From Bacteroidota bacterium (GTDB lineage Bacteria; Bacteroidota; Bacteroidia; Flavobacteriales_D; Crocinitomicaceae): 64,000 nucleotides of DNA. The number at the start of each line of letters is the position of its first letter. The stretch's first letter is position 1. The stretch lies in contig JAJRQK010000026.1 of assembly GCA_024280295.1 (NCBI GenBank), positions 1 to 64,000 on the forward strand, read 5' to 3'. The notes below the pieces were generated by a model that saw only the letters and a program-made list of their open reading frames with translations, searched no databases and was not told the origin of the DNA. This document shows, piece after piece, positions 1-64,000 of the stretch. Both the position numbers and the translations under genes were made by a program.

Positions 1-86
1 AATGTCGTAATTCTGTTTCTTTAATCAAACCACAACTATGGAAGAAATACCCATTGTTGGGCTTACAATGTCGTAATTCTGTTTCT
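1..86. CRISPR. End of a CRISPR array (one full repeat, one spacer, one truncated repeat)
   Basis: Positions 1-20 recur exactly at 67-86, a period of 66 nt. Taking 1-36 as the repeat leaves a 30 nt spacer (37-66), the 36+30 geometry typical of type II-C arrays. On the minus strand the repeat begins GTTGTGGTTTGATTAAAG, which from memory resembles type II-C repeats of flavobacteria. The second copy loses similarity after 20 nt (87-102), as terminal repeats often do. The rest of the array and any cas genes would lie left of the window. With only one full repeat visible, the repeat's left boundary and the transcription direction are not settled; the 67-86 copy could instead be part of a tracrRNA anti-repeat, although the exact 30 nt spacing argues for a terminal repeat. 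Confidence 0.7.
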
Positions 87-186
87 GTCTAAGTGCTATT
101 TCAAAATGGAAACTAAACTAAAGACCTTATTAATGTTCATTTATTTGCTTCAAATCCTCCACTAAAAAGTTTGAACTAAGACCCCT

Positions 187-246
187 CGGGGTCACTAAAG
201 CGGACAATTGGTCAGATTTGATCAATTGTCCGCTTTGGTGACCCCG
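187..246. repeat. 24 bp imperfect inverted repeat (23/24) with 12 nt loop
   Basis: The arms 187-210 and 223-246 are reverse complements with a single mismatch; the loop is 211-222. The core reads AAAGCGGACAATTG on one side and its complement on the other. No T-run follows on either strand, so it is not an ordinary intrinsic terminator. The right arm runs into a copy of the neighbouring tRNA 3' end (238-254), which suggests an integration or recombination site remnant rather than a transcription signal. It could also be the terminator or regulatory hairpin of a short RNA. Confidence 0.7.
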
Positions 247-254
247 TCAAGATT
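238..254 (-). repeat. 17 bp copy of the tRNA-Arg 3' end (att-like direct repeat)
   Basis: GTGACCCCGTCAAGATT at 238-254 is repeated exactly at 362-378, where it covers the acceptor 3' strand and part of the T-arm of tRNA-Arg plus one flanking base. The similarity stops on both sides, so 238-254 is a fragment, not a second tRNA. Integrases that use tRNA 3' ends leave exactly such duplications. Only 107 bp separate the copies, so if an element was ever present it has been lost or the copy is a degenerate attachment site. Confidence 0.6.
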
Positions 255-331
255 ATCTTCATTTCATTTCGATGAACATCAAACTTCCACTGGAAGTTCA
301 ATGTTTCAAACAAGTTTGAAGGTCGGGAAAC

Positions 332-361
332 AAAAAAAGCTTCCCTTCTGGAAAGCTTTTT
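332..361 (-). terminator. Intrinsic terminator downstream of tRNA-Arg
   Basis: On the minus strand an AAAAAGCTTTCC / GGAAGCTTTTT stem with one bulged base and a 5 nt loop is followed by a run of T. It starts just past the tRNA 3' end, so it most simply terminates the tRNA transcript. Confidence 0.65.
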
Positions 362-362
362 G

Positions 363-436
363 TGACCCCGTCAAGATTCAAACTTGAAACCTCTACAGCC
401 GTAATGTAGTGCTCTATTCAGTTGAGCTACGGGGCC
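363..436 (-). tRNA. tRNA-Arg (anticodon ACG)
   Basis: The minus strand folds as a 74 nt cloverleaf: acceptor GGCCCCG pairs with CGGGGTC (one G-T pair), a D-arm GCTC/GAGC, anticodon stem CTACA/TGTAG with loop TTACGGC giving anticodon ACG, and T-arm TCAAG/CTTGA with loop TTTGAAT. The discriminator is A and CCA is not encoded. ACG is the arginine anticodon that is modified to ICG by TadA to read CGN codons. It lies downstream of clpS on the same strand. A fragment of its 3' end is duplicated at 238-254. Confidence 0.93.
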
Positions 437-511
437 TTTTTGCATTATTTATTACAAATGCGAGTGCAAATATAATGCGTTTTTTTTGTTCAGCAATGTC
501 TTTGCTTAGAA

Positions 512-799
512 TTATCTAATTTCTGCGGTGAGTCCTCTCTTCAGTAATGCTGTGCACATTGGTTCTAAGGTTTCCCAGTCACCATGTTTCACTTGGCATT
601 TACCCTTGTAATGAATCAAGTACGTACATTGTTCCGCTTGAACAGGTTCGTGTTTGCATACTTTTATCAACGAATTAATAACATGATCAAAAGAATTCAC
701 ATCATCGTTATAGATGATCAAGTCTTTCTTATCCAATAACTCATCAATCGTTAACACATCATCAAACTCCTCTACTTCTGGGTTATTCATTTTCATCAT
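512..799 (-). CDS. clpS: ATP-dependent Clp protease adaptor ClpS
   Basis: This 95-residue protein fits the ClpS family throughout: LIIYNDDVNSFDHV forms the first strand and helix with the conserved N-D/V-N-S/T pattern of the N-degron pocket, followed by C-x9-Y-L-I-H-x-K-G-K-C and a C-terminal LLKRGLTAEI strand. ClpS docks on the ClpA/ClpC N-domain and delivers N-end-rule substrates to ClpP. The gene starts 8 nt after the 2231-residue protein ends, so it is probably the last protein gene of the run that begins at 16304. Several in-frame ATGs (799, 796, 790) are possible starts. From memory clpS and prmA are neighbours in flavobacteria; here two very large genes lie between them. Confidence 0.93.
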   Translation of the reverse strand: MMKMNNPEVEEFDDVLTIDELLDKKDLIIYNDDVNSFDHVINSLIKVCKHEPVQAEQCTYLIHYKGKCQVKHGDWETLEPMCTALLKRGLTAEIR

Positions 800-807
800 A
801 TTATTGT

Positions 808-3800
808 TTAATTTTCATTTATAGCTTCCAAAACAATGGATTCCAAACCAATCATTTTTACTTGATTCTGTACCGCTGATATCTCGCTCGGTTCAATTCC
901 TTCGATAATTAACAGTAAACCTTCTCCTTTCTTTGTAAACTCTTTACTATATGGAAGTCTCAATATTAAGTCAACCAAATCTCCTGGAACTCTCGTTGTT
1001 GGAATATTTATGTGGATACTCTGTTTACTTAACTCGATTGCCAATTCATCATTAGAGAGATAAACAGTATCAATGTCCTCTTCAAATTTGTACAAGCGTG
1101 GCAACATATCTGTGTTATCATAAATAACGGATTTCACCTTTCCATTTTTCGCATCGAAGTAAAAATTACCTTCAGTATTGTATCGATTTAGAATATCACG
1201 AGGGAAAGAAGTAAATGTTTGTTTCGTGACTACCTGCACTTTCAGTTGCTCCGTTGGAGCAGTAATTATTGGAGCCTCAACCGTACTAGTGACAACTGTA
1301 TCTGTCCTAATAACATCATTCTGTGTTTCCACAAAAACAACTGGCTCAGAGACATCAATATTCGATTGGAGTATTGAAGGCCCCAGTTTTTCCAGTAGGC
1401 TGTTCGCTTCATAGACCCTAATTCTAACTCCTTCATAGTACGCAACAATAAACGCATCGGTGATTCCACTTTCGTAGGCTTTGATCTTTCTTGATTTACA
1501 ATCACTTGCTGAATCAAACATCCCTGTTGAATAACGAATTAAGCCATTTGGCAATCTAATTGTTAAGATTTCAGGAAGATAATTCAATCGCTTATCAGTT
1601 ACTACTCGATTGAAAACACCAATTTGAACTGTATAGAACAAACCTTTTTTTAATTCAATCGGATCTGCAGAAACTGCGCCCGGGGCTTGATTGTAAGTAT
1701 ATTCCGGCACTTCTTTGATCTCATTTATCAATGGTATTCCAAGATGATCAGCAGTCTTTTCAGCAACTTCCATCATCAATTCATTTGTTCCTTTAGGAAT
1801 ACATGTGCCTGCGGCTTCTCGTCTTCTAGCTTCTCCAAAAGAAATTCGTTCACCATCACAATAAGCAACAACAAATGCATCGCGGTATCCAAGTTGACGA
1901 ATCTGTTGTCGTGCATCAACCACTGCTGTACTATTATTAAAGAATCCTGCCATGTAACGCGTAATTCCAGTATTTCCAATTTTCTCCCCTGATACAGGAT
2001 TAAATTCTTTGAATAAATCTTGTGGAATAGCTCTAGCAAATGCCCCGATTTGGACACGATACGTCAATCCTGAAGGACTTTCTACTCCTACAGGAATCGG
2101 ATTTTCTTCAGAATAAATACTTGGTATTGCCTCGTTAATTGCTAATCCAGAAGAAGGCATTTGAATGATTGACAGAGCAACTGTTGCAACTTTAATCGGT
2201 TGAACGCCCCTTGCTAACAAGTTTTGAATTTTCATTGCTTCTTCCTGATTTGCTGGTAAAAGTTTGTCTGCAACCGCAGATTGCGTTGTAAGATCGGTAT
2301 TAATTCGTTCTAATTCAACTTCCATCGACTTGATTCTCTCAATTCTAAGCGCAATTTCAGATTGTCGATCTTCAGCTGTAAGTTGAGAATTATTGCTATT
2401 TATTATTCCAACCAATGCTGCTCTCTCTATGGACAAACTCTCTTCTAGTTCCCTTACTAGATTTTCAAGTTCCAATGCTTTTATACCTTCCACACGGTAA
2501 ACTGCATATTCTTCTGAAGCTGCTATTTCACGCTCCTCATTGAAAGATACTGTTTGCTGAAGTCCTGTACTCGCAATGATTGACAATGATTCTTTAACTG
2601 GATAGTCAACTAATTGTTTAGTAACTTCTTTCAATTGCTGCTCGGCACGATCACGGAATAACACCAAAACTTCTCTCTTCTCCTCTAACTCAGAAATTTC
2701 TTTTCGTTTTGCCTCTTTTATTTGCTCGTCAATTTGGAAGATTTGAATATCATAATTACCTATTTCAATCGTATAACGTCGTTTTCTTTCCAGAAGATCA
2801 CTTTTTGATGAAATGGTAATTCCTTCTTTTGCTTCAAAATCGCTAAGTTCTTTAGTATGAATAACATCTTCAAGTGATTCCACCAATGCATTTTGACGCG
2901 TTTCTGCTTGTTCTAAAAGAAACTGACGCTCTTGTGGAGATTTAGCATCCGAGGCATCTTCAATAATTTGATCAATCGCTTTACGTTCAAGAACACTAGC
3001 ATCGATTGCACTCGCAATGACTGGCGACTCTCTTGTTATCCCTTCATTTTTAAGCAGAGAATTCGTTAATTGATCCTGGTTCTTTTGCCCTACAATAATG
3101 GATGCGGTTTTAAGTTCGTTTCCACGTTCAACTTGCGCAGTTTCAACTCCCTCTAGTGATTCATTTAACGATCTTTTCTCAGCTGTACTCAATTCAGTAT
3201 TAGTTAATTGCTTAACAATTACCAACCGCTCATTTTCGAGTTGATTCAACGTTGGATCATCCTGTTGAGATGTTGTTGCAATTACTTCTGTTTCAAATTC
3301 ATCAAGAGAAATACTTATCATTCCTCGTTTTTTCCGAACGGTTTTCAATTCCTCCTCAACCCATTGCGCCTGTTCATTCAATTCTTTAGAAGGATTCTCT
3401 AATTGACGAGTTTGCAATAACAATAATTCAGATACAAGATCATTTTCATATTTCTCAAGGAGCTGATCTTGCGTTTTAAGGTCTTCTTTTGTTAAATAGG
3501 TATTCTCAATCGCAGAGGCATCACTTACAAGTAAGTTAGATCGTATTTCGCTGATAAATTCCTGTTTATCGGGCTGAGAAGCGACTACTTCGCTACCAAT
3601 TCTTGCGACATCCTCTCGTTTCTTACTCTCGCTGAGTTCATTTTCGAGGATCATCCATTCCAAGTCAACTTCGATCGAATAATTCCGATTTAAAGCTTTC
3701 TGCTTCTTTTCTAGTTCTTTCTCCAGCTCTTTTTGAAGTTCAATTTCTCGATCAGCAATTGCATCATTGTTTTGTGGTGTTTCTTGAAGAAGAATTCCCA

Positions 3801-6800
3801 TTTCAATAGAATATCTCTTATCGACACTACTGACTATTTTTGTATAATCATCACCCTTTTTTATATCCTCAAATGCTTGATTTCGTTGTGCCGCAATAGC
3901 GTCATTCTGCTCTTCGACTAATTCTTGTATAGCTTTAAGTTCTGCTTGAGTTTTGGGATCGTTAGGGTTTGAATTGGTTTTATCTTGTATCGCTGACTCT
4001 TCCTCCTTGATGCGATCCAGAAGTTCACGTTCCAATTCCCAAATTCCTATACTAATTTCTCCTACGGACTTCCCAGATTGACGTAAATCATTCACTGCCT
4101 CATCATGCGTCCCTACAATAGTTGATCTTAAATCAGTTTTGATCTCTTCAACATCTACGATTGAGGAAACATTCGTTAATGCGTTTATTTCTTGCGCCCT
4201 TTCATCAATTATACTTTCAGTGATTGTAGCAATTTCTTCAAGTGTATTTTTTCGTTGAATTAACGTAGGGTCATTCTGGTTTGCCACAATCTGTTCATCG
4301 ACATCGTTTATTGCTGTTCGTGTAGTTGTTAGCAACTCAACTTCTGTCGATTGCTGCTGAGTTAAACGATCAAGTTGACTCAATTCATCATTCGACGCTA
4401 TTTCTTCCATGCGAGATTGATACCCAGGATTGATTTGCTCAATCACCTCTGTCTTCGATACCGAAACAAAAGTAGAAACACTGTTCAACTCCTTTAGACG
4501 AGAATTAATCCCTGCAATACTTTGATCATTATCTGATTTAACTGATTCCAAAATCTCTAATTCAGCTAGTAAGTCATTATTTGTAGGATCACTTTCAAGT
4601 TGAGAGCGAACTTCAGTTAAACGGTCATTAATAATTTCACCGAGATTAGTTGCTTTAATTTGCAATTGGTCTAACTGCTCTTCTTCCGTTAAACTTGTAT
4701 TCGCCTTGATTATTCGAGCCTCAGTTTGATAACCTGGCATAAGATTATCGAGGACATCATCTTTTGATAGAGCAACTGGTGGATTTCCTGTATTGATTTC
4801 ATCTACACGATCTCTGAAACCTTCATTTTCAGTTTCCAATTTCGTTCGGTATTGAACCAATGCCATTTGCTCTTCTAGTAAATCCATATTCTCTGGATCT
4901 GCTTCCAGTTTCGTCTGAAGAACTTGAATTTCATTGGTTGAGTTATCAATAGTTGACTGGTTGTTGTCAATTAACCGATCTAATTTTCCCGATTCGGTCT
5001 GATTATTGTCAGCAATGATTTCTGAAACGGACTCAGTGTGAGATGCTTCAAGTTGGCTTTGTATTGATTCCTGTGTTGGATTCAGCGTTGGATCAGTGGA
5101 TGCAATTTCTGGATAATCATTCTCCAGTGCCTCGATCTCATTCTCAATTTGCTTATCCGTTGATTCATTCTCAAGATCGTTAGCTGCACGCACCGCTGCT
5201 TCAACATCTTCTATTGAAACGACAGCGACAAGAGATCCTGTAATCGATTCTTGTAAAACATCTATGTTTTCATCAATGACATTTGCTTTACGATCAATTG
5301 TTGCGATATCTGATTTATTGAACTTTTCATCCTCTAAAGTAACTGAAAGCTCTTCTTCTTTTGATGCAATTTCATCCTCCAATTCTCTACGCTGTTTCTT
5401 CTTTGCTCCAGGTAATTGGCCATTAAGGAGAGCTATATCTGCTTCGAGTTGACTTATTTTTGCAGTATTCTGTGTATTGTGATCCCTTAAATCACCTTGT
5501 CTTTTCCGTAGATCGATGCTTTCATCAATCATATCAGTGATCATACCCTTAGGTGAGGAATTTCTAATCCCAAAAATTTCACTCTGTTTAATTGCGAGTA
5601 AATCCCATGCTGTCTCTTCATCTCCAGATTTAATTGCTTGATCAAACTCTTTCCCCAAATCAGCAATTTCAGTACCACCTTTGGAATCTCCAAACTCTGA
5701 TTGAATTGTCGCCTTTAGTTTATTTAACCCCGCAATTTGATCTGTCAATGCGCTAATTTCAGAGCCGATTTTTTTCGCTTCTTTGAGGTATTCATATTTT
5801 TCAACTGGATCTTCTGAATCAGCAGCCCGTCTGATTAGCTCTTGTTGTGCAGTTACAAGTCCATTTAAATCCAATGACGCATTAATAATGTTCTGATCGA
5901 TTCCATCAGACATCTTTTTTACATTCGCATTTTGATCTCTTTCCGCAATTGCAAGTTCATTTAGTTGATTTTGAACTTCATGAGGACTCATTCCATCAAA
6001 ACCAAGATCTGCTAAAATTTCATCCCGTTTACGAGCTAAATCAAAAGCTGCCAGAATTGCTGGATCAAAGGTGTCGACATTTATATTAAGTTCAGCTTTC
6101 TTTCTTAGAATTGGGCCGATTAACTCTGATCCTCCTTCAATTCTTTCATCAAAGAGGTTGACAATTTTAACTCGCTCTCCTTCTGGAGTTTCAATATGAA
6201 TAATTTTCTGTTTGAGCGGACGGAATTCATCCAAGAATGGGAGTTCAAGATCGATTTCAGTGACCTCATCCATTCCTGCAATTTTAATTCTGTAGGTATA
6301 TTTACCTCCTTGTGGGAATACATGTGAATATTTGCCCGTCGCATTTGACTTGATTGTACCAATTTCATTCCCAGTTGCTCCCGCAATCACAGTAACGATC
6401 ATTTCCTTATTCTGTGGGTTAATTTCAGAAAGAAAATCGCCCATAATGATCACTTCTTGGATCGGGATTCGTGCAACTCGAACTCTATACACATGTAACT
6501 TACCTTCTTCGCTTTGACGTGCAGAGGCAAAATAGGCATTTTGGTACGCTGAATCAACTACATAAAAAAGGTCATCATCAGGAGAGCAAATTGCAAAATC
6601 GACATTTTCTGTACGCATAAATGCATTAGCGACAGGATCAAATCGTGCCATGAACACATCATAACCTCCCATTGAATTGTGTCCCTTCGAACTAAAATAG
6701 AGGTACTGTCCTGAGGGATGCAAATACGGGAAGTTATCATCGTATGGAGTATTCACTTCACCTGGCAAACTATAAGGAGCACCCCAACTTCCATTAGGTA

Positions 6801-7503
6801 ATTTTTTGCGGACATAGATATCGAGTCCAGTAGTGCCTTTTTCACCGTAACTTGAATAGTAGACCGAAGTGGCATTTTTAGGAAAATGAACAATAGGTAC
6901 ATGCCCCATCTTCTTATCCATTTTACTTTGAAAACGTTCTGTGACAAGAATTTTCCCTCCAATGCTTTCCATATCATGGTACAAGCGGAAGAATTTACTT
7001 TCATCAATCTGTTTTTTCTCAGAAACTATTATATCGGTGAAGGTTGATAGGAGTCGTTTTCCATTATCACACATCGCAATTTCACGGTCAACATCAAAAC
7101 TCTTATCCTTTGGAGAGCGCTTGCTTTTGTATGCCTTATACATTTTCTTTGCTTCCTTGAATTGATAATTCAAATGAAGTGCCCTACCTCTAAAATAGTA
7201 CGCTCTAGGATCTGCTGATTTACTTGTTATGGCATAAGAAAGATACCGTAACGCATCCTTCTTCTTGTCATCGGCATTGAAAATTAAACATGTGCCGTAT
7301 CGATAATTATAGTCGAAATCTTGCGGATTGAGTGAAATTAAGCGCAAATACAGTGACGTAGCCTCAACGTATTGCTCTTCATCGAACAGTTTGTTGGCTT
7401 TTTCCTTGATATCCTCCTCTGTATCTTGAGCATGCAAAGATGCGGCAAGAAAGAAGACAGCTAGGACAGCTACTATTTGTTTTAACAATTTCACATTAAA
7501 CAT
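808..7503 (-). CDS. Giant exported protein: TPR, PD40, CRD-like fold, long coiled coil, SPOR-like repeats
   Basis: 2231 residues with a signal peptide ending LAASLHAQ (about 1-26). Visible order: TPR-like helices (about 28-130); two PD40/WD40-like motifs (about 210-230, and 260-284 with LHPSGQYLYFSSKG...GGYDVFMA); a carboxypeptidase-regulatory-like beta domain (about 358-418); then about 1300 residues of Glu/Lys/Gln-rich heptad-like sequence (about 470-1790); then two clear SPOR-like domains (about 1808-1892 starting TYRVQIGAFARA, and 1953-2034 starting FYTVQIGVFNR) and a degenerate third (about 2084-2150). SPOR domains bind peptidoglycan stripped of peptides. The TPR-PD40-CRD order is that of PorE, a T9SS-associated OmpA-type protein, but no OmpA_C domain is seen. 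A role as a periplasmic scaffold tied to peptidoglycan is inference. It sits between the 1538-residue gene and clpS. Confidence 0.8.
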   Translation of the reverse strand: MFNVKLLKQIVAVLAVFFLAASLHAQDTEEDIKEKANKLFDEEQYVEATSLYLRLISLNPQDFDYNYRYGTCLIFNADDKKKDALRYLSYAITSKSADPRAYYFRGRALHLNYQFKEAKKMYKAYKSKRSPKDKSFDVDREIAMCDNGKRLLSTFTDIIVSEKKQIDESKFFRLYHDMESIGGKILVTERFQSKMDKKMGHVPIVHFPKNATSVYYSSYGEKGTTGLDIYVRKKLPNGSWGAPYSLPGEVNTPYDDNFPYLHPSGQYLYFSSKGHNSMGGYDVFMARFDPVANAFMRTENVDFAICSPDDDLFYVVDSAYQNAYFASARQSEEGKLHVYRVRVARIPIQEVIIMGDFLSEINPQNKEMIVTVIAGATGNEIGTIKSNATGKYSHVFPQGGKYTYRIKIAGMDEVTEIDLELPFLDEFRPLKQKIIHIETPEGERVKIVNLFDERIEGGSELIGPILRKKAELNINVDTFDPAILAAFDLARKRDEILADLGFDGMSPHEVQNQLNELAIAERDQNANVKKMSDGIDQNIINASLDLNGLVTAQQELIRRAADSEDPVEKYEYLKEAKKIGSEISALTDQIAGLNKLKATIQSEFGDSKGGTEIADLGKEFDQAIKSGDEETAWDLLAIKQSEIFGIRNSSPKGMITDMIDESIDLRKRQGDLRDHNTQNTAKISQLEADIALLNGQLPGAKKKQRRELEDEIASKEEELSVTLEDEKFNKSDIATIDRKANVIDENIDVLQESITGSLVAVVSIEDVEAAVRAANDLENESTDKQIENEIEALENDYPEIASTDPTLNPTQESIQSQLEASHTESVSEIIADNNQTESGKLDRLIDNNQSTIDNSTNEIQVLQTKLEADPENMDLLEEQMALVQYRTKLETENEGFRDRVDEINTGNPPVALSKDDVLDNLMPGYQTEARIIKANTSLTEEEQLDQLQIKATNLGEIINDRLTEVRSQLESDPTNNDLLAELEILESVKSDNDQSIAGINSRLKELNSVSTFVSVSKTEVIEQINPGYQSRMEEIASNDELSQLDRLTQQQSTEVELLTTTRTAINDVDEQIVANQNDPTLIQRKNTLEEIATITESIIDERAQEINALTNVSSIVDVEEIKTDLRSTIVGTHDEAVNDLRQSGKSVGEISIGIWELERELLDRIKEEESAIQDKTNSNPNDPKTQAELKAIQELVEEQNDAIAAQRNQAFEDIKKGDDYTKIVSSVDKRYSIEMGILLQETPQNNDAIADREIELQKELEKELEKKQKALNRNYSIEVDLEWMILENELSESKKREDVARIGSEVVASQPDKQEFISEIRSNLLVSDASAIENTYLTKEDLKTQDQLLEKYENDLVSELLLLQTRQLENPSKELNEQAQWVEEELKTVRKKRGMISISLDEFETEVIATTSQQDDPTLNQLENERLVIVKQLTNTELSTAEKRSLNESLEGVETAQVERGNELKTASIIVGQKNQDQLTNSLLKNEGITRESPVIASAIDASVLERKAIDQIIEDASDAKSPQERQFLLEQAETRQNALVESLEDVIHTKELSDFEAKEGITISSKSDLLERKRRYTIEIGNYDIQIFQIDEQIKEAKRKEISELEEKREVLVLFRDRAEQQLKEVTKQLVDYPVKESLSIIASTGLQQTVSFNEEREIAASEEYAVYRVEGIKALELENLVRELEESLSIERAALVGIINSNNSQLTAEDRQSEIALRIERIKSMEVELERINTDLTTQSAVADKLLPANQEEAMKIQNLLARGVQPIKVATVALSIIQMPSSGLAINEAIPSIYSEENPIPVGVESPSGLTYRVQIGAFARAIPQDLFKEFNPVSGEKIGNTGITRYMAGFFNNSTAVVDARQQIRQLGYRDAFVVAYCDGERISFGEARRREAAGTCIPKGTNELMMEVAEKTADHLGIPLINEIKEVPEYTYNQAPGAVSADPIELKKGLFYTVQIGVFNRVVTDKRLNYLPEILTIRLPNGLIRYSTGMFDSASDCKSRKIKAYESGITDAFIVAYYEGVRIRVYEANSLLEKLGPSILQSNIDVSEPVVFVETQNDVIRTDTVVTSTVEAPIITAPTEQLKVQVVTKQTFTSFPRDILNRYNTEGNFYFDAKNGKVKSVIYDNTDMLPRLYKFEEDIDTVYLSNDELAIELSKQSIHINIPTTRVPGDLVDLILRLPYSKEFTKKGEGLLLIIEGIEPSEISAVQNQVKMIGLESIVLEAINEN

Positions 7504-7596
7504 CGCTGATCACACGATGTTACTAGTTTCTAATACGCCTTGAACATGAAAAGGTTCAATTCAATTGACTAACAATTCATTATCTCAAAACACCTC

Positions 7597-10500
7597 TTAT
7601 TCGTAGAGACGCATAAATTTAGCGAGAAATGCGCTATTAGTTGTCATTTCGTATTTGAAGTTTTTCTTTTTACGTTTATCTTCTTTGATAGCATTCACCG
7701 CTTCACTCAACTCAGAATCGCCCGATTTGATTCTTAGAACACCATCTTTCTGCTTCATTTGATAGTTAAAGAAATAATCTCTACCCCCTGGAATATCGAT
7801 AAAAATAGTAAACATATCATTATTCATTTTCCCCTTTATGCCTGCGTATGTCTGCTGAAAAAACGCTTTCATTGGGACATACTTCATTACTGGTCTACCA
7901 TAAATACTAACCAGAACCGCTGATTCAACATCTGTAATTAAACCACTCGTTTGAAGACGGCTACTTTCATAAGAACTCAATCGAAGTCCAGTAATAGTCA
8001 TTGTTTTTTCCAATCCATCTGGCAGTTTTTTCACCTTCCCTTCCTGTACATACTCCTCGACAAATTTATCGGCAGCTTTTAAGCCATCCCATTCTACAAT
8101 TGCTTGCTCCAAAGTATTAGAGTTGAAATCAGACGGTTGCAGTCCTTCAATCTCATTAATTCTATCAGCAACATCTTGCATAACACCTTTATCCACTGGC
8201 ATATCAAAACGTGCTGTTAGATTCATAGTTGTTTTTCCAGTTGATTGATTGTAGTTGACAATTCCTACCGCATCAACAATAGCATCGCCATAATTCATTC
8301 CGAGATTGATAATTCCATCACCATTCATTGAACAGCTCTCTGTATGTAAGGCAATGTAGTTTCCTTTCTCGTCTCTATTAATAAGTTTATCACGTGATGC
8401 AATTTGAAATTCCTTTGTTCCAGCATCGTATTGAAGGTACCCACTTGATGTCATCACGATAGGATCACCTGGGTCAACTAAAGATGATAAGAATGTTGGA
8501 TATAGCGCAACGCTATCAGTGTTCGGTGAATCTCTCCAAACAATTCCAGCGGAGATTGCGCCACCATCAAGATCTTTCATTTCAGGAACTACAGGAATCT
8601 GAATATTCTTAGGGTCAATTTCGGATCTAAATGCCATCCAGTTCCTATCAAATTTTGAGCAACTATGATTAATTCTCGTTGCTCCAGAAAACGCAATTAG
8701 AGGATTATCCGCATGAATAGAAACGTCGCCATAGAAATCAAATTCCCTACTCAATTTAAAGTCTTCATCAATTGCAATTTTCCCAGATGCTCTTGTCTGA
8801 AAGGCAGTATCAAGTCCAATATTATTCATTGCCACATAGGTTACATTGCTATCAACATCGTAGTAAGGATACTGACCTGAGGCTTCGTAATCTCTTTTTG
8901 CTTTAATTTGTACTGTTGCTTTTTCGAAGCTATGGTATTTCGTGATATAGTTAGCTACGATTGATGCGTTTTGAAGTTCATCCATCTTCGCACGCTTTCT
9001 TATAGTCACTAGCATACTATCAGGGTAAATTCTAGCATCTGCCACATCGATGTATTCCACTTTAGAACAATAAATTATTTTTTTTCTACCATCAAACCTT
9101 GCACGTGGTGCTCGGAAATTCAACGAATCCTGATTTTTATGCGTTGAGAAGAAATTAGACCCAACCAAATCTACACCTACATCAATGTTTATGTCAGCGG
9201 CTCCACTTTTTTCCATTTCAATTGAAATTTCATCCATCAACCATTTAAATACATCCATCTTTGCCATGTACTGATTTACAGGAAACTCAACTTTTCGTTC
9301 GCCATCATTTGAATTAAACACACCAATTCGATCCTTGAATGAAACATTAGCCTTCACATTATCAGTAGTAAATACAAGTGCATCCTCCTCAGTGTCATCA
9401 CCCTCATTTTTTAAACGGAATGAAGAAGTATCTGCCAAAACATCGTATCGTTTAAATCCAAAATCCTTCGAGATTAAGTTTGAGTTTTTGAAAGTCATCA
9501 GACCAAATCCACGCATTCCATTTGGTCGAATTGTGACTGTTCCTCTCAACTTTGCTTCATCACTGAACATTAAAATGTCATTTTGTGGAGTTGATTCCGC
9601 TCGAAGAATATTCAAATCTGGAATGTAGGTGATATAGGCACGAGCAGATGATGCATCAGGGAATTCAACCCCTGTATCAACTGGACGATTTACGAATTCA
9701 GCAAAACCTACCGTTGAATCCGGTAAAAAACTGAGTGCTTTTGAAACTGAAGTAGAGGCCATAAAGTTAATCGTACCACTACCTTGCAAACCGTTGTTTG
9801 ACAATACGATTTTATTTTTGTACTTGGCATCGGTTCCATAGAAAGTATAACCATTATCAGGTGCAGTAGTTGCAAACCCAAAAGAATAATCCTGCATTAT
9901 TTTCAGAGGCTCCTTTATGTTTGGGAAAATTCCAGCGGAAACAAGTTCTCCTTCTAGTCTCAATGCACTTTCCTTGAAAGAATTCAGACTATCCATCTCA
10001 AATGGTGCTACCGTATAATAAAATCGAGTACTATCATAAGCTCCTCGATATATGTCTTGCGAATTGTAGAATATTTTCGTGCTATTTATAGAATTCAATT
10101 TAGGGTAATCACCATTCTTTGTGTCAACACCTGATCTGTTTTTTGGATCATCAATTAGAATTTCACCAGTTACTCCTCTCAAAATACTTGCCATTGGAAT
10201 CCCTCTTGTTCCGTGTGCTTTATCTAAAGGTCTTATTCTAAATAAACTTTCGTTTGTTTTCTGAAGTTTGATTTTGAAGTCTGCGTAAGAAAAGGACGCT
10301 AATTCAGCATTCGTCTCTAACTTACCTGCATTTGTCCATCCACTATAAATAAAATCCCTATTCTCCTTAATTTTCACAAGCCCATCAGTGGGGAAGATGA
10401 TCGTATTTTTCTTTACCGAAATCAAGACATTATCTACCGCATCTAAGTCGAGTTCCAAAGTAGATAGGCTCATCACTCCGAAATCTTTTTTGAGTGTCAA

Positions 10501-12210
10501 ATCTCGATTTCGTTGTTCAAAATCGGCCTTAAATTCAGCATCATTTACTGCAATCTCAGCTAACCTACCACTCAATTTTCTTGGACGCAGATCTGATCTA
10601 AAAACGAGGTTATCATAATCTCGTTTTCCAACTTTCGCACGTACGAAATTGTCTAGTTTTGGTTTTACTTCTACAGTTTCCAACTCAGTATCATAACTGA
10701 TAAATCCAAAACTTGAGAGTTGTAATAACAATGGCTTGGCCTGCTCAACTATCTTATTCATTGCCGATGCCGCCTGACCCTCTGTTAGTATATACTCATC
10801 GTATTTATAACAATACTTTGAGATTGCCACGAGTGGATGAGTCGCTTCCATTGACTGGAGTTGATCATAAAGACGTTCATCAAAATAAGATTGTGACTCA
10901 AATTTAGCCAATCGCTGTTCTTGACTCGTACCAAATTCGTATGTAAAATGAAGTTCGTCTTCATCAAGGTTCCATATTATTTTCGGTACATAAATATCAA
11001 GTTTATGATATGAATCTTGAAATGGCGCTTCACCAATCCCCGATTTTGCTCTCGTAAATTGTATTTGTTTTTTATCGAGGTAGTAACTCAATCCAATACC
11101 TGGATGTGTCAACGAATCGCCTGTTTTGAAGAACAAAGCCATTTCTCCGCGATAAACAGCAATTTTATCAGTTGAAACAACAATCTCCTTTGCTTTAGCC
11201 GTAATAAAAGGAACTCCTTCTCGCTTTATTGTGATCATCGCGCGTTCAAGATCAGTACCTGCGCCGAGAAATGACGCACCTTCTAAGGCAAATCCGCCAA
11301 CGTAATCAACGCCGGGAACAATTTCATTAATTACTAGTCGTTTTTCAAATGATAGAAATTGGGGGTAAATTTTATCTTCCTCTCTATTAATTTTAAATGC
11401 TCTTTCTGTTAAAATCCCCATAATCGGCTTATCAAAATAGGAAGTTGTAAGTAAAACCGAATCAAATCGAATTGTGGAAGACTTGAGTGTATGGCTGTAA
11501 TTTTCAAGCATTGCAAAATTCTTTGTCGGATCAAGTCCAACTTTATTCCAAGTAATTTTACCTCCTTTGCCAATCCATTTACGCAATACTGGATCATAAT
11601 TTCCAGTTGTCTCAATAATAACAAGACTATCAACTGTTTCACCTCGGTTTTTACCTGATTTACTAATTGCTCGACATACCAAATTTCCCCCCGTCAATTT
11701 TACGTTCACCTTTTTATTAAATTCAAAGGCGTAGTCCCCACCAAGGTAAAACCATTCAAAATTTGAGGATGTTGAAATTTTTCCGTTCGAGAAAAATCCA
11801 GCAGAGAACTCAGCAAATGATTTGATTTTCTTCACCTGTCTAGACTTCAGCATTTTCTCAACCGTTGATTGCCATGCTTCATAACTCGCCTTTGGTTGAC
11901 CACCAGTTACGAAAGCTGATACAGAGAAGACATAGTTGTATATCTCAGGATAGACTTTTAGTCGTTTTGTTTCCATTAGATTACAGGTCTCCACCATTTT
12001 AGAAAAATAATCATTAGGGAATTCTTGGCCTTCGAGAAGCAATGGTGTCAATTCATTTTTAACAAAATCACGAAAATCACCAGTACCGTATTCAGCAATT
12101 TTCTTTTGAAAGTCTTTCACGAATTTTTCTCGTGTATTTGGAAATGACTGAGAGAATCCCATAAATGAGACCATCATCAATAAGCATACTAGCCAGTATT
12201 TACGATTCAT
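7597..12210 (-). CDS. Large exported protein of unknown function (1538 aa)
   Basis: I do not recognise the family. The ATG at 12210 is preferred over an upstream TTG (12228) because it places a signal peptide, MNRKYWLVCLLMMVSFMGFSQ-like, at the N-terminus. The mature part is rich in alternating hydrophobic/polar strands, with repeated short phrases such as 'I.Y.S..E' and 'A.I.PD' that suggest a long beta-rich, possibly beta-helical or OstA-like fold; the last 60 residues are basic (KEDKRKKKNFKYE). There are no transmembrane helices after the signal. It starts 36 nt after prmA ends and is followed after 93 nt by the 2231-residue gene, so the two very large proteins are probably co-expressed. 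An envelope or lipid/LPS transport role is a guess. Confidence 0.75.
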   Translation of the reverse strand: MNRKYWLVCLLMMVSFMGFSQSFPNTREKFVKDFQKKIAEYGTGDFRDFVKNELTPLLLEGQEFPNDYFSKMVETCNLMETKRLKVYPEIYNYVFSVSAFVTGGQPKASYEAWQSTVEKMLKSRQVKKIKSFAEFSAGFFSNGKISTSSNFEWFYLGGDYAFEFNKKVNVKLTGGNLVCRAISKSGKNRGETVDSLVIIETTGNYDPVLRKWIGKGGKITWNKVGLDPTKNFAMLENYSHTLKSSTIRFDSVLLTTSYFDKPIMGILTERAFKINREEDKIYPQFLSFEKRLVINEIVPGVDYVGGFALEGASFLGAGTDLERAMITIKREGVPFITAKAKEIVVSTDKIAVYRGEMALFFKTGDSLTHPGIGLSYYLDKKQIQFTRAKSGIGEAPFQDSYHKLDIYVPKIIWNLDEDELHFTYEFGTSQEQRLAKFESQSYFDERLYDQLQSMEATHPLVAISKYCYKYDEYILTEGQAASAMNKIVEQAKPLLLQLSSFGFISYDTELETVEVKPKLDNFVRAKVGKRDYDNLVFRSDLRPRKLSGRLAEIAVNDAEFKADFEQRNRDLTLKKDFGVMSLSTLELDLDAVDNVLISVKKNTIIFPTDGLVKIKENRDFIYSGWTNAGKLETNAELASFSYADFKIKLQKTNESLFRIRPLDKAHGTRGIPMASILRGVTGEILIDDPKNRSGVDTKNGDYPKLNSINSTKIFYNSQDIYRGAYDSTRFYYTVAPFEMDSLNSFKESALRLEGELVSAGIFPNIKEPLKIMQDYSFGFATTAPDNGYTFYGTDAKYKNKIVLSNNGLQGSGTINFMASTSVSKALSFLPDSTVGFAEFVNRPVDTGVEFPDASSARAYITYIPDLNILRAESTPQNDILMFSDEAKLRGTVTIRPNGMRGFGLMTFKNSNLISKDFGFKRYDVLADTSSFRLKNEGDDTEEDALVFTTDNVKANVSFKDRIGVFNSNDGERKVEFPVNQYMAKMDVFKWLMDEISIEMEKSGAADINIDVGVDLVGSNFFSTHKNQDSLNFRAPRARFDGRKKIIYCSKVEYIDVADARIYPDSMLVTIRKRAKMDELQNASIVANYITKYHSFEKATVQIKAKRDYEASGQYPYYDVDSNVTYVAMNNIGLDTAFQTRASGKIAIDEDFKLSREFDFYGDVSIHADNPLIAFSGATRINHSCSKFDRNWMAFRSEIDPKNIQIPVVPEMKDLDGGAISAGIVWRDSPNTDSVALYPTFLSSLVDPGDPIVMTSSGYLQYDAGTKEFQIASRDKLINRDEKGNYIALHTESCSMNGDGIINLGMNYGDAIVDAVGIVNYNQSTGKTTMNLTARFDMPVDKGVMQDVADRINEIEGLQPSDFNSNTLEQAIVEWDGLKAADKFVEEYVQEGKVKKLPDGLEKTMTITGLRLSSYESSRLQTSGLITDVESAVLVSIYGRPVMKYVPMKAFFQQTYAGIKGKMNNDMFTIFIDIPGGRDYFFNYQMKQKDGVLRIKSGDSELSEAVNAIKEDKRKKKNFKYEMTTNSAFLAKFMRLYE

Positions 12211-12246
12211 AATACAATGTGTTTTCAATTAATGTATGAAGATTTC

Positions 12247-13092
12247 TTATGCCACCTTCACGAGTCGAATGCCTGCCCATTCGTCTTTTGCATATTCCTG
12301 TTCAACTGTAAGACTAAATTGAGTTGCAAAAGTTACTAGTTCCTGGACATCTGTGCTAAAGAATCCACTAAGCAAAAGTTTTCCTCCGACATCAAGAGCA
12401 TTCGCGTAATATTCCATGTGTATCTTGAGTACATTCTTGTTGATATTGGCAATAATTAATCCAAAGTGTTCATTACCAATTTCATCAATATCTCCGCAGA
12501 TAGTTTCAATATTAGAACAACCATTTCGATTCGCATTTTCCGCTGCATTTATAGCTGACCAATCCTCAATATCGATTGCGAGAATTCTCTTTGCCCCTAA
12601 TTGCTCTGCGAAAATGGATAGAACGCCAGTTCCAGCTCCCATATCAAGCACATTCTCAGGCATTGGATTCATTTCAAAAAGTGCTTTTACCATCATCCAT
12701 GTTGTTTGATGATGCCCAGTTCCAAATGACATTTGAGGTTGAATGATAACTACATTACCCTTCCCAAGTGATTGATTATGAAAAGGAGCTAGAATAGTTG
12801 CAATTTCATCAATATAGACAGGATGAAAATCAGCTTCCCACTCAACATTCCAGTTTTGGTGTGGAATAATTTTTTTCTCCCAAGAACATTTTACAGCATC
12901 ATCCGAAACGCACGAAACATTCTTCATCACAGTTTCAGTATCAATCTTAGCTGGTGCATACGCTTGAATTCCGCTTTCAGTCTGAACAAAGCTATCAAAG
13001 CCTAAATCAGAAAGTTCAGCAACGAGAATATCACTCCACGGCTCTTTTGGATTGAGTGTAATTGTTAATTCGAGCGTATCTAAATTTTTCAT
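12247..13092 (-). CDS. prmA: Ribosomal protein L11 methyltransferase
   Basis: 281 residues. The C-terminal half is a class I SAM methyltransferase: VLDMGAGTGVLSIFAEQLGA is motif I, AIDIEDWSAINAAENA is motif II, and LIIANINKNVL is the N-x-x-x family's substrate-side motif (normally NILA/NIN). The N-terminal region matches the shorter L11-binding domain of Bacteroidota PrmA. The enzyme trimethylates ribosomal protein L11 in the cytosol. Its ATG overlaps the tpiA stop by 4 nt (ATGA), a sign of translational coupling. Confidence 0.92.
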   Translation of the reverse strand: MKNLDTLELTITLNPKEPWSDILVAELSDLGFDSFVQTESGIQAYAPAKIDTETVMKNVSCVSDDAVKCSWEKKIIPHQNWNVEWEADFHPVYIDEIATILAPFHNQSLGKGNVVIIQPQMSFGTGHHQTTWMMVKALFEMNPMPENVLDMGAGTGVLSIFAEQLGAKRILAIDIEDWSAINAAENANRNGCSNIETICGDIDEIGNEHFGLIIANINKNVLKIHMEYYANALDVGGKLLLSGFFSTDVQELVTFATQFSLTVEQEYAKDEWAGIRLVKVA

Positions 13093-13838
13093 TTAAATGA
13101 ATCTATTATGGCACAAAACGACGTAGCATCTAATGCAGCTCCGCCTATGAGTCCACCATCGACATTTGGGCAGGCAAAAAGTTCTTTTGCGTTCCCAGGT
13201 TTACAAGATCCACCATATAGTATTGAAATCGAACCTGCCGTTTCAGTATCATATTCATCAACTAACATCTTACGAATTTCGCGGTGCATATCTTCTGCTT
13301 GCTCTGAGCTTGCGGTTCTACCGGTTCCAATTGCCCAAATAGGTTCGTAGGCAATAATACCATCCTTTATTTGGTCAGCTTCAAGATGAAACAAACTTTT
13401 TTCTAATTGATTTTTAACAAACTCTATCTCAGTTCCAGCCTCACGAATACCCAGTGATTCTCCGCAACAGAAGATAAATCCAAAGTCATTTTGAATTGCA
13501 GCATCAACTTTCAATTTTAAAGTCTCATTGCTCTCGTTGAAGAGTTCTCGTCGTTCGCTATGTCCAATTAAACCAATAGTTCCACCCACACTTTTCACTT
13601 GAGAAATGGAAACCTCACCTGTAAATGCTCCTTTCTCTTCTGAATGGAAGTTCTGAACACCAACCTGAACCTTTTCAGAATTGACTTCCTTTATTCCGTT
13701 CACAAACAAGGATGGAGGAAAAACCATTATTGAAACATTCACATCTGTGTCCGTCGTATTGATCTTCTGGACAAGTTCAATACCTTCAATTAAGTTGAGG
13801 TTCATTTTCCAATTTCCAGCAACAATTTTTCGCGGCAT
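13089..13838 (-). CDS. tpiA: Triosephosphate isomerase
   Basis: 249 residues, the usual length. Active-site signatures are all present: N-x-K in AGNWKMN (about 8-14), the catalytic His in IGHSERRE, the catalytic Glu in YEPIWAIGTGRTAS which also carries the flexible loop 6, and the phosphate-binding YGGS and GGLIGGAAL near the C-terminus. It interconverts dihydroxyacetone phosphate and glyceraldehyde 3-phosphate. It lies 1 nt after the BT_3928-like gene and overlaps prmA by 4 nt. Confidence 0.97.
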   Translation of the reverse strand: MPRKIVAGNWKMNLNLIEGIELVQKINTTDTDVNVSIMVFPPSLFVNGIKEVNSEKVQVGVQNFHSEEKGAFTGEVSISQVKSVGGTIGLIGHSERRELFNESNETLKLKVDAAIQNDFGFIFCCGESLGIREAGTEIEFVKNQLEKSLFHLEADQIKDGIIAYEPIWAIGTGRTASSEQAEDMHREIRKMLVDEYDTETAGSISILYGGSCKPGNAKELFACPNVDGGLIGGAALDATSFCAIIDSFK

Positions 13839-13839
13839 T

Positions 13840-15753
13840 CTATTTATTTATATGGTTTGTTTTAAACTTATCTACTGCCGGAATTGCTCTTTTAGAGTAT
13901 TTTGCTTTCACGACTCCATTCTCCAGCACCAGCAATGCAGGATTCGATCTTGATATTATTTTTAATTCAATTTCATCCATTGAGAAGACCGGTAACATGA
14001 ATTTATGCTTCTTTCTGAACTTATTTATCTCTTCTCGTGTCGCGTTACATATCAACAAGAAAGGCACATCATTTTTTTTGCAAAGTTTATACAATTCTTT
14101 CATGCGATCGATTCCTCCCCAACTTCCCTCGCTCAAATTTCTTGAGATAAGAATCACTACTTGTTCCTGATTCAGAAGCGCATCTTTTATCTCGATGTCT
14201 ATTAATTCAGGATTGATTGAAGTCAATGTATCCAATATCGTGTACTCGTCAGCAGGGAATCCTTCTGGATCAAGTTCATACTCTTCAATTGGAATTTCCA
14301 TCTCGCTCTCATACTCTAACGAAAGAATCTTTAAAAGTTTCACTGTTGAAGTATCTAAAACGCTTTTTACGAAGGGGAGTATTTTTTCAGCATCGATCAT
14401 ATCCTCTACACGAATACTCGGATTGAAGTCCATAATTGAAGGGTTGACTGCTGCAACAATTGTTTTTTGAACCATGTCCTTGTACTCCCAGTCAGTATCT
14501 TCCCAAACTTTAGATTCGATGTACTCTTCAGAAGTTGATGAATATTCTTTCTCTTTCCCTGTCTTCTTATTCTTATACAAAAGCATACTTTCATACTCAC
14601 CTTCAACTCCATTACTCATTTGAAATTTAAGATCTGCACCAATAGCATAAGGGCGATAATCTTTCAGTGGCGTGTAAATTAAAACATAAGTCACCATCAA
14701 TCCACACAGCACCGATACAAGAAGCGCACTTCCATAGTAATTGCCAAGTATTTTTCCGCCAGCCCGAAGCATCCACAATGCGCCAAGGATAGAGATTAAT
14801 CCAAATATCATTGGAAAGTACCATCCAAACACCCAAGAGAAAAAGATCACCACGATCATACTTGTCAAGGTAAATAACAAGTTTTCCTTAGGTTTATTTG
14901 GCTTGATAATACGTTGAGCAATGAATATCCAGGCCACTAGGTAGAGGACAATAATATCTTTCCAAAGCGACTCATTTGGCGTTAAAGAACGCCCAACCGA
15001 TCCTTTCATAGCATCTCCAAAACAGCCGCAATCATCTACACATTGAGGCCTTTTAACTTCATCGATAACAAGTTCACTACTCGTTTTTGATACGATCGTG
15101 ATGTTCTTATCATCGGTTTTGTCTTCATTCTCCTTGTTTGCTTTCATCTGATCCAGCTTCAATTGAGCCAAAGGATCGCTCATTTCGTATGTATCACGAT
15201 CCACAAACGTCGCTTCAGTATCGCAATTCGCAGTATGCCATGTCAAGAATGTAAAGAACAGCATCATAAATAGCATGAAATAGGAGACAATCTTTATTTT
15301 CCCACCGATAATCGTAAGAACACCAAGTACAATCTCAGCAATACAAATTAGAACGCTCAAAAATAATGCTGAATCCATAAGGAATTCTAGTGAAAAAGAA
15401 GGTGCTCCAAATAATTCCTTGATACGATAAGCCAATGCCCCATCCTCAAAATACTCTTCAAGTTTATATGAAAACCCAATCGGATCATTAGCCTTTACAA
15501 GTCCAGATACAATAAAAAGTCCACCGACGAGCACTCGCGACACAGTCGACATCATCATTTTTCCTTTGAACATGATTAGTCCGCCAATTGTAAGAATCAT
15601 TAGAATCAGACCTAGCATATTGAAGAGTCCGCTGCTATCTGCGAAATTTTCGTGATTCCCCATCGCAAGGAAAGTGAGTCCCATCAAATTCAATACGACA
15701 AAAGCGATGTTAAAAATTAATGAGTGTCCTGAGAGTGTGATTTTTTGTTTCAT
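13840..15753 (-). CDS. BT_3928-like membrane protein: DoxX-type domain plus thioredoxin-like C-terminus
   Basis: 637 residues. The N-terminal third carries several transmembrane segments with the DoxX-like stretch LVGGLFIVSGLVKANDP and TFLTWHTANCDT. A cysteine-rich motif C-V-D-D-C-G-C-F-G-D (about 234-243) follows, like that of MauE/DoxX-type redox membrane proteins, then further membrane segments (about 285-365). The C-terminal 150 residues resemble a thioredoxin-like fold (EQVVILISRNL...CKKNDVPFLLICNAT) but show no CxxC. A role in envelope redox or disulfide chemistry is inference. The neighbours DUF1599, tpiA and prmA form a conserved cluster in this phylum as I remember it. Confidence 0.8.
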   Translation of the reverse strand: MKQKITLSGHSLIFNIAFVVLNLMGLTFLAMGNHENFADSSGLFNMLGLILMILTIGGLIMFKGKMMMSTVSRVLVGGLFIVSGLVKANDPIGFSYKLEEYFEDGALAYRIKELFGAPSFSLEFLMDSALFLSVLICIAEIVLGVLTIIGGKIKIVSYFMLFMMLFFTFLTWHTANCDTEATFVDRDTYEMSDPLAQLKLDQMKANKENEDKTDDKNITIVSKTSSELVIDEVKRPQCVDDCGCFGDAMKGSVGRSLTPNESLWKDIIVLYLVAWIFIAQRIIKPNKPKENLLFTLTSMIVVIFFSWVFGWYFPMIFGLISILGALWMLRAGGKILGNYYGSALLVSVLCGLMVTYVLIYTPLKDYRPYAIGADLKFQMSNGVEGEYESMLLYKNKKTGKEKEYSSTSEEYIESKVWEDTDWEYKDMVQKTIVAAVNPSIMDFNPSIRVEDMIDAEKILPFVKSVLDTSTVKLLKILSLEYESEMEIPIEEYELDPEGFPADEYTILDTLTSINPELIDIEIKDALLNQEQVVILISRNLSEGSWGGIDRMKELYKLCKKNDVPFLLICNATREEINKFRKKHKFMLPVFSMDEIELKIISRSNPALLVLENGVVKAKYSKRAIPAVDKFKTNHINK

Positions 15754-16304
15754 TCTGATTCATTTAGCCCTACTTGCATGTGGATAAGTGCAAATACGGC
15801 GTAGTTTAGCATATCATAATAGTTAGCATCGATTCCTTCGCTAACGATGGTTGCGCCGTTATTATCTTCAATTTGTTTGACTCTAAATATTTTCTGGAGG
15901 ATTAAATCAGTCAGCGAGCTTATGCGCATATCTCGCCATGCTTCACCGTAATCGTGATTTTTCTGTTTCATCAACTCGAATGCTTTTTCAGCATAACTAT
16001 CGTATAAGGATCGAGCTTGTTCCTTTGGCAGTTCTAAATCAACGAGATCCTTCTCACAGATTTGAATAATCGCCATCAAGCAATAATTTACGATCGCGAC
16101 AAACTCGTCTTCGATATTTTCGCCAACCTTGTTCTCTCCAGTCTCTTGAATTGTTCTAATTCGTTGAGCTTTAATAAAAAGTTGATCCGTGAGTGAACTA
16201 GGACGAAGAATCCTCCAGGCAGTTCCATAATCAATTGTTTTCTTCAAGAACAACTCTCGACAAACATTGATTACATTTGTGTATTCTGTATTGGTTTTAT
16301 TCAT
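15750..16304 (-). CDS. DUF1599 protein (two repeats of a nucleotide pyrophosphohydrolase-like helical unit)
   Basis: 184 residues from the ATG at 16304. An upstream in-frame extension to 16427 exists but would cross the folP start and is not family-like. Two copies of the same unit are visible: C-R-x-L-F-x-K-K-x-x-D-Y-G-x-A-W-R-x-x-R-x-S-S-L-T-D (about 14-40) and QKNHDYGEAWRDMRISSLTD (about 110-130), each followed by R-x-x-x-I and an acidic stretch. The pattern recalls all-alpha NTP pyrophosphatases, but the function is unknown. It starts the long minus-strand run and is divergent from folP with only 7 bp between start codons. Confidence 0.88.
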   Translation of the reverse strand: MNKTNTEYTNVINVCRELFLKKTIDYGTAWRILRPSSLTDQLFIKAQRIRTIQETGENKVGENIEDEFVAIVNYCLMAIIQICEKDLVDLELPKEQARSLYDSYAEKAFELMKQKNHDYGEAWRDMRISSLTDLILQKIFRVKQIEDNNGATIVSEGIDANYYDMLNYAVFALIHMQVGLNESE

Positions 16305-16311
16305 CCAAATA

Positions 16312-17172
16312 ATGATGCAAAATTCAAAGGTTGAAGATACATATTTTGATGCGAATGGCAGCCTTCGATTGAAGGATAAATTAGTCGACTTATCAACTCC
16401 ACTGGTAATGGCCATATTAAATGTCACTCCAGACTCCTTTTACAGTGCAAGCCGAGCGACTTCTAACACCGATATAATTACCCACGTTAAAGATTTGTTA
16501 AGTGCTGGAGCCAACATAATTGACATTGGTGGATATTCGACTCGACCAAATGCTGATGACATTTCTGAAGAGGAAGAAATCGATCGAGTAATTCCTGTGA
16601 TTAAGCAAATTTCTCACTCATTTCCTAATGCTGTCATTTCCATTGATACATTTCGATCAGCCGTAGCAAAACAAGCTATGGAGAATGGAGCGAGTATCAT
16701 CAATGACATTAGCGGTTTTGAAATTGACTCTGAAATCATCAATGTGGCAGCGAAATATAACGCCCCGTATATATTGATGCATATGCGAGGGACACCGAAA
16801 ACAATGCAATCATTGACAGATTACAAGAATCTTTTCAAGGAAATTGCGTACTATTTTTCTGAGAAAATATCAATCTTGAAAGAAGCTGGTGTTCACGACA
16901 TCATTCTCGACCCTGGATTTGGGTTCAGTAAAACTATCGAGCAAAACTACGAACTTTTGGATCATTTAGAGTCATTCCAGATGTTCAACTACCCAATTCT
17001 TGCAGGATTGTCTCGAAAGTCAATGATCTATAAAAAACTGAACATATCTCCAGAAGAATCACTTCCGGCCACGATTGCGTTGAATGCCATTGCGCTTAGT
17101 AAGGGAGTGAAAATTTTAAGAGTTCACGATGTAAAAGAAGCAACAGAATTGATTCAATTACTGAATAAATAA
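16312..17172 (+). CDS. folP: Dihydropteroate synthase
   Basis: 286 residues from the ATG at 16312 (16315 is equally possible). The pterin and pABA sites are evident: VMAILNVTPDSFY, INIIDIGGYSTRP-like (here NIIDIGGYSTRPNA), ISIDTFRS, NDISG, PYILMHMRGTPKTMQ, DIILDPGFGFSKT, and ILAGLSRKSMI. It condenses hydroxymethyl-dihydropterin pyrophosphate with p-aminobenzoate in folate synthesis and is the target of sulfonamides. The family usually starts shortly before KLVDLSTP, so the first 20 residues are a modest extension. A longer TTG-initiated reading (16267) would overlap the divergent DUF1599 gene and is rejected. Confidence 0.95.
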   Translation: MMQNSKVEDTYFDANGSLRLKDKLVDLSTPLVMAILNVTPDSFYSASRATSNTDIITHVKDLLSAGANIIDIGGYSTRPNADDISEEEEIDRVIPVIKQISHSFPNAVISIDTFRSAVAKQAMENGASIINDISGFEIDSEIINVAAKYNAPYILMHMRGTPKTMQSLTDYKNLFKEIAYYFSEKISILKEAGVHDIILDPGFGFSKTIEQNYELLDHLESFQMFNYPILAGLSRKSMIYKKLNISPEESLPATIALNAIALSKGVKILRVHDVKEATELIQLLNK

Positions 17173-17182
17173 GAGATCAAAC

Positions 17183-18133
17183 TCACTCTGAAAAGTCAAC
17201 AATACCTCTTCCTCCTTGAAGCCCTCCAGTATGAATAAATAATACTGACTTTCCAGAAAACTCATCATTTTCTAAGTTGCTAATCATGCATTTCATTGCT
17301 TTGCCTGTATAAATCGGATCAAGTTTGAGTTTATATTCGAAATGAAAATTTGTTATAAAATCGAGAAGGTCTTGCGGGAATTTTCCGTACCCCCCAAAAT
17401 GAAAATCATCGTGTACAATAACTTGATCTAGTAAATCATCTGTCATTTCTTGATCAAATCCACCTTTCAAAAGCAAAGACTTCATTTCCCCTATTGAATC
17501 GAACTTCTTTAGAACTGGAATAACGTGAAGGCGTTGATGATCCTTCAAACTCAAAAGCACACCGCAACTAGTGGTAGTAGTTCCTTGAGCGATAAACACA
17601 TCGTCAATCTCCACATTAATTTCTTGCATTATTTCTTGACAGCCGATAATTCCGTAATAATTTGCCCCGCCTTCAGGAACAAGATGCATTAAACGGTATT
17701 CAGCTCCCAATTTTTGATGGTATTCTCTATCGTTTCGAAGCGCGTATTCTTCTCGTGAGATAAATACTAATTTCATTCCAAGTGAGGTACACTGCTTGAG
17801 AGTTTCATTACTGTTTTCATTGAGTTCATCACCTCGGACTATCCCAATAGAGGTTATTCCAGCTGATTGACAAGCCGCAGCAGTTGCTACCAAATGGTTA
17901 GAATAAGCTCCCCCAAAGGTTAGAATACCATTTTTTTTAAGGTTCAAGCATAGTTCTACATTGAATTTAAGTTTTCGCCATTTATTGCCAGAAATTATTG
18001 GGTGAATGAGATCATCACGTTTCACAAATATATGAATACTGCGTTCATCCCAAATCGGAGAGTTTAAACGATCAACTCTTGATTCCCCCAACTCTAAATC
18101 AATATCTAAATCTTCTGTATTCACATATTCCAT
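17183..18133 (-). CDS. PLP-dependent D-cysteine desulfhydrase / ACC deaminase family enzyme
   Basis: 316 residues of fold-type II PLP enzyme. Lys51 in SGNKWRKLK is the likely Schiff-base lysine, FGGAYSNH (73-80) binds substrate and cofactor, and GTTTTSCG is the phosphate loop. True ACC deaminases and D-cysteine desulfhydrases share this scaffold and cannot be separated by eye; short Bacteroidota homologues are often annotated as 1-aminocyclopropane-1-carboxylate deaminase. It is convergent with folP (10 bp gap) and divergent from the DUF5522 gene. Confidence 0.85.
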   Translation of the reverse strand: MEYVNTEDLDIDLELGESRVDRLNSPIWDERSIHIFVKRDDLIHPIISGNKWRKLKFNVELCLNLKKNGILTFGGAYSNHLVATAAACQSAGITSIGIVRGDELNENSNETLKQCTSLGMKLVFISREEYALRNDREYHQKLGAEYRLMHLVPEGGANYYGIIGCQEIMQEINVEIDDVFIAQGTTTTSCGVLLSLKDHQRLHVIPVLKKFDSIGEMKSLLLKGGFDQEMTDDLLDQVIVHDDFHFGGYGKFPQDLLDFITNFHFEYKLKLDPIYTGKAMKCMISNLENDEFSGKSVLFIHTGGLQGGRGIVDFSE

Positions 18134-18153
18134 TTACGCATGCAAATATGTAT

Positions 18154-18161
18154 TAAATTTG
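18154..18161 (+). promoter_or_regulatory. -7 box TAAATTTG before the DUF5522 gene
   Basis: Matches the Bacteroidota sigma consensus TAnnTTTG. Only TGGC separates it from the ATG at 18166, so the message would be leaderless or nearly so. Confidence 0.55.
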
Positions 18162-18165
18162 TGGC

Positions 18166-18351
18166 ATGCCAGATGATATGTCAGGGTTTTCTAAACGCAC
18201 AAAACTTGAGAAGGACGATTTCTACTTGAGTGCAGATGGCTATATCGTTTTTACTGAGGAATATCACAAAAAGCGAGGTTATTGCTGTAAAAGCGGTTGC
18301 AAGCATTGCCCTTATGGATATAATCCAAAAACGGGTAAAGTAACTAATTAA
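18166..18351 (+). CDS. DUF5522 small cysteine-rich protein
   Basis: 61 residues ending in the family signature F-T-E-x-Y-H-x-K-R-G-Y-C-C-x-x-G-C-x-H-C-P-Y. Four cysteines and two histidines in 20 residues suggest metal binding, but the function is unknown. The last 8 nt overlap the 3' end of the convergent acyltransferase gene. The start follows a TAnnTTTG box by 4 nt. Confidence 0.88.
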   Translation: MPDDMSGFSKRTKLEKDDFYLSADGYIVFTEEYHKKRGYCCKSGCKHCPYGYNPKTGKVTN

Positions 18352-18901
18352 TATCCTCGTCGCGAATTCCATTTTCAGGAAATTTACCTTTATATTGGTG
18401 AAGTTCCCTTTTTATACTCAAGATATCTTCAGCAACATTGCCTGTGGGTTCAAATAAACCATGAAAGCCTCCTGTTTTATTCTTATAATCTATATATCCC
18501 AAATAAATAGGGACTTTAGCCTTTAGTGCTATGTAATAGAATCCCTTTTTCCAATTTGGACTATGGCTTCTTGTCCCTTCTGGGGTGAAAAGCATGAACA
18601 TTGTGTCATTTTCCTGAAAGTATTTAACCGCAGTATCAGTCAAATTATTGTTCCCTTTTCTATTAACAGGGATTCCCCCCATCCATCTTGTGAACCATCC
18701 AAACGGAAAGGCAAACAACTCTTTTTTTATAAGAATTTTAACCTTCACACCGTAAGATCTAAAAGCAAGCTTCCCAAGAACAAAATCCCAATTGGAAGTA
18801 TGTGGTGCCATAACAACGACGCACTTTTTAACTCCCTCTGGAGCTCGTTTATCTATTTTCCAACCAAACAGACGTAATATGAATGCAGAGAATTTCCTCA
18901 T
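18344..18901 (-). CDS. 1-acylglycerol-3-phosphate acyltransferase-like protein (PlsC superfamily)
   Basis: 185 residues. APHTSNWD is the catalytic H-x4-D motif (His33, Asp38), MGGIPVNRKG is motif II and LFTPEGTRS is the acyl-acceptor binding motif III. There is a weak hydrophobic N-terminus. It likely transfers acyl chains to a phospholipid precursor at the inner membrane, though short Bacteroidota members of this group may act on other acceptors. It overlaps DUF5522 by 8 nt at the 3' ends and is divergent from the 18957 gene. Confidence 0.88.
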   Translation of the reverse strand: MRKFSAFILRLFGWKIDKRAPEGVKKCVVVMAPHTSNWDFVLGKLAFRSYGVKVKILIKKELFAFPFGWFTRWMGGIPVNRKGNNNLTDTAVKYFQENDTMFMLFTPEGTRSHSPNWKKGFYYIALKAKVPIYLGYIDYKNKTGGFHGLFEPTGNVAEDILSIKRELHQYKGKFPENGIRDEDIN

Positions 18902-18945
18902 TGTACAAACTTAACCATTCGCGCCAATTCTATCACAATATCCCG

Positions 18946-18953
18946 TACATTTG
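18946..18953 (+). promoter_or_regulatory. -7 box TACATTTG before the 18957 gene
   Basis: TAnnTTTG match with AGC between it and the ATG at 18957. No clear TTG -33 element at 17-23 nt upstream was seen. Confidence 0.5.
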
Positions 18954-18956
18954 AGC

Positions 18957-20285
18957 ATGCCGAAAAAGAAGAACTTCGGAAGGATTATTGGAATCATTAC
19001 TTTATTAGTGCTGATTTGGACAACCTTCTTTATTTCTCGTTCCCTATTTGAAACAGCTGATAACAATAATCGGCAGTTCATTCCATTGAACTCAACAATG
19101 GTGGTACGAATTGATGGCGCACAACTGATCAGTCAAGGTTTTTCTGACATCATCCTTACCAAAAAGGATAATAAACTGTTCAATGATATTATTGCCAAAT
19201 TAAAAGATACAGCATCGACAAACTTCGGGTTGGACTTTAGATCAGATTTTTATGTCTTCACGGTAGACAAAGGTATAATGGGAGTCTTAGCTAACGTTCG
19301 AAATGTGAAACGATTGAAGTCGGGCATGAAGGGATTTCTAGGGAACCACCAAGGCTATGGACTTAAGGATGATGTTGTCATGATTCTCACCAGTTTAAGA
19401 GTAGAGTCTGAGATTGTTATAGACCTTGATGCTCTAGCTACAACTTTTTTAAATAGTAATTCTTTTTTTGATCCAAGCAAATTAGAAATCGGGGATAATG
19501 CTCTCGTACAGTTTTGGGCAAAGAACATTGTAATCCCAAATCACAATATGACGCTAGAGAATGTTTCAATTGCTATGAGCATCTTAAATGAAAGCTTCAT
19601 TCTTAGTGGAAGTGCAGATCATGGTTCAGTTGCTGACAAGCACATGTCTTGGGTCTCTAACGATTCTGATTTCTATCTCGAAACGGCTATTATTCCAGAC
19701 ATCTTGAATAATTATTTAGGAGACTTCTTACAAGGAGTCGGCATTGATGTTCCCTCAATTTCATATCTAAATTTGAATCATCACTATACAGAACATGCCG
19801 ATGAGGGAAACACTATATTGATACCTCATTTCGATGCAACAATAGCCTTCACCGATTCAATTAACATTGATACCACTTTCCAAACAGCTCTTTTAGATGA
19901 GTTAATTACTGATTTAACAGAGAGTCATTTCATCTATGGTGGAAAGCAATTTTTCTATAAACAGACGAAAGTAGATCAAATTTATATTGGAAGGAATAAA
20001 CCGACAGAAAAATCAAATAGTTCTGGTGTACTCTTCAAAATTTCAGGCTCTCTTAAACCTTTTTCAGAATTTCGTGGAGGAGGATTGGTAATGAAGATGT
20101 TGCGAATGTCGGATATGTATATTTCAAGTAATGAGTTATTCTCTAAAATAGAGAATGTTGACATCAATGTGGCGTTAAAGAATGAGACCAAATGTTTGTT
20201 AGATGGGGAAGTTAGATTTAACAAAGGAGAAACACCAATCGATGCTCTACTGAGTTTTCTATTTCGATCTAGACTAATCGATTAA
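18957..20285 (+). CDS. Membrane-anchored protein of unknown function
   Basis: 442 residues from the ATG at 18957 (a TTG two codons upstream is less likely). A basic N-terminus MPKKKNFGR is followed by one transmembrane segment IIGIITLLVLIWTTFFI, so the rest probably faces the periplasm. The body is soluble, with phrases such as 'FIPLNSTMVVRIDG' and 'VDINVALKNET' but no catalytic motif that I recognise; similar single-span proteins are annotated as hypothetical in related genomes. Its stop overlaps the 3' end of the convergent BtuF-like gene by 4 nt. Confidence 0.75.
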   Translation: MPKKKNFGRIIGIITLLVLIWTTFFISRSLFETADNNNRQFIPLNSTMVVRIDGAQLISQGFSDIILTKKDNKLFNDIIAKLKDTASTNFGLDFRSDFYVFTVDKGIMGVLANVRNVKRLKSGMKGFLGNHQGYGLKDDVVMILTSLRVESEIVIDLDALATTFLNSNSFFDPSKLEIGDNALVQFWAKNIVIPNHNMTLENVSIAMSILNESFILSGSADHGSVADKHMSWVSNDSDFYLETAIIPDILNNYLGDFLQGVGIDVPSISYLNLNHHYTEHADEGNTILIPHFDATIAFTDSINIDTTFQTALLDELITDLTESHFIYGGKQFFYKQTKVDQIYIGRNKPTEKSNSSGVLFKISGSLKPFSEFRGGGLVMKMLRMSDMYISSNELFSKIENVDINVALKNETKCLLDGEVRFNKGETPIDALLSFLFRSRLID

Positions 20286-21055
20286 CTAATTGAATCAAGT
20301 AAGTTACTGAAATAATTTGGAGCATCTTTCAATTTAGAACCATACCAAGAGAACATTTCACCATCTACAAGAACGACCTTGGCATCTGGATAACACTTCT
20401 GGAAGTTTTGAACATGCTCCTTTTTAAAGGGATAAGGCTCTGAACTCAAGAAAATAAATGCTGGATTATGCTTCGCATCAACTTCAGGATAGCGATCATC
20501 GTTACTGGCATTTGAAAGTCCACAATGCATTAACATTTCATCTATAAATGTATTTTTTCCAGCGATCATTTTTGGTTCATTCCAGATAAAATACAACACG
20601 GACCTTTGAGAGTATTTTTGAGTTTGTATCTTCAATTGATTAAAACCATCGTTAATTTCAGAACGTAGGTCACTTGTATCTTTATTAATTATTAGGCCAA
20701 CTTGCTTAATCATCTCTAAGGCAGATTCAAGAGAATCAATATCACTCATCCAAATAGGAGCGATTGCTTCGAGACATTCAATATCTTCTTTCAGATTCTC
20801 TTCCTTGTTACCAATAATTAGATCAGGTTCAAGTAATCTGACTTTCTCTATATCAACTGACTTTGTACCTCCGATTCTATCTTTCGACCTAAACCAATCG
20901 TTTGGATGGATGCAAAATTTAGTAATTCCGATAACCTCATGCTCTAGTCCCAAATAATATAACAACTGAGTCTGAGAGGGCACTAACGAAACAATCCGAC
21001 GAGGAGCAGACTCCAGTCGGATTGTACGATTCATTTGGTCTGTAAATTCAGTCAT
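20282..21055 (-). CDS. Helical-backbone metal receptor, BtuF-like, without signal peptide
   Basis: 257 residues of the periplasmic-binding-protein class III type: RIVSLVPSQTQLLYYLGL, DKIGGT-like (DRIGGTKSVDIEKVRLLEPDLI) and an inter-lobe helix, then VDAKHNPAFIFLSSEPYPF. BtuF homologues bind cobalamin or other metal chelates for ABC importers. No signal peptide or lipobox is present and no permease or ATPase gene is adjacent, so a cytosolic or non-transport role is possible. It directly follows the cystathionine beta-synthase-like gene (0 nt gap) and may be co-transcribed with it. Confidence 0.8.
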   Translation of the reverse strand: MTEFTDQMNRTIRLESAPRRIVSLVPSQTQLLYYLGLEHEVIGITKFCIHPNDWFRSKDRIGGTKSVDIEKVRLLEPDLIIGNKEENLKEDIECLEAIAPIWMSDIDSLESALEMIKQVGLIINKDTSDLRSEINDGFNQLKIQTQKYSQRSVLYFIWNEPKMIAGKNTFIDEMLMHCGLSNASNDDRYPEVDAKHNPAFIFLSSEPYPFKKEHVQNFQKCYPDAKVVLVDGEMFSWYGSKLKDAPNYFSNLLDSIS

Positions 21056-22417
21056 TTATGCAATCGCTGAAATTAAATCGTGACGTGTAATGATGTGATG
21101 ACCTCCGTTATTTAATTCAACAAGGACAGCGGTGCAATCCTTTGATATCAATTTTGATACTTCCTCAATCGTTGCGCTTTCCTTAACCGTCGGAAAAGGT
21201 TTCGCCATGATTCCCGAAATTGCCGAATCTCTCAATTCAGGTTTCTCACAAAGCAGTTGATACACCTCGTTATCACTTAATGATCCTGCGAACCCTCCAT
21301 CCTTCATTACTGGGATTTGAGAAATTCCGAATTTGCGCATCTTATCAATTGCATGCGACACTAGTTCCTCCGCATATAATGAAACTAAAGGCAAGTCTCC
21401 ATGTTTTGCAACCAGATCACCAGCAGTTGTGATTTCCTCATCTAAGAAACCTCGCTCACGCATCCAATCATCGTTAAACATCTTTCCAACATAACGCGAA
21501 CCGTGGTCATGGAAAAGTACAACGACAACGTCATCCTCTTTTAACTCATCTTTCAACTGAAGTAGACCTTTTACTGCGGATCCTGCTGAATTCCCAACAA
21601 ATATTCCTTCTTCTTTTGCCAAGCGGCGTTGGTAGACAGCAGCATCTTTATCAGTTACCTTTTCAAATTTATCAATGACACTGAAGTCAACATTTTTCGG
21701 TAAGATGTCTTCGCCAATTCCTTCAGTGATATATGGATAGATTTCGTTTTCGTCAAATTCACCAGTTTCATGGAATTTTTTGAAGACAGAGCCATAAGTG
21801 TCAATTCCCCAAATCTTAATATTTGGATTTTTCTCTTTAAAATATTTCCCGCAACCCGAAATGGTACCTCCAGTTCCTACCCCAACGACGAAATGAGTGA
21901 TCTTACCATCCGTTTGCTCCCAAATTTCAGGTGCTGTTGTTAAGTAGTGAGCCTTTGCATTTGAAGGATTATCATATTGATTAACATACCAAGAATTTGG
22001 AGTCTCAGCAGCCAAGCTCTTCGAAACCGAATAATAGGATCGTGGATCTTCTGGTGATACATTTGTTGGACAAACATGAACCTCTGCACCAACAGCTCTC
22101 AAGATATCCATTTTCTCTTTACTTTGTTTGTCGCTTAATACACAGATTAATTTGTAACCACGCATTATAGCCACTAAAGCCAACCCCATTCCTGTATTTC
22201 CAGAAGTACCTTCAATGATAGTTCCACCGGGTTTCAAACTTCCATCAGCTTCAGCATCATCAATCATTTGAAGAGCCATTCGATCTTTTACAGAATTTCC
22301 TGGATTCGTTGTTTCGATTTTTGCTAAAACAATTGCTTTAATATCTTCCGTTAGCCGATTTAACTTAACCAATGGAGTATTACCAATTGTTTCAAGGATG
22401 TTGTTATAGAACTTCAT
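21056..22417 (-). CDS. Cystathionine beta-synthase-like PLP enzyme with CBS-domain pair
   Basis: 453 residues. Fold-type II PLP core: Lys44 in NPGNSVKDR, EGTSGNTG (69-76) for substrate binding, VGVGTGGTISG as phosphate loop. Residues from about 340 onward form two CBS domains (VSHAIDKMRKFGISQIPV, IEEVSKLISKDCTAVLV), the usual regulatory module. There is no N-terminal heme domain. It probably makes cystathionine from serine and homocysteine or acts as cysteine synthase; sequence by eye cannot decide. Confidence 0.9.
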   Translation of the reverse strand: MKFYNNILETIGNTPLVKLNRLTEDIKAIVLAKIETTNPGNSVKDRMALQMIDDAEADGSLKPGGTIIEGTSGNTGMGLALVAIMRGYKLICVLSDKQSKEKMDILRAVGAEVHVCPTNVSPEDPRSYYSVSKSLAAETPNSWYVNQYDNPSNAKAHYLTTAPEIWEQTDGKITHFVVGVGTGGTISGCGKYFKEKNPNIKIWGIDTYGSVFKKFHETGEFDENEIYPYITEGIGEDILPKNVDFSVIDKFEKVTDKDAAVYQRRLAKEEGIFVGNSAGSAVKGLLQLKDELKEDDVVVVLFHDHGSRYVGKMFNDDWMRERGFLDEEITTAGDLVAKHGDLPLVSLYAEELVSHAIDKMRKFGISQIPVMKDGGFAGSLSDNEVYQLLCEKPELRDSAISGIMAKPFPTVKESATIEEVSKLISKDCTAVLVELNNGGHHIITRHDLISAIA

Positions 22418-22434
22418 TCAATTATAATTTTGGG

Positions 22435-22442
22435 CAAAGATA
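22435..22442 (-). promoter_or_regulatory. -7 box TATCTTTG before the cystathionine beta-synthase-like gene
   Basis: Minus-strand TATCTTTG lies 17 nt before the ATG at 22417. Same octamer as upstream of rimO, the 54014 gene, the Na/Ca exchanger and hemE. Confidence 0.5.
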
Positions 22443-22493
22443 GATAATAGATGTTGGATTGTTCAATTATTCGATTGTATACTGATTAAATCA

Positions 22494-23468
22494 CTAAATA
22501 ACCCCATTAATCTTCAATAAGATGACAGTTACATAAGATGCATAAGTCAATAAGAGAATTGCTCCCTTCATTCTTCCAACGCGCTTACCAAGCCAAATAA
22601 TAAAAAACAATAATGCAGAAATTCCAAGCATCCAATACATATCAAAGCCAAGAACACTGTCTGAGACTTCAATTGGCTTTACCATAGATGTGATTCCGAT
22701 AACGGCAAAGACATTGAAAATATTCGAACCAATCAAGTTACCTATTGAGATGTCACTTTGCTTTCTGAATGCAGCCACCGTTGATGCAACAAGTTCTGGG
22801 GCACTTGTCCCAAAAGCAACGACAGTTACACCGATGATACTATCCTTATCTGGATTATCTGCAAGTACCGTTTCTGCGATTCCAACAGCTCCGTCAACAA
22901 ACCATCCCGATCCAAAGAACAATCCAACAAGACCAATTAAGAGAAATACCCCTGACTTCCAAAACGGTGTTTTCATGGCCTCTTCTATATTTCCATCCAA
23001 CTCTTCGGCAACAGCCTTTTTCGTTTTTTTACGAGAAGAAGTTATCAAATACACTGTAAAAGTGATTAAAGTAGCGAAGAGAATAGCTCCCTCCCACCAT
23101 GCAATAAGATTGTCCAACGAGAAAGCATAAAATAAAACAGTAGCTCCAAGCATCATTGGATAATCAATGATTTTGGTCTGTCGCTCGACAAATATTGGAA
23201 AAATAAGGACCGTTATTCCCAGAACCAATGCAATATTGGCAATATTAGAACCAACCACATTTCCAATAGCAATTCCTGGGTTTCCATCCAAAGCACTCTG
23301 AATACTCACTAATAGTTCTGGTGCCGAAGTTCCAAAAGAAACAACTGTCATCCCAATTACAAGTGGTGATATTTTAAATGCCGTAGAGCATCCAATTGCG
23401 CCTTTCACTAGGAATTCGCCTCCAACGATTAGCACTCCGAGCCCCAATAAAAGTATTAGATAATCCAT
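22494..23468 (-). CDS. Calcium/sodium antiporter, YrbG type
   Basis: 324 residues with about ten hydrophobic segments. The duplicated CaCA signature is clear: VSFGTSAPELLVSIQSAL...GIAIGNVVGSNIANI in the first half and VAFGTSAPELVASTVAAF...ISIGNLIGSNIFNV in the second. These alpha repeats form the ion path across the inner membrane. A cytosolic loop KKTKKAVAEE lies between the halves. Divergent from uvrB with 72 bp between start codons. Confidence 0.94.
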   Translation of the reverse strand: MDYLILLLGLGVLIVGGEFLVKGAIGCSTAFKISPLVIGMTVVSFGTSAPELLVSIQSALDGNPGIAIGNVVGSNIANIALVLGITVLIFPIFVERQTKIIDYPMMLGATVLFYAFSLDNLIAWWEGAILFATLITFTVYLITSSRKKTKKAVAEELDGNIEEAMKTPFWKSGVFLLIGLVGLFFGSGWFVDGAVGIAETVLADNPDKDSIIGVTVVAFGTSAPELVASTVAAFRKQSDISIGNLIGSNIFNVFAVIGITSMVKPIEVSDSVLGFDMYWMLGISALLFFIIWLGKRVGRMKGAILLLTYASYVTVILLKINGVI

Positions 23469-23488
23469 TAATTATTTTGTGAAGTCTC

Positions 23489-23496
23489 CAAAGATA
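23489..23496 (-). promoter_or_regulatory. -7 box TATCTTTG before the Na/Ca exchanger
   Basis: Minus-strand octamer 20 nt before the ATG at 23468. The uvrB box (23529-23536) is on the other strand 32 bp away. Confidence 0.5.
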
Positions 23497-23528
23497 GCAC
23501 TTTGATCACGACGCACTTCTTTAATTGC

Positions 23529-23536
23529 TATTTTTG
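23529..23536 (+). promoter_or_regulatory. -7 box TATTTTTG before uvrB
   Basis: Only TTCA lies between the box and the uvrB ATG at 23541. A TTTG at 23501-23504 is a possible -33 element at 24 nt spacing, slightly long. Confidence 0.5.
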
Positions 23537-23540
23537 TTCA

Positions 23541-25559
23541 ATGGATTTTGAACTAGTGTCCGACTTTAAGCCTACTGGAGACCAACCTGAAGCAATACGA
23601 CAATTAGTCGAAGGGATTGACGAACAAGTTGCTCATCAAACATTGCTCGGTGTGACTGGTAGCGGGAAGACATTTACTATTGCCAATGTGATCAATAAAA
23701 TTCAACGCCCAACTCTAGTTCTAGCTCACAACAAGACATTAGCGGCTCAATTGTATGGAGAGTTCAAGCAATTTTTCCCAACTAATTCTGTTGAGTATTT
23801 TGTTTCCTACTATGATTATTACCAACCAGAGGCTTACTTACCAGTAACAGGGACTTTTATTGAAAAAGATCTTTCCATCAATGATGAAATTGAGAAATTA
23901 AGATTATCAGCATCCTCTGCTCTGCTCTCTGGAAGAAAAGATATTATTGTTGTTGCATCCGTTTCGTGTATCTATGGAATCGGAAATCCAGAAGAATTTG
24001 CTTCGAGCATCGTTCACTTGAAAAAAGGACAACTCATCTCACGAAATAAACTTCTTTTCAATCTTGTTGAAAATCTATACTCGCGTGCTAATGCAGACTT
24101 TGAACGCGGAATGTTTCGAGTTAAGGGTGATACTGTTGATGTCTATTTAGCTTATACTGATTACGCCATTCGAATTGAATTTTGGGGTGATGAAATCGAA
24201 AAAATAAGTTCAATTGATCCAAAAACAACAACAAAGATTGATGATTTTGAAGAAATTTCAATCTATCCAGCAACGATATTTGTCACAAGTCCTGAAACAA
24301 CTAAAAAAGCACTAGAACTGATCGGGGAAGACATGATTCTCCAAGTAGATAGTTTTAAAAAGCAAGGTCTTTTGGATGAGGCAAGTCGACTTCAAGAGCG
24401 AACAACGTTTGATATGGAAATGATTCGTGAGCTTGGTTATTGTTCTGGAATCGAAAATTATTCACGTTATTTCGATAATCGTCAATCTGGGCAACGACCC
24501 TTTTGCTTGATCGATTATTTTCCAGACGATTTCTTAATGGTCATTGATGAAAGTCATGCTACTATCCCGCAAGTGAGAGCAATGTATGGTGGAGATAGAG
24601 CTCGAAAAATTAACCTTGTTGATTATGGATTTAGATTACAAGCGGCAATGGATAATCGCCCTCTAAAGTTCGAGGAGTTTGAATTAATGCTGCATCAGAC
24701 AATCTACGTATCCGCAACTCCAGCAGATTACGAAATGGAAAAATCGGAGGGGGTTATTATTGAGCAAGTGATTCGGCCAACAGGATTACTCGATCCAAAA
24801 ATCGATGTTCGACCGAGTAAAAATCAAATTGACAACCTCATCGAAGAAATACATTTGAGAATTGACCGAGATGAACGAACTCTTGTAACAACCTTAACAA
24901 AGCGAATGGCCGAGGAATTACAGAAATACCTTGATCGTTTGGGGATTTTATGTCGCTATATTCACTCGGATGTTGATACTTTAGATCGTGTTGAGATCTT
25001 GCGTCAACTTAGACTTGGTGAGTTCCATGTTCTCATTGGTGTAAATCTTCTTCGAGAAGGATTAGATTTACCCGAAGTTTCTTTGGTCGCTATTTTGGAT
25101 GCTGATAAAGAAGGCTTTTTACGTAATGAGCGATCGCTTGTTCAAACAGTTGGCCGTGCCGCCAGAAATGTAAATGGTGCGGTGATCATGTATGCAGATA
25201 AAATGACGAAGTCGATGCAATTGACCATTGATGAAACGACTCGTCGACGGAAAATTCAAATGAAATATAATAAAGAACACACTATCACTCCTACTCAAAT
25301 TGTGAAATCAAAAGAGCGTATTATGCGGGATACTCAAATTGCAGATGGCGATAACGAAACAGATTACACACAACTTGAGACAGGCTCACTCGCAGCAGAC
25401 CCGATTGTTCAATATATGTCGGAGGAACAATTAAAAAAGTCGATTGAATATACCAAAAAGCAAATGACAAAAGCCGCAAAAGATCTTGATTTCATTGAAG
25501 CTGCTCGATTAAGAGATGAAGTATTCGCTCTTGAAAAACAAAAAAAAATCAAAAAATAA
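23541..25559 (+). CDS. uvrB: Excinuclease ABC subunit B
   Basis: 672 residues from the ATG at 23541 (a TTG-started extension from 23502 adds 13 non-family residues). Walker A GVTGSGKT (37-44), the DNA-separating beta-hairpin region YYDYYQPEAYLP, DEXX-like VIDESHAT, helicase motif VI region QTVGRAARN and a C-terminal UVR helix pair (DLDFIEAARLRDEVFALEKQ) are present. UvrB verifies lesions and loads UvrC in nucleotide excision repair. The next gene starts directly after its stop. Confidence 0.97.
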   Translation: MDFELVSDFKPTGDQPEAIRQLVEGIDEQVAHQTLLGVTGSGKTFTIANVINKIQRPTLVLAHNKTLAAQLYGEFKQFFPTNSVEYFVSYYDYYQPEAYLPVTGTFIEKDLSINDEIEKLRLSASSALLSGRKDIIVVASVSCIYGIGNPEEFASSIVHLKKGQLISRNKLLFNLVENLYSRANADFERGMFRVKGDTVDVYLAYTDYAIRIEFWGDEIEKISSIDPKTTTKIDDFEEISIYPATIFVTSPETTKKALELIGEDMILQVDSFKKQGLLDEASRLQERTTFDMEMIRELGYCSGIENYSRYFDNRQSGQRPFCLIDYFPDDFLMVIDESHATIPQVRAMYGGDRARKINLVDYGFRLQAAMDNRPLKFEEFELMLHQTIYVSATPADYEMEKSEGVIIEQVIRPTGLLDPKIDVRPSKNQIDNLIEEIHLRIDRDERTLVTTLTKRMAEELQKYLDRLGILCRYIHSDVDTLDRVEILRQLRLGEFHVLIGVNLLREGLDLPEVSLVAILDADKEGFLRNERSLVQTVGRAARNVNGAVIMYADKMTKSMQLTIDETTRRRKIQMKYNKEHTITPTQIVKSKERIMRDTQIADGDNETDYTQLETGSLAADPIVQYMSEEQLKKSIEYTKKQMTKAAKDLDFIEAARLRDEVFALEKQKKIKK

Positions 25560-25856
25560 ATGAATTTAAAAACAACACTCGGTCAATTAAGAACATTAGC
25601 AATCCTTGAAGGAATATCATTTCTTCTTTTGGGAATAACGATGTGGATGAAATACTCAATGGATATGGGGATGCCTAACAAAATCGTAGGTATGATTCAC
25701 GGTGTTCTATTCATCGCATACGTTATTTGGGTACTTATCGTTGGAAAAGAACGCAAATGGGGAATTAAAATATATGTGATATTAGGAATTGCCTCCCTAC
25801 TCCCATTTGCAACTTTTATTGTAGATTATAAATACTTAAAACCACTGGATAATTAA
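25560..25856 (+). CDS. DUF3817 small integral membrane protein
   Basis: 98 residues with three hydrophobic segments. The family pattern L-R-x-L-A-x-L-E-G-I-S-F-L-L-L near the start and G-x-x-H-G-V-L-F-x-x-Y-V in the middle identify DUF3817 (YdzA-like). Function unknown. ATG begins at the base after the uvrB stop, so the two are translated from one message. Confidence 0.88.
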   Translation: MNLKTTLGQLRTLAILEGISFLLLGITMWMKYSMDMGMPNKIVGMIHGVLFIAYVIWVLIVGKERKWGIKIYVILGIASLLPFATFIVDYKYLKPLDN

Positions 25857-25859
25857 TTG

Positions 25860-26855
25860 ATGAGTAATACTCTTTCCAAAATATACATTCTTGATGCCGT
25901 TCGTGGTGTTACAGCAATGATTGTTGCACTGTACCACTTCATACATTTCAGCAATCAACATGGCGCACTCTTTCCAGAGGGCAATACTGTTATCAGTACA
26001 ATTGATCCATTTCTCCACGGCTCAATTTGTGTCTTCTTTATTATTTCTGGGTATGTCATATTTCTTCATTTAGAGCGAAATAATTATGAACTAAAAGATT
26101 ATGGTAAATTTATTTGGAAGCGGATTTTAAGAATGCACATCCCTCTAATAGTATGTCTACTACTTGTTGTAAGTGTAAATTCTGCCTTCCAAGCTTATTT
26201 AGGAGAATCGATCGATTTAGAGCTTGATAGACTCCTTGCTAATGTAACATTAACTGCCTCGTTCTTCGATTACGAGTGGTACAATCCCATTTTTTGGACA
26301 CTAAGCATTGAATTTCAATTTTACTTGACGATAGCTCTTATATTCGGACTAATTAGGAAAAGCCCCTTCATCTCATTAGTATTAGGAACACTGATCTTAA
26401 TTCCTATCAATTATTGTTATGATACAACTCCTTATGTCGTTCACTTCGGAGCTTATTTCATCATAGGGATTGGTATGTATCTCTTCCATCAGAAACGCTT
26501 TTCAGGCATTCAACTTATTATTATTATTGCACTTGGAGGTATTGACTGTATTCTAAGTCAACCAGGTTATTATTACATCCTACCCTTCATAGCCATTCCT
26601 ATCATGCTATTTATCCGAGTGAGATCACGCATTTTAGAATTAAGCGGCGAAGTATCTTATAGTTTCTATTTGATGCACGGAATGTTTGGAGGCTGGTTCT
26701 TATACTTTACTGCGCGTTATGCCACAGAGACTTGGGAGAAAATAGGGTTAATTATTCTTGCCATTGCTATTTCTTATGCTGGGAGTTATCCATTTTATAA
26801 GATCATCGAAAAACGAAGTTTCAAATTATCTCGAAGTATTAAATACACAAAATAG
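25860..26855 (+). CDS. Acyltransferase 3 family membrane protein
   Basis: 331 residues, ten or so transmembrane segments. The N-terminal LDAVRGVTAMIVALYHF carries the catalytic-type Arg and His of the family, and WTLSIEFQFYL is the conserved later motif. These enzymes O-acylate sugars of surface polysaccharides or other exported molecules. It starts 3 nt after DUF3817, so it belongs to the uvrB transcript. The substrate cannot be inferred. Confidence 0.9.
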   Translation: MSNTLSKIYILDAVRGVTAMIVALYHFIHFSNQHGALFPEGNTVISTIDPFLHGSICVFFIISGYVIFLHLERNNYELKDYGKFIWKRILRMHIPLIVCLLLVVSVNSAFQAYLGESIDLELDRLLANVTLTASFFDYEWYNPIFWTLSIEFQFYLTIALIFGLIRKSPFISLVLGTLILIPINYCYDTTPYVVHFGAYFIIGIGMYLFHQKRFSGIQLIIIIALGGIDCILSQPGYYYILPFIAIPIMLFIRVRSRILELSGEVSYSFYLMHGMFGGWFLYFTARYATETWEKIGLIILAIAISYAGSYPFYKIIEKRSFKLSRSIKYTK

Positions 26856-26921
26856 CCGAATTCACCTTGACTAATGACAAGCACTTCTGAACTCACATTA
26901 ATTTGATTATTTTTACAACTT

Positions 26922-27647
26922 ATGGATACTAATACTAGAAAATGCATTGAAGTTTGCTTCACGCCTGGAGAATACGACTACTTTAAAGGTAAGCATGAAA
27001 TTGTTGTCGTAATTGATGTATTGCGAGCTACAACAGCTATTTGTGCTGCTTTCGACAATGGAATCAAGTCGATCATTCCAGTATCTACTTTAGAAGAAGC
27101 CCTAGAATATAAAGCCAAAGGATATTTGGTAGGAGCGGAGCGAAAAGGTCAAATTGTTGAAGGATTCGACTTTGGAAACTCTCCTTATACCTACATGAAC
27201 GAAAAATTACGCGGACAAGAAGTTGTTCTAACAACAACAAACGGAACAAAAGCATTAAACATTGCTAAGAGTGCGGAGACAGTTGTTGTAGGAGCATTAG
27301 TGAACCTTGATGCGCTTTGTAAATGGCTAGTTAAACAAAATAAAAACACCCTCTGCCTGTGTTCTGGATGGCAAGACAAATTTAATTTAGAAGACACTAT
27401 TTGTGCCGGAGCAATTTCTGAGCATCTTCTATCCACTGGTAATTACACTTCTAATGAAGACTCTTCAATAGCAGCAAAATATTTGTATCTTTCAGCAGTA
27501 GACAACTATATTGGGTTCTTAAAAGCAAGTTCTCATCGTAGAAGATTAAAGAATCTGAATTTGAATGAGGACATCAAGTATTGTCTAACTCCAAATCAGA
27601 CGGATGTTATTCCAATATTGAAAGATGGGAAATTGGTTCAATTATAG
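26922..27647 (+). CDS. comB: 2-phosphosulfolactate phosphatase (ComB family)
   Basis: 241 residues with family motifs VVVIDVLRATTAI (about 30-42), AERKGQIVEGFDFGNSP, LTTTNGTKA, and CSGWQDKFNLEDTICAGAI. ComB removes phosphate from 2-phosphosulfolactate, a step of coenzyme M biosynthesis in archaea and of sulfolactate formation in some bacteria. No comA or comC homologue is visible nearby, so the in vivo substrate in this organism is open. The next gene starts inside its last codons. Confidence 0.88.
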   Translation: MDTNTRKCIEVCFTPGEYDYFKGKHEIVVVIDVLRATTAICAAFDNGIKSIIPVSTLEEALEYKAKGYLVGAERKGQIVEGFDFGNSPYTYMNEKLRGQEVVLTTTNGTKALNIAKSAETVVVGALVNLDALCKWLVKQNKNTLCLCSGWQDKFNLEDTICAGAISEHLLSTGNYTSNEDSSIAAKYLYLSAVDNYIGFLKASSHRRRLKNLNLNEDIKYCLTPNQTDVIPILKDGKLVQL

Positions 27648-28629
27648 ACTTATTATAATCCTAATGCTGCCACTCTTTTTGATTGGCTTCAAGCAAAAAC
27701 AAGAGCAGAAACGCTGGGGTTTTTTCGGACACAAACGAATTAATCGGATTGCGACATTCACACTTCCACCCGATATGTTTGGTTTCTATAAGGAACATTT
27801 AGAATTCTTGACCGAGCATGCTGTTGATCCCGACAAGCGAAGATATGCCGTCGATGGTGAAGCACAACGGCACTATATTGATATTGATCATTATGTCCAC
27901 TATGGAGAAGATCCTTTTGAAATTGTACCTGAAAAATGGGAAGATGCAATTGATAAATTTACAGAGGATACCCTTCAAGCTTATGGTATTGTTCCTTGGT
28001 ATATTGAAGTGATGAAGAAGAAACTTCAGTGGGCATTCGAGCAAAAGAATGTAGATTTGATTCTAAAGTATTCAGCCGATATAGGTCATTACATTGGTGA
28101 TGCTCACGTTCCTCTTCACACAACAGAGAATTACAATGGACAAATGACTGGTCAGAAAGGCATTCACGGATTATGGGAAAGTCGATTAGTAGAGATCAAT
28201 GACGAAAATTACGACTACTTCATTGGGAAATCTGCTTACGTTAAAAATATCCGTCGATTTATTTGGGATGCCGTTAAAGCCTCAAATGTCGCAGTTGATT
28301 CCGTATTGCAAATTGAATTGGACGTAACCAAAGATATGGCTTCTGATCAAAAGTATAGTTTTGAACGCCGTGGAAATCTAACTGTTGCTGTTTATTCCTA
28401 TGAGTTTTCTCAAGAATATCATCGCCGAATGAATGGAATGGTAGAACGTCGGTTGAGAAATGCAATCCTCGCTGTAGGATCAATTTGGTACACGGCATGG
28501 GTTGATGCAGGTCAACCAGACCTAGCATCACTGCAAAACACCCCTCCTTCGCAAGAACTTCTTGATGAAATGAAAAGTATCGAAGAGGATTTCCATAATG
28601 GAATTCATAAGGGGCGAATTTGTGAGTAA
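27625..28629 (+). CDS. Zinc-dependent phospholipase C / S1-P1 nuclease-like protein
   Basis: 334 residues with an N-terminal hydrophobic stretch LIIILMLPLFLIGF (signal peptide or anchor). Metal-binding histidines are conserved in FFGHKRINRIA, HYIDIDHYVHYG and HYIGDAHVPLHTTENY, the last being the family's G-D-x-H-x-P-L-H motif. Members hydrolyse phospholipids or nucleic acid 3'-phosphates in the periplasm or outside the cell. The ATG overlaps comB by 23 nt; an internal ATG at 27664 would shorten but not remove the signal. Substrate unknown. Confidence 0.85.
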   Translation: MGNWFNYRLIIILMLPLFLIGFKQKQEQKRWGFFGHKRINRIATFTLPPDMFGFYKEHLEFLTEHAVDPDKRRYAVDGEAQRHYIDIDHYVHYGEDPFEIVPEKWEDAIDKFTEDTLQAYGIVPWYIEVMKKKLQWAFEQKNVDLILKYSADIGHYIGDAHVPLHTTENYNGQMTGQKGIHGLWESRLVEINDENYDYFIGKSAYVKNIRRFIWDAVKASNVAVDSVLQIELDVTKDMASDQKYSFERRGNLTVAVYSYEFSQEYHRRMNGMVERRLRNAILAVGSIWYTAWVDAGQPDLASLQNTPPSQELLDEMKSIEEDFHNGIHKGRICE

Positions 28630-28677
28630 CCATAAACACTATATAGAATAAATCTATCACAACGATTACTTCAAGTG

Positions 28678-29117
28678 ATGAATAGTTATCTCACACACAT
28701 TTTCATTTTAGCCACCCTAATATACTCTAGGCACTCTCAAGTTAACACCGCAACTTTAAATTTGAAGAATGTAAAAACACATTCATCTGAATTCTCATTA
28801 AGTGGTAGTTATAACTATGCAAGGTACAACTTCCTTGACGTTAGACTCCGCCATTATCATTGGATAAATGATGGTCAAACAGCTCTTGCTTTTGCTGGAG
28901 CAGCAACAGGTTGTGAATTTAGCATTCTGGAAATTGATCAAATTTACATTCCCTACATTGGATGGCAAGAACAAATTTTGGAATCTCACCAGAAATTGGC
29001 TTTAGTCTTATTGAATTACTAAGAATAACAGCAGGCTATCGATTCGTTCTATCAAACAAAAACCCTATTAATTTAAGTGGATTTCGTTTCTCTGTTATTT
29101 TATCTGTCACTTTGTAG
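28678..29117 (+). pseudogene. Frameshifted outer-membrane beta-barrel-like protein
   Basis: The open frame from 28678 encodes a signal peptide and about 100 residues of alternating strand-like sequence, then runs out of character into a stop at 29022. In the -1 frame, from about 28965 to a TAG at 29115-29117, the translation TNFGISPEIGFSLIELLRI followed by TAGYRFVLSNKNP and FRFSVILSVTL is typical of the last strands of a Bacteroidota outer-membrane barrel. One base change near GGATGGCAAGAACA (about 28958-28974) would join the two. So either a recent frameshift or a sequencing error. The family is not identified further. Confidence 0.7.
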
Positions 29118-29315
29118 TTTGTTTAAAGGCAAATAGATTTTGTGTTGCACAAGTATATCAAATGCAACACTGAAATCTTAAATGATTTCAGACACCACTT
29201 ACCACAGTCATTACAGAGTACTTATTATATCTAAGTAACCATACACTGAAGAGGTCAATCAAAAAATATTGTAACCTATCTCAAGAACTTGCATCCAATA
29301 GATAAAAAACAAATT

Positions 29316-29702
29316 ATGAATTCAAATACTAAAATCGTAAAATCAATTCTAACCTACACATTTGGACTTGTTCCAATAATTGCTGGTTTAGATAAATTTA
29401 CTAATATTTTAACCGACTGGAGTCAATACGTCGATGACGGACTGTCCGAAATTCTTCCATTCGATGCTACAACTTTTATGATGACCGTAGGAATAATTGA
29501 AATCATCGCAGGGATATTAGTTTTTGTAAAACCAAAGATCGGATCATTTGTTGTGATGTCATGGCTCATTGGAATTGCTTTAACATTAGTTTTCAGTGGC
29601 AAGTTCGTTGATGTTGCCGTTAGAGATTTCGTAATGGCTGTCGGTGCATTTTCACTTTTCAAACTATCAAGCGACTCTTCCAAAGAAGCAATTACAACTT
29701 AA
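29316..29702 (+). CDS. DoxX-like small membrane protein
   Basis: 128 residues from the ATG at 29316. Four hydrophobic segments and the DoxX-like opening FGLVPIIAGLDKFTNILTDW, with GIIEIIAGILVF and SWLIGIALTLV further on. DoxX family proteins are often linked to membrane redox; the function here is unknown. It is 9 nt upstream of folE and probably co-transcribed. Confidence 0.8.
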   Translation: MNSNTKIVKSILTYTFGLVPIIAGLDKFTNILTDWSQYVDDGLSEILPFDATTFMMTVGIIEIIAGILVFVKPKIGSFVVMSWLIGIALTLVFSGKFVDVAVRDFVMAVGAFSLFKLSSDSSKEAITT

Positions 29703-29711
29703 AAAACAATT

Positions 29712-30374
29712 ATGAATTTTAATGGAAATCACAAAATTTCAATTAAGATAGAAAAAGAAGTCGATCATTGTGCAATGGCTGAGAATCCAATGCGCGATGA
29801 TGCTTTTTCACTTGATGATGAAATGAAAATTGCTTTAATCAAAGAGAAGTTTGAAGACATCCTCTCAATTATTGGACTCCATTTGAACGATGACAGCATA
29901 GCAGATACCCCACATCGAATTGCGAAAATGTACATTAATGAAATTTTCAGCGGATTAAATCCCAAGAACCGTCCAGAGATAACTTTGTTTGAGAACAAAT
30001 ACAATTATCACTCCCCATTAATAGAAATGAATATCCCTTTCACCTCATTTTGTGAACATCACTTTGTTCCAATTATTGGAAATGCTAACATAGCTTATAT
30101 CCCAAACAATTATGTAATCGGATTATCTAAATTGCATCGAATCACAGATTATTATGCTAAACGCCCTCAAGTTCAAGAAAGATTGACACAGCAAATTCAT
30201 AAAGATTTGACTGAGACGATGCAAACATCTAATGTTGGTATTGTCCTAAAGGCAAGTCATACATGTATATCATGCCGAGGAGTTGCAGACCATGGAAGTT
30301 CAACAATTACTTCTGTTTTTTCTGGCAAAATAGCTGATGATTCAACTATAATATCGCTATTGAGGGGTAATTAG
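29712..30374 (+). CDS. folE: GTP cyclohydrolase I
   Basis: 220 residues. Zinc ligands are in FCEHHFVPIIG (Cys, His) and HTCISCRG (Cys); DTPHRIAKMY and VIGLSKLHRITDYYAKRPQVQERL are family signatures. The enzyme opens GTP to form dihydroneopterin triphosphate, the first step of folate or pterin synthesis. The stop is 17 nt from the convergent rimO stop. Confidence 0.95.
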   Translation: MNFNGNHKISIKIEKEVDHCAMAENPMRDDAFSLDDEMKIALIKEKFEDILSIIGLHLNDDSIADTPHRIAKMYINEIFSGLNPKNRPEITLFENKYNYHSPLIEMNIPFTSFCEHHFVPIIGNANIAYIPNNYVIGLSKLHRITDYYAKRPQVQERLTQQIHKDLTETMQTSNVGIVLKASHTCISCRGVADHGSSTITSVFSGKIADDSTIISLLRGN

Positions 30375-30391
30375 TTTGATTTGGACATGCA

Positions 30392-31711
30392 CTAACTTGA
30401 AGTCAATTCCCCATACAAGTCATAATGGTCTGCATTTGTAATTTTAACATCCGCAAAGTCACCTAATCGAATATAGGTCTCTGAGTCTTTTTTCACTAGA
30501 ACCTCATTGTCAACTTCTGGCGAATCAAATTCGGTACGACCAATAAAATACTCTCCTTCGATTCGATCAAAAAGGACTTTGAACGTCTTACCAATTTTTA
30601 GTTGATTGAGTTCATGGCTAATACCAGATTGAAGTTCCATAATCTTATCTGCTCGTTCCTTTTTAACATCTTGAGGAACATCATCATTTAAGCTAAAAGC
30701 GTATGTGTTATCCTCGTGAGAATAAGTAAAGACACCCAAACGATCAAATCGTGATCGCTCAACGAAATCATACATCTCTTGAAAATCTTCTTCTGTTTCA
30801 CCAGGGTATCCAGCGATTAAAGTGGTCCGAATAGCAATTCCAGGCACAGCAGAACGAATATTCGAAATCAATTCCTCTGTTTTCTCGCGGGTTATCCCTC
30901 GACGCATCGATTTCAAAATTTTGGTTGATCCATGTTGTAAAGGAATATCAAGGTAATTACAAACAGCTTCACGATTTCGCATCACCTCTAAAACATCCAT
31001 AGGGAAACCCGAAGGGTATGCATAATGCAAACGAATCCAATCAATCCCTTCCACATCAGCTAACACATCAAGTAGATCAGCTAACGACCGTTTTTTGTAA
31101 ATGTCCAAACCATAATAAGTCAAATCTTGGGCAATCAACATTAATTCCTTAACGCCTTTTGCTGCCAAAGACTTAGCTTGACTGACGAGTTCTTCCATTG
31201 GTGTTGAAACATGTTTTCCACGCATGATTGGAATAGCACAAAACGAACATGGACGGTCACACCCTTCCGCAATTTTAAAGTAAGCAAAATGAGTTGGTGT
31301 TGTCAATAATCGCTCTCCGATCAGTTCGTGTTTATAATCCGCATTTAAGGTTTTCATCAAGTTCGGAAGTTCCTTAGTTCCAAAAAATGCATCGACCTCA
31401 GGGATTTCAGTAATCAAATCTTCCTTGTAACGTTCTGAAAGACACCCTGTAACGTACACTTTATCTACTAACCCTTCATTCTTAGCATCAGCATAACGCA
31501 TGATAGTATCAATTGACTCTTGCTTTGCATGATCGATGAATCCACAGGTGTTGATAATCACAATTTCTGAATCATCCTGCTTCGCCTCGTGTTCTACTTC
31601 AAATTTATTGGCAACCAATTGCGCCATCATAACTTCTGAGTCGAATATGTTCTTAGAGCAACCAAGTGTAACCACATTAACCTTATTCTTCTTAAGTGTC
31701 TTCGTTTTCAT
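30392..31711 (-). CDS. rimO: Ribosomal protein S12 methylthiotransferase
   Basis: 439 residues. The N-terminal UPF0004 domain binds one cluster (VVTLGCSKNIFDSE, NTCGFIDHAKQESID), the radical-SAM motif is CDRPCSFCAIP (C-x3-C-x2-C), and a C-terminal TRAM domain ends with DFADVKITNADHYDLYGE. RimO thiomethylates Asp of ribosomal protein S12; the SKNIFDSE and GFIDHAK phrases fit RimO rather than MiaB. Confidence 0.95.
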   Translation of the reverse strand: MKTKTLKKNKVNVVTLGCSKNIFDSEVMMAQLVANKFEVEHEAKQDDSEIVIINTCGFIDHAKQESIDTIMRYADAKNEGLVDKVYVTGCLSERYKEDLITEIPEVDAFFGTKELPNLMKTLNADYKHELIGERLLTTPTHFAYFKIAEGCDRPCSFCAIPIMRGKHVSTPMEELVSQAKSLAAKGVKELMLIAQDLTYYGLDIYKKRSLADLLDVLADVEGIDWIRLHYAYPSGFPMDVLEVMRNREAVCNYLDIPLQHGSTKILKSMRRGITREKTEELISNIRSAVPGIAIRTTLIAGYPGETEEDFQEMYDFVERSRFDRLGVFTYSHEDNTYAFSLNDDVPQDVKKERADKIMELQSGISHELNQLKIGKTFKVLFDRIEGEYFIGRTEFDSPEVDNEVLVKKDSETYIRLGDFADVKITNADHYDLYGELTSS

Positions 31712-31715
31712 GCTT

Positions 31716-31723
31716 CAAAGATA
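31716..31723 (-). promoter_or_regulatory. -7 box TATCTTTG before rimO
   Basis: Minus strand reads TATCTTTGAAGCATG: the box is 4 nt before the start codon. The same 15 nt occur at the 54014 gene. Confidence 0.6.
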
Positions 31724-31803
31724 AGTAAACTATCATGCAGAGGATAATAAATGGTATTCGTCGAAAATATCAGTAATTAATGCAATTATTCCATGCTTGG
31801 TAT

Positions 31804-31811
31804 TATATTTG
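31804..31811 (+). promoter_or_regulatory. -7 box TATATTTG before the 31846 lipoprotein
   Basis: TAnnTTTG match 34 nt upstream of the ATG. No -33 TTG was found at the usual distance. Confidence 0.4.
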
Positions 31812-31845
31812 AACAGCTACCATTGAAACTATAAAAAATCCAGCT

Positions 31846-32280
31846 ATGAAAATTTTATCCGTAATGGCATTGTGTACTCTTTTATTCGCTTGTGCTAACA
31901 CAAGAAATATGAAAAATGATGAACAAGTCAACCCTAAAACAGTTACCGCTCAATTGGGTGATGTAACCTTAGATTCCGATCCACTAACAATAAACAGTGT
32001 TTCCATCGACGGTAATATTATGACCATTGACATTGAATATTCTGGTGGTTGTGAAGAACATTGGGTAGACCTTATTGGTAGTTTCTCTGTAATGAAGTCA
32101 TTACCTGCGAAACGATCTATAAAGCTTATGCATACAGCCAATAACGATAATTGCAGGAAAATAGTCAATGAGACGTTGATGTTTGACATAAGCGCTTTTG
32201 CTATGAGAGCGACATCAGGAAGTGAAATCATCCTTCTTTTGGATGGGTATAAAGGTCAGATTTCATACATCCATCCATAA
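31846..32280 (+). CDS. Small lipoprotein of unknown function
   Basis: 144 residues. The start MKILSVMALCTLLFACANT gives a signal peptide with lipobox LLFAC (Cys16). The mature part contains IDIEYSGGCEEHWVDLIGSF and paired cysteines in NNDNCRKI, possibly a disulfide. Residues following the lipid Cys are Ala-Asn, and the outer membrane is the likely location. It is 9 nt upstream of elbB. I do not recognise the family. Confidence 0.75.
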   Translation: MKILSVMALCTLLFACANTRNMKNDEQVNPKTVTAQLGDVTLDSDPLTINSVSIDGNIMTIDIEYSGGCEEHWVDLIGSFSVMKSLPAKRSIKLMHTANNDNCRKIVNETLMFDISAFAMRATSGSEIILLLDGYKGQISYIHP

Positions 32281-32289
32281 CAGTCAACT

Positions 32290-32970
32290 ATGAAAATTGG
32301 AGTTCTACTCTCTGGTTGTGGTGTTTATGATGGTGCTGAAATTCAAGAAGCGGTATTAACACTATTAGCAATTGAAGAAATTGATGCCGAGGCAATTTGC
32401 ATCTCGATCGATGCAGATCAGCATCATGTGATCAATCATACAAATGGAGAAGAGATGAATGAATCTCGAAACATTCTTATTGAGTCAGCTAGAATAACAC
32501 GCGGAAGCATTAAGAATATTAAGGATGTCAGTCCAGCTGATCTAGATGCAATCGTAATTCCAGGTGGTTTTGGAAGCGCAAAAAATTTCACTAAATGGGC
32601 ATTTTTTGGTCCCGAAGGTGAAATTCTACCTGATATTAAATTACTATTGGTCAACATGATGAATGTTGGTAAACCGATTGCAGCTCTTTGCGTAAGTCCT
32701 ATTGTTTTAGCGAAAGCATTGCAAGGATCGTCTTTTCAAGCGAAAATGACCATTGGAACAGATCAAGAGCCATCTCCCTACGATATCGGCGGATTCACAG
32801 ACGGTTTGACAAGCACAGGAACAATAACAGAAATGAAGTCGGTTCGTGATATTTTCATTGATCAAAAGAATAAAATTATTACAGCACCATGCTATATGAT
32901 GGAAGCAAGTATTTTGGATGTGCGAAAAAACATTCGATCAGCAATTGAAGCCTTACGAGATTTGATTTGA
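32290..32970 (+). CDS. elbB: Isoprenoid biosynthesis glyoxalase ElbB
   Basis: 226 residues of the DJ-1/PfpI class I amidotransferase-like fold: LLSGCGVYDGAEIQEAV at the N-terminus, VIPGGFGSAKNF, and the nucleophile elbow AALCVSP with Cys. ElbB has been reported to act as a glyoxalase and to be linked to isoprenoid pathways in E. coli; the physiological role is not firm. Downstream of a lipoprotein gene in the same operon. Confidence 0.93.
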   Translation: MKIGVLLSGCGVYDGAEIQEAVLTLLAIEEIDAEAICISIDADQHHVINHTNGEEMNESRNILIESARITRGSIKNIKDVSPADLDAIVIPGGFGSAKNFTKWAFFGPEGEILPDIKLLLVNMMNVGKPIAALCVSPIVLAKALQGSSFQAKMTIGTDQEPSPYDIGGFTDGLTSTGTITEMKSVRDIFIDQKNKIITAPCYMMEASILDVRKNIRSAIEALRDLI

Positions 32971-33196
32971 TTTTTCTTGGGCGTTTTAACAGGTTTCCCA
33001 CTGTATCTTTTGCCGGAATCAGTAGACAACAACACCCGAAACCCTCTCATACAGAAGGATGTAGCTACAACCCTTAACACATCATCGAAAGACAGAATAC
33101 TTAAATCAAAACTAATTAAGAATCTTGTTAACAACATTTATTGCGAATTGTGGGAAACTAGTCACTAAAATCGAGGATAACTCACTTATAATGCCT

Positions 33197-33204
33197 TAAT
33201 TTTG
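33197..33204 (+). promoter_or_regulatory. -7 box TAATTTTG before pckA
   Basis: TAnnTTTG match giving a leader of about 40 nt before the ATG at 33247. Confidence 0.4.
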
Positions 33205-33246
33205 TTGAAACAAAACAACAAGCACAGTAGCTTGAAATATATATAT

Positions 33247-34866
33247 ATGGACGTATTTGGTAAGATAGGAAACAACGCAGACTTGGATGCCTCGATTGGT
33301 TTGACCAATCTTGGAAATCAATTTTGGAATCTGACACCATCTGAACTAATTGAGGATACAATTCTCACAGGACAGGGTATGTTGACAGATACTGGAGCGA
33401 TCGCTATCGAAACTGGTGAATTTACAGGACGATCCCCTAAGGATCGCTTTGTAGTGTGTGATGGAAATACTGAAGATTCAGTATGGTGGGGAGACATCAA
33501 CATTAAATTCACACCTGAAAAATTCAGAGCGCTTTACAATCGAATGAAAGCTTATTTGAATGGCAAAGATGTTTACATCAGAGATGCTCATGCATGTGCT
33601 GATGAAAATTTCAGAATGAATTTGCGTGTAATAACTGAAACACCATGGTCCAATCATTTTGCAAGTAATATGTTCTTGCGTCCAACAAATGATGAGCTAG
33701 TGAATTTCGATCCAGAATGGCATATTGTATGTGCTCCAGGATTCTTGGCAGATCCAGAGATTGATGGAACACGACAACACAACTTCGCTGTGATCAATTT
33801 CACTGAAAAAATGATCATTATTGGAGGAACTGGTTACACTGGAGAAATCAAAAAAGGCATCTTCTCTGTATTGAATTTTATTCTTCCACACGAAAAGAAT
33901 GTTCTTTCAATGCATTGCTCTGCAAATATTGGAAAAGACGGAGATACAGCAATCTTCTTTGGTTTATCGGGAACAGGAAAAACAACACTTTCATCAGATC
34001 CAGATCGAAGACTGATTGGTGATGATGAGCATGGTTGGGCTGATGATTCAGTATTCAACTTTGAAGGTGGTTGCTACGCAAAAACAATCGATTTATCCAG
34101 AGAAAAAGAACCGCAAATTTATGATGCTATCAAATACGGAGCAATCCTTGAAAACATTGGTTTCTATGAAGGTTCTGCCACTCCAGATTATGAAGATTGT
34201 GACATCACCCAAAATACACGTGTGTCTTACCCAATTGATTATATTGATAATATCGTAGTACCGTCAATTGGATCTTCACCAAAAAATATCTTCTTCTTAA
34301 CCGCGGATGCCTTTGGAGTACTTCCTCCAATATCTAGATTGACAAATGAACAAGCGATGTATCATTTCATGTCTGGATATACAGCGAAAGTTGCAGGTAC
34401 TGAAATGGGAATTACGGAACCGCAGACAACATTCTCAGCATGTTTTGGTGCTGCATTTCTACCACTTCATCCTGCCAAATATGCTGAACTACTTGGTCAA
34501 AAACTTGAAGGTACAGACATCAAAGTATGGTTAATCAACACAGGATGGTCTGGTGGTTCTTATGGAACTGGAAGCCGAATAAAATTGAAATATACACGAG
34601 CGATGATTACTGCTGCTATGAATGGTAAACTGGATAATGTTGAATTTGCAACACAACCAATTTTCGAACTTTCAATTCCAACGGAATGTGAAGGAGTACC
34701 AACTGAAGTATTAAACCCTATCGATACATGGGAAGACAAGACTGCGTTTGAAGAAACAGCGCAAAATTTAGCAACACAATTCGTGAAAAATTTCGCGCAA
34801 TTTGATGCTGAAACAAGTGAGGCAATTAAATCTGCAGCACCTAAAGTTATGGCTCATAAATCATAA
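33247..34866 (+). CDS. pckA: Phosphoenolpyruvate carboxykinase (ATP)
   Basis: 539 residues from the ATG at 33247; a TTG start at 33202 would add 15 unlikely residues. Motifs: TGRSPKDRF near the N-terminus, kinase-1a P-loop GLSGTGKTTLS (about 239-249), metal-binding IGDDEHGW, and NTGWSGG...GSRI near the end. It makes PEP and CO2 from oxaloacetate and ATP, the first committed step of gluconeogenesis. The 276 bp upstream of the start hold no other gene I can support. Confidence 0.96.
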   Translation: MDVFGKIGNNADLDASIGLTNLGNQFWNLTPSELIEDTILTGQGMLTDTGAIAIETGEFTGRSPKDRFVVCDGNTEDSVWWGDINIKFTPEKFRALYNRMKAYLNGKDVYIRDAHACADENFRMNLRVITETPWSNHFASNMFLRPTNDELVNFDPEWHIVCAPGFLADPEIDGTRQHNFAVINFTEKMIIIGGTGYTGEIKKGIFSVLNFILPHEKNVLSMHCSANIGKDGDTAIFFGLSGTGKTTLSSDPDRRLIGDDEHGWADDSVFNFEGGCYAKTIDLSREKEPQIYDAIKYGAILENIGFYEGSATPDYEDCDITQNTRVSYPIDYIDNIVVPSIGSSPKNIFFLTADAFGVLPPISRLTNEQAMYHFMSGYTAKVAGTEMGITEPQTTFSACFGAAFLPLHPAKYAELLGQKLEGTDIKVWLINTGWSGGSYGTGSRIKLKYTRAMITAAMNGKLDNVEFATQPIFELSIPTECEGVPTEVLNPIDTWEDKTAFEETAQNLATQFVKNFAQFDAETSEAIKSAAPKVMAHKS

Positions 34867-34934
34867 ACCGATTCTAATTTATTGAATCATAAGTAATATT
34901 AAAATTATTGACTATTTTCGAGAAAACCTATTTT

Positions 34935-35480
34935 ATGAAAAAGCTACTAGCAGTATTCCTATTACCTCTACTTATTATTTCTTGTGGGGCTGCTGAAACA
35001 GAAATGAATATTGATGAAGTATTCAATACTTTAACTATAAAAGATGGAACAATAGCAGGACTTACAATTGGAGAAAATTGGTTAGATGCCGAGAAAACAA
35101 TGTCGGAACTTCATGGTGACATGTTCGATGCCCAAAATGTTAGTGGTTTCTACGAATCATTTGATCACGACTATGGAAACGAAGGACGGAGGTACTATTT
35201 TGAGTGCGATCTCACTGAAAATAATTTTAGTGTAATCTTAGTCCACATTAATGATATCTTAAAAAATAAATCAAAAATTAATGACCTCCATCAGAAGTTA
35301 GTAGACCATTTCACCAATTTATACCCCGAAGGAATAGCACGCGAAAAGGATAAATATTCTGAACACACAACATGGCTAATTCCTGAATCTAAATCCACTA
35401 TCAGTATAACAGCACCCCACTTGATAGGTACAGCTCCAGGTGCAACTAAATGCTGGGCATTCACGGTGGAAATGCGATAA
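34935..35480 (+). CDS. Lipoprotein, tandem paralogue 1
   Basis: 181 residues from the ATG at 34935. The signal MKKLLAVFLLPLLIISCG has a lipobox IISC. The body shares a pattern with the gene at 35754: D-x-V-F-x-x-L-T-x-x-x-G-T-x-A-G, then G-x-x-W-x-x-x-E, D-Y-G-x-x-x-R-R, L-H-x-K/R-L-V-x-H/E-x-T, and A-P-G-x-x-K-C at the C-terminus. No function recognised. Two cysteines are conserved in both copies (one in ...F-x-C-D/N-L, one at the C-terminal KC), probably a disulfide. Confidence 0.8.
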   Translation: MKKLLAVFLLPLLIISCGAAETEMNIDEVFNTLTIKDGTIAGLTIGENWLDAEKTMSELHGDMFDAQNVSGFYESFDHDYGNEGRRYYFECDLTENNFSVILVHINDILKNKSKINDLHQKLVDHFTNLYPEGIAREKDKYSEHTTWLIPESKSTISITAPHLIGTAPGATKCWAFTVEMR

Positions 35481-35626
35481 AAAATAGAGAGAACATCTTT
35501 AATTTCCATTTTGTTTTAGTTTAGTTATTTTTAGTTGAGATAGAGGGTTAAGTGAGAACTTAAGACACAAAACAGATCGAGCACAAAAACGAAATCAAAC
35601 TATTGTAAGTTAAGTTGTTCATTGTT

Positions 35627-35656
35627 ATGAAGTATTCTAAAGCTAGAATGCTTCAT
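35627..35656. repeat. 13 bp hairpin between the two lipoprotein genes
   Basis: Arms 35627-35639 and 35644-35656 pair fully apart from one G-T, with loop AAGC. No T-run follows on either strand. The rest of the 272 bp intergenic region shows nothing else. Confidence 0.5.
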
Positions 35657-35753
35657 GAAATTATCGGTCTCACAGTCATTTTAATCATCTAACCTACTGT
35701 TATTCAGTTAGTCAATTTTGATTCATTATATTCGAGCAAAACCAATTTGCTCC

Positions 35754-36299
35754 ATGAGAAATATCTTTGCAGTATCAAGTTTGCTGATCATTTTATCTGC
35801 CTGCGGAAGTCCAGCTGAAATGGATTGTGATCAAGTCTTTGATTTACTGACTCAAGAAGAAGGAACCGTTGCAGGAATGATGCTCGGTGATTCTTGGGCA
35901 GAAGTAGAAAGCAAAATGAAAAATGACCATAAGCAAATGATAGCTGAGTACAATTCCGTTCTCGGAACATTCACCATGGACTATGGGCATGACAATCGTA
36001 GATTTCTAATCCGTTGCAATCTAAAAAACGACATCATCCAAAGTATTCGAATCGAAATTGTGGATTTAAAGAAAAATCAAGAGAAAATTCAAAAACTACA
36101 TGACCGTTTAGTAGAACACTATACAAAAGAATATCCAGATGAATACACTCGTCAACTGGGAGATTTTGGTGATTACGGTAAATGGAGAGTAAATAATGCG
36201 GAAGAAAATCTAACCATAGATTCCCCTTATTCTATCAGAAAGGCTCCTGGATCTGTAAAATGTCACAAAATTGGTATAGGATTATATAAGGAGATATAG
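35754..36299 (+). CDS. Lipoprotein, tandem paralogue 2
   Basis: 181 residues from the ATG at 35754 (a longer reading from 35718 lacks a signal-like start). Signal MRNIFAVSSLLIILSACG with lipobox LSAC. It aligns along its whole length with the 34935 gene, including CDQVFDLLTQEEGTVAGMMLG, DYGHDNRRF, LHDRLVEHYTKEYP and APGSVKC. Its stop abuts the convergent peptidase gene. Function unknown. Confidence 0.8.
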   Translation: MRNIFAVSSLLIILSACGSPAEMDCDQVFDLLTQEEGTVAGMMLGDSWAEVESKMKNDHKQMIAEYNSVLGTFTMDYGHDNRRFLIRCNLKNDIIQSIRIEIVDLKKNQEKIQKLHDRLVEHYTKEYPDEYTRQLGDFGDYGKWRVNNAEENLTIDSPYSIRKAPGSVKCHKIGIGLYKEI

Positions 36300-37223
36300 C
36301 TACAATCGTTTCATTAAGAATTTATAGATCTCCACCATTGCATCAATATCGTATTTAAAAACCATTTCATCTGGTGAGTGAACATGATCTTCTGGAGCAC
36401 CAATGAAACACCAATCGATTGGTAAATCAGACTTCTGTAGAACACCTCCATCACTTCCTCCTGCAGACTCCACTTCTAGTTGAAAGTCAATTTTAGACTC
36501 ACGCGCGAGATCGATAATACGATTAAGAAAGAAACGACGAGGAATTCCAGCATCACGCATAGATATAGCCACGCCACCTCCATGCTTCACACCACTCGTT
36601 ACCCAAGTAATATCAGAAATTAATGCTTGTCGAATCGAGTAAGTCTCATAGAGAAATCGTGCACAGAATCCAACAGAATTCCCCCCATGCTCTTCATAAG
36701 TAGAGAAGACGATTGCTCCATCTTGCAAAGTCTCAGCAACTTTCAGTGCATTCCAAACCCCTAAGCGATTATCAAGGTATGGTGACTGAATTGATTCTTG
36801 TGTTTCTCGAAAATTCGGTTTAAATGTAAGGATGGTGCCGCGGTCAAATTCTCGATCTGAAACATAGTAAAAGGAGCGGTGACCTTCATCAGATTCAATA
36901 ATCATCAATTCAGTTTCAATTTCTCCTTGACTATCTGCCCCAACTAGCTGCATACCGTCAATAGTTCTTGGCCCACCTATTTTAATCAATTCTTTATCGT
37001 AACCAGTTGTAAATCCAATGCTATCAAGATGTGCATAGATTGTCGTTCTGGGCTCACCAAAAACTAGAATAACACAATCTTGAAATCCATCTCCATATAT
37101 CACTTTTGGTTTAGTTACCCATACATCACAGTATTTTTCGACATGATTGATAATAAAATTCTTCACTCTACCCTCATCTCCTGATGCTCCTCTTATTTCA
37201 ATTAATTTTTCTAATAATTTCAT
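36300..37223 (-). CDS. M42/M20-type metallopeptidase
   Basis: 307 residues from the ATG at 37223; a GTG at 37241 is the alternative. Metal-ligand motifs fit the di-zinc M42 aminopeptidase group: IYAHLDSIGF (His, Asp), SPYLDNRLGVW (bridging Asp), FSTYEEHGG (catalytic Glu pair), ALISDITW (Asp) and DHVHSPDEM (His). These are cytosolic or exported aminopeptidases; no signal peptide is seen. Substrate unknown. Confidence 0.85.
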   Translation of the reverse strand: MKLLEKLIEIRGASGDEGRVKNFIINHVEKYCDVWVTKPKVIYGDGFQDCVILVFGEPRTTIYAHLDSIGFTTGYDKELIKIGGPRTIDGMQLVGADSQGEIETELMIIESDEGHRSFYYVSDREFDRGTILTFKPNFRETQESIQSPYLDNRLGVWNALKVAETLQDGAIVFSTYEEHGGNSVGFCARFLYETYSIRQALISDITWVTSGVKHGGGVAISMRDAGIPRRFFLNRIIDLARESKIDFQLEVESAGGSDGGVLQKSDLPIDWCFIGAPEDHVHSPDEMVFKYDIDAMVEIYKFLMKRL

Positions 37224-37241
37224 ACTAATATATTCCAACAC

Positions 37242-37625
37242 TTTCTATTTCTAAAGTTTCAAAAGAACCTAATTCGTTTTTAGTTTACAACTCCGTTCAA
37301 ATTCATTCTCAATCATTTCTAATCGATGCTTCTTCAAGATATTCATTACTCTAATCATTTCACTATATTCAAATAGATTAGCATTCGAAAGTCGAAATTT
37401 CAAAAAGGCTTCAGTAAATATAAGACTTACGATCTGTTTGTAGCCTTAACTTTCGAACAGTTTAATAAGTGTCAGAATACAAGTTGAATCATTTCCCCAC
37501 TTCACTCTATTGATTATTCTACAATCACCATCAATTATCATTTTGGGTAAGAGAATATTGGAATAAAAACAATCAAAAAAAGCCCAAAAAACTTAATTTT
37601 TGGGCTTCGCTATATTTGTTGTGGA
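37242..37625. other. Intergenic region, about 380 bp, no gene seen
   Basis: Lies between the divergent-from-the-left peptidase start and the end of the type A cargo. Apart from the terminator at 37581-37606 I see no gene, RNA or repeat. Confidence 0.5.
37573..37606 (-). terminator. Intrinsic terminator of the T9SS type A cargo gene
   Basis: AGCCCAAAAA (37581-37590) pairs perfectly with TTTTTGGGCT (37597-37606) around ACTTAA; on the minus strand a T-run follows (37580 downward). Confidence 0.85.
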
Positions 37626-40601
37626 TTACTCTACAATAATTCTTCTAACTGCGGTTTCGATATCAGTATTAACTCTTAAGAAATAAACCCCAGAAGCATC
37701 AGATCCTAGATTTACTAGTTTCGAAATCGTACCGTTAACAAATCCTAGATCTTCATTCCAAATCACTCTTCCTTGAGCATCAAGAATAATTGCAGAAATG
37801 TTTGATGAAGTTTCTAAGTTTAAACTAACTGTAAACTCTCCAGTATTTGGGTTAGGATATAATTCAAGTGATTGACTCAAAGCATTCTCATCGATTCCAA
37901 GAACAGACGCAACAGTAGTACCTGTGTAGGTACTAGTTCCACATGGGCCTGTAACAGTGAGTGTGACCACATAAGTTCCTTCTGACCCATATACATAGAT
38001 AGGATTTTCATTTGTAGAAGTCCCAGAACCATCACCGAAATCCCAAGAATATGTGTCAATTGTCCCTGAAGAAGTACTAGTGAAGATACCAGTCATAAAT
38101 GAAGTTAGAATGTTAAATCCAGCAACTGCATCGGGAATATCAACTAGCTCCAGCGAAGATATTGCAGTTCCGCAAGCGGTTGTAACAGTAACGTCATAGG
38201 TTCCTGGTGCAGAGGCATTAATAGTCGGTGATGTTTCAGTTGTTGACCAAAGGTATGCTCCATCACTAGAAGGAGACCAGCCACCTAATAATTCTGCCGC
38301 ATTTGAACATTTCCAAATCGTATCCATTGTGAATCCGAAATTGGTAAGCCCTAAAAATTCATCTGCTCCAATATCAAATGCAAGAGTATCTCTCAATTGA
38401 CCGTCAAAGTCCATTGTTATGTTCATATCCTCCCATCCATTTCCATCAAGTAATGTATCGTTGCAAGTATGCAGATCAATATCGGTTGTGTATCCAGGAT
38501 TTCCACTTACTGAGTTCATATCAGTACCTGTTATAATTTGCCAATCTAGCAGTGTGTTTTGTGCTACACCAAAATAACCTACGTTACCATTTGGTGCGTA
38601 GATGTTGTTGTAATCTGAACTCGAAAGACCACCGTTCAGATAGAACCCATATCCTGGTCCCCAGTTCACAATATTGTTATTGTAAACCTTGTTACCCAAT
38701 CCACTGGTCATATACAGAGCTCTAGAATTAATCCCTCCAGAGTACATATTGATGGAGTTATTAATTACATTCAAGTTAGACGTATTTGTCATGTAAATCC
38801 CGTACGAGGTGCCAGTATTCAATGAATCTGAAATACTGAAAAAATTATTTGACATATAAGAGGAGCTTGCTGCGTAGCTTGTACAATTACTTAAATACCA
38901 ATTGTACCCCCGTGATGGTACATTAAAATCATTACCATTAAAGGTAAGATTACCATTGTTATAAGAGCTGTATGCACAGTAAGTTGAACCTGAGTAGTTG
39001 CCACTAAATCGAACAATGTTGTTGGTAACTGTAACATCTTCCATATAGTAGAGATGTATGCCACGATAATATATATGAGAAAGTACATTATTATCAAAGA
39101 TTAATCCTTTTTCCAAACCAGTTGTATTGTTTCCATACCAAAATATTCCATACGAACCATACGTAATTGCATTATTAAGGAACATATTCATAGTATCAAG
39201 AGTACCGTTGAAAGAGGTAATTACAGCTTTATTAGTTGAAGTTGTAAATGTATTTGAATCACCAATAATCATGTTTCCATCAAATGTATTCCAACTAGAT
39301 TCATTCGTTACATCTATTACTGTAGAAAAAGTTGGGCCATTACTTTCTAGGGTCATTTCTTTGAAGGTAACATAATCAGCCCCATCCATTTGCAAAGTAT
39401 AGTTACTAGCAGAATTAGTTGGCGAGTAAATCATTGTAACAAGTGTTGGATCAGCATTTAAGGATTGAAATGTAATTGTGTTAGTTACCGATGCTCCCAT
39501 AATTTCAGGAATTGAAATTTGTTCTGGGTAAATTCCATCATCGACATCAATAACAACAGGCCCACACACACCATAAAGGCTTAATGCTGCAACAGCATCA
39601 TTGAAATTTGCATAATCTCCTGCAATACCAATTGAATAAGGCCCCATTAGACCTGTTTGAATAGTAATTGAAGTTGTGTCATTTGCTGGCCCACTTCCCA
39701 TTTCAACTCCAGCGTTTGGATCTGATGTCCATACCTGAAGAAAATCACCATTTATAAATGTGTATGTTCCTAGTGAAGCAGTTGCTTCCATTCCACTAAC
39801 CAATGATCCAGTCCATGCGAAAGGTGTTTGAATAATAGCGTTCACAGACCAATTAATATTTACGGATGTCAATGTGTTTGTTCCGAAGTTCCTAACAGTT
39901 CCAGAAACAGGTGAGTTCACCAAGTTACAGCTTGGAAGTCCTGGTGCTGGAATTGCTGTAATCCCAGCATCTAATGGAAGAGGTTCGTAGAAAGTAACAG
40001 CATCAATGGCCATATCACTTGTGAAGCTTGTTGAACTTACGCCTCTGAATCTTACACGAACGTCGGACATACCTGCATAAGCAATTAGGTTTACTGTATC
40101 CACAAACCATTGATCTCCTTGATTTCCAGATTTAGTCCAAAGCATCGTTGGATAAGTAATTCCACCATCAGTACTGACTTCAACAGAAAGTGTACCCATT
40201 GAGGATCCGTACATGTGGTTTGAGAAAATCATATTCAAGCCTCCAACACTAGTCATATCTAGAACTGGTGCATGTAGTATTGCAGTTACATTTGAGTAAC
40301 AAGGTGAAGACGTCTCAAAATAAAGGTATTTACCACTTGTGTTTCCTGGGTCATAATCAACAGATGGCCCTGTATTAGATGAGGATGTGCCTCCTACATC
40401 TACAATCCATTCACCTGCATCTCCAGGTCCTTCGTTTACCCATCCATTAATTAGCAGACAAGTCAAGTTACAACTTCCCGTACAAGTTGAGAATGTTTCA
40501 AAGTCTTGGTAGTAAGGGAAAGTGCTCAATTGCGAAAGGCCATTTCCTGCAAACATTAGTAGACCCAAAACGAGTAGGGTAGAATTAAGTTTCTTTTTCA
40601 T
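37626..40601 (-). CDS. Secreted T9SS type A cargo: MAM-like, CARDB-like, beta-helix and PKD domains
   Basis: 991 residues. Signal peptide ends at FAGNGLSQ (about 1-24). Order: a MAM/jelly-roll-like domain (about 28-205, PYYQDFETF...AIDAVTF), a CARDB-like region (about 208-320), a parallel beta-helix (about 325-750, many N-N-x-I repeats), an Ig-like stretch, one PKD domain (about 824-900, YSWDFGDGSGTS), and a type A sorting signal (about 905-991, LYPNPNTGEFTVSL...GVYFLRV). The type A signal directs export by the T9SS and usually attachment to A-LPS or release. Role: surface or extracellular; whether the helix is an enzyme (lyase) is not visible. Confidence 0.9.
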   Translation of the reverse strand: MKKKLNSTLLVLGLLMFAGNGLSQLSTFPYYQDFETFSTCTGSCNLTCLLINGWVNEGPGDAGEWIVDVGGTSSSNTGPSVDYDPGNTSGKYLYFETSSPCYSNVTAILHAPVLDMTSVGGLNMIFSNHMYGSSMGTLSVEVSTDGGITYPTMLWTKSGNQGDQWFVDTVNLIAYAGMSDVRVRFRGVSSTSFTSDMAIDAVTFYEPLPLDAGITAIPAPGLPSCNLVNSPVSGTVRNFGTNTLTSVNINWSVNAIIQTPFAWTGSLVSGMEATASLGTYTFINGDFLQVWTSDPNAGVEMGSGPANDTTSITIQTGLMGPYSIGIAGDYANFNDAVAALSLYGVCGPVVIDVDDGIYPEQISIPEIMGASVTNTITFQSLNADPTLVTMIYSPTNSASNYTLQMDGADYVTFKEMTLESNGPTFSTVIDVTNESSWNTFDGNMIIGDSNTFTTSTNKAVITSFNGTLDTMNMFLNNAITYGSYGIFWYGNNTTGLEKGLIFDNNVLSHIYYRGIHLYYMEDVTVTNNIVRFSGNYSGSTYCAYSSYNNGNLTFNGNDFNVPSRGYNWYLSNCTSYAASSSYMSNNFFSISDSLNTGTSYGIYMTNTSNLNVINNSINMYSGGINSRALYMTSGLGNKVYNNNIVNWGPGYGFYLNGGLSSSDYNNIYAPNGNVGYFGVAQNTLLDWQIITGTDMNSVSGNPGYTTDIDLHTCNDTLLDGNGWEDMNITMDFDGQLRDTLAFDIGADEFLGLTNFGFTMDTIWKCSNAAELLGGWSPSSDGAYLWSTTETSPTINASAPGTYDVTVTTACGTAISSLELVDIPDAVAGFNILTSFMTGIFTSTSSGTIDTYSWDFGDGSGTSTNENPIYVYGSEGTYVVTLTVTGPCGTSTYTGTTVASVLGIDENALSQSLELYPNPNTGEFTVSLNLETSSNISAIILDAQGRVIWNEDLGFVNGTISKLVNLGSDASGVYFLRVNTDIETAVRRIIVE

Positions 40602-40927
40602 AATAGTAATTTTTATCGAAGATAAGTCTAAATATATGAAGGGAAAAACTATAGAGTTGATAATTCGCTAAACCATACTGCATAAAGTAAGTAAAAGATG
40701 ATATCACTTATACAGAGTCCATGCGGCATCATACCGCGATTGTCAACAAAGTCCTAAATAATAATGAAGTGGTTATACTTCATCAGAATACTGCAGAACA
40801 CGGTAAAAAAAGTTGGTAAACCTAACTTGAAATTCGATAGTATTGTATTAGGGGATACTTCTAATTTATCGCCCAGTAAATTAGAGTGAGATTATATCTC
40901 AGCACCTTTTTTATTTCTAATTGATGA
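40602..40927. other. Intergenic region, about 325 bp, hairpins only
   Basis: Contains a 9 bp stem at 40860-40868/40877-40885 (loop TCGCCCAG) and a smaller GTGAGA/TCTCAG-type stem right after it (about 40886-40901) followed by a T-run on the plus strand. On the minus strand it would lie just past the phosphorylase stop and could act as its terminator. No gene seen. Confidence 0.4.
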
Positions 40928-41791
40928 TTAAATTCGATCTAAGACATATTGAATTAAATCAAGCATTTCTTTTTTATATCCTTTTGAAAATTCCATTTTT
41001 GGCCGATTAGCAATTCCTAGACAAATTGTCGAACATTGATGTCCCAAAGCTCTTCCGAGTGAAAAAAGTGCAGAACTTTCCATTTCAAAGTTTGTAATTC
41101 GATGTCCGTGAAATTCAAATGCTGTAAGCTTATCATTTAATTCAGAGGTTCTGTTTTTTAATCGCAACTGTCTTCCTTGTGGGCCGTAAAATCCACTTGA
41201 TGTTACAGTAATACCTTCAACAGTTATATCAGATCTTAACTTACAGGTTAATTCATCTGATGCTTTAGTAATATATGTCTTAATTGGTGAAGGAAGTGGA
41301 ATCTGTTTGTTGATTTCATTATTTAAAGCAATTTCAGCCTCACTAAATTCAATTTCGTAGTAATGGGCCACATTGTCTAGTCCAAAAGCATAAGTTGATA
41401 GTATATAGGAGTGCAAAGCAACATTTTCTTGAAGAATTCCACATGTTCCTATTCGAACTAAATTCAAGGAAGTATGCTCTATTTTATCTACTCTTTTCTC
41501 AAGATCAATGTTGAACAGTGCATCTAATTCATTAATTGTAATGTCGATATTATCGGTTCCGATTCCAGTAGATAAAGCACTGATTTTTTTACCATTGTAT
41601 GTTCCAGTAGTACAGACGAACTCTCTATGTTGAGATTGATGTTCGATAGTGTCAAAAAATGAGGCAACTAAATTAACTCGGTCTTGATCTCCAACTAAAA
41701 TTACATTCTTCGCGATTTGATCGGGAGAAATTGCGAGATGATAAACATGTCCTTCTGAGTTGAGGACTAATTCTGAATGAGGATATTGCAT
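40928..41791 (-). CDS. Nucleoside phosphorylase (uridine phosphorylase family)
   Basis: 287 residues. PNP/UDP superfamily features: VILVGDQDRVN for phosphate binding, STGIGTDNIDITINEL, NLVRIGTCG, and FEMESSALFSLGRALGH with the M-E-S/M ribose-binding motif. It cleaves (deoxy)nucleosides with phosphate in salvage. Uridine is the likeliest base, but purine or methylthioadenosine cannot be excluded. Function in the cytosol. Confidence 0.9.
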   Translation of the reverse strand: MQYPHSELVLNSEGHVYHLAISPDQIAKNVILVGDQDRVNLVASFFDTIEHQSQHREFVCTTGTYNGKKISALSTGIGTDNIDITINELDALFNIDLEKRVDKIEHTSLNLVRIGTCGILQENVALHSYILSTYAFGLDNVAHYYEIEFSEAEIALNNEINKQIPLPSPIKTYITKASDELTCKLRSDITVEGITVTSSGFYGPQGRQLRLKNRTSELNDKLTAFEFHGHRITNFEMESSALFSLGRALGHQCSTICLGIANRPKMEFSKGYKKEMLDLIQYVLDRI

Positions 41792-41846
41792 ACTTCAATT
41801 TTTAGAGGATTGAAAGTAGTTATTTCCGAACAATTGACCATAGAAA

Positions 41847-41869
41847 AGGCACTACATGTTGCAGTGCCT
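41847..41869 (-). terminator. Intrinsic terminator of the DUF4197 gene
   Basis: AGGCACT and AGTGCCT pair around a 9 nt loop; the minus strand continues TTTTC after the stem. It lies downstream of the DUF4197 stop (41908). Confidence 0.6.
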
Positions 41870-41907
41870 CCTAAGTAAAACGTTTTACTAGAATGTAATC
41901 GAGTTGA

Positions 41908-42657
41908 TTAGTTTGTGATACTCCCAAAAACTTTCTTCAAAATGTCAGAAACTCTTGCTAATGGATCCAGGCGAATTTTATTTTCTTCTTTTGCAACCAT
42001 AAAAAACAAGCCTTCAATTGCTTTTTGAGTTACATATCTCTCCAAATCAGCTTCTACTGGTTCAGCACTACTAAATGGTGAATTTGCAAAGGTATTATAC
42101 TTGGTAATAATAGGATTCCAAAGATCGGTAAGTTTCACCTTCTCTATTGCAGCTTTTACTTTCGGTGCAAACGCATCTGTAAGTTGAGAAGTTGTATTGT
42201 CTGCTAAGAACTTTGTTGCAGCACCATCACCACCATTCAAAATTGCAAATCCGTCAGAAATACTCATTCCGAGGATAGCATCCTTAAAGATTGGTAATGC
42301 TTCCTTCGTTGATTCTTCTGCTGCACGATTTAACGTTTCCACAAACTTATCAACTTGTCCATCTAATCCCCATTCAATGGCTTTATCACGAACTTTTATA
42401 GCATCTTTTGGAAACGGCAATTTTATATCAGCATTCTTTAGGAAACCATCAGTAATTGATGTTAAATCTACAGAATTCTTAATTCCTACGTTTAATGCTT
42501 CTTTCAAGCCTTTAATAACTTCACCATTACTCAAGGATGGTGTTGTGGTTCCGTCTCCTCCTGTTCCTACAAGTCCACCTGCAACCTCTTCTAGTACATC
42601 ACATGATGAAAGTAAAAGTGTCGCACAAATTCCGATTGGTATAAATATCTTTTTCAT
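41908..42657 (-). CDS. DUF4197 lipoprotein
   Basis: 249 residues from the ATG at 42657 (an upstream reading to 42678 adds 7 residues). Signal MKKIFIPIGICATLLLSSCD with lipobox LSSC. The DUF4197 body is clear: ALNVGIKNSVDLTS, DIKLPFPKDAIKVRDKAIEWGL, NRAAEESTKEALPIF, ATKFLADNTTSQL and RYVTQKAIEGLFFMVAKEE. Function unknown; helical, probably periplasmic face of the outer membrane. Confidence 0.92.
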   Translation of the reverse strand: MKKIFIPIGICATLLLSSCDVLEEVAGGLVGTGGDGTTTPSLSNGEVIKGLKEALNVGIKNSVDLTSITDGFLKNADIKLPFPKDAIKVRDKAIEWGLDGQVDKFVETLNRAAEESTKEALPIFKDAILGMSISDGFAILNGGDGAATKFLADNTTSQLTDAFAPKVKAAIEKVKLTDLWNPIITKYNTFANSPFSSAEPVEADLERYVTQKAIEGLFFMVAKEENKIRLDPLARVSDILKKVFGSITN

Positions 42658-42671
42658 TGATCGATTTTTTT

Positions 42672-42704
42672 CAAACATACAAACATTTCCTTTAGCAAAG
42701 CAAA
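42672..42704 (-). promoter_or_regulatory. Promoter of the DUF4197 gene (TTTG-N21-TATGTTTG)
   Basis: The minus strand has -33 TTTG at 42701-42704, 21 nt spacer, and -7 TATGTTTG at 42672-42679, 14 nt before the ATG. Both elements match the Bacteroidota consensus. Confidence 0.65.
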
Positions 42705-42716
42705 ATCAATACCAAA

Positions 42717-42756
42717 GAAAAAAGGGAGTCTCAAATTAGTGAGATTCCCTTTTTTC
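42717..42756 (-). terminator. Intrinsic terminator of the T9SS type B cargo gene
   Basis: 17 nt arms (42717-42733 and 42740-42756) pair with one G-T around AATTAG, with A/T flanks that give a U-tail on either strand. It follows the stop at 42777. Confidence 0.85.
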
Positions 42757-42776
42757 TAAATATGATTTATGTTGTG

Positions 42777-45479
42777 CTATTTAAGAAGGTTTATACTTCC
42801 TGTAAATTCAACTTTTTTATCAGTATAGAGGTCTTTTACGTTTGCCTTCCACTGGTAGGTCCCAGTTTGAATAATTTTCCCATTGTAAGTTCCATCCCAT
42901 CCAACTGATGGGTCATGAGTTTCCCAAATGATTTCTCCCCATCGATTAAAGATAAATAATTCAAAGTCGTAAATATCGACACCTTGTATTTCAGCTTTCC
43001 AAGTTTGATTTAGTTCATCATTATCAGGAGTAAATGCATTTGGAGCGAAGAAAAGAATGTCATTATGAACATTCATATTGATAATTAACGTGTCCACACA
43101 TCCAAGTGCAGTTTCAACAATAAGAGTTACTGGGTAGATCCCTGCAACACCAGGAAAATCAAAGGCTGGTTGTGTTTGATTACTTGTTGTTGGGTTCGAG
43201 TATGGGCTAAACCAGCTCCAACTAATCACGTCTGTTGAAGATCGATCTTGCAATTTTATTCCCTCTGATTCAAATATCGATGCTGGATTATTAGAGAAAG
43301 TAAAACCTGCAATAGGATTCGGTTTTACAGATACAATTTGCTTCATCGTATCTGTATAAACACAACCATAGATCGAAGTTGTAATCAATATTATATCATA
43401 AGTTCCAACCGCATTGTATTGATAAGAAGTAGAATCGTCTGCAACTTCAAGTGAAGCACCTTGCTGATCTCCAAAATCCCAGTAAGTTGTTGCAATCTCT
43501 GATGCATTTATTGAAGTATTCGCGAATTCGAATCGTCCTGGCATACAAAATTCAGTAAAGTCTGAAACCGCTTGAGGTTCAATTGGTGATGGGAAGGTAA
43601 TCATTGTACATTCTTGAGTTGTTGGCGACCCACAAGCTTCTGATAATGTAACACAATATTGGGTATTGGTTACCAATGGGTCAACAGTAATTGATGAACC
43701 AGTACCAATTAAATTTGCGCCTTCATACCATGTAAATGTGTATGCAGATGATCCGCCTGCTCCAGTAGCTGAAAGAATAATTTCATCTTCTGGACAAATT
43801 TGTGTTGTTGGTGTGATTGATGTAATAACTAATGAAGCAGGCTGACTAAGCGTTGCTGTAATTGTAATTATACACCCATTGTCATCAATGACAGTAACAG
43901 TATGTGTACCAACAGACAAACCTGTGGCTTGCGAGCTCGTAGATGCCGAATTATCCCAAGTATAGGTGTATGGTGACGTTCCCTGATTGACAGAGACATC
44001 AATTATTCCATCAGTACCACTATTACATGATGGATCTGTTTGGGAGGTAATAACACCAACCATTCCTGGGATTTCTACTACTGTTAGGATTACCGTGCCG
44101 AAACAACCAATGTCTGAGGTAACAATACAGGTGTATGTTCCTGCAATTAGTCCAGTAGCAGTTTGTGTCGTCTGAGCCGCTGGATCATCCCATAAATAAG
44201 TTACAGTACCAAGCATTGGAATCATTTCAGCAAAAGCTGTTCCGTCATTTCCTCCAGGACATGATACTAAGGTTGTTGATCCTTGGAAAGTCGCAGGTGT
44301 ATCACCAACTAAAACGCTTGCAGTGGATGTACAACCAATACTATCGGTCATAATTACCGTATAAGTACCAGCAAAAACACCATTGACAGTTTGATTTGGA
44401 TTATTTCCTAGTGTCGTCCAATCATAAGTATATGGTGCAGTTCCACCAGTTGGGGTTGCCGTTACCGATCCTATTCCAGCCGTACAAATGTCATCAACTG
44501 CTGATGCGCTAACTGACGAAGTTGTCCCAGTTACCCAAGTTGTATCAGATACTGCGCCTAAAGATGCTCCACACGCAGACCCTGAAAGATAGTAGCCAGT
44601 TGATCCAGCAGCAACAGGATTAATAGTTATTGTTGGGGCGTATGGCCATGTTGTTCCTGCAGTACTTTCCCATTGAAAAGATGTACTTGCACTAGTTGTT
44701 AAGATGTATGGGATTGGAGCAATCGTATAATTGTTAGTAACGGAAGGTGATGTCGGAGTCCAACGCATTCCTTCTTGATTGGCTGACCAAACAGAATTAT
44801 TTCTACCTGGTGTAATGTGAGCAACTGAACCTCCTGCATTTTGAGTTCCTTGAATCGCTAATCCACTGTTCCAGCTAACACATGTTGGTTTGTCACCAAT
44901 ATGCACCTCAATTTCATTAGAGGTCTCGTAAAGAATAACGGCAATGTAATTACATACTGATGTACAGCTGAAAAAATTGATATCCGAATAAAGAACAATA
45001 AAAATTCTATTTGGAGCAGTTCCTATTGTTTCATATTGGATTGTCCCGCCTAGAGTGGGATTAACATCTTGATAAGCTGGCATTATTGAATTCTGTATCA
45101 GAGTTGCTCCTGCATTTGGGAGTGTTCCTAATCCACCCATAGCCCAAGGACAAAATCCATTTGCAAGTGATAGGTCAAAAGAAAGAATGTTATTGGATCC
45201 TATTGTCAACTGTGTATAGGTTGATCCGTAAAAATCAAAACTAAAGCCAATATTTACTGGAGCACTGTATTGATCATCACTTAAAAAAACCGAACTAGGT
45301 GATACAAGAACAATTCCTTGAGATGGGCCACCGCCGCCGCTCCCACAGTTTTGAATAGAGACTGTAGAACCAACGCATACTACAGTATCTGTCCCTAAAC
45401 AAACTGTTTGTGCATTGGAAATAGTACTTGTGATTAATAACAGCGCAGTGCCGAGCAGTGTAGTAAGTGAATTCTTCAT
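42777..45479 (-). CDS. Secreted T9SS type B cargo with SprB-like repeats and PKD domains
   Basis: 900 residues, signal peptide ending TISNAQ (about 1-24). After a nidogen-like N-terminal part (about 45-240) come three SprB-like repeats (about 330-400, 400-480, 483-543; pattern G-G-T-x-P-Y-T-Y-x-W), an Ig-like part, two PKD domains (about 640-716, 723-800) and a gliding-motility-associated C-terminal domain (about 810-900: FAPNAFTPDNDELNQTW, FNRWGEIIWE, GTYQWK), which is the type B signal. Type B cargo such as SprB needs PorP/SprF-like partners; none is visible in this window. Likely a surface adhesin. Confidence 0.93.
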   Translation of the reverse strand: MKNSLTTLLGTALLLITSTISNAQTVCLGTDTVVCVGSTVSIQNCGSGGGGPSQGIVLVSPSSVFLSDDQYSAPVNIGFSFDFYGSTYTQLTIGSNNILSFDLSLANGFCPWAMGGLGTLPNAGATLIQNSIMPAYQDVNPTLGGTIQYETIGTAPNRIFIVLYSDINFFSCTSVCNYIAVILYETSNEIEVHIGDKPTCVSWNSGLAIQGTQNAGGSVAHITPGRNNSVWSANQEGMRWTPTSPSVTNNYTIAPIPYILTTSASTSFQWESTAGTTWPYAPTITINPVAAGSTGYYLSGSACGASLGAVSDTTWVTGTTSSVSASAVDDICTAGIGSVTATPTGGTAPYTYDWTTLGNNPNQTVNGVFAGTYTVIMTDSIGCTSTASVLVGDTPATFQGSTTLVSCPGGNDGTAFAEMIPMLGTVTYLWDDPAAQTTQTATGLIAGTYTCIVTSDIGCFGTVILTVVEIPGMVGVITSQTDPSCNSGTDGIIDVSVNQGTSPYTYTWDNSASTSSQATGLSVGTHTVTVIDDNGCIITITATLSQPASLVITSITPTTQICPEDEIILSATGAGGSSAYTFTWYEGANLIGTGSSITVDPLVTNTQYCVTLSEACGSPTTQECTMITFPSPIEPQAVSDFTEFCMPGRFEFANTSINASEIATTYWDFGDQQGASLEVADDSTSYQYNAVGTYDIILITTSIYGCVYTDTMKQIVSVKPNPIAGFTFSNNPASIFESEGIKLQDRSSTDVISWSWFSPYSNPTTSNQTQPAFDFPGVAGIYPVTLIVETALGCVDTLIINMNVHNDILFFAPNAFTPDNDELNQTWKAEIQGVDIYDFELFIFNRWGEIIWETHDPSVGWDGTYNGKIIQTGTYQWKANVKDLYTDKKVEFTGSINLLK

Positions 45480-45643
45480 TTCAAATTTTCTTAATCTTTT
45501 CCACGTGTAAGTGTGGTCGTATGTTTCAAAAGACGAGCACTTTCATCATAAAGTTGCCAGTCTAGCACAAAAATAATCAAAATACATAGTTTATAGAGTA
45601 TTACGATGGATAAGAATCTACCAATAATTGTAATGTAGGATGA

Positions 45644-47086
<1,443 letters not shown>

Positions 47087-47107
47087 GTAGATACTAATTA
47101 ATAGATC

Positions 47108-47139
47108 GGTCGTCAATTCAATGTTGGCGACCTTTTTTT
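47108..47139 (+). terminator. Intrinsic terminator of gdhA
   Basis: GGTCGTCAA and TTGGCGACC form a 9 bp stem with one G-T around a 7 nt loop, followed by seven T. Confidence 0.8.
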
Positions 47140-47198
47140 ATGCGAATCCTTCCCATTAGTTCGTCCTTTTGTTAGATTTGCTTTCTATACTTGTTAAA

Positions 47199-49199
47199 AT
47201 GGCTGTACTCGACAAACGCACAATTTCTTTTGATCGAAAAGAATTCGATGATCAAGAATTACTTTCGATTTACCGTAAGATTTTATTACCTAGAATGATC
47301 GAAGAAAAGATGCTTATTCTTCTTCGTCAAGGGAAAATTTCTAAATGGTTTTCTGGTTGGGGACAAGAGGCAATTTCTGTTGGTTCTGCTTATGCTATGG
47401 ATCGTGAAGAGTACATACTTCCAATGCATAGAAATCTAGGAATATTTACGGCGCGTGAGGTTCCATTAGATCGATTGTTCGCGCAATTTCAAGGTAAAAT
47501 GACAGGATTTACAAAGGGTCGAGATCGCTCTTTTCATTTTGGAACTCAAGAATATAACATTGTGGGTATGATTTCTCACCTTGGACCTCAACTAGGACTT
47601 GCAGATGGAATCGGACTTGCTTCTAAAATTCGTAACGAGAAAAAAGCGACATTAGTTTTTACTGGTGATGGTGGTGCAAGTGAAGGAGATTTTCATGAGG
47701 CATTGAATGTTGCATCTGTTTGGGATCTGCCGGTAATTTTCGGGATTGAGAATAATCAATGGGGTCTTTCTACTCCTTCCAATGAGCAATTTAAATGTAA
47801 ACAATTTATCGATAAAGGTATTGGTTATGGAATGGAAGCTGTTCAAGTAAACGGGAATGACATTCTTGAAGTGATTAGAACTGTTCGCAAGATTTCAAAA
47901 GAAATCCGTCAAACCCCTAAACCTGTATTGTTGGAGTTTATGACATTCAGGATGCGAGGGCATGAAGAAGCATCAGGAACTAAATATTATCCTAAAGGTA
48001 TTCAGGATGAGTGGGAACAATTTGATCCGCTTAAAGCCTTTTCTGATTTTCTTTATAGCGAGGGAGTGTTAACTGAACAGATCGAAGATCAGTTCAGAAA
48101 AGAAATCAAAAAGGAAATTCAAGATGGATTAGACTCGGCTTATGCAGAACCAGATGTAATTCCTAATATGGATTCTGAATTGACGGATGTTTATGCTGAT
48201 TACGAGCAATCTGTTATAGAAGCAACAGGAAATAAGTCAGAACGTAGGTTCGTTGACGCTATTCAAGACGGACTTCGTCAATCTATGGAGCGCTATGATG
48301 ACCTAATCATAATGGGACAGGATGTTGCCGAATACGGGGGAGTCTTTAAAATCACAGAAGGATTTGTTGATCAATTTGGAAAAGAACGTGTGCGAAATAC
48401 ACCAATTTGTGAGTCTGCAATAGTTGGTGCTGGACTTGGTTTATCGATTGCTGGAATGAAAGCGGTTGTGGAGATGCAATTTGCTGATTTTGCTACATGT
48501 GGATTTAATCAAATTGTCAATAATCTTGCTAAAATGCATTGGCGATGGGGACAAAATGCAGATGTGGTAATTAGGATGCCTACTGGAGCGGGTGCTGCTG
48601 CTGGGCCTTTTCACTCTCAAAGTAATGAAGCTTGGTTCTTTCATACTCCAGGTTTGAAGATCGTTTATCCATCATCTCCTTTCGAAGCAAAAGGACTTTT
48701 AGCTGCAGCAATTGAAGATCCAAATCCAGTGCTCGTATTTGAACATAAATTCTTGTATCGAAGCATCCGAGAAGAGATCCCTAATGATTATTACACGGTT
48801 GAAATTGGAAAAGCAAATACAGTTAGAGAAGGCTCCGAGTTAACGATTATCACCTATGGATTAGGTGTACACTGGGCGAAAAATTATGCGGATGATCATT
48901 CGGAATTGAGTATTGAGATTCTTGATTTACGTACACTTTTACCTCTAGACACCGAAGCAATTTATTCGGCAGCAAGAAAAACAGGAAGGGTAATCATTCT
49001 GCACGAAGATTGTATGACTGGAGGAATTGGAGGGGAGCTAGTTGCGCTTATTTTAGAGAATTGCTTTGAATCGTTAGATGCGCCTGTGACTCGTGTGGCT
49101 TCAATTGATACACCTGTTCCATTCGCCGCTCAGTTGGAAGAGCAATTCTTACCAAAGTCAAGACTTGATCAGGCAATTAATAAAATATTGAATTATTAG
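47199..49199 (+). CDS. 2-oxoacid dehydrogenase E1, fused alpha and beta subunits
   Basis: 666 residues from the ATG at 47199. The first half is E1-alpha: YILPMHRNLGIF, then the TPP motif GDGGASEGDFHEALN...IENNQWG (about 154-190), and MRGHEEASGTKY. The second half (about 345-666) is E1-beta: MGQDVAEYGGVFKITEGF, RVRNTPICESAIVGAGLGLS, QFADFATCGFNQIVN, RMPTGAGAAAGPFHSQS and EDCMTGGIGGEL. Fusion of both in one chain is common in Bacteroidota. The sequence looks most like branched-chain or general 2-oxoacid E1; E2 and E3 are not nearby. Confidence 0.92.
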   Translation: MAVLDKRTISFDRKEFDDQELLSIYRKILLPRMIEEKMLILLRQGKISKWFSGWGQEAISVGSAYAMDREEYILPMHRNLGIFTAREVPLDRLFAQFQGKMTGFTKGRDRSFHFGTQEYNIVGMISHLGPQLGLADGIGLASKIRNEKKATLVFTGDGGASEGDFHEALNVASVWDLPVIFGIENNQWGLSTPSNEQFKCKQFIDKGIGYGMEAVQVNGNDILEVIRTVRKISKEIRQTPKPVLLEFMTFRMRGHEEASGTKYYPKGIQDEWEQFDPLKAFSDFLYSEGVLTEQIEDQFRKEIKKEIQDGLDSAYAEPDVIPNMDSELTDVYADYEQSVIEATGNKSERRFVDAIQDGLRQSMERYDDLIIMGQDVAEYGGVFKITEGFVDQFGKERVRNTPICESAIVGAGLGLSIAGMKAVVEMQFADFATCGFNQIVNNLAKMHWRWGQNADVVIRMPTGAGAAAGPFHSQSNEAWFFHTPGLKIVYPSSPFEAKGLLAAAIEDPNPVLVFEHKFLYRSIREEIPNDYYTVEIGKANTVREGSELTIITYGLGVHWAKNYADDHSELSIEILDLRTLLPLDTEAIYSAARKTGRVIILHEDCMTGGIGGELVALILENCFESLDAPVTRVASIDTPVPFAAQLEEQFLPKSRLDQAINKILNY

Positions 49200-49290
49200 G
49201 GCATTAAAAAATGCGGAGTTAATTACTCAAATCCACTTTTTAGCTCATATATGTGATCGCACACTCCTAATTCTCCATTCTTAATTGAAC

Positions 49291-49935
49291 CTAGTCTTCA
49301 ATCAACTTATATCCTGGGAATTTAGCCTTGTTGTAAACAAATTTCGAATCGCTTATCGTTGGGTTTGCAGTATATTTCTTTAGGCGATATGTCTTATGCG
49401 TCGCATCCTTCATCTTGATAAGTACTTTTTTAAGTTCATTCTTAGATTTCGAGATATAAACTACAATTTGAGTGAAATCAACTGACTTTGGACTTTTTGG
49501 GTACAAATATATTTTGTGTACAGTTTCGCCACTCAATGTTTCTTCTTTTCCGTACTTATTCTTGAATCCAGTTTCCCAAATTGTCATTAGTTTCTTAGGA
49601 TTCATCAATTCATCGTCGTCTTCATCTGCATCTGCGACATAAGTTGTTTTTTCTTCTTTAACAACAGTCCACGTTTTTAAACCATTCGAGATGATTGTAT
49701 TATCTCCAAGTGAAGCGTAATATTTGTCTCCATTTACCCATCCTTTACCAAACATGTTCAGATTTACACCTGCATCTTTATTATAGGTGTTTTCACTGAA
49801 TTCAATATAAAATGAGGCAGTCCCATTGATTTTCTTCGATAGTTTATCTAGAATTTCCTGTGATTTCGCATCCTGCCCAAAAGAGACAAGTGTGAAAAGT
49901 GTAAAAAGTGTAAATATGATCGCAAATATTTTCAT
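49291..49935 (-). CDS. LolA-like outer-membrane lipoprotein carrier protein
   Basis: 214 residues, signal peptide ending LVSFGQ (about 1-20). The mature part has the LolA/LolB-like open barrel pattern: ASFYIEFSENTYNKDAG, GKGWVNGDKYYASLGDNTIISNGLKTWTV, then strands separated by K/Y-rich turns and an acidic insertion ADADEDDDE. LolA shuttles lipoproteins from the inner to the outer membrane. The number of lipoproteins in this window fits such a need. Family assignment is moderate; Bacteroidota have several LolA-like paralogues. Confidence 0.8.
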   Translation of the reverse strand: MKIFAIIFTLFTLFTLVSFGQDAKSQEILDKLSKKINGTASFYIEFSENTYNKDAGVNLNMFGKGWVNGDKYYASLGDNTIISNGLKTWTVVKEEKTTYVADADEDDDELMNPKKLMTIWETGFKNKYGKEETLSGETVHKIYLYPKSPKSVDFTQIVVYISKSKNELKKVLIKMKDATHKTYRLKKYTANPTISDSKFVYNKAKFPGYKLIED

Positions 49936-49989
49936 GTCATTATTGTTTTCAGTGCAAATATCGAAAATTGTGCCAAAAAAAGAGCGAAT

Positions 49990-50676
49990 TCACAAATTAC
50001 TATCCATTTGTCGAAGTATTTCTGTTAATGTTTCGTTAACAATATCATGTGTTCCATGGTAAGATACTATCTGATAGCCTTGACCACTGTAGTAATTACT
50101 CAATTCTTGTTGCGCCGATTTCGAAAAATATTCATCTTGATTACCGATCACAAAGAAATGATTACTATTCAATTTATTTGTATTGGCAATCGCTAAGTCT
50201 GGTGGGAAAATACAGGCCCAAAGAATTACACCATCAAAATTAACTGAACCTAATTGTTCCCATCTTGCTGCGGTTGCCCCACCTTGTGAAAAGCCAAGTA
50301 GAAAACGTTTCTTAATAGCATAACGGGTTGAAACCTCTTGATCGACTTTGTTTAAATATGAAATGGTGTCTTTAATATCTGTTTCTCGTGCTTCCTTTGT
50401 CATCCATGATGCCCCAACGCGACCACTTGTTCCATCGAGATAAAAGCGATGCATTCCTTCTGGTGCTACAATCAATAAGTTTTTTGGGACGTTTCGGAAT
50501 TTACGAATAAAAAACTCAATTAATTGACCATAACCATGAAGTACGTAGAGTACTTTTTCGAGTCGGTTATTGTCAGAAGATGCTTGATAGCGAAAAGTTT
50601 TTGTATGTTTAATTTGATACTCCATTGATGAATCAAATATACTACTATTTAATGGCAGTAATTTTGGCACGTTCAT
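49990..50676 (-). CDS. Carboxylesterase/phospholipase-type alpha/beta hydrolase
   Basis: 228 residues. Nucleophile elbow GFSQGG (Ser about 130), oxyanion HGYGQ, catalytic Asp in GNQDEYF and His in YHGTHDI. This is the small bacterial carboxylesterase (YpfH/PHB-type) group, acting on small esters or lysophospholipid. No signal peptide. The start may instead be at 50625 (MEYQIKHTK), as the first 17 residues look unusual. Divergent from the TonB receptor gene, 33 bp apart. Confidence 0.85.
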   Translation of the reverse strand: MNVPKLLPLNSSIFDSSMEYQIKHTKTFRYQASSDNNRLEKVLYVLHGYGQLIEFFIRKFRNVPKNLLIVAPEGMHRFYLDGTSGRVGASWMTKEARETDIKDTISYLNKVDQEVSTRYAIKKRFLLGFSQGGATAARWEQLGSVNFDGVILWACIFPPDLAIANTNKLNSNHFFVIGNQDEYFSKSAQQELSNYYSGQGYQIVSYHGTHDIVNETLTEILRQMDSNL

Positions 50677-50704
50677 TGTGGCAATTCGAATAATATTACT
50701 TTTG
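50676..50704 (+). promoter_or_regulatory. Promoter of the TonB receptor gene (TTG-N18-TACTTTTG)
   Basis: TTG at 50676-50678, 18 nt spacer, TACTTTTG at 50697-50704, and the ATG at 50710. The expected start site is at or within a few nt of the start codon, so the message would be leaderless or nearly so. The -33 element overlaps the divergent esterase start. Confidence 0.65.
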
Positions 50705-50709
50705 CATAC

Positions 50710-53139
50710 ATGATTAAATCTATTGGGTCAATACTTCTTTTTAGTCTAATTTTACTCGGAAATAGTTCGGTTTTGTTGTCTCAAGAGATTACAATCAAAG
50801 ACGAGATCTCGCAGCAATCAATTCCGAGTGCTGATATTTACTCACTTAACCCTAAGATTAGAGTACGGGCTGATGTCAATGGACGGTTTCAATTAGACAG
50901 ATTCAAAGGCTGTGATACTATATATATAAGTTACCCAGAATATGCAACGGGTGTTTTCACTTATGAGGAACTTCGGAAAGTAACGGGTGTTGAATTGGCT
51001 GATGATGTTCTTTCAATTGGAGAAACAGTGATTACTGGAAATAGATGGGAGCAAGATAAAGTGAAAATCCCAGGGAAGATTCACAAAATGAAAATGCGTG
51101 ATGTTGAACTAATGAGTCCTCAAACTTCTGCCGATTTGTTAGAATCAAGTGGATATGTATTTGTGCAAAAAAGTCAACTTGCTGGAGGTTCACCTCAATT
51201 GAGAGGTTTTGGAACGAATCGTGTACTCATTTCAGTGGATGGGGTGAGAATGAATAATGCGATTTTTAGAGCTGGAAATTTACAGAATGTGATTTCCATG
51301 GATGCTAATTCCTTAGAATCAGTAGAAGTTCTTTTTGGACCTGGTGCTGTGACTTATGGATCAGACGCAATTGGTGGCGTGATGGATTTCAGAACTAAAG
51401 AAGCGAAATTTTCACCAGATTCATTAAAAACATACGCTCGGACAAATATTTTTAGTCGCTATTCATCTTCGAGCAATGAAAGCACATCACATTTTGATGT
51501 AAATATCGGGAAAAAAAAATGGGCTTTTCTGACTGCGGGAACATTCTCTCGCTATGGAGATTTGAAAGCTGGAAAATTCGGGAACTCTGCGTTTCTTCGT
51601 CCGACATATCAAGAAAGAATAGACGGCGTGGATCAGACAATTATAAATAAAGATCCTCAACTCCAAGCTAATTCAGGCTTTAGTCAAATGAATTTCATGC
51701 AAAAAATTCGCTTTAAGCCTTCTGATAGTTGGGAGTTCGATTACATTGCGAACTTCTCAACAACAACCGATGCTCCAAGGTATGATCGACTGATTTTGGA
51801 TCAAGATAACGATGGTATTCTCGATAAAGCTGAGTGGTATTATGGGCCACAACAATGGATGATGCATAAGTTTGGAATGTCGCACGTTCGCAAAAGAGGA
51901 ATTTATAATGACATGAGATTAACCGCGGCTTATCAAAATTTCAAGGAAAGCAGACACGATCGAAAAACGGGAAGCACTTCTATTCGTCGGCAATATGAAG
52001 AGGTAAATGCACTTTCTTTGAATCTTGATTTTGACAAAGTAATTAGTCCTGCATTCACACTTTTTTATGGCCTTGAAGCCATTGGTAACTTAGTCAATTC
52101 AAATGCACATCGCGAAGATATCATTACAAGAGAAACCACAACTATTATTTCAAGGTATCCTAATGGCTCTACGTGGCAGGCGTATGGAGCATTTGTAAAT
52201 ATGAAATATGCATTAACAGAGAAGTGGATTTTGAGCGGTGGCGCTCGTTACAGTTATTATGAAATAAGTGCTGATTTTGATACTTCACTTTTTGCATTTC
52301 CAATTCGATCAACGAAAAATTCGAACAGTGCTGTTAACGGGAGTCTTGGTCTTGTGTATAACCCAAGTGATTTTTTCCAATTCTTCACAAATGCATCAAC
52401 GGGATTTCGAGCGCCAAACATCGATGACTTAGGAAAAGTATTTGATTCTGAACCAGGATCTGTCATCGTTCCAAATGTTAACTTGAAGCCAGAATATGCG
52501 TATAATGGTGAGTTTGGCTTTGTTTGGTCGATCAAGAATAAAATAAAATTTGAAGGAGCTATTTATTACACTTATTTGCGCGACGCGTTGGCAAGAGCAA
52601 ATTTTTCATTCAATGGTCAAGACAGTATTTTATATGAAGGAACGTTGAGCAATGTTCAAGCGGTTCAAAATGTTGCTGATGCAAATGTTTTTGGTATTCA
52701 AGGAGGAATTGACATTGTACTGACTAAAGGGTTAACACTTCGCAGTACAATTAGCTATCAAGTTGGGGAAGAATACAATGTGGATAGTGCTGCTTATTTT
52801 CCGAAATCGCATGTTGCACCAACCTTTGGGCGAACATCTTTAGCATATAAAACACGTAGGTTCAGAATAGATGTCTATGCAATGTATCAAGCTCGATTAA
52901 ACCCAGAAGATCTTCCGTTGAACGAACGAGGTGATTTTTCTTACGCAGTGGATTCTAACGGAAATTCTTACACGCCAAATTGGTATACATTTAATTTAAA
53001 AGCGGCATTCTTTTTCAATAAACACTTGTCAATAACAGGAGGAATAGAAAACATTACAGATCAGTTGTATAGAACTTCAGGATCAGGAATCAGTGCTTCG
53101 GGTAGAAATCTTTTAATCTCTGTGAAGGCTACTTTTTAA
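50710..53139 (+). CDS. TonB-dependent outer-membrane receptor, heme/hemoglobin type
   Basis: 809 residues, signal peptide ending VLLSQ (about 1-25). A short CarboxypepD_reg-like stretch (about 26-95) is followed by the plug (about 110-230: QLRGFGTNRVLISVDGVRMNNAIF, VEVLFGPGAVTYGSDAIGGVMDF) and the 22-strand barrel. The barrel contains FRAPNIDDLGKVFD and VPNVNLKPEYA, which match the FRAP and NPNL boxes of heme receptors (NPNL here as NVNL). So heme or hemoglobin uptake is likely but not proven. hemE lies 1.8 kb downstream. Confidence 0.88.
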   Translation: MIKSIGSILLFSLILLGNSSVLLSQEITIKDEISQQSIPSADIYSLNPKIRVRADVNGRFQLDRFKGCDTIYISYPEYATGVFTYEELRKVTGVELADDVLSIGETVITGNRWEQDKVKIPGKIHKMKMRDVELMSPQTSADLLESSGYVFVQKSQLAGGSPQLRGFGTNRVLISVDGVRMNNAIFRAGNLQNVISMDANSLESVEVLFGPGAVTYGSDAIGGVMDFRTKEAKFSPDSLKTYARTNIFSRYSSSSNESTSHFDVNIGKKKWAFLTAGTFSRYGDLKAGKFGNSAFLRPTYQERIDGVDQTIINKDPQLQANSGFSQMNFMQKIRFKPSDSWEFDYIANFSTTTDAPRYDRLILDQDNDGILDKAEWYYGPQQWMMHKFGMSHVRKRGIYNDMRLTAAYQNFKESRHDRKTGSTSIRRQYEEVNALSLNLDFDKVISPAFTLFYGLEAIGNLVNSNAHREDIITRETTTIISRYPNGSTWQAYGAFVNMKYALTEKWILSGGARYSYYEISADFDTSLFAFPIRSTKNSNSAVNGSLGLVYNPSDFFQFFTNASTGFRAPNIDDLGKVFDSEPGSVIVPNVNLKPEYAYNGEFGFVWSIKNKIKFEGAIYYTYLRDALARANFSFNGQDSILYEGTLSNVQAVQNVADANVFGIQGGIDIVLTKGLTLRSTISYQVGEEYNVDSAAYFPKSHVAPTFGRTSLAYKTRRFRIDVYAMYQARLNPEDLPLNERGDFSYAVDSNGNSYTPNWYTFNLKAAFFFNKHLSITGGIENITDQLYRTSGSGISASGRNLLISVKATF

Positions 53140-53234
53140 ATTAAATTCCTAGGTGTTAATCTAGATTAGTACTTCAATCTTATTGTCTTGAAATCTTATT
53201 ATCTGGATATCGTCGAGTCTCCTTATTCTAAAAT

Positions 53235-54014
53235 CTACTTTTCCTTCTTTGTATAATACTTGAAATCATTCTCATTAAAAAACCAACGCCTTTCAAGTTC
53301 CTCTGTTCCTATAATTTCTGGTGAAAAATTATAGATCTCAAATTCACTTTTAGGGACAATGTTTTCAAAACTTCCTTTGTAGACTACGATATCCTTACTC
53401 GTTGAATAGCTTCCTGTTTCATAGCGAACTTTAAAAGCTTCCGATTCCTTCTCTCCAACTCCAGTGAATATTGGTGTTTGCAGTATCTGTATTGGATGTC
53501 CATTAGATACGGTGAAATAACCTCTAAATCCAGCATCTTTTATTCGATAGTCAATAGTGAAATCCATATGATTAGCTGTTCGGAATTGTTCGAAATTTAG
53601 AACTAATTTTGCGTGTGGACTTGAAGGAATTACTTTAGGTGGATCAAACTTACGCGTAAAACCATCTACATAAAAGAAGTAATTAAACAGGCCAATATAG
53701 CCCGATTCGGCTCTTTTGGGTAACTGACCTGATGCAATTGCTTGATTAATAGCTCGATCTAACAAATTAACGGTAACAATGATATCTAAACTGTCATCAC
53801 CGTCACAATCGCCTTTAAATACTTCGTAAGTATATTTTTCAGTATCGGTAATATTAAGCGTCGATTTGATGTGCTTGTTAATTGCTTCATCAAGAGGTAG
53901 CCCTTCAAGAGGATCGATATTTACAATATCATCGGGTAGAATACTTTCTTTTGGTTCTAGCTCTTCGGAACATCCAACTAAAATTGTTAAGCAGATAAAT
54001 AATAAAATTCTCAT
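53235..54014 (-). CDS. Lipoprotein of unknown function
   Basis: 259 residues. Signal MRILLFICLTILVGCSEE with lipobox LVGC. The mature part contains CDGDDSLDIIVTVNLLDRA, an Asp-rich phrase like calcium-binding turns (FG-GAP or EF-hand type) and FDPPKVIPSSPHAKLVL. Not recognised. It opens with a TATCTTTGAAGCATG start region shared with rimO. Divergent from ung. Confidence 0.75.
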   Translation of the reverse strand: MRILLFICLTILVGCSEELEPKESILPDDIVNIDPLEGLPLDEAINKHIKSTLNITDTEKYTYEVFKGDCDGDDSLDIIVTVNLLDRAINQAIASGQLPKRAESGYIGLFNYFFYVDGFTRKFDPPKVIPSSPHAKLVLNFEQFRTANHMDFTIDYRIKDAGFRGYFTVSNGHPIQILQTPIFTGVGEKESEAFKVRYETGSYSTSKDIVVYKGSFENIVPKSEFEIYNFSPEIIGTEELERRWFFNENDFKYYTKKEK

Positions 54015-54018
54015 GCTT

Positions 54019-54026
54019 CAAAGATA
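54019..54026 (-). promoter_or_regulatory. -7 box TATCTTTG before the 54014 lipoprotein gene
   Basis: Minus strand TATCTTTGAAGCATG, box 4 nt before the start codon, identical over 15 nt to the rimO start. Confidence 0.6.
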
Positions 54027-54083
54027 GTATGATCTTCCAAAAGTAGTGTAACTGATTATTCATTGAATGAGTATTATTGTAGA

Positions 54084-54755
54084 ATGAATTTCAAAATGGA
54101 AGAATCTTGGACCCGACAATTAAGAAATGAATTTCCTAAACCTTATTTTCAAACGCTACTAGAGTTTGTGAAAAACGAGTATGCGACTAACAATAAAGCG
54201 ATATTCCCAAAAGAAAGCGAGATTTTTGGTGCGTTTGATAGTTGTCCGTTCGATAAGGTAAAGGTTGTTATCTTAGGTCAAGATCCTTATCCAACTAAGG
54301 GGCATGCACACGGGCTTTGTTTTTCAGTACAGCCAGATGTAAGTCCTTTACCAAAAAGTTTGAATAATATTTACAAGGAAATTGAATCGGATATTGGTAG
54401 ACCATTTTATGAACACGGAGATCTAAATCGCTGGGCAAATCAAGGTGTTTTATTACTGAACTCAGTGTTAACTGTTCGAGAAGGAAAAGCGGATAGTCAT
54501 AAGAATAAAGGTTGGGAACTATTTACTGACGCTGTGATTAATCAATTGAATGACCATAAAAGCGAAATTGTTTACCTACTTTGGGGAGCAAAAGCGATGA
54601 AGAAAGCTGAGAACGTCAATCGTGATAAAAATTTAGTACTAACTGCTCCTCACCCTTCTCCATTATCTTCCTACCGAGGTTTTTTTGGTTGTAAGCACTT
54701 TTCCAAAACAAATGATTATTTGATCAACCATGACAAGAAGGTTATTAAATGGTAG
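54084..54755 (+). CDS. ung: Uracil-DNA glycosylase
   Basis: 223 residues from the ATG at 54084 (54096 also possible; a TTG-started 7-residue extension is rejected). Family 1 motifs: GQDPYPTKGHAHGLCFSV (water-activating Asp), LLLNSVLTVREGKADSH, LLWGAKA, and HPSPLSSYRGFFGCKHFS (catalytic His and Leu-loop region). It removes uracil from DNA in base excision repair. Confidence 0.96.
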   Translation: MNFKMEESWTRQLRNEFPKPYFQTLLEFVKNEYATNNKAIFPKESEIFGAFDSCPFDKVKVVILGQDPYPTKGHAHGLCFSVQPDVSPLPKSLNNIYKEIESDIGRPFYEHGDLNRWANQGVLLLNSVLTVREGKADSHKNKGWELFTDAVINQLNDHKSEIVYLLWGAKAMKKAENVNRDKNLVLTAPHPSPLSSYRGFFGCKHFSKTNDYLINHDKKVIKW

Positions 54756-54763
54756 AGTTGACT

Positions 54764-54885
54764 TTCCTGCCAGGAATTGGAGTGACAACCTTTAATTTTA
54801 GTAGCTGATCAATGGTCAAAATCTACATTTGATTAAAGATACAGCGGAAAGCCCGTTAAGGCAGCCAAATGAAAAAATGTAGATT
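54764..54885 (+). other. Structured region between ung and hemE
   Basis: A 13 nt perfect palindrome TTCCTGCCAGGAA (54764-54776) and an 11 bp perfect inverted repeat AATCTACATTT/AAATGTAGATT (54820-54830, 54875-54885) spaced by 44 nt with a GC-richer centre, GCGGAAAGCCCGTTAAGGC. There is no open frame of note in the 180 bp. This could be a small RNA, an ung terminator or a regulatory element upstream of hemE; not assigned to a known riboswitch. Confidence 0.4.
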
Positions 54886-54922
54886 CTAATGGTTCAACCT
54901 TCTGAGAATCCAGTATAAGCCC

Positions 54923-54930
54923 TATCTTTG
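54923..54930 (+). promoter_or_regulatory. -7 box TATCTTTG before hemE
   Basis: Five nt (CAACA) separate the box from the ATG at 54936. Confidence 0.6.
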
Positions 54931-54935
54931 CAACA

Positions 54936-55976
54936 ATGAAATTTAAAAACGACTTAATTATTCGTGCAGCCCAAGGAGAATCTATTGAACGCTATCCTGT
55001 TTGGTTGATGCGACAAGCAGGGAGAATTCTCCCAGAATACAGAGCAGTTAGGGCATCATTGTCTGGCTTTAAAGAGCTAGTAGAAACTCCAGAACGTGCT
55101 GCTGAGGTTACTGTTCAACCCGTTGATTTATTAGGTGTCGATGCTGCAATTATTTTTTCTGACATTCTTGTGGTTCCCGAAGCAATGGGCTTGAGCTACG
55201 AACTGATCGAAAAGAAAGGTCCTTGGTTTGAGAAAACAATTCAATCCATAAATGATTTCGAGAAACACGCTCAAACAAATTTTGATGTTGAAGATCGGTT
55301 GAGTTACGTTTTAGAAGCAATAAAAATAGCAAATAAAGAAATTGATGGTCGCGTTCCATTGATTGGTTTTGCAGGCGCCCCATGGACAATTTTCTGTTAC
55401 ATGATCGAAGGTCAAGGATCAAAAACATTCTCGAAAGCACGGAAAGTTTTATTTACAAATCCAACTTTGGCACACGAGTTGCTTACTCGTATAACGGATG
55501 TCACAATTCAGTATTTAAAAGCACAGGTTAATGCCGGTGTACATTTAGTACAGGTATTTGATTCTTGGGCTGGGATTCTTGGAAAAGAGCAATATGCTGA
55601 ATTTGGACTGAAATATATGGATAAAATTGCGGGTGCGATTAGTGAAGTTCCAATTACACTCTTTGCAAAAGGAGCGTACAACTCTGTAACCGAATTGGCT
55701 GCCATGGATTGCCAAACGATTGGAGTTGATTGGAACATGCAGATGAAAGATATTCGTGAAGTTGTTGGTGAAAATCGAACGCTTCAAGGTAACCTTGATC
55801 CTTGTGCGCTATATTCGTCGCATTCAGAAGTTGAAGCAATAACAAATAATATGCTGAATTCTTTTAAAAGTAGGAGACATATTGTTAATTTAGGCCACGG
55901 AGTTTATCCAGATGTTGATCCAGAAAAAGTGATAACATTTATTAAAACAGTGAAGAATTATGAAATTCAATACTAG
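54936..55976 (+). CDS. hemE: Uroporphyrinogen decarboxylase
   Basis: 346 residues. Family motifs: YPVWLMRQAGRILPEYR (substrate-binding Arg pair), IIFSDILVVPEAMGL, GFAGAPWTIFCYMIEGQGS, VQVFDSWAG, GVDWN and NLGHGVYPDVDPEKV. It decarboxylates uroporphyrinogen III to coproporphyrinogen III in heme synthesis, cytosolic. The OmpA-like gene starts within its last codons (17 nt overlap). Confidence 0.97.
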   Translation: MKFKNDLIIRAAQGESIERYPVWLMRQAGRILPEYRAVRASLSGFKELVETPERAAEVTVQPVDLLGVDAAIIFSDILVVPEAMGLSYELIEKKGPWFEKTIQSINDFEKHAQTNFDVEDRLSYVLEAIKIANKEIDGRVPLIGFAGAPWTIFCYMIEGQGSKTFSKARKVLFTNPTLAHELLTRITDVTIQYLKAQVNAGVHLVQVFDSWAGILGKEQYAEFGLKYMDKIAGAISEVPITLFAKGAYNSVTELAAMDCQTIGVDWNMQMKDIREVVGENRTLQGNLDPCALYSSHSEVEAITNNMLNSFKSRRHIVNLGHGVYPDVDPEKVITFIKTVKNYEIQY

Positions 55977-57189
55977 AACAATAATACAATTTATCTCGGC
56001 AATGAGCTTTGTATTCCTTGCTCCTACGTCTTTTGCACAGGAAGGGGAAAACATGGTCCCAAACGGAAGCTTCGAATCAATAGGTAAAAAGCCTAAACGC
56101 TTAGGTAAAATTGAAAGCGCAACTGGATGGGTTTCTCCAACAGGTGTGCGTGCCGATTTATTTATCCAGACGAAAATTCCAGAAATTGGAGTTCCTGATA
56201 ACCTTTTTGGACAAGAAGAACCACGTGAAGGTGAAAATTATATAGGAATTACTGGCTTTTCTTATGGAAATAAAGTTCCTCGCTCTTATGTGATGACAAA
56301 AATGGAAACTCCAATGAAAAAGGGGTTGAAGTATTGTGTGAAAATGTATGTTTCGCTCGCTGAAGCTTCTAAATATGCTTCTAATAATGTGGGGGTAATG
56401 TTCTCCAAAAAACAGTATGGAACTGAATCTAAAGTTTCGATTATCGAGGACGCTAGTATTCTCCATATACAGAATGATTATGAAACTATCTCAGCACGTT
56501 ATAATTGGACAGAAATTTGTGGGACTTACACAGCGAAAGGTGGTGAGAAATACATTACACTGGGAAATTTTTCATCAAATGAGGAAACACGCTCAGAGCG
56601 AATGAAAAAAGATTCTAAGACGAAATTGATAAAAGTCAGTCAGGTGATATCGGCATATTATTATATCGATGATGTCTCTGTTCGTCTTTTAGATGAAGAA
56701 AAAGGACAAAAATGTGACTGTATTGCTGAAGATGCTGGAAGTGAATTTTCAACACTAATTTATCAGAAATCTTTTATTGTGAATGAAGATATGACAGCAA
56801 AAGAAATGGTTGATGCTCGTCAAGTATATTTTGCTTTCGGGAAAAGTAAATTATCAATGGAAGGACAATCTTCCTTAGATTTTATTGTTACTCAGTTAGA
56901 AGCCAATCCAACTGCTAAACTTCAAATACTTGGTCATAACAATGTTGAAGAAGATGAAGTTGGTGCTAAGAAAAAAATCTATGCTGATATGGACAACCAA
57001 CGAATTGGTGTTGTAATGAAATACTTGATGGAAAAAGGAATTTCAGAATCAAGAATGATTCCAACTAGAAAACGAGCAAGTAGCCCAAATGTTGGGGATA
57101 CTGATAATGAGCCTGCTCTAGAAGTTGATGACATTGGATCTGAGTTAGCTTTAGCAAAAAGTCGGCGTGTCACATTCATTTTAATGTAA
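55960..57189 (+). CDS. OmpA-like outer-membrane/peptidoglycan protein
   Basis: 409 residues, signal peptide ending PTSFAQ (about 1-27). The middle part (MVPNGSFESIGKKPKRLGKI, WVSPTGVRADLF, YCVKMYVSLAE) resembles a carbohydrate-binding/jelly-roll domain. The C-terminal third is OmpA_C-like (VYFAFGKSKLSMEGQSSLDFIVTQL...ILGHN...RIGVVMKYLMEKGI...RRVTFI) though the usual N-x-x-L-S-x-x-R-A-x-x-V core is altered to N-Q-R-I-G-V-V. Likely tethered to peptidoglycan. Translation is probably coupled to hemE; a terminator follows. Confidence 0.85.
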   Translation: MKFNTRTIIQFISAMSFVFLAPTSFAQEGENMVPNGSFESIGKKPKRLGKIESATGWVSPTGVRADLFIQTKIPEIGVPDNLFGQEEPREGENYIGITGFSYGNKVPRSYVMTKMETPMKKGLKYCVKMYVSLAEASKYASNNVGVMFSKKQYGTESKVSIIEDASILHIQNDYETISARYNWTEICGTYTAKGGEKYITLGNFSSNEETRSERMKKDSKTKLIKVSQVISAYYYIDDVSVRLLDEEKGQKCDCIAEDAGSEFSTLIYQKSFIVNEDMTAKEMVDARQVYFAFGKSKLSMEGQSSLDFIVTQLEANPTAKLQILGHNNVEEDEVGAKKKIYADMDNQRIGVVMKYLMEKGISESRMIPTRKRASSPNVGDTDNEPALEVDDIGSELALAKSRRVTFILM

Positions 57190-57212
57190 TAAGCTATTAA
57201 ATTTCAGTTATT

Positions 57213-57242
57213 AAACCTCGAATTTACGTTCGAGGTTTTTTT
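57213..57242 (+). terminator. Intrinsic terminator of the hemE/OmpA-like transcript
   Basis: AAACCTCGAA and TTCGAGGTTT pair around TTTACG, followed by a T-run. Twenty-four nt after the OmpA-like stop. Confidence 0.85.
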
Positions 57243-57279
57243 GTGTGAAGAAATCTCTAACAATTGATAGACTGACCGA

Positions 57280-58188
57280 ATGATTGTACTTGATGAACAC
57301 AAGGTTGTGGAAATAAGAGAAATGATTCGTTTTATTGACTATACTATAGGATTGTTCTCACCAATACCAACAAAAAGTGCTGTGAAAAAGGCAATCAAGC
57401 GTCATGAACTTTACCTAAATGACGAACTAGCTGTATCTGGCGCATGGATGCAACCAGGTGATAAGATTCTACTTATTGATACACAAAAATTTATTCCCAA
57501 ACCTTTTCCGCTAGAGATTAAAGTCCTATTCGAAGATGATTATCTAGCAATTGTAAATAAACCATCGGGATTGATTGTAAGCGGTAATCAGTATAGAACA
57601 CTTGTTAATTGTTTGGTAGATCAACTAATACTTTCTTCACAACCAGATGCTTATAAATGGGGACATCCAGTACATCGCTTGGATTTTTCAACTAGTGGGT
57701 TGGTAATTGTTGCGAAAACGATTGAAGTGAATCGATTCTTGGGAGATATGCTTAAACAACATAACATCAACAAGAGATACTTGGCAATAGTGCAAGGAAA
57801 TGTTTTATCTCAGTCTATTTCGTCTGATGTCGATGGGAAGTCAGCGAAATCAAACTTAAAGCTATTAAAGCAAGTGAAATCATTGCGAAATGGTTCTTTA
57901 TCTTTGGTTGAATTAACTCCGGAATCTGGAAGAACTCATCAATTGCGTATTCATTGTTCAAGTATTGGACACCCAATAGTTGGAGATCGACTGTACGGAA
58001 TTGATGGAGAGGTTATGAAGCATAAAGGGTTGTTCCTAGTTGCATTTGAACTAGAATTTGCTCATCCAATAAGTAAAGAAATAATGTGTATTTCTTTACC
58101 AATCCCCAATAAGTTCGAGGCACTACTTCGTCAAGAGGAAAGGCGGTGGAATAAATTGAATGATCTCAAAAACAGATCAAAAGATTAG
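57280..58188 (+). CDS. RluA-type pseudouridine synthase
   Basis: 302 residues. An S4-like RNA-binding start (AVKKAIKRHELYLND, PGDKILL) and the catalytic domain with IVNKPSG, the catalytic Asp in HPVHRLDFSTSGLVI, RYLAIVQG, and LTPESGRTHQLRIHCSSIGHPIVGDRLYG. It isomerises uridine in rRNA or tRNA; the exact site cannot be told from sequence. The last 12 nt overlap the convergent 59013 gene. Confidence 0.93.
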   Translation: MIVLDEHKVVEIREMIRFIDYTIGLFSPIPTKSAVKKAIKRHELYLNDELAVSGAWMQPGDKILLIDTQKFIPKPFPLEIKVLFEDDYLAIVNKPSGLIVSGNQYRTLVNCLVDQLILSSQPDAYKWGHPVHRLDFSTSGLVIVAKTIEVNRFLGDMLKQHNINKRYLAIVQGNVLSQSISSDVDGKSAKSNLKLLKQVKSLRNGSLSLVELTPESGRTHQLRIHCSSIGHPIVGDRLYGIDGEVMKHKGLFLVAFELEFAHPISKEIMCISLPIPNKFEALLRQEERRWNKLNDLKNRSKD

Positions 58189-59013
58189 TCCTTTCTCTAT
58201 TTTTCCGAGTTTGTTTGTGAAATGAGCTCTCATTCCTCGGTAAAATGAGCAATCCTCTTTTTCGTAAATGAATAGTGAATCTGCTTCAAAGACAAAACCA
58301 AGAATACATCCAGAATGTGGAGCAATAAAATCAGCGGAATCGGATGTGTTCATTATTCCAATCCCATCTATTGATCCTGTATGTCCATTCCCTCCTATAA
58401 TAGAGTAATAAAAAGAAAAGTAGGTTTCGTCAAGTTGACTAATCATCATTTCATCAATCACATATTCAATATCAGATTCATTGCTCATTCCTGAGTAGAT
58501 TTGAATTTTGTGTCTGTGATTATACTTAAGAAAATCTACATCTAAACGCTTTTGATCTCCTGATCCAAGTGTTAACCTCTTAGCTTTGAATAGTTCTGAA
58601 TCGCCATCTTCTTGTTTAGACCAACTCCCGTCAAGATTCCCTTCTTCATCAAGCCAGCAGCGGATATACCCAGTGATTTTACCGCGAAATGTTTCTATGA
58701 GGTTAAATTCTTGCTTTAAACTATCATACGATCCTTCAAGCGCAAGAAAATTTTGATGTCGGGCATAGAAATACCTGCCTGTTACTTCATCATTAAGGAT
58801 ACCAATTTCTAGTACGACTTGCTGCTCGTAGGTGCCTATTCGCCCTTCATAAGCACTCCAGAGGTATTCCTCGTTGATTTCATTAACAACTGAACTTTCG
58901 TCGACTATGTCACTGGCTACTTCTCCTCGCATTGATTCAATTTCAGATTCATTATCCTGATGCGAATCACAAGAAGCTAAGAAAATAAATACGGAAAAAT
59001 AGAATATTTTCAT
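58177..59013 (-). CDS. Lipoprotein of unknown function
   Basis: 278 residues. Signal MKIFYFSVFIFLASCD with lipobox LASC. A Glu/Ser-rich linker (about 18-45) leads to a part with repeated turns, LEIGILNDEVTGRYFYARHQNF, LEGSYDS, YIRCWLDEEGNLDGSW, as in beta-sheet-rich DUF families. Not recognised. It overlaps the pseudouridine synthase gene by 12 nt at the 3' ends. Confidence 0.72.
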   Translation of the reverse strand: MKIFYFSVFIFLASCDSHQDNESEIESMRGEVASDIVDESSVVNEINEEYLWSAYEGRIGTYEQQVVLEIGILNDEVTGRYFYARHQNFLALEGSYDSLKQEFNLIETFRGKITGYIRCWLDEEGNLDGSWSKQEDGDSELFKAKRLTLGSGDQKRLDVDFLKYNHRHKIQIYSGMSNESDIEYVIDEMMISQLDETYFSFYYSIIGGNGHTGSIDGIGIMNTSDSADFIAPHSGCILGFVFEADSLFIYEKEDCSFYRGMRAHFTNKLGKIEKGLIF

Positions 59014-59189
59014 TTCGATTAGATATATAACAAAATTAGTTCATTATAAGTTGTCTATACCATTAATTGATAGATTTATCATTCTAGCATATATGTTTAT
59101 ATTAGGAGTGATTTTAGTATCGATTTATTGGAATTGATATCAAAATTAATCGGAGATATTAATTCTGGCAAGGGGTTTGTAAAGAATGC

Positions 59190-59197
59190 TACCTTTG
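59190..59197 (+). promoter_or_regulatory. -7 box TACCTTTG before the 59225 gene
   Basis: TAnnTTTG match, 27 nt upstream of the ATG. The 210 bp region before it shows no gene. Confidence 0.4.
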
Positions 59198-59224
59198 ACT
59201 TTTAACTGATATAAAAACAAACAA

Positions 59225-59863
59225 ATGAGAAGATTAACATTAGCAGTAGTTGTTGGAGCGTTTATGATGTCGACCAGTTCAGCATCTGCCCAAGCTATGG
59301 AAGAAGGAAATGTAGGAATTGACCTGTACTATGGTTTTCCAAACCTATACACATCTGTATTTAGAGCCGCTTATACAAACTCTACAACAGACGAAGACAT
59401 CAAAGTAGGAGGAATTGGCCCCCTAGGACTGAGAGGTGAATACATGATTGCAGATAAATTTGGGATAGGAATCGATTTTGGATTCACGAATTCAAAAGTG
59501 ACTTACTCACGAGCAACAACTGTTTATAATCCTGTAACACTAACAAATGATCCGATTACTTATGATTTTGATTTTAGAACTCGGAAAATAGGTTTTATGG
59601 TAGTATTTAATTACCATTTTATTGATAATGATCAAGTGGATTTCTTTGGAACACTTGGAACAGGTTATAAAAATAGGTCATTTAGCTTCACTTCTACAGA
59701 TCCTCTTTATAATGAAGATAATATTAGCGTAACATTGGTTCCAGTTTCATTTAGAATGGGACTTGGGATGCGTTATTTCTTCACAGACAATATCGGGATA
59801 AATTTAGGTCTTGGTTTTGGACAAGGTGGTATTGCTAATGCAGGTGTATCATTTAAGCTCTAA
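59225..59863 (+). CDS. Outer-membrane beta-barrel protein
   Basis: 212 residues with a signal peptide ending SSASAQ (about 1-24). The rest is an alternating-strand barrel (about eight strands): VGIDLYYGFPNLYTSVF, LGLRGEYMIADKFGIGIDFGF, IGFMVVFNYHFIDN, VDFFGTLGTGYKN, VPVSFRMGLGMRYFFTDNIGINLGLGFGQG, ending in a terminal VSFKL strand as BamA-dependent barrels do. Family OMP_b-brl type; function unknown. Confidence 0.85.
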   Translation: MRRLTLAVVVGAFMMSTSSASAQAMEEGNVGIDLYYGFPNLYTSVFRAAYTNSTTDEDIKVGGIGPLGLRGEYMIADKFGIGIDFGFTNSKVTYSRATTVYNPVTLTNDPITYDFDFRTRKIGFMVVFNYHFIDNDQVDFFGTLGTGYKNRSFSFTSTDPLYNEDNISVTLVPVSFRMGLGMRYFFTDNIGINLGLGFGQGGIANAGVSFKL

Positions 59864-59884
59864 ACAAATTTAATTTACTTAATA

Positions 59885-59917
59885 AAAAAGGAGAAGAACA
59901 GTGTTCTTCTCCTTTTT
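59885..59917. terminator. Bidirectional terminator between the barrel gene and dapD
   Basis: AAAAAGGAGAAGAAC (59885-59899) and GTTCTTCTCCTTTTT (59903-59917) pair perfectly with loop AGT; A/T flanks give a U-tail in both directions between two convergent genes. Confidence 0.88.
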
Positions 59918-59941
59918 CATGTTCAATTTTTGGAGGGAGTA

Positions 59942-60751
59942 TCACACAGCTACATTATGCTCACGTAACGCATCATTTAATGAAGTCTTCAAATCTGTTG
60001 AGGCTTTTCGCTGACCAATAATCAGTGCGCATGGCACTTGAAATTCTCCTGCTGGAAATGACTTCGTATATGATCCTGGAATAACTACGCTCCGACTCGG
60101 AACAAAACCTCTAATTTCCTTTGGTTCATCTCCTGTAACGTCAATTATTTTGGTCGATTTGGTTAGAACAACATTGGCGCCGAGTACAGCTTCTTTCCCA
60201 ACTCTAACTCCTTCCACTACAATACATCTCGATCCTATGAATGCTCCATCTTCAATAATCACAGGCGCTGCTTGAAGTGGTTCCAAAACACCGCCAATTC
60301 CGACACCACCACTCAAATGGACATTCTTGCCAATTTGAGCACATGATCCAACTGTTGCCCAAGTATCGACCATCGTTCCTGAATCAACGAAAGCACCGAT
60401 ATTAATATATGAAGGCATCATTATTACGCCTGGCGCGACATACGCACCGTATCGAGCAATTGCATGAGGAACTACTCGAACACCAAGTTCTTTATAATTT
60501 GTTTTCAAAGCCATTTTATCATGAAATTCGAATGGACCAACTTCAATGGTCTCCATTTTTCGAATTGGGAAATACATAACCACTGCTTTCTTTACCCACT
60601 CATTCACTTGCCAATCTCCAGTGTTAAAAGGTTCTGCAACACGTAGTTTCCCTTTATCAAGTGATTCTATTACAGCATTTATGGCTTCAATAGTTTTGTT
60701 TTCCTTCAATAATTCACGGTTATCCCATGCAGCTTCAATAATGGATCTCAT
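59942..60751 (-). CDS. dapD: Tetrahydrodipicolinate N-succinyltransferase
   Basis: 269 residues. The N-terminal helices are followed by a left-handed beta-helix of hexapeptide repeats (VVPHAIARYGAYVAPGVIMMPSYINIGAFVDSGTMVDTWATVGSCAQIGKNVHLSGGVGIGGV). The signatures of DapD include GTMVDTWATVGSCAQIG. It succinylates tetrahydrodipicolinate in lysine/diaminopimelate synthesis, giving peptidoglycan precursor. It ends convergently with the barrel gene across a strong terminator. Confidence 0.96.
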   Translation of the reverse strand: MRSIIEAAWDNRELLKENKTIEAINAVIESLDKGKLRVAEPFNTGDWQVNEWVKKAVVMYFPIRKMETIEVGPFEFHDKMALKTNYKELGVRVVPHAIARYGAYVAPGVIMMPSYINIGAFVDSGTMVDTWATVGSCAQIGKNVHLSGGVGIGGVLEPLQAAPVIIEDGAFIGSRCIVVEGVRVGKEAVLGANVVLTKSTKIIDVTGDEPKEIRGFVPSRSVVIPGSYTKSFPAGEFQVPCALIIGQRKASTDLKTSLNDALREHNVAV

Positions 60752-60770
60752 AATAGTTCTTTGATTCGTA

Positions 60771-60778
60771 CAAAAATA
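60771..60778 (-). promoter_or_regulatory. -7 box TATTTTTG before dapD
   Basis: Minus-strand TAnnTTTG match, 19 nt before the ATG at 60751, divergent from ruvX (60831). Confidence 0.45.
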
Positions 60779-60830
60779 ATCATCCTGCCGAGATTTCGAT
60801 TATTGATTTCTTTCAACGATCTTTGTGATT

Positions 60831-61241
60831 ATGGGAAAAGTGGTAAGTATTGATTTTGGATTAAAACGCACAGGTATTGCTCTTTCGGACGATGCTCGAA
60901 TGTTTGCTTTCGGATTGGAGACTGTTCAATCTAAAGATTTAATGTCTTTCTTAATAAGTTTAATAGAGAAAGAGAAAATTACAACCATTGTACTCGGTAT
61001 GCCTAAGCGACTTAACAATGAAGATGGCCACATTACCGAAAATGTTCGACTACTTAAAGAAGCACTTGAAAAACAATTCATTGGTAGTGAGGTCGTATTG
61101 ATAGATGAACGATTCACGTCAAAAATGGCTTCAGAGTCTATGTTTGCAGCTGGCGCGACTAAAAAGCAACGAAAAGAAAAGGGATTGATTGATAAGGTGA
61201 GCGCTACAATCATTCTTCAATCATATCTAGCGCAGCAATGA
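60831..61241 (+). CDS. ruvX: Putative Holliday junction resolvase RuvX/YqgF
   Basis: 136 residues from the ATG at 60831 (a GTG at 60825 lies two codons earlier). VSIDFGLKRTGIALSD is the RNase H-like first strand with catalytic Asp, IVLGMPKRLN, and VVLIDERFTSKMA with the second acidic residue are conserved. Likely acts in 16S rRNA 5' processing or junction resolution. Not divergent overlap with dapD. Confidence 0.92.
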   Translation: MGKVVSIDFGLKRTGIALSDDARMFAFGLETVQSKDLMSFLISLIEKEKITTIVLGMPKRLNNEDGHITENVRLLKEALEKQFIGSEVVLIDERFTSKMASESMFAAGATKKQRKEKGLIDKVSATIILQSYLAQQ

Positions 61242-61273
61242 CATGTATACTTAAGTTGCCGTTTTCTAAGAAA

Positions 61274-61306
61274 TTTGCCGTTTTTCGATTGAAACCATTA
61301 ATTTTG
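61274..61306 (+). promoter_or_regulatory. Promoter of def (TTTG-N21-TAATTTTG)
   Basis: TTTG at 61274-61277, 21 nt spacer, TAATTTTG at 61299-61306, and ATG at 61324. Both elements match the Bacteroidota consensus. Confidence 0.65.
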
Positions 61307-61323
61307 TACTAGAATAGTACCTT

Positions 61324-61920
61324 ATGATATTACCAATTGTAGCTTACGGAGATCCTGTCCTTAAAAAAGAGGCAGAAGAGATTGAAGAGAAGTATCCAGA
61401 ATTAAATCAACTAATTGCTAGTATGTTCGAAACAATGTACGAAGCTTCAGGAGTTGGGTTGGCTGCACCACAAGTTGGGAAATCAATTCGATTATTTATT
61501 GTCGATGGTAGCCCTTTTGCTGAACCAGAAGAAGATGGGTCAATTGATCCGAAAGCAATAGGCTTGGAAAACTTTAAAAAGGTATTCATTAATCCTATCA
61601 TCGAGGAAGAATCTGGTGAAGAATGGGGATTCAATGAGGGTTGTTTGTCAATTCCAGAAATTCGAGAAGAAGTATATCGGAAAGAGAAGGTTACACTGTC
61701 TTACTATAATGAAAAATGGGAGTTGAAAGAAGAGGTCTTTGAAGGATATGCTGCGCGAATTGTTCAACACGAATATGATCATGTAGACGGCGTACTTTTT
61801 ACAGATAGAATTTCACCACTTAAAAAACGATTGCTGTCTAAAAAACTTTCAAACATTTCGAAAGGCGATGTAAAAGTGTCGTATAGAATGAAATTTCCAC
61901 TAAGAAAAAAACAACGATAA
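61324..61920 (+). CDS. def: Peptide deformylase
   Basis: 198 residues. The three signature motifs are present: GVGLAAPQVG, EGCLSIP and QHEYDHVDG (metal His pair and catalytic Glu replaced only in the usual H-E-x-x-H variant HEYDH). It removes the N-formyl group from nascent proteins. The last base of its stop is the first base of the next ATG (TAATG), so the next lipoprotein gene is translationally coupled. Confidence 0.96.
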   Translation: MILPIVAYGDPVLKKEAEEIEEKYPELNQLIASMFETMYEASGVGLAAPQVGKSIRLFIVDGSPFAEPEEDGSIDPKAIGLENFKKVFINPIIEEESGEEWGFNEGCLSIPEIREEVYRKEKVTLSYYNEKWELKEEVFEGYAARIVQHEYDHVDGVLFTDRISPLKKRLLSKKLSNISKGDVKVSYRMKFPLRKKQR

Positions 61921-62501
61921 TGAAAAGATTAGTACAGATTACACTGATTGGAATTTTAATAACTGCTTGCGGAGAAGATCCAAAAGAGGACATTGATCAT
62001 GGCCAGCCAGAGTCCTACGTTACGGTAGTGCCTCCTGCAAATGAGTTAAGAAAGGGAATTAAAATGTTGGAAGATTCAATCATGCGTATGTCTCAAAATC
62101 CTAATATTATTCGAAAGCAACTTCCAAATTTAACTCGTCAGGCATTAATTGAAAAAGCATTGTTACTTTATCGATCCTATCCTAATGATAAAGATGCGGC
62201 TTCCTGTCTAGACAAAGTTCATATGTCCTACTCTTCTATGAATGCGTATGATGTTGCAGTCAAGTATGCTGACACTTTAATTGAAAAGTACCCAAAATAT
62301 CAGCACCGAGCACGTGTAATTGAAAGTGCTGCAAGTCACTATGATTATTTTGTTAAACCATGGGATGGTGAAAAAGTGGAGTCATACTATAAATTGCTTT
62401 TAAAAGATTATCCTAATTTGACAGAGGAAAAGAAATCAGATGTCCAGTTTAGACTTGATAACATGGATCTTACCCTTGAAGAGTTGATGGAAAAACAGTA
62501 A
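61920..62501 (+). CDS. Lipoprotein with TPR-like helices
   Basis: 193 residues. Signal MKRLVQITLIGILITACG with lipobox ITAC. The mature part is helical, with TPR-like pairs (IEKALLLYRSYPNDKDAASCLDKVHMSYSSMN in pieces; YADTLIEKYPKYQHRARVIE; YYKLLLKDYPNLTEEKKSDVQF). TPR lipoproteins act as scaffolds. It is coupled to def by a 1 nt overlap. Specific role unknown. Confidence 0.82.
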   Translation: MKRLVQITLIGILITACGEDPKEDIDHGQPESYVTVVPPANELRKGIKMLEDSIMRMSQNPNIIRKQLPNLTRQALIEKALLLYRSYPNDKDAASCLDKVHMSYSSMNAYDVAVKYADTLIEKYPKYQHRARVIESAASHYDYFVKPWDGEKVESYYKLLLKDYPNLTEEKKSDVQFRLDNMDLTLEELMEKQ

Positions 62502-62618
62502 ATGCATTCGATACACCGTAATTCTAATTGTTATAAAAAGGCTACTAGCGTTATGAATGGTGATTGTTTTTTGCTGTTAACATTGTGTTAAAAGTTATTC
62601 TCAACCAAAAACTTGCAT

Positions 62619-62626
62619 TATATTTG
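62619..62626 (+). promoter_or_regulatory. -7 box TATATTTG before the first DUF1573 gene
   Basis: TAnnTTTG match 36 nt upstream of the ATG at 62663; a TTG lies within 4 nt upstream but no -33 at the normal distance. Confidence 0.4.
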
Positions 62627-62662
62627 CTTAGAACGTATTAGAAACAATTAAGATTATTAGAA

Positions 62663-63103
62663 ATGAAAAAAGCATTATTCTCAGTATTGTTAGTTTTCGC
62701 AGCAAGCGCATTTACTAACACAGTCGTAGCTCAAGAAGTTAAAACAGGAGCTAACATCGAGTTTGAAAAAGAAACACATGATTACGGTACAGTAAAATAT
62801 GCTGGAGACGGTACGTGTGAATTTAAATTTACAAACACAGGAAATGCACCTTTGATCATATCAAATGCGAAAGGATCATGTGGTTGTACTGTTCCAGATT
62901 GGCCAAGAGATCCGATTATGCCAGGGAAGTCTTCAGTTATCAAAGTGAAATATGATACGAAGCGTCCAGGAGCAATCAATAAAAGTGTTACAATTACTTC
63001 AAATGCTGGAAACTCTCCAACAAAAGTAATACGTATTAAAGGTAATGTAGGTGCTAAACCTACTAGTGGTGTTCCAACAACTACATCTGGACCAGCTAAC
63101 TAG
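62663..63103 (+). CDS. DUF1573 exported protein 1
   Basis: 146 residues, signal peptide ending NTVVAQ (about 1-24). One DUF1573 domain: FEKETHDYGTVKYAGDGTCEF, FTNTGNAPLIISNAKGSCGCTVP with the C-G-C motif, and PGKSSVIKVKYDTKRPG. The domain is an Ig-like fold with a conserved cysteine pair. A Pro/Thr/Ser-rich tail (about 130-146) follows. First of three neighbouring DUF1573 genes. Function unknown. Confidence 0.9.
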   Translation: MKKALFSVLLVFAASAFTNTVVAQEVKTGANIEFEKETHDYGTVKYAGDGTCEFKFTNTGNAPLIISNAKGSCGCTVPDWPRDPIMPGKSSVIKVKYDTKRPGAINKSVTITSNAGNSPTKVIRIKGNVGAKPTSGVPTTTSGPAN

Positions 63104-63136
63104 AAGAGGCTATTTTGCGATCATAATTATAGCATT

Positions 63137-63176
63137 AATTCCGCCCGTGGTTTTTCCATATGGCGGAATTTTTTTG
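63137..63176 (+). terminator. Intrinsic terminator of the first DUF1573 gene
   Basis: AATTCCGCC (63137-63145) and GGCGGAATT (63162-63170) pair with an inner TGG/CCA stem in the loop, followed by T-run 63171-63175. Confidence 0.85.
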
Positions 63177-63223
63177 ATCATTTGGAATGATATTTGAATT
63201 CTTTCAGTGAAATAAATTTTGAT

Positions 63224-63598
63224 ATGAGAAGAATTGCTGTATTGCTTTTTTTTGTTTTGATTGGTCTACCGATTATAGCGCAAGACCCTGTTCTTAAAAT
63301 TGATAAATCAACCTATAAATTTCCATCAACTCAACAGGGGGAATTGCTGGAACATGAATATCAAATTACAAATACTGGAAATTCTCCCTTAATCATCTCT
63401 GATTTCATTGTGAATTGTACATGTACAAAAGTTCTTCTTCCAAAACGACCAATTCTACCCGGTGAAACACATCCACTGAAAGTCACTTTCGATACTACTG
63501 GTAAGTATTATTTTCAAGATAGAACAATCGGACTTGTTACTAATACTTCAAAGAAACATTCCCTTCGATTCAAGGTTAAAGTCATTCCAAAAGAGTAA
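63224..63598 (+). CDS. DUF1573 exported protein 2
   Basis: 124 residues from the ATG at 63224; a longer reading from 63194 lacks a signal. Signal peptide ending LPIIAQ. Domain: IDKSTYKFPSTQQGELLEHEY, ITNTGNSPLIISDFIVNCTCTKV with C-T-C in place of C-G-C, and PGETHPLKVTFDTTGKY. Sequence is diverged from genes 1 and 3. Confidence 0.87.
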   Translation: MRRIAVLLFFVLIGLPIIAQDPVLKIDKSTYKFPSTQQGELLEHEYQITNTGNSPLIISDFIVNCTCTKVLLPKRPILPGETHPLKVTFDTTGKYYFQDRTIGLVTNTSKKHSLRFKVKVIPKE

Positions 63599-63720
63599 TT
63601 TTCTTATTCGTCATACCTATCGTAGAGAACCAGTATCCACGCCATTCTTTAATTTATTGTTAAGCACTTGTTAGCGTCTAGTTAAAGTGTTCTTAATTCC
63701 GTTATGGTTATGTTAACGAG

Positions 63721-63728
63721 TACTTTTG
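63721..63728 (+). promoter_or_regulatory. -7 box TACTTTTG before the third DUF1573 gene
   Basis: TAnnTTTG match, 48 nt before the ATG at 63777. Confidence 0.4.
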
Positions 63729-63776
63729 ATCCATTTTTCATCTGTAGATTAGTTGAAATCAATTAAATAGTACACT

Positions 63777-64000
63777 ATGAAAAAGTTTCTTACTACATTT
63801 TTAGCACTATCTGCAATTATTGCATTTAACTCAAATTTATTTGCCCAAACTGAAGTCCAGTTGAATGGACCTAAAATTGAATTTACTAAGACAACGCATG
63901 ATTATGGAACAGTTGAATACGGCAGTGACGGCTATTGCTCGTTCGAGTTTACTAATATAGGTAACGCTCCACTGATTATTTCCAAAGCGAATAAATCATG
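63777..64000 (+). CDS. DUF1573 exported protein 3 (cut by the window end)
   Basis: Partial, 74 codons visible. Signal peptide MKKFLTTFLALSAIIAFNSN-like ending LFAQ, then FTKTTHDYGTVEYGSDGYC and FTNIGNAPLIISKANKS. It is much closer to gene 1 (62663) than to gene 2: HDYGTV.Y...G.C.F.FTN.GNAPLIIS.A..S is shared. The CGC motif would lie just past the window edge. Confidence 0.88.
   Translation, partial: MKKFLTTFLALSAIIAFNSNLFAQTEVQLNGPKIEFTKTTHDYGTVEYGSDGYCSFEFTNIGNAPLIISKANKS

Follow-up and report, generated by a model that had tools for sequence, protein, structure and literature searches.

Layout of the giant gene

The window, the 64-kb stretch of DNA analysed here, carries on its minus strand an open reading frame (808..7503) that begins with ATG and encodes 2231 residues, just as the preliminary description had placed it. 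All features given below are read from the same strand. The family set (n = 40) consists of the window protein and 39 long homologs of its own family, whose loci were picked for the length of their open frames and so as to cover different genera. The architecture of the protein is well supported: a head of three domains is followed by a long helical centre and a tail with SPOR domains. By eye, residues ~1–25 (7429..7503) read as a signal peptide without a lipobox, and to judge from its sequence the protein is apparently exported. Two structure models had mean pLDDT values of 82.2 and 80.0; the alignments behind them held 36 of the 40 proteins (A3) and 26 of the 40 (A4). Because their pTM values were low (0.48 and 0.42), the overall domain arrangement in the models is unreliable.

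The head resembles PorE and CHU_0125

The head had been described as a TPR domain, a PD40 propeller and a CRD-like fold, in that order, and this order was borne out. The TPR domain (residues 29–154; 7042..7419) is modelled as TPR helices with 10-residue pLDDT means of 77–92. Several Pfam TPR models match the window protein, all below threshold, and TPR_2 was found in 26 of the 40 family heads. TPR domains in the PDB matched the head model with a target TM of mostly ~0.7–0.8 (E of 1.5e-3 and weaker); its only two structural matches at E<0.001, a dynein and 4h40, were both poor fits. The beta-propeller (residues 156–347; 6463..7038) is recognised by its modelled strands and by a PD40 match at residues 249–284, which reaches 26 bits against a cut-off of 20.9 when the head is searched alone; PD40 is present in 30/40 family heads. 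Strands in the head model at residues 351–450 (6154..6453) form the CRD-like fold. Because Pfam CarboxypepD_reg matched only 1 of the 40 family heads, the assignment relies on these modelled strands together with the CHU_0125 and PorE profiles, which align at residues 207–396 and 212–402. In the family set, the head of L064 is without its first ~73 residues, and the start of L245 falls inside the head.

The giant protein shares with PorE of the P. gingivalis T9SS the order of TPR, beta-propeller and CRD-like domains, export and a proposed scaffold role. It differs in its long helical centre and its SPOR domains, in the absence of a lipobox and of any OmpA match, and in its propeller segment, which is 192 residues long compared with 269 in PorE. 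Passages of PMC7192894 describe PorE as an acylated lipoprotein of about 668 residues whose C-terminal, OmpA_C-like domain is bound to stem peptide; the F. johnsoniae homologues are said there to be without lipidation as well. In the window protein no OmpA family was listed up to E 1, in agreement with the earlier claim that the OmpA-type anchor is absent. The outer-membrane attachment that had been supposed found no such agreement: the window protein has no lipobox, and a lipobox-like pattern occurs in one of the 40 family proteins, L048, at residue 4 of a start that looks over-extended, upstream of the likely one.

The NCBIfam model for PorE (NF052230) gave 71.5 bits against a cut-off of 600, and with the OmpA, lipobox and cut-off tests all failing we rejected membership in PorE. 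The best NCBIfam match of the head was the CHU_0125 family OmpA-like outer membrane integrity protein (NF053607), with 98.4 bits; here too the giant protein falls below the cut-off (620) and is without an OmpA match, and the best stretch covers positions 281–470 of the 639 in the model (190 positions). The same genome encodes a separate full-length PorE-like protein (404.6 bits over 4–646, itself below the cut-off of 600) and at least eight proteins that match both the head and the OmpA parts of the PorE model. A PorE with a swapped anchor was likewise rejected, on the missing lipobox and OmpA domain, on scores far under the NCBIfam cut-offs and on the retention of SprA in seven relatives without the giant protein (see below).

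The higher score with CHU_0125 than with PorE brings in a general tether between outer membrane and peptidoglycan for envelope integrity, in which the head would hold an outer-membrane protein and SPOR would replace OmpA, all around the cell; CHU_0125 itself has been proposed to act as such a tether. Passages of PMC5891637 report more vesicles and leakage upon deletion of CHU_0125. We consider such a tether possible though unlikely, since the giant protein shows neither a lipid anchor nor an OmpA domain and the genome already holds the eight or more proteins with both PorE-model parts. Moreover, SPOR is described as recognising peptide-free glycan in parts of PMC6895207, whereas parts of PMC7192894 place the OmpA domain of PorE on the stem peptide.

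The centre carries helical repeats

The centre, ~1300 residues and mostly helical, had been taken for a giant coiled coil. It opens with long predicted helices (residues 459–800; 5104..6129), which are followed by four units of ~101-residue repeats. Units 2 (residues 921–998; 4510..4743; 52.5 bits with the repeat profile) and 3 (residues 1024–1102; 4198..4434; 54.4 bits) lie inside the seed, and they are flanked by units 1 (residues 821–894; 4822..5043; 43.0 bits) and 4 (residues 1132–1205; 3889..4110; 36.5 bits). The remaining segment (residues 1206–1790; 2134..3888) is also modelled as mostly helical, and the repeat model has no match there in the window protein.

The repeats were found in 33 of the 40 family members, 236 units in total, with a profile seeded from the two window units and iterated on the same family proteins in which the units were counted. 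Searches with the two window units alone already matched 22 further proteins (E<1e-5), and no unit appeared in the controls (one reversed set, three locally shuffled sets and three sets shuffled by heptad blocks). Units of the repeat model are absent from 7/40 family proteins and from 5/31 proteins of other families, all five within the order. The number of units rises with protein length (Spearman 0.76, 40 proteins). In the predicted structure they are three-helix units separated by flexible joints of low confidence. Self-similar segments made up 839/1855 of the centre segments in the family and 287/1155 in other families, compared with 9/759 in heptad-shuffled controls (every fourth protein). 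On these grounds (repeats, modelled bundles with low-confidence joints, and self-similarity above the shuffled controls) a single continuous coiled coil was rejected. The periplasm-spanning role suggested for the protein fits no better, as the helical units placed end to end would be longer than the periplasm is wide.

As modelled, the units share with spectrin-type three-helix repeats a length of ~100 residues, three helices and a tandem order. This resemblance is visible only in the predicted model, and we claim no homology; spectrin is absent from the Pfam and Foldseek listings for the giant protein.

Self-similarity in the centre also extends beyond the units of the repeat model. A self-BLAST of the window protein's centre reported no pair.

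The tail carries two SPOR domains

A SPOR match in the tail was one of the points on which the preliminary description had staked its reading. Searched as a whole, the window protein gave SPOR1 at E 0.028 (15.2 bits against a cut-off of 21), and in the window's genome a standard SPOR profile search overlooks it. The C-terminal 442 residues searched alone gave 22.4 bits (E 1.6e-4), above the cut-off, and Pfam SPOR (PF05036) matches 40/40 family tails at E<=0.01. SPOR1 spans residues 1813–1900 (1804..2067) and includes Q1818, F1822, R1849 and Cys 1882, with Cys 1901 just past its end.

SPOR2 (residues 1955–2041; 1381..1641; Q1960 and R1990) has the same predicted topology as SPOR1. Pfam matched it in 6/40 proteins, the window protein not among them, and the CwlC SPOR domain 1x60 gave a weak match (E 0.0049). 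The glycan-contact Gln is kept in both domains in 71/71 proteins, the SPOR1 Phe/Tyr in 71/71, and a basic residue (Arg/Lys) on the beta3 strand in 66/71 (SPOR1) and 70/71 (SPOR2). Parts of PMC6895207 name Gln, Phe and basic residue types as denuded-glycan contacts in RlpA, FtsN and DamX; the pairing of individual Arg residues with these contacts is our own reading. The tail model agrees partly with an RNP-type fold in its strands and helices, its structural matches in the PDB not being significant: Foldseek gave nothing at or below 0.001 (the best matches started at E 0.017 and included RRM- and ferredoxin-like folds). Searched against PDB sequences, the tail profile reached E 0.0076 at best.

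A C-terminal alpha/beta domain (residues 2089–2225; 829..1239) is modelled in the same place as the third SPOR match of class-level relatives, which occurs at the C-terminus in 17/19 of these and in 3/12 order-level relatives. It has no family match common to the relatives (30/40 sequences in alignment A6), and a profile comparison with SPOR2 gave no alignment. Of the two or three SPOR-like domains proposed, SPOR1 and SPOR2 thus stand, and the third region is without a shared family match. The tails of L067 and L072 stop after SPOR2.

FtsN, DamX, DedD, RlpA and CwlC share with the giant protein a SPOR domain that has the Gln, Phe and basic residue types known to touch denuded glycan. According to parts of PMC6895207, most known SPOR proteins have one small SPOR unit joined through disordered regions to an N-terminal membrane anchor. 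In the giant proteins, two to five SPOR-like motifs (pattern search) are instead preceded by a PorE-like head and helical repeats, and no membrane anchor was seen.

Distribution across the class

Head and tail occur together in 39/39 long frames of the family and in 31/31 long frames from 27 other families, these being frames chosen for length and spread over genera or families. Across the checked frames of 28 families, protein length ranges from 1805 to 3621 residues. The design thus recurs in many related families, and the tail profile reached E<1e-30 in 121 of 296 class genomes, about two in five. In the open-licence literature we found no description of it.

At this threshold the giant protein was not found in 175/296 class genomes, split genes below the threshold counting as missing, and in seven relatives of its own family (draft genomes) both ends are apparently missing. 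It is therefore not needed for division in general.

SprA, present in 289/296 class genomes, bears on the T9SS tie that had been suggested. A PorE-like scaffold that anchors the T9SS or the gliding machinery to peptidoglycan would account for the PorE-like head, and SprA occurs in 120 of the 121 genomes with the giant protein; in addition, two genes of the window carry T9SS sorting domains. This overlap is expected, because almost every genome of the class has SprA, though it would also fit an accessory role in the T9SS. About 169 SprA-positive genomes have no giant protein at E<1e-30 (121, 120 and 169 are hand counts from tables at the score threshold, with heads checked in part of the genomes), the seven relatives all keep SprA, and the genome has its separate PorE-like protein. 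Such a scaffold is accordingly improbable, and an obligate T9SS part was rejected because SprA is kept where the giant protein is missing. A surface protein exported by the T9SS was also rejected, as no T9SS sorting-domain model was listed for it in NCBIfam up to E 1.

Proposed function and gene neighbourhood

TPR and propeller domains are frequent protein binders, and peptide-free (denuded) glycan strands are enriched at the division septum in other systems. The function of the giant protein is inferred from its parts. We lean towards a soluble exported periplasmic scaffold that holds a partner near septal or remodelling wall and is not a core part of the T9SS. The head would bind the partner, as its domain types suggest; the helical chain would act as a flexible spacer whose length varies with the number of repeat units; and the SPOR domains, given their profile match and ligand residues, would dock on peptide-free glycan strands, probably at the septum. 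A division-site location would be the natural reading of SPOR. What remains of the preliminary description is the PorE/CHU_0125-like head without an OmpA domain, the SPOR tail and the scaffold-like design; the single coiled coil, the outer-membrane anchor and the T9SS tie do not.

More speculatively, and to our minds unlikely, such scaffolds might across the class use their repeats to tune how far an outer-membrane partner stands from septal, peptide-free peptidoglycan, helping to coordinate outer-membrane constriction or the placement of machines with division. Other systems coordinate outer-membrane constriction with division elsewhere. To our knowledge, it is poorly understood how the cell wall of Bacteroidota is linked to division and to the machines of the outer membrane. 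The giant protein is a concrete, testable candidate for such a link, and its proposed spacer shows natural length variation among species.

The same binding domains could belong to a carrier or regulator of cell-wall enzymes, localised by its SPOR tail and recruiting hydrolases or synthases through its head; parts of PMC7642682 report that E. coli SPOR proteins stimulate penicillin-binding proteins. This role appears doubtful at best: Pfam and NCBIfam matched no catalytic domain in the window protein, and no cell-wall hydrolase or synthase was recognised among the neighbouring genes. The neighbours that were recognised (clpS, plsY, prmA and tpiA) include no division gene; clpS often adjoins the giant gene in the checked loci of the family and beyond. 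In 39/40 family loci the giant gene is preceded by a gene for a 1543-residue protein, which either adjoins it or is separated from it by plsY. We rejected this upstream gene as an obligate partner because its relatives occur in 240/296 class genomes, some of them from families that lack the giant protein; the link therefore looks like old shared gene order.

Domain architecture of the giant protein

The open reading frame at 808-7503 on the reverse strand is intact and encodes a 2231-residue protein (the giant). Searched alone, this protein scores narrowly above the Pfam cut-off for PD40 (21.3 versus 20.9), while several TPR matches and a SPOR match at residues 1814-1879 (E 0.028) are sub-threshold. 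A PF05036 search of the window's genome listed two other SPOR proteins and missed the giant, so the window protein is ambiguous on its own. In the alignment of the C-terminal tails of the window protein and its relatives in Crocinitomicaceae (A1), Pfam SPOR matched 40 of 40 proteins, which bears out the SPOR tail proposed in the preliminary description despite the weak score of the window protein alone. In the alignment of the N-terminal heads (A2), PD40 matched 30 of 40 and TPR_2 26 of 40. The second SPOR domain (SPOR2) by itself matched Pfam in 6/40 family proteins; its best PDB sequence match was the SPOR domain of CwlC (1x60, E 0.0049).

PMC6895207 describes SPOR binding and, in the structure of RlpA with denuded glycan, names a conserved Gln, one Phe and a patch of Arg as the key side chains. 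The glycan-contact Gln is present in both SPOR1 and SPOR2 of all 71 proteins (the 40 family members and 31 from other families), the aromatic position of SPOR1 is occupied by Phe in 70 proteins and by Tyr in the remaining one, and the basic residue of beta3 (Arg/Lys) is kept in 66/71 SPOR1 and 70/71 SPOR2 domains, the pairing of the giant's Arg with a particular RlpA Arg being our reading of the strand pattern. These residues are consistent with glycan binding by the giant. Two cysteines also lie at SPOR1, Cys 1882 (1858-1860) and Cys 1901 (1801-1803, both reverse strand), found as a pair in 40/40 family members, the first occurring in one of the 31 proteins from other families; they could possibly form a disulfide.

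Among class-level frames, 17 of 19 carry a further SPOR-profile match at the C-terminus (E<=0.05), as do 3 of 12 at the order level, and three SPORs may therefore be ancestral. The domain in this place in the window protein gave no family match. A pattern search found three to five SPOR-like motifs in 7/40 family proteins, with one helical-region motif left out of the count for L048 and for the window. In the same kind of search, six loci (L064, L068, L069, L070, L071 and L087) had four or five motifs, not two, in the C-terminal 700 residues.

Distribution of the giant

A search with the C-terminal 440 residues gave hits in 179 of 200 same-family genomes, the weaker hits being likely other SPOR proteins. 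All 39 long family frames, picked for length and spread across genera, contain both head and tail, at lengths of 1817-3621 residues. Records matched by the tail profile are titled, among others, Fluviicola, Taishania, Brumimicrobium and Lishizhenia, genera of Crocinitomicaceae (Bacteroidota). One record titled Glaciecola amylolytica (L149, CP034120.1) carries a tail of the Crocinitomicaceae type and may be mislabelled. At E<=0.001 the tail profile matched 176/177 order genomes and 224/296 class genomes, many of the weak class-level matches likely being other SPOR proteins; 121/296 class genomes matched at E<1e-30 (hand count). The 31 long frames selected from 27 further families all matched head (31/31, L245 partially) and tail (31/31).

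Among draft genomes of the same family chosen for an absent or very weak tail, seven (G001, G024, G054, G066, G005, G018 and G038) had no giant-grade head match either; they appear to lack the giant and keep SprA. Two others chosen likewise look cut by assembly, since in G106 the head is present in a 2332-residue frame that runs to the end of its contig (length 13536) and in G127 a weaker head match lies close to a contig end.

A repeat-containing helical centre

Between head and tail, the preliminary description placed a single giant coiled coil. The helical character holds; the coiled-coil wording does not, because the centre contains tandem repeats. A profile built from two window units and iterated detected 236 units (E<0.05) in 33/40 family proteins, a count biased toward the proteins used to build it. 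The control sets (one reversed, three shuffled locally, three shuffled by heptad blocks) contained no unit. Without iteration, the two window units reached 22 other proteins at E<1e-5. Units are spaced by a median of 101 residues (170 of 203 spacings inside 90-115), and their number, four clear ones in the window protein and up to 16 in relatives, correlates with protein length (Spearman 0.76). In other families the profile matched 5/31 proteins, all inside the order; internal self-similarity of the centre there also exceeds the control.

In a model of residues 1-1200 (mean pLDDT 82.2, pTM 0.48), the repeat unit consists of two 32-34-residue helices together with one or two short ones, and pLDDT falls below 50 at 802-812, 906-910, 1009-1014 and 1111-1115, ahead of and between units. 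The rest of the centre, to about residue 1765, is predicted to be mostly helical. The centre's 1290 residues are worth about 13 units, of which four are recognisable in the window. As a 32-residue helix is about 4.8 nm long, about 13 units joined in a line would reach roughly 60 nm, and the centre of the longest relative would come to about double this length. The typical periplasm is narrower than such a chain. The chain may double back on itself, lie obliquely or follow the wall. The analysis establishes the architecture; the most economical reading of it is that the giant acts as a soluble scaffold of variable length that would dock on denuded glycan, its centre probably serving as a spacer, and we infer a septal location.

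Comparison with PorE and the T9SS

The window's genome encodes SprA, and the window itself encodes two large proteins with T9SS sorting domains, type A at 37626-40601 and type B at 42777-45479 (both reverse strand, both above the NCBIfam cut-off). Across the class, SprA was found in 289/296 genomes, including 120 of the 121 giant-positive ones (E<1e-30). The architecture and lipidation of PorE and the phenotype of CHU_0125, an outer-membrane-integrity protein, are described in PMC7192894 and PMC5891637, respectively. By the tests made, the giant belongs to neither; it is related to them in the head and to SPOR proteins in the tail. Against the PorE model it scored 75.8 bits in the genome search, outscored by fifteen other matched places. 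A full-length PorE-like protein on contig C25 (86720-88747) scored 404.6 bits over 4-646, below the 600-bit cut-off. At least eight proteins on C24, C25, C27, C29, C39 and C40 match both the head and the OmpA part of the model, and C12 and C42 contain additional partial matches. Searches of open-licence PMC papers for SPOR with PD40, in Flavobacterium, Bacteroidota or Bacteroides, showed no description of the giant among the papers listed.

Gene order

The common order in the family is tpiA, prmA, a gene for a 1543-residue protein, plsY, the giant and clpS, with names verified by Pfam/NCBIfam matches of the window genes and one plsY. The 1543-residue gene lies upstream of the giant in 39/40 family loci and clpS downstream in 33/40. 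By sequence and position, plsY separates the 1543-residue gene from the giant in 29/40 (L051-L063, L065-L067, L072-L082, L084 and L085) and is missing from this position in the window, where these two genes are less than 100 bases apart (7504-7596). In other families, whose loci differ in the amount of upstream DNA covered, clpS follows the giant in 18/31, and plsY or the 1543-residue gene precedes it in 15/31. The 1543-residue protein (7597-12228, reverse strand) begins with a signal-like segment, and neither Pfam nor NCBIfam gave it a match up to E 1; its relatives occur in 240/296 class genomes, many without the giant. A tRNA-Arg (acg) lies near clpS at 362-436 on the reverse strand.
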